Below, in pieces: positions 1-29,185 of a DNA stretch of 29,185 nucleotides (position 1 is the stretch's first letter; every line of letters starts with the position of its first letter). The position numbers and the translations under genes are program-made. The notes beneath the pieces were generated by a model, which made no database searches, had not been told where the DNA came from, and worked only from the letters and a program-made list of their open reading frames with translations. The DNA is from a virus, in IMG/VR virus record IMGVR_UViG_3300034407_000409, positions 1 through 29,185 of that record, one strand, 5' to 3'.

Positions 1-3000
1 TGTATTAAAAGAACCACTACTACAAGCATAAGTTGGTGTCCAAGTACCTTCCTCGTAATCATCTAAAGTATTGGCATCTGTACTTGCAACTTGAGTATCT
101 GGAAAATTAAAACCAGCCGCATAAATAACGGCAGTAGTTGCTCCAACAGCATTTGCCCCCATATAAACTGTTGTTACAGAAGAATTTCCTATCGAAACAG
201 AGTTATTTCCAATTGCTGAAGCACTAGCACCAATAACAGTTTGATTACTAGCATTAGCGTTATTTGTTTTTGCTTGGTAACCAATGAGAGTATTATTAGA
301 ACCTCCAGTAATATCATGAGTTCCAGTTGCACCAGCTTGATAACCTAATATTGTATTATTTGAACCGATTGTAATATCATTTCCAGTTTGGTATCCAACT
401 GCCGTATTAGAACCACCTGAAGTCAAGACTCTAAGTGCTTGGTAACCAACTGCTACTGCTCCATTTGCACCTGAAGTGACACTTCCAACTCTAAAAGTAT
501 CGTCTCCAATACCTACTAAATAACTCGCTCCATTATTACCTTCACCAGCTAAAGCACCAATGTGAATATTGTTATTTCCAGTTGTGATTCCAATTCCGCT
601 AAAATAACCAAGTGTAGTATTGTAATTACCACTTGTTAACTGTAATAAAGCTCTTGAACCCATTGCTGTGTTTCTACCACCCGAAGTTAAAGCGAATAGT
701 GAATTTTGACCTACCGCTGTGTTATAAGTTGCATCATTTTTACTACCATTACCAGATTTATGCCCTATAAAAGTATTATTAAAAGTGCCATCATCTATAG
801 TTCCACCAGCACCATAACCAAAGATTGTATTACCAGTTGTAGAATCCTCTCCACCAGTTCCACCACTATCATTATTAGATAGTGAGATTCGGGAGTTGGT
901 ATCTAGTCTCATTCTTTCGATTAAATTGCCACCATTAACACGAGTCTTAAAGACCATTTCGCCTTCATAATTAGTATTTGTGTTATTAGCCTTTACGCCT
1001 GAAATTTCTGCAAAAGCAGTTACCGAACTAGAATCTGTTATATATCTTCCACCTAATCCAATACCACCACCTTTATCTGCATCTTGTTGAGCATCTCCAA
1101 AAATATCAGCTACAGTTTGAGCACCTATAGCAGTCATAGGTGTACCAAATGCAGTAAAAACTCCATTAACAGAACTAGTGCCTATACCAACTTTACCTGA
1201 ACCATCTATGGTCATAGCAGTAGTTGATGGAATTTTAAAAGCAATACCACCTGAACCATTTAAAGTAGTCATATTAAATCTACCAGTTCCACCTTCGTAC
1301 ATTGTGAATCCAGCAGTTCCACTACTGGCTCGTAAGGCAACTATATCACCAGTTCCTCCAACTGTTAAATCAGCGTAGTTTGCAGAAGAACTATTTATCA
1401 TTAATGAACTAGCAACTGTTACACCTCCACCATTAGCTATAGACATTCTAGTTGAGCCGTTAGAAATAAAATCAATTACGCCTGTACTATTAGTTATCTT
1501 TAGACCATAGCTTGTATTTGCTAAATATAAATTATCTGTACTACCACCACTAGCAATAGTTACTCCACCAGCAAATGTAGCGTTTTTGCTCTCATTAATT
1601 ATTAGTGCTGGGTCACCTAAAGCAGTTTGTGGTGTCATGCTCGATGAACTATTATTTACATAAAACTGAAGTCTACTATTGTAATTACCAGCAGAATTAT
1701 ATCTATTGGTAAATATTCCAGCTTGTACAGAATTATCATCTGTAAAAATCATTCCAGTTAGTAAGTCTGTTCCTGTTGCACTCCCATAATCTCTGTTGAT
1801 TTCTAATGCACTAATAAATTCACTAGCAGATGATTCAGCTTTAGTTATTTTTACATTACCAACAAATGTTGAGCTACTGTCTCCTCTAATTGTAAGAGCG
1901 TTTACAGAACCACCTCTTACTTGAAATAATAATTGACTACTACTTGTACCTCCACTTTTAACTAAAGCTCCATAACCAGTTGAAGATGTGTTATCAATTC
2001 TAGCTCCCCACTCAGAACCAACAGAGCCTTTAACTCCTAATAATTCACCAGCATTAAAGTCTGATGATATTGCTACTTTACCAGCAAATGTTGCGTTTTG
2101 TGAGGTGTCTATTTTTAAGGCTTCATTATTTCCATTTGTCGCAAGAAATATATCAGATTCAGACCTAAGAACCATAGAATATCCACTAGTGCCACTTAAT
2201 ATAGCACCACCATCACTATCCTCTGAACCGAATAAACCTCGTAAAGCTGAACTATTAGCTTCAAATCTTATTGCATTTGAACCAACACTAGACTGTTCTA
2301 AAGTTATACCATCACCACTTGTAGATGATAGTATATGTAATTTTTTATCAATATTAGTTGAGCGACCTATACCTACGTTGCCACCTTTATATGTAAATCC
2401 AATAGTTCCATCATGCACTAGTTGAACTGTACCAGCATTTGCACTTCCACCGCCTTCTGTTACTATTAATGCAGAAGAACCTTGACCACCATAACTTCCC
2501 GATTGACTAGCTGATATACCAATTCCATGACTAGCAACATTATTAACTAAACCAATACCATTGCCATTTGCGAATGTAAAAAATTCATCACCAGCAGTTT
2601 CTCTAACATGAAGTTTAGATGATGGAGAACTCGTTCCGATACCTAATCCAGTTGAGGTAAATCTAGCAACTTCTGTTCCATTTGATTTAATTTTTAATGG
2701 AGCATATCCTGAAGCACTTTGGTCAATTATAAATCCTGAACTATCAAATGTTAATGTACCATAAGCATTAGTACCGTCTCTTTTAATACCGATTTGATTA
2801 TTAACAGTTAAATTATGTAATGGTGTTACTCCTATGCCTACTCGTGAATTAGTAGTATCTACAACAAAGACATCTCCACCATCATTATTTTTTCGAACTA
2901 ATAAGGCTTCTGTATTGGTTACATCAATTACTTGTGTGCCTTGAACTATCTCATCAAAGCTAAGTGAACCACCACCACTTACTTGTAAATCTCCTGATAT

Positions 3001-3072
3001 AGTAAGGTCACCATCTATTGTTCCTCCATTACCAAAGTCCTCAGTAATAGATTTAATCATAGAACTCTGCAT
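1..3072 (-). CDS. Tail fibre / receptor-binding structural protein, 3' end cut by the window
   Basis: An open frame of 1024 codons starts at ATG 3072 and runs off the left edge without a stop. GGAG lies 6 nt before this ATG, and the upstream gene's TAG is directly adjacent. Residues from about 140 to 690 contain recurring marine-phage fibre phrases such as GIGTSSPSSKLHV, NATFAG(K/G)V and KVGIGTSS. Residues of about 764-935 hold short repeats of the type NTAVG(Y/Q)xxG and NTxIGYQAG, spaced 14-25 residues, like the beta-roll head of YadA-type trimeric adhesins. Near the edge is LDDYEEGTWTPTYA, a phrase common just before the C-terminal beta domain of such fibres. The role, a trimeric host-recognition fibre on the virion tail, is inferred from composition and position after the head genes. 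The true C-terminus is not in view. Confidence 0.82.
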   Translation of the reverse strand, partial: MQSSMIKSITEDFGNGGTIDGDLTISGDLQVSGGGSLSFDEIVQGTQVIDVTNTEALLVRKNNDGGDVFVVDTTNSRVGIGVTPLHNLTVNNQIGIKRDGTNAYGTLTFDSSGFIIDQSASGYAPLKIKSNGTEVARFTSTGLGIGTSSPSSKLHVRETAGDEFFTFANGNGIGLVNNVASHGIGISASQSGSYGGQGSSALIVTEGGGSANAGTVQLVHDGTIGFTYKGGNVGIGRSTNIDKKLHILSSTSGDGITLEQSSVGSNAIRFEANSSALRGLFGSEDSDGGAILSGTSGYSMVLRSESDIFLATNGNNEALKIDTSQNATFAGKVAISSDFNAGELLGVKGSVGSEWGARIDNTSSTGYGALVKSGGTSSSQLLFQVRGGSVNALTIRGDSSSTFVGNVKITKAESSASEFISALEINRDYGSATGTDLLTGMIFTDDNSVQAGIFTNRYNSAGNYNSRLQFYVNNSSSSMTPQTALGDPALIINESKNATFAGGVTIASGGSTDNLYLANTSYGLKITNSTGVIDFISNGSTRMSIANGGGVTVASSLMINSSSANYADLTVGGTGDIVALRASSGTAGFTMYEGGTGRFNMTTLNGSGGIAFKIPSTTAMTIDGSGKVGIGTSSVNGVFTAFGTPMTAIGAQTVADIFGDAQQDADKGGGIGLGGRYITDSSSVTAFAEISGVKANNTNTNYEGEMVFKTRVNGGNLIERMRLDTNSRISLSNNDSGGTGGEDSTTGNTIFGYGAGGTIDDGTFNNTFIGHKSGNGSKNDATYNTAVGQNSLFALTSGGRNTAMGSRALLQLTSGNYNTTLGYFSGIGITTGNNNIHIGALAGEGNNGASYLVGIGDDTFRVGSVTSGANGAVAVGYQALRVLTSGGSNTAVGYQTGNDITIGSNNTILGYQAGATGTHDITGGSNNTLIGYQAKTNNANASNQTVIGASASAIGNNSVSIGNSSVTTVYMGANAVGATTAVIYAAGFNFPDTQVASTDANTLDDYEEGTWTPTYACSSGSFNT

Positions 3073-3417
3073 CTAGCACTCCACCAATCTAACTGAACCA
3101 GTTGTTGTGCTAGTAGAATTGTAGTTAAAATAAATTGTGTTTCCTAGTCCTCTAGGAACTGTAATAAATACCATTGTATTCTTTGGAATAATTAAATCAT
3201 TACTTGCATTTACATTGGCTTCTGATGTTGTAAAGTTGAAATAAATTTCTACTGCACTATAAATACCTAGTGTTCCAGTATTACTTAATAATGATTTATG
3301 AATTGTATTAGCGACATCTGCTGAACTTCCAGCAGTTCCAACACTTGCAACTGTCCAACCTCCACCAGTTGTTGTGTTTAATGCTTCTTGTACTGAATAT
3401 GTATGTAAATCTGCCAT
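3073..3417 (-). CDS. Small virion-associated protein of unknown function
   Basis: A 114-residue protein starting MADLHTYSVQEAL, rich in Thr, Ser, Asn and Gly and predicted mostly beta. It has no catalytic motif, signal peptide or membrane span. GAGAGGAAG lies just before its ATG. It follows the capsid gene and a small lysine-rich gene and abuts the tail fibre gene. The position and beta-rich composition fit a capsid decoration, head fibre or fibre-attachment protein, but I do not recognise the family. Confidence 0.6.
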   Translation of the reverse strand: MADLHTYSVQEALNTTTGGGWTVASVGTAGSSADVANTIHKSLLSNTGTLGIYSAVEIYFNFTTSEANVNASNDLIIPKNTMVFITVPRGLGNTIYFNYNSTSTTTGSVRLVEC

Positions 3418-3435
3418 TTTTACTTCCTCTCTAAG

Positions 3436-3464
3436 CTAATGACTAAGCGTGAATGAGTCGTTAG
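3436..3464 (-). other. Intergenic stem-loop between two late genes
   Basis: CTAATGACT (3436-3444) and AGTCGTTAG (3456-3464) on the plus strand can pair around an 11-nt loop. On the transcribed (minus) strand the stem has 8 pairs and one C/A mismatch. No U-tract follows, so a classical terminator is unlikely. An mRNA-stabilising or processing hairpin in the late transcript is possible. Confidence 0.35.
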
Positions 3465-3469
3465 TCTGT

Positions 3470-3688
3470 TTATTTTTTCTTTTTAGTCACTTTCTTTGCA
3501 ACTTTCTTTACTACTTTTTTAATAGATTCTTTTTTAGAAGGTTTTTTATAGGGTTCATGGTTGTTTTCACTTACGACCCTTATATAACCTTGACTTTCTA
3601 ATTCTTCTAGTTTTTCAGGATGTTTTTCTAAGACATTATCCTCTAGTCTTTCCATTCTTCCTATCTTTTTTGATAACCAATATTGCAT
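3470..3688 (-). CDS. Small lysine-rich protein of the head module
   Basis: A 72-residue protein starting MQYWLSKKIGRMERLEDN. I chose ATG 3688 over ATG 3700 because GGAG stands 6 nt before it, whereas nothing like a ribosome site precedes 3700. The N-terminal half is mixed charge and probably helical. The last 25 residues are almost entirely Lys and Val with Ser and Thr, as in a disordered tail binding DNA or an acidic surface. It follows the capsid gene across a strong hairpin. The 63-residue protein at 24625-24816 has a similar plan, with a short globular part and a lysine-rich tail. Function unknown. Confidence 0.6.
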   Translation of the reverse strand: MQYWLSKKIGRMERLEDNVLEKHPEKLEELESQGYIRVVSENNHEPYKKPSKKESIKKVVKKVAKKVTKKKK

Positions 3689-3704
3689 AAAAATCTCCAT
3701 TAAA

Positions 3705-3736
3705 CTAGGGGAGTCAGCGCCAACCCACTCCCCTAG
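3705..3736 (-). terminator. Strong stem-loop just after the capsid gene
   Basis: CTAGGGGAGT (3705-3714) and ACTCCCCTAG (3727-3736) form a perfect 10-bp GC-rich stem with a 12-nt loop, 22 nt after the capsid stop codon. On the transcribed strand only TTTAA follows, a poor U-tract, so termination would be partial. It may equally protect the 3' end of the capsid message. Pairing is seen in the sequence; function is inferred. Confidence 0.55.
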
Positions 3737-3758
3737 ATTTCATTTGTCAACCTATGTG

Positions 3759-4655
3759 TTAATCTACGTTAGTAAACTTAACACCTTTGATATTGTCACT
3801 ATCGTCTAACAACTTTACGCCATAGACTAAATCAGAAACAATTTTTGTTCCAAGAGCGTCAATAGAATACTCTGACTGTGTTCTGACTTCTTGCTGAACT
3901 GCACAAACCGCGGCACTTTTATGGAAAACTGCACCAGCTATTGTTGAACTTGTTCCAGCAGTTGAAACAGTATTACTCATATATACGTCAATACCATACA
4001 ATGAGCCAACCATTCCTGACCTTAGTCCTCTGTTACCTTCTCCGACTGCATCATTTCTGATGAAATACTGAGCGATACCAGCACTAGGATTAAGGATGTC
4101 TGCAAATAGAGTTGGATTTACAACCATAGCACACTCACCATCCATGTAAGGAACATCATTCTCACCTAGTGTAGCTAATACACTTTCAAAGACTGCGGCG
4201 GTTAAAGTATCATCAGCAGATAGAGCCTGAGACTGGTTTAAACCATCTAATTCAGCCCAAATATCAGCATCTAATTGACGAGCAAGAGCCTCACCCATCA
4301 TTCTAGTGTACTTTTCTACTAAATCTGCTTCACTTTGGATAATTGTCAAATCTTCGAAAAGCTTACCAATGTACTTATGTTTGTTAAGAGACAACTGAGT
4401 TTCTGTAGTTGCAGTTGCATCATAAGACACATCAGAACCAGCAGACTTATCAGCCGCACTCGCTAATGATATTTCAGGAACATGAACAACATCTCCAAAC
4501 CCTTTTGAACCTACTAGAGCTGAATAGTCTTCAATTAATCCTCTGAATATTGTTTTTCTTTCGAAGAACTTATAGATTCCATCTGACCAAATTTCAGGGA
4601 TGAAATATTGTTCACTGCTATTAGTCGAAGCATTACCTTGATAATGTTTTGCCAT
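3759..4655 (-). CDS. Major capsid protein
   Basis: A 298-residue protein starting MAKHYQGNASTNSSEQYFIPEIWSDG. The N-terminal segment with IPEIWSDGIYKFF, the GDVVHVPE strand and the region around AELDGL resemble HK97-fold capsid proteins of tailed phages; it should build the icosahedral shell. Length is typical. GAGG precedes the ATG. The gene directly follows a scaffold-like gene and the portal/Mu F-like set, the usual order for a capsid gene. A strong hairpin follows it. No long N-terminal delta-domain is seen; the upstream gene appears to provide the scaffold instead. No cleavage site can be assigned. Confidence 0.85.
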   Translation of the reverse strand: MAKHYQGNASTNSSEQYFIPEIWSDGIYKFFERKTIFRGLIEDYSALVGSKGFGDVVHVPEISLASAADKSAGSDVSYDATATTETQLSLNKHKYIGKLFEDLTIIQSEADLVEKYTRMMGEALARQLDADIWAELDGLNQSQALSADDTLTAAVFESVLATLGENDVPYMDGECAMVVNPTLFADILNPSAGIAQYFIRNDAVGEGNRGLRSGMVGSLYGIDVYMSNTVSTAGTSSTIAGAVFHKSAAVCAVQQEVRTQSEYSIDALGTKIVSDLVYGVKLLDDSDNIKGVKFTNVD

Positions 4656-4673
4656 TTTTAAAACCTCTTATTA

Positions 4674-5210
4674 TTATCTCTTAACATAACTCTGCAAGAT
4701 ACTACCCCAATTAGAGCGTCTTTCTTCTGCACTCATATTAGTCCAATCTTTAGGACTTGGATTGACACTCTTAGCTGGAGCGTTACTTGTAGGAGCTACC
4801 TCTTGAGATTGATTATTAATTTTATCAGTTATAACTCTAAGTTGAGCAACACTTAAACTTTTAAATGTGTCTCTTTCTTCTTCACTTAGAATATTTAGCA
4901 AGTCTTCTTTGTAGGCTTCCTCAGCTTCTTTTAACCTTTGGTAATCATCCTTAATACTGTTTAATTCTGACTCTCTTTTAGTTGCCAATTCTTCCCATTT
5001 ATTGTTTTTAGCTAATCTTTCCTCTTCTTGTTTTTCAAGTTTAGATTTTAAATCAGATAATTCAGACTCTGCTAATTGTGCCCTACTTCTATACTTCTTG
5101 CTTTCTGCTATGTAGCTAGTGACATCAGGCGTTTCATTAGCTTCATTCTGACTATTAGGAGTCACCTCTTGTGCATTGTCTTGCACGTTTTCTGTTGTAG
5201 TTTCAGACAT
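4674..5210 (-). CDS. Capsid scaffold-like protein
   Basis: A 178-residue hydrophilic protein with an acidic, Gln/Asn/Thr-rich N-terminus (1-30), a long charged coiled coil (about 35-120, with ESELSDLKSKLEKQEEERL), a short helical region around SEEERDTFKSLSVAQLR, and a basic C-terminus ending QSYVKR. This is the plan of phage scaffolding proteins, which form a core for capsid assembly and bind the coat through a basic C-terminal helix. It lies 18 nt upstream of the capsid gene. Its start has GAGG at good spacing. The assignment rests on composition, size and position rather than a catalytic motif. Confidence 0.75.
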   Translation of the reverse strand: MSETTTENVQDNAQEVTPNSQNEANETPDVTSYIAESKKYRSRAQLAESELSDLKSKLEKQEEERLAKNNKWEELATKRESELNSIKDDYQRLKEAEEAYKEDLLNILSEEERDTFKSLSVAQLRVITDKINNQSQEVAPTSNAPAKSVNPSPKDWTNMSAEERRSNWGSILQSYVKR

Positions 5211-5279
5211 TCTGTCTTCCTCTTTTAGTTAATTAAATTTAATCATGTACCTATGTTTAATAAAAGTCCTAGAATCAAA
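5211..5279. other. Short AT-rich gap before the scaffold gene
   Basis: A 69-nt gap, long for this tightly packed module. It contains TTAAATTTAA-type short palindromes and the ribosome site of the scaffold gene. I see no convincing promoter or terminator in it. Confidence 0.3.
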
Positions 5280-6512
5280 TTACTTAATCTCTTCTATAAA
5301 TTTAATAATATATTCAGGTAGTCTTGATTTTTGGTTAGTTTGGTATGCCGCCCAAGCTTCAGCCCATGCCTCACTATAAAATTCTGTAAAAGATTGTTTT
5401 GTTTTAATATATTTAGTTGGTTCTATTTTTATCCATTCCTTAGCAAGTTTATTCCATTCATTTCTTTTATCAGGGGATAAATACTCTTGGACTAAATGAC
5501 CAAACTCATGATGAACAGTAGCTTCACCAGTCATATTAAAATTATAGTTGATTCCATTACTTTTAGAGTAATTAATATTCATTTTCTCTTTTCTTTTAGT
5601 AATATCATCTAAAGACTTATATTTTCTTGTATTGAAACTTATTAATTGATAGTTAGGTAATGGTTTATAATTAGGGTCTGTAAAAGGAAGATTTGCATTT
5701 TTCATGTCCTTAAAACTTGGCTTAATTGAATCTATTTTACTATAAACGGCATCAAACCCATCAAGTTGTTGAGATACTCCATAGTTATGACCTGATGCAG
5801 TTCTAAACTTACTTCCTTTTGCTTTTTGAAAGTGTGAAAAATTACCCAATACAATATTTTGCCTGACTCTTTTTGGGAGTCTTGATATAGCTTCAGTTAT
5901 AGCATTAGCATAATCTAAAGGTATTTTCTTAAATCCATTGTTTATAACTCCATTATTAGACATCCATTTTAAAGCATCTTTTGAGTTTTTAAAATTACCA
6001 CCCATCTTTAAAGAAGTAACTGAGTCAGGTTTTTTATTTTTTAACACCATAGGTTCTTCAATGTTCTCACCCTTATAGTTCATAGGTACTAACTGACATC
6101 TGCAATTAGTTTGACATATAGAAAACCCTGAACGAGGAAGTCCAACAGTTCTAAAATATTCCATAGTACCAGTCTGACCATGTCTGTCTTCACAATCTTC
6201 ACAAACTCTCTTATCTGATATACCAACCCATTGGAACTCTTCTACTGATGAATCTTGATAAACCTTCTGACTTGCAATATTAGAGTTATATCCTACACCA
6301 TTTTTAGTTGTATTCTTAATAGCATTTCTATAAGAACCGAATATCCTACCACCATTATTAAGGTCATTCATTAAGACTGATTTAATTTCATTAACATCCA
6401 TCCCACTTAACTTCATTTGGGATATGGATTCTTCTAGGGTTATTGTAGACTTAGCAACAGAATTACTAAGTAAGGAAGACATAGTTATAAGTAGGTCTTG
6501 AGGTTCAGACAT
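5280..6512 (-). CDS. Mu F-like minor head protein with C-terminal zincin-type metallopeptidase domain
   Basis: A 410-residue protein. Residues of about 50-143 carry the Mu gpF-like minor head signature: an N-terminal helical stretch, FQWVGISDKRVCEDC (C104, C107), RHG (H111) and CQTNCRCQLVP (C133, C137, C139), probably a metal-binding knot. In phage Mu and SPP1 relatives such proteins bind the portal and enter the capsid or are ejected with DNA. The C-terminal part contains HEFGH (H335, E336, H339), the HExxH zinc motif, followed by EFYSEAWAEAWAAY with E377, E381 and E385 as possible third ligands. The middle (about 145-320) is unassigned. The start overlaps the upstream Mu G-like gene by 8 nt. 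The domain could be a maturation protease, an injected effector or a toxin; a catalytic role is inferred from the motif only. Confidence 0.78.
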   Translation of the reverse strand: MSEPQDLLITMSSLLSNSVAKSTITLEESISQMKLSGMDVNEIKSVLMNDLNNGGRIFGSYRNAIKNTTKNGVGYNSNIASQKVYQDSSVEEFQWVGISDKRVCEDCEDRHGQTGTMEYFRTVGLPRSGFSICQTNCRCQLVPMNYKGENIEEPMVLKNKKPDSVTSLKMGGNFKNSKDALKWMSNNGVINNGFKKIPLDYANAITEAISRLPKRVRQNIVLGNFSHFQKAKGSKFRTASGHNYGVSQQLDGFDAVYSKIDSIKPSFKDMKNANLPFTDPNYKPLPNYQLISFNTRKYKSLDDITKRKEKMNINYSKSNGINYNFNMTGEATVHHEFGHLVQEYLSPDKRNEWNKLAKEWIKIEPTKYIKTKQSFTEFYSEAWAEAWAAYQTNQKSRLPEYIIKFIEEIK

Positions 6513-6951
6513 TTCTTAATATCTTATCTATCTTTAGTTCTATCATTTTAATTGCTCTTTTCTCAGCTTTTTTAGTAATACCAAACCATTCTCTTCTAGG
6601 TAAATTAGTTGAAGGGTTACCTTGTTGATGAAATGAACCTATATCTGCATTAGTCACACCACCCTTTCTTTTCTGCTTCTTGCCTGGATGTAGTGTTACT
6701 AATTGTTTTACTTTACTTGCTTTATTTAAAACAAGATTTCTCATCTTACCAGTATCTACTAATATTTGGTCATGACCTTTTCTTTTAATAGTAGAATCTT
6801 TTAATTTCTTCATTCTACCATTTACACCCATACCTCTTTCTAGTCTTTGGAAATGGTCTTCTCTTACTATCCTACCAGCGTCATTGAGTTCCTTAGTAAG
6901 GTCTAACTTTAACTTTTTAAGGTCAAAATTCATCTCTATCTTAGGTTTCAT
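6505..6951 (-). CDS. Mu G-like virion morphogenesis protein (tail completion / neck)
   Basis: A 148-residue basic protein. The N-terminal helix (about 8-40) is followed by RMKKLKDSTIKRKGHDQILVDTGKMR, then IGSFHQQGNPSTNLPRREW; the HQQG...PRREW signature is typical of the phage virion morphogenesis family that includes Mu gpG. Members act at the head-tail junction. The start ATG overlaps the upstream stop (ATGA) and the end overlaps the Mu F-like gene by 8 nt, indicating translational coupling. The Mu G-like next to Mu F-like order is as in Mu-type head modules. Confidence 0.72.
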   Translation of the reverse strand: MKPKIEMNFDLKKLKLDLTKELNDAGRIVREDHFQRLERGMGVNGRMKKLKDSTIKRKGHDQILVDTGKMRNLVLNKASKVKQLVTLHPGKKQKRKGGVTNADIGSFHQQGNPSTNLPRREWFGITKKAEKRAIKMIELKIDKILRNV

Positions 6952-7178
6952 GACTCTTCTATAATCTTATTTGCAAACTTAGTACCTAACTGACCAGCCT
7001 TCTCTATTTCATCTATGTGTTCTTTGAGAAAAGCATCACCTAATGACAGTAAATATCCTTCAGGGTCTTTTAATAATTCATCTAAATCAATAGCACCTAG
7101 TAGATTATCAGCGTTCTCTTCTATTACAGATTCTAACTTGTCTAGGTCTTCCATATACTTACGAATTAATTGTGCCAA
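6948..7178 (-). CDS. Small acidic helical protein between portal and Mu G-like genes
   Basis: A 76-residue acidic protein, MAQLIRKYMEDLDKLESVIEE, likely all helical. The first codon is TTG with GAGG four bases ahead; the first ATG in frame is at 7154 and lacks a good site, so I prefer the TTG. The start lies 20 nt inside the portal gene. No family recognised. Its position suggests a portal- or neck-associated factor, but there is no direct evidence. Confidence 0.6.
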   Translation of the reverse strand: MAQLIRKYMEDLDKLESVIEENADNLLGAIDLDELLKDPEGYLLSLGDAFLKEHIDEIEKAGQLGTKFANKIIEES

Positions 7179-8520
7179 GTTTCCTCAATCCTTCAAAGGT
7201 TGGTTGTGTAGGTTGTGTAGCTTCTACTGTTGCTTTTTGTTCTTCTCTTACCTCTCCCAACTTCTCATCTAATTCAGAGTCAGTCATGTCAGGATTAAAG
7301 TACAATAGTAAATCTTTCTGAGTCATTATGTTGTTCTTAATCTTCCAGTCTAACCAATTTCTTTCTTCTTGTGGTGACATTGGAAAACTGACCTCCCCAA
7401 AGTCAACTGCATAGTCTTCAGATAAATTACTTACATTATGTGTCTCTAAAATCTTTCTATCTATTTCATATCTTGAATGTTCCCACTCTCTAAATATTCC
7501 CTCATCTGACTTTCTAGATTCAAGGTTTTCAATCTCCATAATCCTTAATGCTTCTCCACTAGGTACATTTCCACCTGACTCACCCCATCTGATTCTTAAC
7601 TGATTATTTTCAGCCACTTGGTTGGCCATGGCCTTCACACCTTCTATCATTTCTGTAATGCTTCCACTAGGTGACTTATAGTCAAATGTTGCACCTTCAG
7701 GAATTATAATTGCATTGTCAATTCCAGCTTTTAACCTTGATTGACCTTCATCTATCCCAGTAAATACTGGTTGTCCTAACTTTGACCTTATGCCTAAAGC
7801 AACCTCAGTCATGGCTATTGCTAAATGTAGAGAAACTCTAGTCACATCATAAGAACTAGAAGAAAACTCCACTCTACTTATAGGATTAATTTTATAAGGA
7901 TTTATCATGTCTTCAGAGATAGGAATTCTTTCACCTTTCTGATTAAACTCAAAGTGCATACCATCAACACCATCTCTTTCTTCACTCCAAAACACAAATC
8001 TTTTATGATTATCAGGACTTTCTATTTCATAAGAATATCCATAAGGCTCACTATCTGAAGTGTGGTAATACTCTTGCACCATTGGAAGAACTTCATATTC
8101 TAGTCTTTGTTTTCTTTCATTATACTTAGACTTCATCCAACAATGTCCTAATAACCAAGATAATTCAGCAAATTCTTTAGTCTTAGAATCTAATTTAAAA
8201 GATATATCATCATACATCTCATTTCTTTCACCACCTATAAATCTTTTAGGAGGTTCTTTGTATAACATCATCCTAGCACGAGCAAATCTAGGAACACAAG
8301 ATGTAATGTAAGGAGGAACTTGGCTAAGACTCTCAGATGCAAACCATTGTTCTAAATGAGTGTCTAGGTTCTGATTATAATAAAAGTCTAAACTTTCTAG
8401 AACATAAGTGTCCTCATTATCAATATAGTTTTCATGAGCATTAATCACACTCTGCATAACTACCATTTCAGAAAGTTCAGGGATAACTATTCTATTTACA
8501 CTTCTTCCAAAATTATACAT
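7159..8520 (-). CDS. Portal protein
   Basis: A 453-residue protein, near the usual size for siphovirus portals. The N-terminal half contains FARARMMLYKEPPKRFIGG and ELSWLLGHCWMKSKYNERK; the central region has NPISRVEF, SRLKAGIDNAIIIPEG and SGGNVPSGEALRI; a long helical C-terminal part includes SPQEERNWLDWKIKNNIMTQKDLLL, typical of SPP1/HK97-type portal stems and crowns. It forms the dodecameric DNA channel at one capsid vertex and docks the terminase. It lies directly after the large terminase gene and before the Mu F-like set. The stop codon lies inside the next small gene. Confidence 0.85.
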   Translation of the reverse strand: MYNFGRSVNRIVIPELSEMVVMQSVINAHENYIDNEDTYVLESLDFYYNQNLDTHLEQWFASESLSQVPPYITSCVPRFARARMMLYKEPPKRFIGGERNEMYDDISFKLDSKTKEFAELSWLLGHCWMKSKYNERKQRLEYEVLPMVQEYYHTSDSEPYGYSYEIESPDNHKRFVFWSEERDGVDGMHFEFNQKGERIPISEDMINPYKINPISRVEFSSSSYDVTRVSLHLAIAMTEVALGIRSKLGQPVFTGIDEGQSRLKAGIDNAIIIPEGATFDYKSPSGSITEMIEGVKAMANQVAENNQLRIRWGESGGNVPSGEALRIMEIENLESRKSDEGIFREWEHSRYEIDRKILETHNVSNLSEDYAVDFGEVSFPMSPQEERNWLDWKIKNNIMTQKDLLLYFNPDMTDSELDEKLGEVREEQKATVEATQPTQPTFEGLRKLGTINS

Positions 8521-8568
8521 CTTCCATATTCCTCTTTATTTGTTAGTTCTCCCCAACTTTTTTTATTA

Positions 8569-9774
8569 TTACCAACTCCTAGTGGTTGCAATTACTTTTC
8601 TTATAGGAAACTTATATGCTAACCCATATGAACAAGCGTCTAAAGCGTGAGTAAGGTTCATATCTGACTTATCTAAACCTCCTCTTCTATCTCTTTGACA
8701 TTGTTCTAGGTCTTTAATTAAATGAACACATGAAGGGTCTACAGTCATACTTATATTACCTTCAGCATCTTTGAGTTTTCTATTTAAAATATTTAATCTA
8801 TCTATATGACTAGGATGAGACTTCTTTGCTCTAATTATAAACCCATGTTCAGCTAATATATCATGGTCACTTCTTCTTGATGTTGTAGACCTATTTCTAC
8901 CAGCTGGGTCAGGATAACACTCAATGTTAGGTGCAATCTTTTTCATCTCTATTGCAAGTTCTTCAGTATTACTATTCTTCAGTCTTATCTCATCAAAATA
9001 GTGTACTGTTCCATCTGAATACTCTGTTGCTAATGTAGCCGTATTAAAATCTACGTTGTGGTCTACTCCCCACCATAACTTATTAGATAGTTCATCAGCT
9101 TTTACTACATGAGTTTCTCTATCAAAGTTCCAAGCGGCTCTATTACCAGTTGATTCAAAAGAACCTTCAAACTCTTGTCTAAATACAGACTCATCCATTG
9201 TTCTCTTTGCTCTTTCTATTTCTTCTTTAGGTACAAACCCACCATCTATAGTTTTAAATTGCCAACTACTCCAATCATCTTCTGATTGACCTTTAGAGTA
9301 TAGGTCATACATAATATCATACCCACTAGGAGTCCCAATAAATAAGACTTCTCCTTTAGTGGTTGCTAACATAGGCATAATGATTTCTTCCCATACATGA
9401 GGTTTAATATAAGCCATTTCATCCATTACACATTTTGTTAGTGACACACCTCTTAAATTATTTTCATTATCAGCACCCTTAACTGATAACTCTGCACCAT
9501 TTTCAAAAATAACAGACATCTCAGTTTCATTCAACTTTGCACCAGTAAAGTTCCCAAACATTCTTCTGAGTATAGGGAATACTATCATGCGACCTTGTCT
9601 ATATGTAGGAGTGACATAAAATCTTCTTTCATCAGGTTTAAAAGGGTCTTTGAGTAAGTACATTAAACTTAATATAGTCTTTCCCCATCTACGACCAGCA
9701 ACAATAACCTTAAACCTAGATGGGTCGTTTAATATATCTCTCCTAGTCCTATTAACAGTCCATTCAATCATCAT
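8569..9774 (-). CDS. Terminase large subunit (DNA-packaging ATPase and nuclease)
   Basis: A 401-residue protein. Walker A is AGRRWGKT (residues 26-33), with an Arg-Arg-Trp-Gly loop as in many phage terminases. Walker B is CVMDE (115-119). The coupling motif is IGTPSG (146-151). The RNase H-like nuclease half starts at WWGVDHN with D238; further acidic positions are in CYPDPAGRNRS and THALDACSYGL. It should pump DNA into the prohead at the portal and cut the concatemer. Length is on the short side but all core motifs are present. The ATG overlaps the end of the small-subunit gene by 11 nt. Confidence 0.93.
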   Translation of the reverse strand: MMIEWTVNRTRRDILNDPSRFKVIVAGRRWGKTILSLMYLLKDPFKPDERRFYVTPTYRQGRMIVFPILRRMFGNFTGAKLNETEMSVIFENGAELSVKGADNENNLRGVSLTKCVMDEMAYIKPHVWEEIIMPMLATTKGEVLFIGTPSGYDIMYDLYSKGQSEDDWSSWQFKTIDGGFVPKEEIERAKRTMDESVFRQEFEGSFESTGNRAAWNFDRETHVVKADELSNKLWWGVDHNVDFNTATLATEYSDGTVHYFDEIRLKNSNTEELAIEMKKIAPNIECYPDPAGRNRSTTSRRSDHDILAEHGFIIRAKKSHPSHIDRLNILNRKLKDAEGNISMTVDPSCVHLIKDLEQCQRDRRGGLDKSDMNLTHALDACSYGLAYKFPIRKVIATTRSW

Positions 9775-10093
9775 CTATCACCATGACTTGAATAGGTTCT
9801 GACTTGGTTGTTCTTTCTTGTCTTTCTAATGCTTTACCTTCTAGTCTTTCAATAATAAACTGCATAGCTCTAAGGTCACCTCTTTCAGCTAACTGAAATA
9901 ACTTAGACACTATAACTTCTCTTCTTTCTTTATCACCATTCTTTTTAAAACTAAAGTCTTTAATTAAATCAGTATAAGCGTTCCTTCTCCCATTAGGATT
10001 TCCTGATTCACCTTTTTTCCATCTATTTCCTAACTTATTACCTTTAGCAAACTTTCCATCAGGACGTTTGTTCTCTGTTTGTTTTTTAGACAT
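9764..10093 (-). CDS. Small terminase subunit candidate (DUF5681-like)
   Basis: A 109-residue protein with DGKFAKGNKLGNRWKKGESGNPNGRRN at residues 11-37, the signature of the DUF5681 family often encoded just before large terminases. The middle (about 45-90) is helical (REVIVSKLFQLAERGDLRAMQF) and the end is acidic (VMVIDDD). Role as DNA-recognising small subunit is inferred from position and size. GGAG precedes the ATG by 8 nt, the start overlaps the upstream stop (TAATG), and the end overlaps the large-subunit start. Confidence 0.68.
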   Translation of the reverse strand: MSKKQTENKRPDGKFAKGNKLGNRWKKGESGNPNGRRNAYTDLIKDFSFKKNGDKERREVIVSKLFQLAERGDLRAMQFIIERLEGKALERQERTTKSEPIQVMVIDDD

Positions 10094-10278
10094 TAATCTA
10101 TCTCCACTAGACCCATCATAAATGCTTTGTTTAATTTCATTATTAGTTCAGCAATTTTATGAGAGTCTATTTCAAAGACATCAAACTCTAGTCTATAATT
10201 ACCAGTAGTCTTTAAGTTGCGAATCCCTACCAATTCAGTAGTTATTGCAATACCTTCTTTACTTTTTTCTTTTGACAA
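10093..10278 (-). CDS. Small protein of unknown function with TTG start
   Basis: A 61-residue protein. An in-frame TGA lies just upstream of the TTG at 10278, so the start must be this TTG or later; the next in-frame ATG is near the C-terminus. After a charged N-terminus, a beta-rich stretch (GIRNLKTTGNYRLEFDVFEI) is followed by a helix (HKIAELIMKLNKAFMMGL). It overlaps the preceding 29-residue gene by 20 nt and shares TAATG with the terminase small-subunit gene. No family recognised. Confidence 0.5.
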   Translation of the reverse strand: MSKEKSKEGIAITTELVGIRNLKTTGNYRLEFDVFEIDSHKIAELIMKLNKAFMMGLVEID

Positions 10279-10348
10279 TTTTCTTAATCATCTTACGTTT
10301 CTTCTTTGGTTTCGCTTTACCAAAGCCGTAACCTTTACCTTTAGGCAT
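10259..10348 (-). CDS. 29-residue highly basic protein, first gene of the packaging operon
   Basis: ATG 10348 opens a short frame reading MPKGKGYGFGKAKPKKKRK and ending in IVKRKK, closed by TAA at 10259. AGGGG precedes the ATG at about 6 nt. About half of the residues are Lys or Arg, with a Gly/Tyr-rich N-terminus. It is the first frame after the 10.35-10.64 kb control region. Very short genes starting MPKGKGYG are, to my recollection, seen in other marine phages, which supports a real gene, but I cannot search for them here. DNA or RNA binding is only inferred from charge. Confidence 0.55.
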   Translation of the reverse strand: MPKGKGYGFGKAKPKKKRKMIKKIVKRKK

Positions 10349-10463
10349 AAGATACCCCTTGTTGTTGTTGGGTCTAATTTATATCATTTAGGAGGTTTAA
10401 TAAAATACCTAAAACTATATTAAGGTTTACAATAAAACGAGGAATATAAGGAATCCTCGAATT

Positions 10464-10492
10464 ACTCTATCTATAGAGATTAGAGTTTTCAA
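10464..10492 (-). promoter_or_regulatory. Possible sigma70-type promoter for the packaging/head operon
   Basis: On the minus strand TTGAAA (10492-10487) is separated by 17 nt from TAGAGT (10469-10464). The -35 is close to consensus, the -10 matches four of six. It lies upstream of the 29-residue gene and downstream of the early terminator, where a late promoter is needed. AT-rich DNA gives chance matches, so confidence is low. Confidence 0.3.
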
Positions 10493-10580
10493 AACACGAT
10501 AATTAGAGAAATGAATAAAAATACATATACTATTCAGACCCAAATAAGGTGATTTAGGGGCTGAACAATATAATATTTAG

Positions 10581-10596
10581 TTTCTACATGTAGAAA
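10581..10596. promoter_or_regulatory. 16-bp perfect palindrome, candidate operator
   Basis: TTTCTACATGTAGAAA reads the same on both strands. A perfect 16-bp dyad with no spacer suits a homodimeric DNA-binding protein better than an RNA hairpin, which would have no loop. It lies in the non-coding control region just after the early terminator. No second copy was noticed in the window. Confidence 0.45.
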
Positions 10597-10604
10597 TACG
10601 AGTA

Positions 10605-10622
10605 TAGTATAGGATAGTATAG
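10605..10622. repeat. Two TAGTATAG direct repeats with 10-nt period
   Basis: TAGTATAG occurs at 10605-10612 and 10615-10622, with a further partial AGTATAG at 10601-10607. The period is close to one helical turn. The repeats sit 9 nt from the 16-bp palindrome. On the minus strand they give several TATACT hexamers, which may be -10-like, but no good -35 is at the right distance. Confidence 0.35.
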
Positions 10623-10642
10623 AAAAGGAAAGTAGAGGAAAC

Positions 10643-10668
10643 AAAAAAAGCCCTGATTTCTCAAGGCT
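10643..10668 (-). terminator. Rho-independent terminator closing the early block
   Basis: On the minus strand AGCCTTGA, loop GAAA (a GNRA tetraloop), TCAGGGCT, then a run of U. The 8-bp stem contains one G-U pair that becomes a C/A mismatch on the plus strand, so the hairpin is better formed in leftward transcripts. It lies 27 nt after the stop of the last early gene and separates the early block from the packaging operon. Confidence 0.85.
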
Positions 10669-10694
10669 CTTTTCTTTTAGGTTTATGTTAGTGT

Positions 10695-11060
10695 CTATTT
10701 CTTGTATATATCAAGTCCACGTCTTCCAATCTTATTCACATACTCAAGATTTTTACTGTATTCTCTAACTGCATCTCTTATTTCATCTTTATATTCTTTC
10801 ATAACTTTTTCTAATAAGTTTACTTCATATTCGGGAACTGTATAAATTCCATTTGATTGTGTAGCTACCAATTGAACTCCTCCAACACCATTCCAGCAAA
10901 TAAAAAGACTTTTTCCTTTTCCAACTGTATCAGTTTTAGTGACAACTATAAAATCTAAATCAAACTTAAACCAACAGCAATCATCTAAAACATTCTTATT
11001 CGATATTTTAAAGTTATGTTCATTATCTGCTGTTATAGTTAGGTTTTTAATATTACTCAT
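10695..11060 (-). CDS. Early-block protein of unknown function
   Basis: A 121-residue protein starting MSNIKNLTITADNEHNFKIS. The first 80 residues look beta-rich (FKFDLDFIVV, KSLFICWNGVGGVQLVAT); the rest is a charged helix (NLLEKVMKEYKDEIRDAVREYSKN). Two adjacent Cys (28-29) and one more do not form a clear zinc site. AGGAG is well spaced before the ATG, which overlaps the upstream gene by 4 nt. It is the last early gene before the terminator. No family recognised. Confidence 0.6.
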   Translation of the reverse strand: MSNIKNLTITADNEHNFKISNKNVLDDCCWFKFDLDFIVVTKTDTVGKGKSLFICWNGVGGVQLVATQSNGIYTVPEYEVNLLEKVMKEYKDEIRDAVREYSKNLEYVNKIGRRGLDIYKK

Positions 11061-11383
11061 TTTAGAACTCCTTTTTTGTTTTTATTCATTTCAAATACTA
11101 TTTTATATTTAAATTTTGTTCTTCTTTTTTTACCCCCATCATATAGTGAGGCATATTTATTATACTCTTCAATTCTACCTTCTGCTCTTGCTTGTTGTTC
11201 AACAGTTGTTTCTTCAACAGTTTCAATCTTTCTTATAAGTGCTTTTGATATTGTACAATGTTTCCATAAAAACTTTAAACACTCTTTGCCAAACAAAACA
11301 GTTTTGCCTTCATAATAACCTTTCCATTTTTTACCATCTGTTTCTGTTATTCTGTACTGAGTATCTTTGTTAAGTTTTTCCAT
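11057..11383 (-). CDS. Early-block protein of unknown function
   Basis: A 108-residue basic protein. I chose ATG 11383 (MEKLNKDTQYRITETDGKK) because GAGG stands 6 nt upstream; extension to 11401 would need a TTG without a site and would reach into the terminator hairpin. The N-terminal half reads as a small beta domain (YRITETDGKKWKGYYEGKTVLFG) and the C-terminal half as a charged helix and lysine-rich end. It lies directly after a terminator, so expression probably depends on read-through or antitermination. No family recognised. Confidence 0.55.
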   Translation of the reverse strand: MEKLNKDTQYRITETDGKKWKGYYEGKTVLFGKECLKFLWKHCTISKALIRKIETVEETTVEQQARAEGRIEEYNKYASLYDGGKKRRTKFKYKIVFEMNKNKKGVLK

Positions 11384-11399
11384 TTTATTCCTCATACCC

Positions 11400-11421
11400 A
11401 AAAAGCCCCATTTAAGGGGCT
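11400..11421 (-). terminator. Rho-independent terminator after the candidate regulator gene
   Basis: On the minus strand AGCCCC, loop TTAAAT, GGGGCT, followed by a run of U (positions 11404-11400). The stem is short but entirely paired and mostly GC. It lies 22 nt after the stop of the 11443-11778 gene and 17 nt before the next start, so it could close a one-gene transcript. Confidence 0.7.
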
Positions 11422-11442
11422 GATTGGTTTCTATTTTATATA

Positions 11443-11778
11443 TTAACAGATATTTATAAGTCTATATCCAGTATTTTCTATTAAATATCTTTCTTCTTCA
11501 GAATGTATGTTAGAATCAAATTTTTCTACTTTTTCTTGAAACTCGTTAGTCACATATCCTTCTGTCATAGGTCTCATTCCTATATGATACTTAGGGTCTA
11601 AATAAGTAAAATTACAAACACCCTTTTTTATTAGAGAAGACATAGCCCCTCTAAATTTATTCATAGGAAACTCACTATGTAAAACATATCCTTGCAAACC
11701 AAAACCGTCTGTGGCTATACAAGAATTTACAGTTAATTCGTCAAGAACTTTTTTCTCTAATTCAGTTAATTTTACCAT
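11443..11778 (-). CDS. Possible winged-helix regulator in its own transcription unit
   Basis: A 111-residue protein starting MVKLTELEKKVLDELTVNSC. ATG 11778 is preferred over 11808 because AAGGAG stands 8 nt ahead of it. Residues 3-60 could form a small winged-helix domain: helix LTELEKKVLDEL, then YVLHSEFPMNKFRGAMSSLIKKGVCNFTYLD, which reads as a recognition helix followed by a wing. The rest is acidic and unassigned. It has a close-to-consensus promoter upstream and a terminator directly downstream, so it is probably monocistronic, as many phage regulators are. The DNA-binding assignment is a visual inference. Confidence 0.55.
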   Translation of the reverse strand: MVKLTELEKKVLDELTVNSCIATDGFGLQGYVLHSEFPMNKFRGAMSSLIKKGVCNFTYLDPKYHIGMRPMTEGYVTNEFQEKVEKFDSNIHSEEERYLIENTGYRLINIC

Positions 11779-11813
11779 CCTAGAACTCCTTATTTGATTA
11801 ATATTCACAAAAG

Positions 11814-11841
11814 AATATACTCAATAAATTCTAAATGTCAA
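11814..11841 (-). promoter_or_regulatory. Sigma70-type promoter of the candidate regulator gene
   Basis: TTGACA (11841-11836), 16-nt spacer, TATATT (11819-11814) on the minus strand: a perfect -35 and a five-of-six -10. Initiation near 11807 would leave a leader of about 30 nt carrying the AAGGAG site of the 11778 start. Two AGGGTTA repeats lie just upstream. This is the best promoter match seen in the window. Confidence 0.65.
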
Positions 11842-11850
11842 ATAGTTATC

Positions 11851-11871
11851 TAAGGGTTAGTTAAGGGTTAG
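11851..11871. promoter_or_regulatory. Paired TAAGGGTTAG repeats upstream of a promoter
   Basis: TAAGGGTTAG at 11851-11860 and 11862-11871 repeats with an 11-nt period, its proximal AGGGTTA core 11 nt from the -35 hexamer at 11841-11836. The same core pair (AGGGTTA, 11-nt period) occurs at 17493-17510 upstream of another predicted promoter. This looks like a binding site for an activator or phage regulator upstream of RNA polymerase. The repeats lie directly after the methyltransferase stop codon. Confidence 0.55.
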
Positions 11872-12873
11872 TTAGAATAGTTCTCTTTGAACAAATCTTT
11901 TCTCTGCTATTTTAATAAATTCAGGGTTTAATTCTATACCTAGCCATTCTCTACCAAGTCTTTGAGCAACCCAACCAGTAGTTCCTGAACCAAAGAAAGG
12001 GTCTAAAACTATATCTCCTTTCTTACTACCAGCTTTTATACATAATTCAGGTAATTTCTCAGGAAATGTTGCAAAATGAGCCTCTTTGTATGCTTTTACA
12101 TTAATAGACCATACTGACCTTTTGTTTGCTCCTATTTCTTCACCATAATTAGGTTTGTCTCTTATTGCATCTGAGTCATAGTAGTATTTAGGTGATTTGC
12201 TTAATAAAAATATATATTCATGTGCTTTTGTGCATCTATCTTTAACAGATTCAGGCATAGGATTAGGTTTATGCCATATTATGTCTTGTCTTAAATACCA
12301 TCCATCTTGTTGAAGTGCTATTGCAACACGCCAAGGAATACCTACAAGGTCTTTTGGTTTAAATCCTTTTATTTTACCAGTTGGTTTTCCATATTTAACA
12401 CCAGCATTTATATGAGCTTTTTGAATTGTATTATCTTTACATGAATCCCATCCCCTACCTCCTCCTACATAACTATCTCCAAGATTTAACCATAGTGTTC
12501 CATCATCTTTTAATACTTTCTTAACTCCTCTAAATACCTTAACCATGTTTTCTATAAACTCTTCAGGTGTCTCTTCTAATCCTAATTGAGAATCCTTTCT
12601 AATTGCACCACATTTTTTGCATTTAGACTTATATTGAATAGACTTTCCTTCTACTTCTTTTTTTGTAGTTTCTAAACTCATGTCTCTTAATGTTGAAGAA
12701 CCTCCAAATGGTTTTTTTTCTACATGGTCACACTCTTCATCTCCTTGTTCCCATTTAGCAGTTCCATAGTCTCTTAGACCCCAATAAGGAGGGCTAGTTA
12801 CAACACATTGAACTGATTTTTCTTCAATGTCTTTTATTCTATCTAATACATTACCTTGCAGAATGTTTTTCAT
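11872..12873 (-). CDS. DNA methyltransferase, N4-cytosine or N6-adenine, beta class
   Basis: A 333-residue protein. Catalytic motif IV is TSPPYWGLRDYG (residues 26-37) near the N-terminus, and the AdoMet-binding motif I region DPFFGSGTTG (291-300) followed by GREWLGIEL is near the C-terminus, the order of the beta class. The target-recognition region lies between. An insert with CDH and CKKCG (about residues 48-90) may bind zinc. The SPPY form occurs in both N4-cytosine and N6-adenine enzymes, so the modified base cannot be told. No partner restriction enzyme is nearby; it probably protects phage DNA from host restriction. Its ATG overlaps the preceding stop (ATGA). Confidence 0.9.
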   Translation of the reverse strand: MKNILQGNVLDRIKDIEEKSVQCVVTSPPYWGLRDYGTAKWEQGDEECDHVEKKPFGGSSTLRDMSLETTKKEVEGKSIQYKSKCKKCGAIRKDSQLGLEETPEEFIENMVKVFRGVKKVLKDDGTLWLNLGDSYVGGGRGWDSCKDNTIQKAHINAGVKYGKPTGKIKGFKPKDLVGIPWRVAIALQQDGWYLRQDIIWHKPNPMPESVKDRCTKAHEYIFLLSKSPKYYYDSDAIRDKPNYGEEIGANKRSVWSINVKAYKEAHFATFPEKLPELCIKAGSKKGDIVLDPFFGSGTTGWVAQRLGREWLGIELNPEFIKIAEKRFVQRELF

Positions 12874-13151
12874 TCATTACTCCTATTTATTTTTTCGCAT
12901 TTTGGACATTTCTTTTTCTCCTTTCCTATCTTTGGAATAATATCTTTTGGATAAATTCTTAATAAACTTTTATCTACCCAATGTGGTACTGGACTCCAAA
13001 GATGTTCACAAGAAGGACAAAACTTCATAACATCATCATGTCTGTACTTCCTATGTTCGTGTTTTATTTGGTTTAATTGAGGTGTATATCTTCTAATATC
13101 AGTTTTTTCTAATATATAGTCAATTATATGTAATTCATCATCCTTATGCAT
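12870..13151 (-). CDS. Small zinc-ribbon-like protein
   Basis: A 93-residue protein with CPSC (residues 45-48) and CPKC (about 82-85), two CxxC pairs that should hold one zinc. The N-terminal half is charged and contains several His (HEHRKYRHDD). The start overlaps the end of the replication-organiser-like gene by 8 nt and the stop overlaps the methyltransferase ATG, so the three are coupled. A DNA- or protein-binding adaptor is likely, but no family is recognised. Confidence 0.6.
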   Translation of the reverse strand: MHKDDELHIIDYILEKTDIRRYTPQLNQIKHEHRKYRHDDVMKFCPSCEHLWSPVPHWVDKSLLRIYPKDIIPKIGKEKKKCPKCEKINRSNE

Positions 13152-13923
13152 GATTCTGCTCAGGTGTATAATCTACCCTACAACAGTTAGAACCTTCTTT
13201 GAGTTGCCATTTATCATTAGGCATTTCTCGTTTTCCACATTTACCGCAATAAGCTTTATATAATCCAGTAGGAGTCTTTTTAAAAGTAGCCTCAAAAGGA
13301 ACTTTTTCTTCTTTTTGCACATTCCATTCTTTTTCATTACTAAACCATTTTAATAATCTTCTCTTAATATCAAAGGTCTTCTGCATTTCAAACTTCATCT
13401 TAGTACCATTCATATTTGATTCAGTCCAATAATCAATAAATGAAATTATTGTGTTTTCTTTAATACCTTTCATGTCCTTACTTATTTCTTTACAAATTAA
13501 TCTAAATTCACTTTCTCTTGTTTTCTTATCTTTTACTTTTACTTTAACCTTATTTTTATCTTTAAGGGTTAGGTTAACTCTTTCTATAGAGTTATATAAT
13601 CCTTTTTCATTAAGTCTTTTAATAACACTTAAATGAGGTTTAGAATGTTCTTTTAATTCACCATATTGAAACTCAATAAAACTAGGAATGAAATATTGGT
13701 CTTTGCCTTTTATAAACTTCATCTTATCTTTGATAACTTGAGGCAATTCATCAAATATCACTTGCTCACCAATAATAAATTCAGCTAGTTCCCAATCAGC
13801 ATCCCAAATTCCAGCATGGTCACACTTACCTAGTAAATAAACCCAAAATAATTTGTATTTAGTTAACAACTTTCTAAACCAAGCCTTATCCCAAATTTTA
13901 GTATCTATAAATCTTTTAGCCAT
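13144..13923 (-). CDS. Putative phage replication initiator / replisome organiser
   Basis: A 259-residue protein. The N-terminus (MAKRFIDTKIWDKAWFRKL, then KLFWVYLLGKCDHAGIWDAD) matches the general pattern of winged-helix phage replication proteins that bind the origin and load helicase. The middle is a Lys/Asp-rich linker (NKVKVKVKDKK). Residues of about 145-205 are a helical domain of the kind found in replisome organisers (IISFIDYWTESNMNG...RRLLKWFSNEKEW). The C-terminus has CGKCG and NCC, a probable zinc site. GAGGAG stands well before the ATG. It is flanked by nuclease and methylase genes, and an origin may lie within or close to it, but none was identified. Confidence 0.65.
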   Translation of the reverse strand: MAKRFIDTKIWDKAWFRKLLTKYKLFWVYLLGKCDHAGIWDADWELAEFIIGEQVIFDELPQVIKDKMKFIKGKDQYFIPSFIEFQYGELKEHSKPHLSVIKRLNEKGLYNSIERVNLTLKDKNKVKVKVKDKKTRESEFRLICKEISKDMKGIKENTIISFIDYWTESNMNGTKMKFEMQKTFDIKRRLLKWFSNEKEWNVQKEEKVPFEATFKKTPTGLYKAYCGKCGKREMPNDKWQLKEGSNCCRVDYTPEQNHA

Positions 13924-14146
13924 TTTTAATCTCCTCTAGTTTAAATGGTTTTTTAAAATCCTCTAAGTCAATATTCAGATGATAAGGATTACAACTCTTA
14001 CATGAATGAACTAATTCTGCATATCCTTGAACCACTAAATTCATAGCTTTTATTGTTGAGCGTGAATTATAAGTACCAACTTGACCTATCCTATTACTCC
14101 AAATACCAGCTGAATTTGGATGTTTTTTTAAAAACTTAATTATCAT
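13916..14146 (-). CDS. Small protein of unknown function
   Basis: A 76-residue protein, MIIKFLKKHPNSAGIWSNRIG, with CKSC at residues 49-52 as its only notable motif. AGGAG precedes the ATG. It overlaps the 41-residue upstream gene by 11 nt and the downstream replication gene by 8 nt, which argues for coupled translation. The helical middle (RSTIKAMNLVVQGYAELV) could be part of an HTH or adaptor fold. Confidence 0.6.
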   Translation of the reverse strand: MIIKFLKKHPNSAGIWSNRIGQVGTYNSRSTIKAMNLVVQGYAELVHSCKSCNPYHLNIDLEDFKKPFKLEEIKNG

Positions 14147-14261
14147 TTAGTTCTCCTATTTGTTTTTTATCTTCTTTTTCTCTACCACAATGTTCTAAAC
14201 ACTTAGGGCAAATATCATAGTCATCATAAAGTTTTACTCCACAACAATTAGAAACTTCCAT
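14136..14261 (-). CDS. 41-residue cysteine-rich, zinc-ribbon-like protein
   Basis: ATG 14261 to TAA 14136, reading MEVSNCCGVKLYDDYDICPK and then CLEHCGREKEDK. It has Cys pairs CC and CPKC plus a further C, fitting a single zinc knuckle or ribbon. AGGGGA precedes the ATG at about 5 nt. It overlaps the HNH-like gene by 14 nt and the following gene by 11 nt, and its 3' end carries that gene's ribosome site. Short Cys-rich proteins of this type are common in phage early regions; function unknown. Confidence 0.6.
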   Translation of the reverse strand: MEVSNCCGVKLYDDYDICPKCLEHCGREKEDKKQIGELNDN

Positions 14262-14613
14262 TATATTCCCCTATTTGTTTTTTTAATTCGCTTTGTATTT
14301 CTTTAAAATCCCAAAGTGTTTTATTTATTGTATTTGACTGTTTTTTTAATCTGTTTAACCTTACCCTACCTAATGTCTTTTCAGCCCATTTATGAGCCTC
14401 TATAGGATGTTTATGCCACCAATACAAGTGACAACCTACACACAATATCTTGACATTTTCAGGATTAAACTGCATTTTAGGAAATTTACCTTTAGGGTAA
14501 ATGTGAGAAGCTTGAAGTGTGGTAGTTTTACCACACCTCAAACAACACTTATCCCTAAGCAAACAAAGTTCCCTTACGAGTTTATTAAGTTTAACTTTTT
14601 CAGCTTTTTTCAT
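14248..14613 (-). CDS. HNH / NinG-like nuclease
   Basis: A 121-residue protein with a zinc-binding CLRC (24-27), ASHIYP (35-40), an Asn-containing segment NPENVKILC (50-58) and CVGCH (58-62), then WWHKHP. This is the C-x2-C, SHI, N, C-x2-CH arrangement of small HNH nucleases related to phage NinG/Rap recombination proteins, which cut branched DNA. H37 is the likely catalytic His. It lies among replication genes. A free-standing homing nuclease is possible, but the NinG-like context is more likely. Confidence 0.75.
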   Translation of the reverse strand: MKKAEKVKLNKLVRELCLLRDKCCLRCGKTTTLQASHIYPKGKFPKMQFNPENVKILCVGCHLYWWHKHPIEAHKWAEKTLGRVRLNRLKKQSNTINKTLWDFKEIQSELKKQIGEYNGSF

Positions 14614-14804
14614 TAATATGTGCTAACATATCTTTCTTTTAACTGAACTAGTCTTTTGTAAGCTCCTCCATTTGGAAGAATTTTACCTTTTGTCCATAAG
14701 TCTTCATAAAATTTTATGTATCCATTTAATGTTGACCTACGTTTCATACTTTTCCTTAATATATTTTCATTTGAAACAGTTACTTTAGAACGGCGCATCA
14801 TCAT
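14613..14804 (-). CDS. Small basic protein of unknown function
   Basis: Up to 63 residues, starting at one of three consecutive ATG codons (14804, 14801 or 14798). AAGGAGGAGG runs directly into them, so the second or third ATG has the better spacing. The protein is basic (MRRSKVTVSNENILRKSMKR) with a helical C-terminal half (GYIKFYEDLW). It overlaps the SSB-like gene by 20 nt and shares TAATG with the HNH-like gene. Confidence 0.55.
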   Translation of the reverse strand: MMMRRSKVTVSNENILRKSMKRRSTLNGYIKFYEDLWTKGKILPNGGAYKRLVQLKERYVSTY

Positions 14805-15399
14805 CCTCCTCCTTAGTTATTTTAGGTACTTGTGACTCAGTTAATTGTTTCATTCCACAAGCAATCTTAAACATATCAGGCATTATCCCTTCAATAAGCA
14901 AAGCTTTTTGATTTGGACTTATATCATCTATATTAGCTACTAATCTAGTTGCATTATTAAAAGCCATTCCCCATTTTATTTCTAAAGACCTATCATCATC
15001 CCTACTTTTAACAGAATCATAGCCATAAGGCTTTGATGCAACCCCTTCATCATGTACTGCTTTATCCCATACACTAAACGAAGCTCCTACATTATATTTA
15101 ACACCTTTTTCAGTTGCTGTCATTGTAATATCAACTAATTCAGCCTTCGAAAAATCTGTCAATTTACCATATAAAGCAGATGAAACTTTTAAATTAAAAT
15201 GGTCACCTTTTTTAAATATGATAGGGTCTTTGTCTCCCCATTTTTCAGAAGAATAATTATCACCAATGTTAGTGACTGGCAATTCATATTCTAAGTTGTT
15301 GAATTTATTCATTACACCCTTAATGTTTATAGGGTCTTCTCTTAATTGCACACTCAAAGTTTTATCTATATGTGTGTTTTTCTTTAGTTGTAAAAACAT
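14785..15399 (-). CDS. Probable single-stranded DNA-binding protein
   Basis: A 204-residue protein. The final residues EEDDDAPF closely match the acidic tip (DDDIPF) with which bacterial SSBs recruit replication partners. The body is beta-rich with alternating charged and hydrophobic stretches (FNLKVSSALYGKLTDF, VDITMTATEKGVKYNVGASFSVW), compatible with an OB fold; residues of about 140-185 are helical. It lies among replication and recombination genes, where an SSB is expected. The OB fold itself cannot be proven by eye. AAGGAG lies before the ATG. Confidence 0.65.
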   Translation of the reverse strand: MFLQLKKNTHIDKTLSVQLREDPINIKGVMNKFNNLEYELPVTNIGDNYSSEKWGDKDPIIFKKGDHFNLKVSSALYGKLTDFSKAELVDITMTATEKGVKYNVGASFSVWDKAVHDEGVASKPYGYDSVKSRDDDRSLEIKWGMAFNNATRLVANIDDISPNQKALLIEGIMPDMFKIACGMKQLTESQVPKITKEEDDDAPF

Positions 15400-15408
15400 T
15401 ACTACTCC

Positions 15409-15522
15409 TTATCTTGTTATTAATTGAAAAATTAAATTTAACATAGTCATTGTAATTAAGATGAAAAACAAACCTTCACAAAAATCAAAAAATGACTCTA
15501 ACTTCTTTTCATATTTACTCAT
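15409..15522 (-). CDS. 37-residue membrane protein
   Basis: ATG 15522 to TAA 15409, reading MSKYEKKLESFFDFCEGLFF and then ILITMTMLNLIFQLITR. A charged N-terminus of about 8 residues is followed by one hydrophobic segment (about 11-34). GGGAGG stands 8 nt before the ATG, inside the upstream gene, with an 8-nt overlap. It forms a pair with the 48-residue membrane protein. Holin-like, antiholin or superinfection-exclusion roles are conceivable; none is shown. Confidence 0.6.
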   Translation of the reverse strand: MSKYEKKLESFFDFCEGLFFILITMTMLNLIFQLITR

Positions 15523-15661
15523 AGTTGGTTACCTCCCTTACATAATTATAAAATATTGATAAAAGCATAGCAAAACCAAACAGAGCAACAAACCAAATTA
15601 ATGCAGATATTCCCAGTATTAATAAATTTGCAATCCATTCAGCTATATTTAGAACTATCAT
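15515..15661 (-). CDS. 48-residue membrane protein
   Basis: ATG 15661 to TAA 15515, beginning MIVLNIAEWIANLLILGISA and continuing LIWFVALFGFAMLLSIFYN. Residues of about 8-39 are hydrophobic, enough for one long or two short membrane spans, followed by a polar end (YVREVTNYE). The ATG overlaps the stop of the HTH gene (ATGA) and the gene overlaps the next small membrane gene by 8 nt. Placement in the early rather than the lysis region favours a membrane or exclusion function over lysis, but this is inference. Confidence 0.6.
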   Translation of the reverse strand: MIVLNIAEWIANLLILGISALIWFVALFGFAMLLSIFYNYVREVTNYE

Positions 15662-15888
15662 TGCTGACCACCAAACAAATTCATGACATCTGAATTATCT
15701 ATTGAATATTCAGCAAAAGACTTCTGACCTTGCTTTACCATTGTTGTTTTAATATTAAGACCTTCTTCCCTTAAATTATGCACTATGGCGGCAAGTCTAA
15801 AACATCCAAACTTGTCAAGAGCCTCTAATGGTGTTAGTTTACCACCTGACTCTAAATAATGCCTAATTTCTTTTAATTGACTGCTCAT
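15658..15888 (-). CDS. Helix-turn-helix domain protein (HTH_39-like)
   Basis: A 76-residue protein reading MSSQLKEIRHYLESGGKLTP, then LEALDKFGCFRLAAIVHNLR and EEGLNIKTTMV. The pattern of a first helix, SGGxLTPLEAL, FGCFRLAA and LREEGLxIKT is characteristic of a small HTH family widespread in phages; FGCFRLAAIVHNLR is the likely recognition helix and the C-terminal strands the wing. It may be a transcription regulator or a recombination accessory. AGGAG precedes the ATG; the stop overlaps the next small membrane gene. Confidence 0.75.
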   Translation of the reverse strand: MSSQLKEIRHYLESGGKLTPLEALDKFGCFRLAAIVHNLREEGLNIKTTMVKQGQKSFAEYSIDNSDVMNLFGGQQ

Positions 15889-15897
15889 ATACTACTC

Positions 15898-16305
15898 CTA
15901 TTTTATATCATTCGCTATTTGTTGAAACTTATCAGAAACTTTTAAATCAGGATAGCTATTAGCCATATGTTCTAAAGCTTCTATTATAAGTTCTTTTTCT
16001 TCTTTTGACGTTAGGATTCTAACATCATAAGGGTTGCCTTCGGAGTCGGAAGATGCGGAGTTCCTTGAGAATGAATTACTCCGAAGGTCTTTTGTGAATT
16101 TTTGGAATCTTTTAATTCCTTCTGTGAGCCTAATAGTCAAAGCGTTAAAATGAATTAACCTTTGTGAATCAGAATTAATATCTTTGTTTTCTGTAATAGT
16201 TAAAAGACTCTGAACAAAGTTAAAAAGATTTAAATAATTAGTCTCTAATTCTAGGTATTGTTTTTCAGTATGTTGAGATAATTTTTGATTAAATGGTAGT
16301 GGCAT
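15898..16305 (-). CDS. Early-block protein of unknown function with an inserted Ser-rich segment
   Basis: A 135-residue protein. Residues 1-70 look helical (HTEKQYLELETNYLNLFNFVQ), residues 110-135 likewise (EEKELIIEALEHMANSYP). Between them residues 73-90 (RSNSFSRNSASSDSEG) are low-complexity and encoded by a GC-richer 51-bp segment bounded by 10-bp inverted repeats, described separately. GGAG precedes the ATG and the gene overlaps its upstream neighbour by 17 nt. No family recognised. Confidence 0.55.
   Translation of the reverse strand: MPLPFNQKLSQHTEKQYLELETNYLNLFNFVQSLLTITENKDINSDSQRLIHFNALTIRLTEGIKRFQKFTKDLRSNSFSRNSASSDSEGNPYDVRILTSKEEKELIIEALEHMANSYPDLKVSDKFQQIANDIK
16037..16087. repeat. 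51-bp segment bounded by 10-bp inverted repeats inside a gene
   Basis: CCTTCGGAGT (16037-16046) and ACTCCGAAGG (16078-16087) are perfect inverted repeats 31 nt apart. The whole unit is 51 bp, a multiple of three, so it keeps the host frame open. It is richer in G and C than its surroundings and uses CGG, TCC and AGG codons that are rare in neighbouring genes. It encodes a Ser/Asn-rich linker. It resembles a small in-frame palindromic insertion. Confidence 0.5.
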
Positions 16306-16600
16306 TTTTATTCTCCTTTGTTATATGTTTTAAAGCGTTGCTCACACTCTCGTTTTCAGTAAAAAAAGTAGTGTTAGCAAACTGATATATTCTTTCAGTT
16401 ACAACATTAGGGTCATACATAGACCTAGCTAATATAGTTACTATTTTTGGACTTCTTTTCTCATACTTTTTACAAACCTTTTCAACATCTTTTTTAAACT
16501 CATGAATAGTATTACCATTTGCATTTGTAAAATTAAAACAGTCTTCAGTCTCATATCTGATTTCAGCATGAAACTTAAAATCATAAGGAGGTTTAGTCAT
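16289..16600 (-). CDS. Early-block protein of unknown function
   Basis: A 103-residue protein starting MTKPPYDFKFHAEIRYETED. The first half has probable beta strands, the centre is helical (KKDVEKVCKKYEKRSPKIVTILARSM) and the C-terminus is polar. Its ATG is preceded by GAGGTAAGTA, a junction found before two neighbouring genes as well. It overlaps the upstream 58-residue gene by 8 nt. No family recognised. Confidence 0.55.
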   Translation of the reverse strand: MTKPPYDFKFHAEIRYETEDCFNFTNANGNTIHEFKKDVEKVCKKYEKRSPKIVTILARSMYDPNVVTERIYQFANTTFFTENESVSNALKHITKENKNATTI

Positions 16601-16769
16601 TACTTACCTCACCTTTTTTTCCATTACACAATTTAGAATTACTACTTGTACTCAAAGTTTTATGACCAATTTCACAAATATAATGAAAAAGTTTTTGACC
16701 CATACACCTCTCTTCCATTGTAGGTTTATGAGGTAGTTTTTTTAATTTTAATAAACAAGGTTTATACAT
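16593..16769 (-). CDS. 58-residue basic Cys/His-containing protein
   Basis: ATG 16769 to TAA 16593, starting MYKPCLLKLKKLPHKPTMEE. It contains four Cys (C5, C22, C32, C48) and several His, but no clean CxxC pair, so zinc binding is uncertain. GGAGGTAAGTA stands directly before the ATG; the ATG shares its A with the upstream stop (TAATG). It fills a 168-nt gap that would otherwise be unexplained in a densely coded block. Confidence 0.5.
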   Translation of the reverse strand: MYKPCLLKLKKLPHKPTMEERCMGQKLFHYICEIGHKTLSTSSNSKLCNGKKGEVSND

Positions 16770-17074
16770 TACTTACCTCCTTTAAGATAGAATTTCTTAT
16801 ATCTTCTTTTTATGTAAGTAACAACTTTACGAAGTTCATTCCTTTCCTTAATAGCGGTTTCACTTCCATCTTCTATTTCTTGAGCGTGAGTCCATCCACT
16901 ACCCTCTGAATATCTATCTCTAATATCTTCCACTTCTCGTATTACTTCTTCAGGAGTCATCTTACACCACCATTCATAATCACCATCATCAAAAGCCTCT
17001 CCCATTACAAAATCTAACTCTGATGAATATGGTCTACCTTCAAACAAAATTTGCCAAGGGTATTTTTTATCCAT
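16769..17074 (-). CDS. Acidic early-block protein of unknown function
   Basis: A 101-residue protein starting MDKKYPWQILFEGRPYSSEL. It is acidic in the first two thirds (EAFDDGDYEWWCKMTPEEVIREV) and basic at the end (YIKRRYKKFYLKGGK). The helical central part and Trp pair do not point to a known family. Translation starts in GGAGGTAAGTAATG, shared with its neighbours. Confidence 0.55.
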   Translation of the reverse strand: MDKKYPWQILFEGRPYSSELDFVMGEAFDDGDYEWWCKMTPEEVIREVEDIRDRYSEGSGWTHAQEIEDGSETAIKERNELRKVVTYIKRRYKKFYLKGGK

Positions 17075-17406
17075 TACTTACCTCCTTCATATTCACAATG
17101 ATTATAAACACCAAAACCAAAATCATCATATTCATTTTCATAAAAAATAGCTCTTAATAATTCTGATAATTTTTCACAATATCCAAACTCTGCACAACCT
17201 CTTAATGCTGAAAGAACATCACCATCAAAAGCAACACAACCATTATCGCCATAACTTACCAATACTCCAGCATCTGTAAGATTTTTATATGGTTTAATTA
17301 AACCTTTTAATTCAGGGTCTTCTTCTATTGACTTTACAATCCCTAAATTTTTAGCATCAAACCAGTTTTTTATGGTTTCTTGTACTTCTAATTGAACTTT
17401 ATTCAT
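17074..17406 (-). CDS. First gene of the early block, unknown function
   Basis: A 110-residue acidic protein starting MNKVQLEVQETIKNWFDAKN. I chose ATG 17406 because GGAG stands 6 nt upstream; the ATG at 17418 has no site. The central part reads LVSYGDNGCVAFDGDVLSAL and the end is rich in aromatic and acidic residues (FYENEYDDFGFGVYNHCEYEGGK). As the first gene behind a predicted promoter it may be made very early; small acidic early phage proteins often inhibit host enzymes, but nothing specific is seen here. Confidence 0.55.
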   Translation of the reverse strand: MNKVQLEVQETIKNWFDAKNLGIVKSIEEDPELKGLIKPYKNLTDAGVLVSYGDNGCVAFDGDVLSALRGCAEFGYCEKLSELLRAIFYENEYDDFGFGVYNHCEYEGGK

Positions 17407-17441
17407 TGAAAACTCCATATTGTTTATTTAATTCGCATACA

Positions 17442-17470
17442 ATTCTAATAAAGCGTAAGGAAACATACAA
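17442..17470 (-). promoter_or_regulatory. Candidate promoter of the early block
   Basis: On the minus strand TTGTAT (17470-17465), 17-nt spacer, TAGAAT (17447-17442). The -10 matches five of six, the -35 only three of six, as expected for an activator-dependent promoter. Paired AGGGTTA repeats lie 22 nt upstream of the -35. Predicted start of transcription is near 17435, leaving a leader of about 30 nt. Confidence 0.4.
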
Positions 17471-17491
17471 ACACTTTCTAAAATTATTTAA

Positions 17492-17511
17492 TAGGGTTAT
17501 TTAAGGGTTAG
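17492..17511. promoter_or_regulatory. Paired AGGGTTA repeats upstream of the early promoter
   Basis: AGGGTTA at 17493-17499 and 17504-17510, 11-nt period, matching the pair at 11853-11870. The distance from the proximal core to the -35 is 22 nt here and 11 nt at 11.8 kb, so both pairs face the same side of the helix relative to RNA polymerase. A third related heptamer, AGGGTTG, is at 17520-17526. Confidence 0.5.
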
Positions 17512-17514
17512 GAG

Positions 17515-17583
17515 ATGCTAGGGTTGGTATTATATTTGCGAATAAGGATGTTTCGGAGCGTTCACCCTCTACAACCCTAGCAT
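17515..17583. repeat. 12-bp inverted repeat with 45-nt loop in the control region
   Basis: ATGCTAGGGTTG (17515-17526) and CAACCCTAGCAT (17572-17583) are perfect inverted repeats. They lie 22 nt after the stop of the tail operon and next to the AGGGTTA pair. No U-tract follows on the minus strand. It could be an operator pair that loops DNA, or an RNA structure ending the tail transcript. The loop holds a small CGAA/TTCG stem. Confidence 0.5.
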
Positions 17584-17605
17584 TAGGGTAGAAGTTAATA
17601 AATAA

Positions 17606-18664
17606 TTACCAAGATTCCTCTATATTTAATTTGACATCCCAAATATTATTAGCTGATTGGTTTGCAGTAAATGATTTATCTTTCAATCTAAACATTCCAT
17701 AATCACCCTCAGTTGTAGAGTCTTTATCTATACTAAATAAAAATGGATGAAACTGGCCTACTATTTTATTATAAAAAGAATTATGAACTGTTAATGTATC
17801 AAACCATTCTGAGGGTAATGAAGAACTAGGATTATTAGACCAAACATCAGTATCAGTTAAGTAACTAAAATTCATTGAATGTCTAATTCTTCCAGTTCTT
17901 TTACTAAATGCATAATTGCTGATGTCTGCACTTGTTGAATTAGTCCATGAAAGTGTTTTACCCCACTCAGGTTGACCTAAATTTGTAGAGGTTGCATAGG
18001 TGTTACCTCCTAAAGACTTTTGAGTTTTTACACCATCATAATCAATAGAAGTGTTTATTGATAGGTCAGGTGAATGAGGAAAGTCAAAGTATTCACCATA
18101 CATGATTGAACCAATTATAACATCATCTGCAAAATCTTGACTAGCTCCTCCAGTGTCCTTAAAAGTTATTCTCAGATATTGGTTTTGAGTTGTTTGAGTT
18201 GTCCAATTAATTAATGTCCATCCATTCTCATCAGCTTCTATAAAAGTAGTGTTACCGCTAATTGTACTTTGAGTAGAGTTTATTAATTTTGAATGATTTG
18301 CATTTTGTGAAATAGTAGTAACATTACTGCTCATATTAACATCATCAGATAATTCAACCTTAAACATACATTCAGCAGATAAAAAATTATGATTTAATAT
18401 TGCTAAATAATTAGACTCAGCTAATGAATTTGTACTAAGTCCAGTATCAAATTGAATGTAAAAAGACTGATTTTCTTTAGCTATTGTAATAGAGTTTGCT
18501 GGTTTTAAATCATATAAATTTCTTTCTGAACCAGTATAAGTAACAGATGTTGAACCATCATTCTGTTTAAATGTTATATCGCTTAAGTCTCTCCATCCAT
18601 TAGTCAAACTCTGACTTATTAAATCTGTATAAACTCTAGGTGTTTTTACTCTATTATAACCCAT
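17606..18664 (-). CDS. Distal tail / tail-tip structural protein
   Basis: A 352-residue beta-rich protein starting MGYNRVKTPRVYTDLISQSL, with Ser/Thr/Asn-rich strands such as NSITIAKENQSFYIQFDTG and repeated WTNST-like phrases. No membrane span, signal peptide or enzyme motif. It is the last gene of the tail operon, after the tape measure and an 814-residue tail protein, where tail-tip or baseplate components usually lie. GGGAAG precedes the ATG and the upstream TAA is directly adjacent. Family not recognised. Confidence 0.65.
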   Translation of the reverse strand: MGYNRVKTPRVYTDLISQSLTNGWRDLSDITFKQNDGSTSVTYTGSERNLYDLKPANSITIAKENQSFYIQFDTGLSTNSLAESNYLAILNHNFLSAECMFKVELSDDVNMSSNVTTISQNANHSKLINSTQSTISGNTTFIEADENGWTLINWTTQTTQNQYLRITFKDTGGASQDFADDVIIGSIMYGEYFDFPHSPDLSINTSIDYDGVKTQKSLGGNTYATSTNLGQPEWGKTLSWTNSTSADISNYAFSKRTGRIRHSMNFSYLTDTDVWSNNPSSSLPSEWFDTLTVHNSFYNKIVGQFHPFLFSIDKDSTTEGDYGMFRLKDKSFTANQSANNIWDVKLNIEESW

Positions 18665-21109
18665 TTAAACTTCCCTTGCTTTAATTTTTAATTGACCTCT
18701 TTTTCTAGAAACTGAAACCACTATGAAATCTTTACCTGACCAACTACCTCCAAAAGGTTCAATGGTCATGTTGCTAAATGATAAAAAATCACCTACATCA
18801 ATACCATAATAAATAGGATTTACAACATTAAAATTAACTAAATGCTTAACTCCTCCAAGAATATTATTATAATAAGTATAAAAATCATCATTGGGATTAC
18901 TAGAAGGACTACTAGCTGGAGCAGACACTAAAGCATTTAGCCTAATTTGTTTTTTGTTTTCTTTAGAATCTACGTTATAAGCTGAAATAGATGAAGAGTT
19001 ACTAGAGTTTACTTCAGAAACATACCCACTCGTAGCTGGATGTTTTTCATATTCTATGTCCATACTAGTAACAACTTTGTCAAAAGGTGTTAGAGATATA
19101 TCAATGCTAGAAATGTCTTCTTTAGTTAAAGTATGATTTGCAGTAATTGAATCAGGGATAAAAATATATTCATAATTTCCTTGGCCATTATACCTTCCTA
19201 TAAATCCTCCATTATACTGAAGTTCTTCTAAAACTTTTTTTAATAAAGTTGGTCTATTAATCCAATATCTTATGTCCCAATCTTTTATACTATTTATATT
19301 AGTTCCTGAACTCCAATTTTTAGGATTAGTTGATGAACTGTAAACAGAACCAAGTCTGTTTGTGAATTTTGTAAATCTTTGTAATAAATCTCTATGAGCT
19401 TCATGAATTTCAGTTATTGCATTACTACCAGCCCAACCATTATCGGTAAGTCCATTTGCACCAGAATAAACATATTCAATATCATCTAGGGTTTGATAAG
19501 CTACTGTTTTACCAGCTTTAGTTGTTTCTGCAAAATCTAACTGAGTTGCGGCTTCTATTGCTATGTCGTGTATTCTTACAAATCCACTTACTGAACATTC
19601 AATAGAACTACTTCTTACAAGCTTTACTGTTAGTTTAATTGTTTCTCCCCATCCATTTCCTGATGATAAATATTCATTTGAATTATCAAAAGCATCACTC
19701 AAATAAGAAACACTAGAAGTGTCAAGAGAACCTCCAGCGGTTTTATGAAACTGAGTTGTTGTTCCATTTGAACTTAAATCCCAATATCCTTTAATATCAG
19801 ACGCACCAAAACTTTCATCTATTAATTGTAATTTAATATTGCCTGAGCCTGAAGCTCCAGAAATAGTAAAACTACCAGTAATAACTAAATTAGTAAGTAT
19901 TAAGCTAGGATAACCAGTTAGTTGAGGTAGTGAATATTCAATACTAGCAGAATCATTAGGTACAAAAATTTCATCTACAGTACATCCTACATAAGTATTT
20001 GTATTGAGATAATCACCATCAAAAGCATTTCCAGTATTATTATCCCATGTAAGATTGTCTCCAGCGGTTTTACTAACAAATTCAACAACTTTATAGAGAC
20101 CTCTTTTTAATAAACTTTGGTCAAATCTAACTGCATACCCATCACCATAAGTTTCATTTTCTACATCTACAGTTCCGTAATTATCTTTATCGGTAGATAG
20201 TGGACTAAATGTATCTGTTGATTTTTCATAGTAATGAGGAAAAGCATTTGCACTTGTGCTTCTTGTTCCAGTCAAAGAAAAAATAGTATTTCTTCTTCGC
20301 TCTTCTACTGGAATAGGGTAAAGTGTTTTTCTTTTCCTATAGTCATCTATGTCTGAGCCTGACCCAAAAGTAACACTATTTGAATTAGGTGTATAATCTC
20401 CATAGGCGATAGGAAAATAATTATCCTTACTTGTTTTTGTCTGTGGAATTTCCACTCCATCTGAAGGGTCTCTAGAGACAATAGACAACCTAATAGAATC
20501 ATTGTCATGACTAATATCTTGAAGTTTACCATTATAAACTAACAAACTATTAAACTTTAATGTGACATCATTAGGGACTATATATATTAAACACTTTCTA
20601 TTAATATAAGTTCTAGTCCCTCCAAATAATTCTTTACTAAAAGGACTTCCTTGATAATCAAAGTTGGATATAGAAATAGAGATATTCCCAGTTTTTGATG
20701 TAGATTTTTCTAAATCAATTGATTCTCTTATACTAGGTTCAGAGATTATTACTCCATTACTATAATCACCTTCAAAAGTTGTATCTGCAAAAGATATACA
20801 TTTAAAATTATCATGATAAATTGTTTCTCCTGAATTAGTATCACCACTAGGAGTTTTATTTATACCTCTAACAACTGTAAGAGTGTTAGAGCTAACTGAA
20901 CTAACTTTCATTCTTTCATTATCTATAAAAATAAAATCACCACTAGCGAATTTACTTCCATCCGATACATCTACTCCAGTTTCTGTATCGTTTAGGACTT
21001 CCGTTAAAGTTGCTCCTGAATCTGTAATTCCTTTATCGTAACCTAAAAGAACTACCCAATTTTCTATAATATTAGGTCTTTTAAATGATTCTGGTAGACT
21101 TAAACTCAT
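18665..21109 (-). CDS. Large tail-tip / hub-like structural protein
   Basis: An 814-residue protein, the longest complete gene in the window. Residues of about 20-100 include a short beta segment (GVDVSDGSKFASGDFIFID, TLTVVRGINKT) of a type seen in phage tail proteins. Residues 115-240 (FEGDYSNGVIISEPSIRESI, GNISISISNFDYQGSPFS, LLVYNGKLQDIS) have the look of an N-terminal tail-hub sandwich. The C-terminal part from about 600 (LLKKVLEELQYNGGFIGRYNGQGNYEYIF and HLVNFNVV) could be a second hub-like domain. It follows the tape measure gene directly (ATGA overlap), the usual place for distal tail and tail-associated proteins. The exact role is inferred from size and order. Confidence 0.65.
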   Translation of the reverse strand: MSLSLPESFKRPNIIENWVVLLGYDKGITDSGATLTEVLNDTETGVDVSDGSKFASGDFIFIDNERMKVSSVSSNTLTVVRGINKTPSGDTNSGETIYHDNFKCISFADTTFEGDYSNGVIISEPSIRESIDLEKSTSKTGNISISISNFDYQGSPFSKELFGGTRTYINRKCLIYIVPNDVTLKFNSLLVYNGKLQDISHDNDSIRLSIVSRDPSDGVEIPQTKTSKDNYFPIAYGDYTPNSNSVTFGSGSDIDDYRKRKTLYPIPVEERRRNTIFSLTGTRSTSANAFPHYYEKSTDTFSPLSTDKDNYGTVDVENETYGDGYAVRFDQSLLKRGLYKVVEFVSKTAGDNLTWDNNTGNAFDGDYLNTNTYVGCTVDEIFVPNDSASIEYSLPQLTGYPSLILTNLVITGSFTISGASGSGNIKLQLIDESFGASDIKGYWDLSSNGTTTQFHKTAGGSLDTSSVSYLSDAFDNSNEYLSSGNGWGETIKLTVKLVRSSSIECSVSGFVRIHDIAIEAATQLDFAETTKAGKTVAYQTLDDIEYVYSGANGLTDNGWAGSNAITEIHEAHRDLLQRFTKFTNRLGSVYSSSTNPKNWSSGTNINSIKDWDIRYWINRPTLLKKVLEELQYNGGFIGRYNGQGNYEYIFIPDSITANHTLTKEDISSIDISLTPFDKVVTSMDIEYEKHPATSGYVSEVNSSNSSSISAYNVDSKENKKQIRLNALVSAPASSPSSNPNDDFYTYYNNILGGVKHLVNFNVVNPIYYGIDVGDFLSFSNMTIEPFGGSWSGKDFIVVSVSRKRGQLKIKAREV

Positions 21110-22869
21110 GCTAGGTTTATACCTCTTTGTATTTCAGGAATAAGTGTATCTCTTACAAATTCTTCTGTACCTAATACATTTCCTTGAATATTAACTGTTG
21201 TTCCCATATTTGATGCTAAATTTTGTTGTTGTGCTTGGTTTAAAATAACTTCGCCAGGCGTTAACATGGCTGGTACTGTATCGCCTTGACCTCTATCTGT
21301 GCCAGGCACTACACCACCATCAGCAAACCCAACTCTTTGAATCGCACTTCCCATTAATGAACCAAAAGCCGCCCCACCAGCTAAAGCCAAAGGTGCTGAG
21401 ATAATAGGAGGTAGAGGAGTAGTTTCTAGAAACTTTCTTATATAGTGTGCAACTGATTTCATTATTTCAGAACTTACAACCTGAGTTGCTACTTGTTTAG
21501 CCGCTTCTCCTGAGGCAAATAAAGCATCAGATGTACTTGTAATAGCCGCACCAGCTTGGACACTTGAGGCAGTTGCGACATCTATATTTTTCTTAAAGTC
21601 TTTAAATACTGAAGATGATTCTGTTGTTTGTGTTTTTACTAATCCTAATTTTTTAGCTAATTCAGGATATTGTTGAATTAACCTAGCGTTCATTATAGAT
21701 TCTTTTTCTTGTTGTTCTACTTGTTGTTGTTTTGTTTGAATAAAAGAGTTATAGCTTTCTTCTAAAACATTAAATAAATCTACTTCTTCAGTTCTTAAAT
21801 CTTTTGTAATAAGTATTTTTTCATTTAATTTTTCTTTTATCTCATCTTCAAAACCCATCATTTTATTTAATTCTTTATATCTATCAATCAATGCTTTTAA
21901 TTTTTCATCTTCTTCTTTTGTTGAATCAGTAACCGCCTTCATTCCCTCATTTGACTTTTCCATTTGATTAATCATTTCTAATAATTCTTTTTGAGAGAAT
22001 TTTTGAATGGTTGTTTTAAACTTGTTTAACTCTATATCTGATTCAGGAACAATTTTTATAAATTTTCCTACTTCCTCTCCAAAATTTTTGAATCTTTTTA
22101 TGACTTTGGAAACCCCTTCGGCTAAAAATGTAATCCCTTCTGCGGTTTTAGTAACCATAGGGGATAAAAGACTTCCTATTGCTTCACCAGCGTCACCAAC
22201 TGCGTTGGTCATTTGTTCTAGTCCACCAGCCATAGTTTCTGCTGATGCTCGTGCAAGTCCACCAAATTGAGTTTCTAGCTCTCCTAAAATAACTTTTTGA
22301 GCAGATGCAACATCACCCATTTCAGTAAATTTTTTAATCTGTTCTTTTTGTGTTTCTGTTAATTGAACACCTACCCTAGATAATGCACCAATTCCAGCAA
22401 TAGGGTCATTTAATGCTTTACCTAACTGAACAGTAGAACTTTGTAAGTCTGTTCCCATAGCAGTAGACATATTAAGAATAGTCTCAGTTGCCTGAGGAAA
22501 TACATCTTCACCAACTTTGGTGAATGTAAGTAATAAACTTTGAGCCTCTAAAATAGCTTCATCTCCAAAAGTAGTGACTTGTTGAAGACTGTTAGCCATA
22601 TTTTTTAATTCATTTGCAGTTAATCCAGCTACACCAGCCGTAGATTTTAAAACTGCATTTAATTGAGCTTCTGCTTTTTCTTGTTGTCCAGCTAATCTTA
22701 TGACAGAACTAAAACCTGAAATAATACCTTGAGCGGCAAAAAATGCACCTCCAACCTTTAATGCAGAACTCCCTAAACTACTAAGTGAACCATTAACACC
22801 TTTTATTTTTCTTTCAGTATCCTTTGCATTTAGGACACCCATTCTTATAAATAAATCTTTAACCGCCAT
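21106..22869 (-). CDS. Tail tape measure protein
   Basis: A 587-residue protein from ATG 22869, chosen over 22884 because GAGG stands 5 nt ahead. The N-terminus has GVLNAKDTERKIKGVNGSL and an Ala/Gly-rich hydrophobic helix. Residues 60-220 are typical tape-measure sequence (LQSSTVQLGKALNDPIAGIGALSRVG). A coiled coil occupies about 260-410. Near the end are a hydrophobic segment (PLPPIISAPLALAGGAAFGS) and FADGGVVPG followed by GDTVPAMLTPGEVILN, a well-known C-terminal tape-measure signature. It sets tail length and is ejected with DNA; 587 residues would predict a short siphovirus tail of roughly 90 nm by the usual 0.15 nm per residue rule. Confidence 0.9.
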   Translation of the reverse strand: MAVKDLFIRMGVLNAKDTERKIKGVNGSLSSLGSSALKVGGAFFAAQGIISGFSSVIRLAGQQEKAEAQLNAVLKSTAGVAGLTANELKNMANSLQQVTTFGDEAILEAQSLLLTFTKVGEDVFPQATETILNMSTAMGTDLQSSTVQLGKALNDPIAGIGALSRVGVQLTETQKEQIKKFTEMGDVASAQKVILGELETQFGGLARASAETMAGGLEQMTNAVGDAGEAIGSLLSPMVTKTAEGITFLAEGVSKVIKRFKNFGEEVGKFIKIVPESDIELNKFKTTIQKFSQKELLEMINQMEKSNEGMKAVTDSTKEEDEKLKALIDRYKELNKMMGFEDEIKEKLNEKILITKDLRTEEVDLFNVLEESYNSFIQTKQQQVEQQEKESIMNARLIQQYPELAKKLGLVKTQTTESSSVFKDFKKNIDVATASSVQAGAAITSTSDALFASGEAAKQVATQVVSSEIMKSVAHYIRKFLETTPLPPIISAPLALAGGAAFGSLMGSAIQRVGFADGGVVPGTDRGQGDTVPAMLTPGEVILNQAQQQNLASNMGTTVNIQGNVLGTEEFVRDTLIPEIQRGINLA

Positions 22870-23257
22870 TTTTTCCTCTTTCATGTTTTGAAATATTATC
22901 TATTTCATTCTCAATTATTGCAAAACAATCTAACATCCAAACATCTGCACTATCTAAGTCTTTTGAAATTGGAATATTATATTTTTTTACAGAAAAGTAA
23001 TCAGAAATCATATCCCAACACCAGTCAGGTATTAATTGACTAGGGTCACAAAAAAAAGGTAATTGATAATATAAACTTTCCCCTATTTTATAATCTCTAT
23101 TGTTGCTTTCTTGTATTATAATATCTACCTCATCAAGTATATCTTTTTCAGTCTTAAAAGAAACTCTCTTTAAAGATACTGGCGACCGAGTGTCATAGGG
23201 GAGGTCATATTCAACTTTTGGTAATCCATAATTAGAAAACCAAACAGTCATCCTCAA
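22859..23257 (-). CDS. Tail assembly chaperone, T-like frameshift extension
   Basis: A 132-codon open frame starting with a TTG. It has no good independent start: the first ATG (23251) has GAGG touching it, with no spacing. The frame is exactly the -1 frame relative to the preceding chaperone gene downstream of a GGGAAAC slippery heptamer, so the main product is probably a fusion of 87 plus about 136 residues (223 in all), as in the lambda gpG-gpGT pair. The protein is aromatic-rich with YQLPFFCDPSQLIPDWCWDM. The stop overlaps the tape measure start by 11 nt. Confidence 0.65.
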   Translation of the reverse strand: MRMTVWFSNYGLPKVEYDLPYDTRSPVSLKRVSFKTEKDILDEVDIIIQESNNRDYKIGESLYYQLPFFCDPSQLIPDWCWDMISDYFSVKKYNIPISKDLDSADVWMLDCFAIIENEIDNISKHERGKNGG

Positions 23258-23529
23258 TCGCCAGTAAGGTTTCCCAAATCTAAACCCATGTAACTACTTA
23301 TGATAGAAGTTAAGACCTCATCTTCTTCTATTGCAGTTAAGTTACCTAGTTGCTCTTCAACTTTCTTATCATCTCCAAAGGCAAATAAAGCAAATTCATC
23401 ACCTAAATCATGTAATTGTTCTAAGTCTCCACTAGCGAAAACCTTTTTAACTTTTTTATACATTTCTCTTCTTTGCTTTCTTGTCATCTTGTTACAGTCG
23501 TATTCACCATGTTTTGTTGTTATTGTCAT
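23254..23529 (-). CDS. Tail assembly chaperone, G-like
   Basis: A 91-residue helical protein starting MTITTKHGEYDCNKMTRKQR. It lies between the tail tube and tape measure genes, the fixed location of tail assembly chaperones in long-tailed phages. At its end, codons TTG GGA AAC contain the slippery heptamer G GGA AAC, four codons and a stop before the end. The G form alone ends in NLTGD; a -1 shift would extend it into the next frame. GGGGAGG stands well before the ATG. Confidence 0.72.
   Translation of the reverse strand: MTITTKHGEYDCNKMTRKQRREMYKKVKKVFASGDLEQLHDLGDEFALFAFGDDKKVEEQLGNLTAIEEDEVLTSIISSYMGLDLGNLTGD
23269..23275 (-). promoter_or_regulatory. Slippery heptamer for -1 programmed ribosomal frameshift
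   Basis: GGGAAAC on the minus strand, placed in zero frame as G GGA AAC (X XXY YYZ form). A -1 shift leads through CCT TAC TGG CGA directly into the frame of the downstream T-like gene. Lambda uses GGGAAAG at the matching place. No strong stimulatory hairpin is obvious downstream. Confidence 0.75.
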
Positions 23530-23548
23530 TTTGACCTCCCCTTATTTT

Positions 23549-24625
23549 TTACCAACTTGTGATAGCTTCGTTCTTGAATACTTCTAACTTAAATGCTTCA
23601 TCATTACCATTTTTAACACATTCAAACTCAAGTGTGTGAAAAACACCACTTTCACTTAAATCCTGAGCTGGGTCACCAGTATATTGAATTTCAGCAGTTA
23701 TTTCCATCTCACCTTCTGCATCATTACCAGCTCCACAAATTAAATTTAATGTCATTGTGTCACCATCAAGAAAGTCTTGAATTACATTTGTACCAGCACT
23801 ATAATCAAATAAGTCATCATATTTAATTGTCATGCTACCAGTAATAGTATACTCAGGAAGTGCATATAATTCAGCATTTCCATTTGTGTCAAAACCTACT
23901 CTGTTTACACCATTAGCAATATTGAAAGTAAATGCTTTCATGATGAAAACTTGGTTAGCGTTTCCTTCTACATCTAGTGTCCTAGTATCAAAATCTAAAA
24001 CATTAAAATAAGTAGATTCAGGAGCAACCCAAGTTCCATCAAATGTCTGTTCTAAAACTGTTGATGTTGAAACTGGATTTGAAAATCCTGAAAAATAATT
24101 TCCACTTATAGAAACCATCCCATTATTTGCCGCTACATCACCTGAAATTGTTAGGTCTGAACAAACTACACCACAAACCTTAATCCCCTCACCAGCATTA
24201 GGATAATAGGCAAGATTAACACTATGAGGTAAACCACCTGAAATAGTACCTCCTATAGATGTTGAATTACTTGAACCATCAATCTCCATTTCATGTAATA
24301 TTGAACCACTTTGACTATTTTCCTGACCCACTAGCAAAGCGTGTTGAGCTAAGTTTCTAGGTGTTGCTAACATCTCAAAAGGCATGGTAATAGTTCCACC
24401 TCTTGTATTTGTTACAGTATCAGCGGCGTTCTTAACAGTTCCTCTACCACTTAACAACCTAGATTCTCTCATTATGTTAAAAGTAGGCTTTTGGACTTGC
24501 ACTACTCCTTGTGTTAAATACGCAATTGAATCTGCGCCATCGCTATCTAAACCAACCCCAAAAGATGTTTCTGCTTTTAAACCATACTTAACACCGCTAA
24601 CTGGGAGGACTCTTGTGTCAGCCAT
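23549..24625 (-). CDS. Major tail tube protein
   Basis: A 358-residue beta-rich protein starting MADTRVLPVSGVKYGLKAET, typical of tail tube proteins with a conserved start such as GVKYGLKAETSFG. Further phrases are RGGTITMPFEMLATP, YALPEYTITGSMTIKYDDL and an acidic end. It is followed by the chaperone pair and tape measure, the canonical order, and no sheath gene lies beside it. The length allows an extra C-terminal domain on the tube. AAGGAG precedes the ATG. It should be the second most abundant virion protein. Confidence 0.8.
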   Translation of the reverse strand: MADTRVLPVSGVKYGLKAETSFGVGLDSDGADSIAYLTQGVVQVQKPTFNIMRESRLLSGRGTVKNAADTVTNTRGGTITMPFEMLATPRNLAQHALLVGQENSQSGSILHEMEIDGSSNSTSIGGTISGGLPHSVNLAYYPNAGEGIKVCGVVCSDLTISGDVAANNGMVSISGNYFSGFSNPVSTSTVLEQTFDGTWVAPESTYFNVLDFDTRTLDVEGNANQVFIMKAFTFNIANGVNRVGFDTNGNAELYALPEYTITGSMTIKYDDLFDYSAGTNVIQDFLDGDTMTLNLICGAGNDAEGEMEITAEIQYTGDPAQDLSESGVFHTLEFECVKNGNDEAFKLEVFKNEAITSW

Positions 24626-24816
24626 TATTTGACTCCTTTTTTACTTTTTTTGTTTTGTGCTTTTTCTATAACTCCCATGTTAAGAAGTTCATTAGCTACT
24701 TCCTCAGTCACATCTACAGACTCACCCAACCTGAGTTTATCAAGTGAACCCTTATCACATAGAACACCATTAGGGTTTATTCTGTGAATTTTGTTAATCT
24801 TTGCTTTTATTTTCAT
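24625..24816 (-). CDS. Small protein upstream of the tail tube gene
   Basis: A 63-residue protein, MKIKAKINKIHRINPNGVLC, with LGESVDVTEEVANELLNMGV followed by a lysine-rich tail. The pattern of strand, Gly-turn, VDVTEEVANELLNMGV is common among small phage proteins at the head-tail junction. It overlaps its upstream neighbour by 4 nt and abuts the tail tube start. GAGG precedes the ATG. Function unknown. Confidence 0.6.
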   Translation of the reverse strand: MKIKAKINKIHRINPNGVLCDKGSLDKLRLGESVDVTEEVANELLNMGVIEKAQNKKSKKGVK

Positions 24817-25238
24817 GTTATAACCTCAATATTCTGACAGTTAAAAGTTCCAATTCCTCTCTGTAATGAAGAATCCTCTTCATCTCTTTCATATTCTATA
24901 CTAGATAAATTAGCATCAAACCATTCTGCACCATTAGAATAAGATGAATTATTATGAATTAATCTCTTCAACCTTTCCATGATTTGACTTACTTGCTTTA
25001 AATTATTTTTAGTGTATTGACCACCTGACTTTAATTGATAACTGATTGAGACTTCATATTCTCTATGAGAACCAGTAGACATTTTAACTACCAAAGAATC
25101 TGACTGAGGTGTAAATAAAAAGGACTGATTCCCTTTATGTTCATCATAGTAAACTGGTATAGTAAACTCTCCATTTACTAGATTAGCAAGATTTTCCATA
25201 ATCTCATCATAAATGATATTTGTGTAATCTGTTGGCAT
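24813..25238 (-). CDS. Tail terminator / neck protein candidate
   Basis: A 141-residue protein. A long N-terminal helix (YTNIIYDEIMENLANLV) leads to strands and an acidic C-terminal half, the general plan of tail terminator proteins, which cap the tail tube and join it to the neck. It sits between a connector-like gene and the tail tube gene, where this function is expected. GAGG stands before the ATG and the start shares TAATG with the upstream stop. The identity is inferred from context. Confidence 0.55.
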   Translation of the reverse strand: MPTDYTNIIYDEIMENLANLVNGEFTIPVYYDEHKGNQSFLFTPQSDSLVVKMSTGSHREYEVSISYQLKSGGQYTKNNLKQVSQIMERLKRLIHNNSSYSNGAEWFDANLSSIEYERDEEDSSLQRGIGTFNCQNIEVIT

Positions 25239-26227
25239 TAATACCTCGAAGTCCTTATGCTTTTAATAGGTGTAAAAGACTGGTCTAATTCGCCACTCAC
25301 TTCAAGTTCCCATTCATCATTAGTCGTGTATAAGCCTGGCGAAAATCTAACATACATATCATGACCAACTAACTGCCAATAACAGTCTATAATTTCATCA
25401 GTTGCCATAGGTTCTAATTTTAACCCATTCTCATTTCCTATTAAGGAATCAAATTTAACAGTAGTGTTAGAACTTCCAGCAGTTATAGTTCCACCATTAC
25501 TAATTTTAATCTTTATAATATCCCAAGGATAAGAAGACCTACCTCTCACATCGACTATTGAACCAGTTGTGTTGCTATGTACAGATACTATCCTTAATAT
25601 GCCTTTGTGCTTTGATTCACCTTCACTTGAATATAAAGTCATTTCACCTTTTCTGAGCATATCAATGAAACCAGTTCCCTCATCATTCATAGCCTGTGAT
25701 TTAATTATGTCTGCTTTTTCTACATCGTAAGGTCTTACAAGTGATTCAACCGCCATTATAGCCGTACTTCTAACAATAATCTCAGGGTAATCATTACCAA
25801 CTGCATCCTGAGTTCCTACACCTTTATTTGGATATATAGGAAAAGGTAATATTGACATTATAAATGAACTTGCTCTTTTTACTGCTTCAGTTTTTAATTC
25901 TACCCAATCTCTACTAGATTCAAACACACTACTATTTAAAGTGTTAACACTAATTCCATGATAATAATACTCTAATAAATCTGTACTGGCATTATACCTA
26001 TATTCGTCATTTGAACTTGGTTGATTCGTTGTTGATGTTAATTCTTTACCATCTCTATAAACTTGCCCACTACAATCTCCAGTATTATATAAATAAAATA
26101 AATGAGAAACTCCTGAGGCTGACCAACTACTGGCCAAAACCCTTTTGCCATCATATTCCGACAAATTTGCTTCAATAAATAGTAAATCTGATGTGATATT
26201 ACAGTAACTTTCTTGATATGTACTCAT
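25238..26227 (-). CDS. Head-tail connector-like protein
   Basis: A 329-residue protein starting MSTYQESYCNITSDLLFIEA. A beta-rich N-terminal part (1-95) contains a short sequence of the type EYDGKRVLASSW. A helical stretch (105-190, VELKTEAVKRASSFIMSILP, STAIMAVESLVRPYDVEKAD) resembles connector proteins that dock to the portal, and a beta-rich domain follows. It precedes the tail terminator candidate. GAGG with good spacing stands before the ATG, overlapping the upstream stop (ATGA). Family not recognised with certainty. Confidence 0.5.
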   Translation of the reverse strand: MSTYQESYCNITSDLLFIEANLSEYDGKRVLASSWSASGVSHLFYLYNTGDCSGQVYRDGKELTSTTNQPSSNDEYRYNASTDLLEYYYHGISVNTLNSSVFESSRDWVELKTEAVKRASSFIMSILPFPIYPNKGVGTQDAVGNDYPEIIVRSTAIMAVESLVRPYDVEKADIIKSQAMNDEGTGFIDMLRKGEMTLYSSEGESKHKGILRIVSVHSNTTGSIVDVRGRSSYPWDIIKIKISNGGTITAGSSNTTVKFDSLIGNENGLKLEPMATDEIIDCYWQLVGHDMYVRFSPGLYTTNDEWELEVSGELDQSFTPIKSIRTSRY

Positions 26228-26451
26228 GCTTCAGCCTCAAAGGTAAAATTTGGATGTATTTCTATTATTTCTAATTCTAAATCCCTTAATGATTCAATGA
26301 CATTTACCAGCATTTCTTTTTCATCTATACAAGTAGAGTCTAAAATAATATTTGATATATCTATTTGGGTTGCAAATTCCTTACATCTCATAATTACATC
26401 AAATGCACTTGAGTTTTTTTCTTTTGTAGTTATTTCTGTGACCTTTTCCAT
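26224..26451 (-). CDS. Small protein of unknown function
   Basis: A 75-residue acidic protein, MEKVTEITTKEKNSSAFDVI, with possible alternating strands and helices and a single CIDEKEML stretch. It overlaps the phosphoesterase gene by 22 nt and the connector gene by 4 nt. The ribosome site is weak, so it probably depends on translational coupling. No family recognised. Confidence 0.5.
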   Translation of the reverse strand: MEKVTEITTKEKNSSAFDVIMRCKEFATQIDISNIILDSTCIDEKEMLVNVIESLRDLELEIIEIHPNFTFEAEA

Positions 26452-27503
26452 TTTAGATATTCTGCCGCCTCATAAGGGTTAAATATTGTTGTTATTTTTC
26501 TATTATCATCATCTGAATATTTAGGGTCTATTATTGTAACTGGACAATTAAAAATATTCTTATCATCTAGTCCTAATCTATTTGCATACTCATCCATTCT
26601 TTTAAAAGATGCAACTTGTAAGGCATGAGAAATTAACCCTGATGCTGGGTCTTTTAAAACTTGATAACCACTTACATGAGTATGACCAGCGGTTACTATG
26701 TGGTCTCTCCATCCCATTTGAATAGCTTTACTAACACCATGTGCAGAGTTCCACATGGAGTTTCCTTTAAAAGTGTGCCTAGCGTTAACTCTTACGGATG
26801 ATTTATTAGGAAAGTTCAAATTAAGTCTCACTCCATGATTTGCATAAGTTGTTCTAGTGTTACCTCTCATAATAAATTCTATAGGGTCACCATCGCCTGA
26901 CCAAACATCATGATTCCCACCTACTAAATAAAGCCAAGGTAGTTTGTTTAAAAAGTATTCTGTTAGTTTCCATGATTCTTTCGCTGTTGTACTTTGTTGA
27001 CTATAAAGAGCGGCTAATCTACCTACCCAATTATTCTGAACATCTCCTAAATTACCAGCAAACATTCCTTCTGTATTTTTAATTACATCACATATCCCAA
27101 ACAATTCACCTAAATCAGTTCCATCATCATCAACATGAGGGTCTCCAAAATGACATATTCCTATTACTCCATCAATTTTTATATTAACATGAGTGAGATT
27201 GTAATATTCTTGAACATTGTTTTTAATCTTAAACTTTTTAACTCTATACTTAATAATATCATCAACAGACATTTCAAGTTCAGGTTTTATTAAAGGAACT
27301 TCAAAAGAATTATCATCTTTTAATTCTCTCAATGTATGTGATACAACTCCACATTCCTTGCATTTATACTTTTGTCTACTTTCTTTTTTTGAAAAAGCTT
27401 GGATACCAGCTTTCATTAAATTAGGAGATAGACATTGGGGGCAACCCATCAAAACACCATTCTTATTTTTATAAAATTTTGTTATGTTATCTTGATGAAT
27501 CAT
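26430..27503 (-). CDS. Zinc-ribbon calcineurin-like metallophosphoesterase
   Basis: A 357-residue protein. The N-terminus has CPQC (21-24) and CKEC (48-51), a zinc ribbon like those of DNA-binding or transposase-associated domains. The catalytic domain shows all metallophosphoesterase blocks: GDPHVD (120-125), GNLGDV (150-155), GGNHDVW (195-201), a His at 242 and AGHTHV (272-277). It should hydrolyse phosphodiesters or phosphomonoesters with two metal ions. It lies in the late operon between the lysozyme-like and tail genes, so it may be carried in the virion or act on DNA ends, but the substrate cannot be told. AAGGA precedes the ATG, with a 17-nt overlap upstream. Confidence 0.88.
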   Translation of the reverse strand: MIHQDNITKFYKNKNGVLMGCPQCLSPNLMKAGIQAFSKKESRQKYKCKECGVVSHTLRELKDDNSFEVPLIKPELEMSVDDIIKYRVKKFKIKNNVQEYYNLTHVNIKIDGVIGICHFGDPHVDDDGTDLGELFGICDVIKNTEGMFAGNLGDVQNNWVGRLAALYSQQSTTAKESWKLTEYFLNKLPWLYLVGGNHDVWSGDGDPIEFIMRGNTRTTYANHGVRLNLNFPNKSSVRVNARHTFKGNSMWNSAHGVSKAIQMGWRDHIVTAGHTHVSGYQVLKDPASGLISHALQVASFKRMDEYANRLGLDDKNIFNCPVTIIDPKYSDDDNRKITTIFNPYEAAEYLKWKRSQK

Positions 27504-27978
27504 TTACTATTTCCTTAAAATGTTCTACAGTTCCAGCACCTTTTTCCGTATTGTACCATTTTTTCCAATATCGTGCTTGTTCATCTATTGTTTTAGGTAG
27601 TTTCTTAGGTACTCTCCAGTAATGCAATCTGCAAAAAACTATCTGTGCAGTAATATTTGTTGTTAATATTTTTTTCCAATCTGATTCTGTTGGACTTATA
27701 AAATATTTCCAGTCTAAATAACAGATTTCTGCAACTCTCTTCATTAAAGAATCCCTATATTGTAAATAATCTTTGCAAACAGAAACAGCAGTATATGGCT
27801 CACATTGGAAAAAACCCCTAGCTATGTTATTACCTCCCTTTTGCATAAGATATTTATATTTAGATTCAACTAAACCAGTATTGTAAATAAGCATCATAGC
27901 TTCATGCGAATAATACTTATGACCCATGTCCTCTAATGTATCCTTAATTAAAGAAAACATTTGTAATTGATATATCAT
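27487..27978 (-). CDS. Lysozyme-like (muramidase / transglycosylase-type) protein
   Basis: A 163-residue protein. TGLVESKY (34-41, candidate catalytic E38), QKGGNNIARGFFQCEP (46-61) and AEICYLDWKYF with ARYWKKWYNT resemble the lysozyme-fold pattern of Glu-Ser followed by a G-x-FQ strand. A helical C-terminal half fits this fold. No signal peptide, so export would need a holin; the holin-like gene lies upstream. It may be the endolysin or a virion-borne wall hydrolase. AGGAGG precedes the ATG at 5 nt, overlapping the upstream stop (ATGA). Catalysis is inferred from motif. Confidence 0.65.
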   Translation of the reverse strand: MIYQLQMFSLIKDTLEDMGHKYYSHEAMMLIYNTGLVESKYKYLMQKGGNNIARGFFQCEPYTAVSVCKDYLQYRDSLMKRVAEICYLDWKYFISPTESDWKKILTTNITAQIVFCRLHYWRVPKKLPKTIDEQARYWKKWYNTEKGAGTVEHFKEIVNDSSR

Positions 27979-28373
27979 CTAGACCTCCTGACTTTTGTAG
28001 CTGTTTTCCTTGAGTATTTAGCTTTTTGTTTACCTTTTGCAGTAGCTTTTCTTTTCTTTCTGTTTTCATAAGCTTTCTGACTAGGTGTCAATTTTTTTCT
28101 AACTGATTCAGGTAAATACCTTCCTCTTTTAGCTCTTGGTTTCTTAGCATCACTTTTTGTAATATATCCCCATTTCTGTTTTGACCATTTAGATAAAGAG
28201 TTTTTACTAGACTTTTTACCTCTATACCCACCACCAGCCTTCTTATATCTCTGAACTGCTAATTGACTCTTGCGAGCAGACCATTGTCCTTTTCTTCCTC
28301 CCTTATTACCAGCCTTAACAGAAGAAACAATTCTTTTCCATAATTTAGGCTTAGTTTTGACTGCTGTAGCCAC
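27975..28373 (-). CDS. Highly basic DUF5872-like protein
   Basis: A 132-residue protein with a GTG start (28373) sharing TAGTG with the upstream stop. It has VKAGNKGGRKGQWSARKSQL, then GGGYRGKK, SKWSKQKWGYITKSD and a C-terminal RYLPESVRKKLTPSQKAYEN, followed by a Lys/Arg-rich end. This pattern I recognise as similar to a basic domain (DUF5872) present in phages and large algal viruses. About a third of residues are Lys or Arg, suggesting nucleic-acid binding or virion DNA compaction. Function unknown. Confidence 0.65.
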   Translation of the reverse strand: MATAVKTKPKLWKRIVSSVKAGNKGGRKGQWSARKSQLAVQRYKKAGGGYRGKKSSKNSLSKWSKQKWGYITKSDAKKPRAKRGRYLPESVRKKLTPSQKAYENRKKRKATAKGKQKAKYSRKTATKVRRSR

Positions 28374-28690
28374 TAACTACCTTTCTTCCATTTCATAGAT
28401 TTAGATTTAGTCTTACTAGGACTCCATTTAACAAGGTTTGACCAATAAGCCGCACTACTCCTACCCTTTGCAATATTCTTAGCATGGCGAGACTTAAATG
28501 CTTTTCTTTGACCTACTGTCTGATTAGTCCTTACTTTTTGTTGACCAAATCTAATCAGCTTAGTCTTCATTTTACCTGACTGTTTAAATTTAGCCAAAAC
28601 AATATGACTTTTAGTCTTATGTTTAGGAGTTCTTTTAGGTTTATTATAACCCTTAAGACCAAATCTTTTTAATCTTGGGTCTTTTGGCAC
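28373..28690 (-). CDS. Highly basic DUF6321-like protein
   Basis: A 105-residue protein with a GTG start (28690) sharing TAGTG with the upstream stop. Phrases DPRLKRFGLKGYNKPKRTP, KSHIVLAK, TKLIRFGQQ, and RHAKNIAKGRSSAAYWSNLV are characteristic of a basic protein family (DUF6321-type) that I associate with phages and giant algal viruses. It is directly coupled to another basic protein, so the pair may act together, perhaps in DNA packaging or as virion proteins. Not characterised to my knowledge. Confidence 0.65.
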   Translation of the reverse strand: MPKDPRLKRFGLKGYNKPKRTPKHKTKSHIVLAKFKQSGKMKTKLIRFGQQKVRTNQTVGQRKAFKSRHAKNIAKGRSSAAYWSNLVKWSPSKTKSKSMKWKKGS

Positions 28691-28866
28691 TATAAACCTA
28701 ATTTAGAAAGGAATACTTTTTTAATTATTTTCCAAAGTGCTTCTAATATAGCTTTCTCTGTTTTTTCAGATATAATAGGAATATCAACTGCTTTATTAAT
28801 TTCATCAATTAATTCATCTTTAGTTTCATCACCTAGTAATTCATCTGCTATCATTTTCTTTAACAT
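28690..28866 (-). CDS. Small helical amphipathic protein
   Basis: A 58-residue protein from ATG 28866 (MLKKMIADELLGDETKDELI). The longer reading from 28929 lacks a site, whereas GAGG stands 8 nt before 28866, which shares TAATG with the upstream stop. The N-terminal half is acidic and helical; the last 20 residues (ILEALWKIIKKVFLSKLGL) form an amphipathic helix with basic patches, which might associate with membranes. Together with the upstream holin-like gene it may belong to a lysis cassette. Confidence 0.55.
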   Translation of the reverse strand: MLKKMIADELLGDETKDELIDEINKAVDIPIISEKTEKAILEALWKIIKKVFLSKLGL

Positions 28867-29078
28867 TATATTAACCTCATTATTGTGTTTACTATTATAG
28901 GAAATGTTACTAATGCAACACCTCCCCAAACTTGCATCTTAGCAATACTTACTTCATGTCTTCCGACAGAACCATTTAACTTAGCTAAGTGTTTTTCTAT
29001 TCTATTCAAAGTAGAATAAATATTTTTTAATTTTTCATCATGTCTTGCATAGACTGTTCTATATTCTTTGTTTTCCAT
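28866..29078 (-). CDS. Holin-like membrane-anchored coiled-coil protein
   Basis: A 70-residue protein: a charged coiled-coil N-terminus (DEKLKNIYSTLNRIEKHLAKL, about 14-34) and a single hydrophobic segment near the C-terminus (MQVWGGVALVTFPIIVNTIM, about 48-67). This is the plan of XhlA-type holin-associated and other class III holin-like proteins. It lies three genes before the lysozyme-like gene, so a role in lysis is likely, but the topology alone does not prove it. The start shares TAATG with the truncated upstream gene. Confidence 0.6.
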   Translation of the reverse strand: MENKEYRTVYARHDEKLKNIYSTLNRIEKHLAKLNGSVGRHEVSIAKMQVWGGVALVTFPIIVNTIMRLI

Positions 29079-29185
29079 TATGGTCTGCTATTCCCATTTA
29101 TTCTTCCTGAGATGTATGAAATTTTATCACTCACATCATCAAACTCTTTCAGTAAACTTTGATGTGACTGCATAAGACTCTCATG
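29078..29185 (-). CDS. 3' end of a gene cut by the right edge of the window
   Basis: The frame enters at the edge and ends at TAA 29080-29078, reading HESLMQSHQSLLKEFDDVSD, then KISYISGRINGNSRP. It is a helical, probably coiled-coil end. The stop overlaps the start of the holin-like gene (TAATG), the normal spacing in this operon, which supports a real gene. An ATG at residue 5 could be its start, but the gene more likely extends beyond the window. Confidence 0.45.
   Translation of the reverse strand, partial: HESLMQSHQSLLKEFDDVSDKISYISGRINGNSRP

Follow-up and report, generated by a model that had tools for sequence, protein, structure and literature searches.

Two short reading frames lie between the tail tube and tape measure genes of an uncultivated, probably marine phage, and the question that this locus raises is whether they are translated only as separate proteins or whether a programmed -1 ribosomal frameshift joins them, as an earlier note had put forward. 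We analyzed the stretch of 29,185 bases that holds them, referred to here in its entirety as the window, together with relatives of the two genes in IMG/VR. It is very likely, judging from sequence comparison, that a programmed -1 ribosomal frameshift of the lambda G/GT type fuses the two tail-assembly genes. Four features bear on this reading, each shown by comparison of sequences: the phase and position of a slippery heptamer, the reading frame that follows it, selection at the RNA level on a downstream stem (S1), and gene order. As in lambda, where the order is V-G-T-H, the tail tube gene is followed by the G-like and T-like genes and then by the tape measure gene; a pair of small genes flanked by those for the major tail protein and the tape measure is the layout expected of lambda-type G/GT pairs. 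No tRNA was found in the window.

The 3' end of the G gene reads TTG GGA AAC CTT ACT GGC GAT TGA, which places the heptamer 19 nt before the stop and its AAC five codons from the end of the gene, in the phase that the earlier note had described. A -1 shift at this point does enter the frame of the next gene, which is free of stop codons from 23293, ahead of the heptamer, until it terminates at 22861-22859, and the predicted fusion has the 223 residues previously announced for it, comprising 87 G residues and 136 in the new frame, with the junction ...DLGN-PYWRLR. The window alone is nonetheless weak evidence for the site, because two further in-phase heptamers, GGGTTTA and TTTGGGA, lie nearby. 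Both are upstream of GGGAAAC and were set aside as not conserved, leaving GGGAAAC as the only in-phase heptamer of the window at a conserved position.

Table 1. Features of the frameshift locus and its surroundings, in window coordinates
Feature	Position	Strand	Remarks
Virus record (window)	29,185 bases		Genes on minus strand
Tail tube protein (context)	23549..24625	-	Pfam Phage_tube_2, E = 1.1e-6
Gene G Shine-Dalgarno region AGGGGAGGTCA	23532..23542	-	Perfect 11-bp complement of the loop element
G-like tail assembly chaperone gene	23254..23529	-	91 aa, zero frame; ORF
Slippery heptamer GGGAAAC	23269..23275	-	Phase G_GGA_AAC; in-phase site in 67/67 + 3/3 loci
T-like extension after -1 shift	22859..23268	-	136 codons + stop; open frame
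S1 5' arm GGCGATTGAG	23253..23262	-	6 nt after heptamer; pairing in the window extends outward to 23266
TTG, sole alternative start at the G stop	23255..23257	-	CTG in 8/57 tree rows
Zero-frame TGA stop of G	23254..23256	-	Inside 5' arm of S1; sequence
Inner hairpin P2 5' arm GTTTGG	23240..23245	-	Two-sided changes U-A to C-G in alignment
Inner hairpin P2 3' arm CCAAAA	23216..23221	-	Alignment
Anti-Shine-Dalgarno element TGACCTCCCCT in S1 loop	23197..23207	-	Rare Leu codon CTC; complementary to G ribosome site
S1 3' arm CTCGGTCGCC	23181..23190	-	Extends outward to 23177
Tape measure protein (context)	21106..22884	-	phrog_27166, E = 9.6e-45; Pfam TMP_2

The family used for comparison numbers 67 loci: the window itself plus 66 relatives from IMG/VR that were retrieved by similarity to G or T. 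Of these relatives, 50 came from searching with the G protein and with a profile of G; because some peptide patterns in the G searches overlap the junction, a second search used a T profile from far downstream, which contributed 16 more loci through T alone. IMG/VR contigs are related and partly redundant, and several of the counts below are based on 58 distinct loci, or G genes. Relatives of the G protein are 51-95% identical, and identity in the T-like extension ranges from 39 to 88% across aligned relatives.

The earlier note had held that relatives devoid of a slippery site would speak against frameshifting. Instead, an in-phase X_XXY_YYZ heptamer stands at exactly -19 in 67 of the 67 loci, and heptamers occupy just 65 of 4916 other in-phase G positions (1.3%), against 58 of 58 at the site. 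The distinct G genes carry GGGAAAC (45), CCCTTTA (9), GGGAAAA (3) and AAAAAAG (1), so the conservation of GGGAAA(C/G) proposed as a check in that note holds for the slippery pattern, which is never lost, but not for its letters, given the members with GGGAAAA, CCCTTTA and AAAAAAG. In a 57-row tree from which the junction columns were left out, heptamer identity changes at least six times with no loss. The encoded residue pairs change along with the heptamer (GN, GK, PL, KK), while the preceding residue may be L, Q, E, T, V, S or M before GGA and T, S or D before CCT, the needed last base being present in every case. Where the site encodes asparagine the codon is AAC in 45 of 45 genes, compared with 130 of 621 elsewhere, although that C also begins the next codon of the -1 frame.

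In the T frame, the starts available near the junction are limited to the two already pointed out, a TTG at 23257 that overlaps the G stop and an ATG at 23251 set directly against AGG. The explanation that T is a separate protein translated by coupling at the TTG (TTGA) with no frameshift is highly improbable in our assessment. Start/stop overlaps are common in coupled phage genes, and the TTG is found in 49 of the 57 tree rows, overlapping the stop; however, the remaining eight rows have CTG, no Shine-Dalgarno sequence precedes the TTG, and in one locus (L013) the next T start lies 64 codons inside T. Coupling also leaves unexplained a heptamer that is kept while its letters change, as well as the conservation of WR upstream of the TTG: the -1-frame peptide WRLR, partly upstream of the TTG, is invariant in 58 of 58 distinct loci. 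In complete loci the -1 frame continues past the G stop and, counted from the heptamer, spans 135-139 codons. Some free T could come from reinitiation, yet this too leaves the heptamer unexplained. Fusion through slippage of RNA polymerase instead of the ribosome deserves almost no credence, since the AAAAAAG locus (L077), with its run of six A's within TTTAAAAAAG, would suit such a process, but GGGAAAC and CCCTTTA offer runs of three only, which are too short for polymerase slippage. The comparison makes it very likely that a family without described protein relatives uses G/GT frameshifting; simple gene calling would then miss the fusion, as had been foreseen, and two-protein calls would be wrong here.

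The first reading overlooked the stem downstream of the heptamer, and S1 is new relative to it. The stem comprises 10 bp in all 58 distinct loci (14 bp in the window), begins 6 nt after the heptamer and encloses a loop of 62 nt (65 in two loci), its arms following the patterns GGCG[AG][TC]TGAG and C[TC]C[AG][AG]TCGCC, which pair in all 58. At structure-stimulated -1 sites the RNA structure follows the heptamer at a distance of about 5-9 nt, a range that includes the 6 nt of S1. Folding was evaluated in windows beginning 12 nt past the heptamer start; those of 45 nt revealed nothing and those of 65 nt little, S1 appearing only at 90 nt, where the median z was -4.0 and values below -2 were obtained in 56 of 58 loci.

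The 3' arm of S1 is coded in a single frame only, so codon choice there is informative. Its serine is encoded by TCG in 58 of 58 loci, against 10 of 454 (2.2%) elsewhere, and its arginine by CGG or CGA in 26 of 26, against 16 of 341 elsewhere. Pairing in S1 is kept in 94.5% of cells, compared with 31-46% in slid controls. Strict two-sided covariation is thin, because six of the ten pairs are invariant and the other four change mainly via G-U. When 2.9 million viral contigs were scanned for the stem pattern by itself, 70 contigs came back, of which 69 belong to the family; three of these are new loci, and this independent retrieval again recovered an in-phase heptamer in each. Matches on the reverse strand and in GC-rich sequence were judged to be due to chance. 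A slippery site and the long RNA stem just after it are kept in all 70 relatives examined. The three new loci (L163, L238, L241) form a divergent subfamily with GGGAAAT in phase, missed by the protein searches and found by the stem pattern only. Rfam holds no match to a described element, the single hit, mir-4904, being at chance level. Comparison of these sequences shows RNA-level selection acting on S1, which is an unusually well-conserved candidate stimulator for phage tail frameshifting.

It is unlikely, in our view, that the frameshift is real and S1 is not its stimulator, the stem serving some other purpose such as protection of the stop region or control of reinitiation. Such a role would fit a stem that holds the G stop and a loop with an anti-Shine-Dalgarno sequence in half of the family, but the spacer measures 6 nt in every locus, and with the heptamer in the P and A sites the stem lies at the mRNA entrance, as is usual for -1 stimulators. 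The loop raises a further possibility, in addition to the frameshift: that it pairs with the Shine-Dalgarno region of G in a long-range pseudoknot that limits new G initiation and couples it to the frequency with which ribosomes enter T. In the window the two elements match perfectly over 11 bp, and no position on the entire minus strand pairs better with the loop than the G Shine-Dalgarno (rank 1, -23.2 kcal/mol). CCTCCC is present in the stem loop of 29 of the 58 distinct loci, and the loop leucine is CTC in 29 of 39 cases, against 11 of 737 (1.5%) elsewhere. Because any CCUCC pairs with any Shine-Dalgarno, partners were permuted between loci; matched pairs outperformed permuted ones by 2.4 kcal/mol (0 of 20,000 permutations; p = 0.00015 in a subset of 13 lineages; kinship uncorrected), and the sister loci L006 and L007 preserve the pairing through a T:A to C:G exchange.

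That generic affinity of CCUCC also counts against the pseudoknot, as do the presence of the element in just half of the distinct loci and the fact that the G ribosome site ranks first as partner in only about half of the CTCCC loci. We hold the pseudoknot to be plausible but somewhat short of probable because the flanking match is absent in several loci (L013, L036, L045, L051, L053) and the permutation test ignores kinship. The match between loop and Shine-Dalgarno could reflect either feedback control or a pseudoknot; ribosomes seldom cover the T region, so that a genuine pairing would tie the loop and the ribosome site into a pseudoknot. Rather doubtfully, we propose that the T region may carry an RNA device in which S1 both stimulates the frameshift and captures the G ribosome site about 330 nt upstream, a single long-range pseudoknot setting the amount of G and the fusion:G ratio. 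This makes for a testable link between frameshifting and initiation control, and is relevant to the way in which the chaperone ratio is set in phages. Another candidate partner of the loop, ATGGG just upstream of the heptamer, has good mean energy and was rejected as not locus-specific (p = 0.08). The second-best complement of the T-region loop, GGGGAGGTCA, lies at about 7407 on the minus strand (-21.8 kcal/mol), inside the ORF 8520-7159, and may be a chance match.

Returning to the G/GT frameshift, we infer that slippage occurs at the heptamer at some rate, that S1 stimulates it and that the products act in tail assembly. The majority of ribosomes would complete G and terminate at the UGA (23256-23254), while a minority would be paused on the heptamer by S1 at the mRNA entrance. 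Both tRNAs would then re-pair from GGA/AAC to GGG/AAA, bypassing the stop and yielding the 223-residue fusion. By analogy with lambda, unfused G would cover the tape measure, and tail tube subunits would be brought in by the fusion (PMC5009743). In E. coli, AAC in the A site slips less than AAG (PMC5009743), which counts against this reading, although efficiency in the phage's own host may differ.

The system is of a known kind, and its RNA elements are without description in the literature searched. The slippery heptamer of lambda is GGGAAAG. Of the likeness to lambda gpG/gpGT that the earlier note drew, gene position and order stand, whereas the heptamer differs, with C in place of G as its Z base, and there is no detectable protein relationship. 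The two systems share the -1 direction, a heptamer placed in phase close to where the first gene ends and the extension of its product at the C terminus by fusion (PMC5009743). This family differs from lambda in its conserved long-range stem with an anti-Shine-Dalgarno loop and in the members that use CCCTTTA, AAAAAAG or GGGAAAT. Rhodobacter phage RcCronus has a tape measure 46% identical over 192 residues and, at the same place, an annotated joined tail assembly chaperone CDS (gp11/gp12) with an in-phase GGGAAAC in ...DLGN-stop; unlike in the window, its heptamer abuts the stop, the extension is shorter and a simple helix search found no such stem.

GGGAAAC has also been reported in the G/GT genes of Caulobacter phage Colossus (PMC3556154), Burkholderia phage KL1 (PMC3483164) and the haloarchaeal virus HCTV-1 (PMC5009743), in each case as a prediction for a single phage; the KL1 prediction included a short stem-loop (PMC3483164), as opposed to the conserved long-range stem described here. 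The three-way-junction stimulator of IS911, which is branched, and the stem-loop of E. coli dnaX likewise place RNA structure just 3' of a bacterial -1 site (PMC5009743), but in different genes, whereas the stem in this family holds the stop codon and encloses 62-65 nt. The CCCTTTA of nine members is the heptamer of the CCCUUUA site of Giardiavirus, an RNA virus of a eukaryote, whose mechanism is doubted in PMC8230311 itself; no other CCCUUUA proposal was found in the literature searched.

The labels G-like and T-like were assigned from gene position and layout, as the two proteins have no counterpart in any named family or among PDB sequences and folds. Neither G nor T had a named match in Pfam, PHROGs or PDB sequence profiles, their AlphaFold models matched no PDB fold, and GTDB genomes and INPHARED phages contained no relatives of either; a viral fold search recovered one close unnamed relative of G, and chaperones only at E > 1. 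Known tail assembly chaperones of the G/GT type share little sequence (PMC5009743).

The family provides natural heptamer swaps between its own members, among GGGAAAC, GGGAAAA, GGGAAAT, CCCTTTA and AAAAAAG. The CCCTTTA loci (L008, L014, L019, L037, L040, L048, L049, L052 and L054) have it at the same position as GGGAAAC, and four of them (L040, L048, L052 and L054) also carry an overlapping second heptamer in phase, either TTTAAAG or TTTAAAC. Downstream of the junction, the tape measure ORF of the window offers two ATGs on the minus strand, one at 22884 and one at 22869; the latter is probably the true start, as it has AAGAGGAAAAA in front of it and overlaps the end of T.
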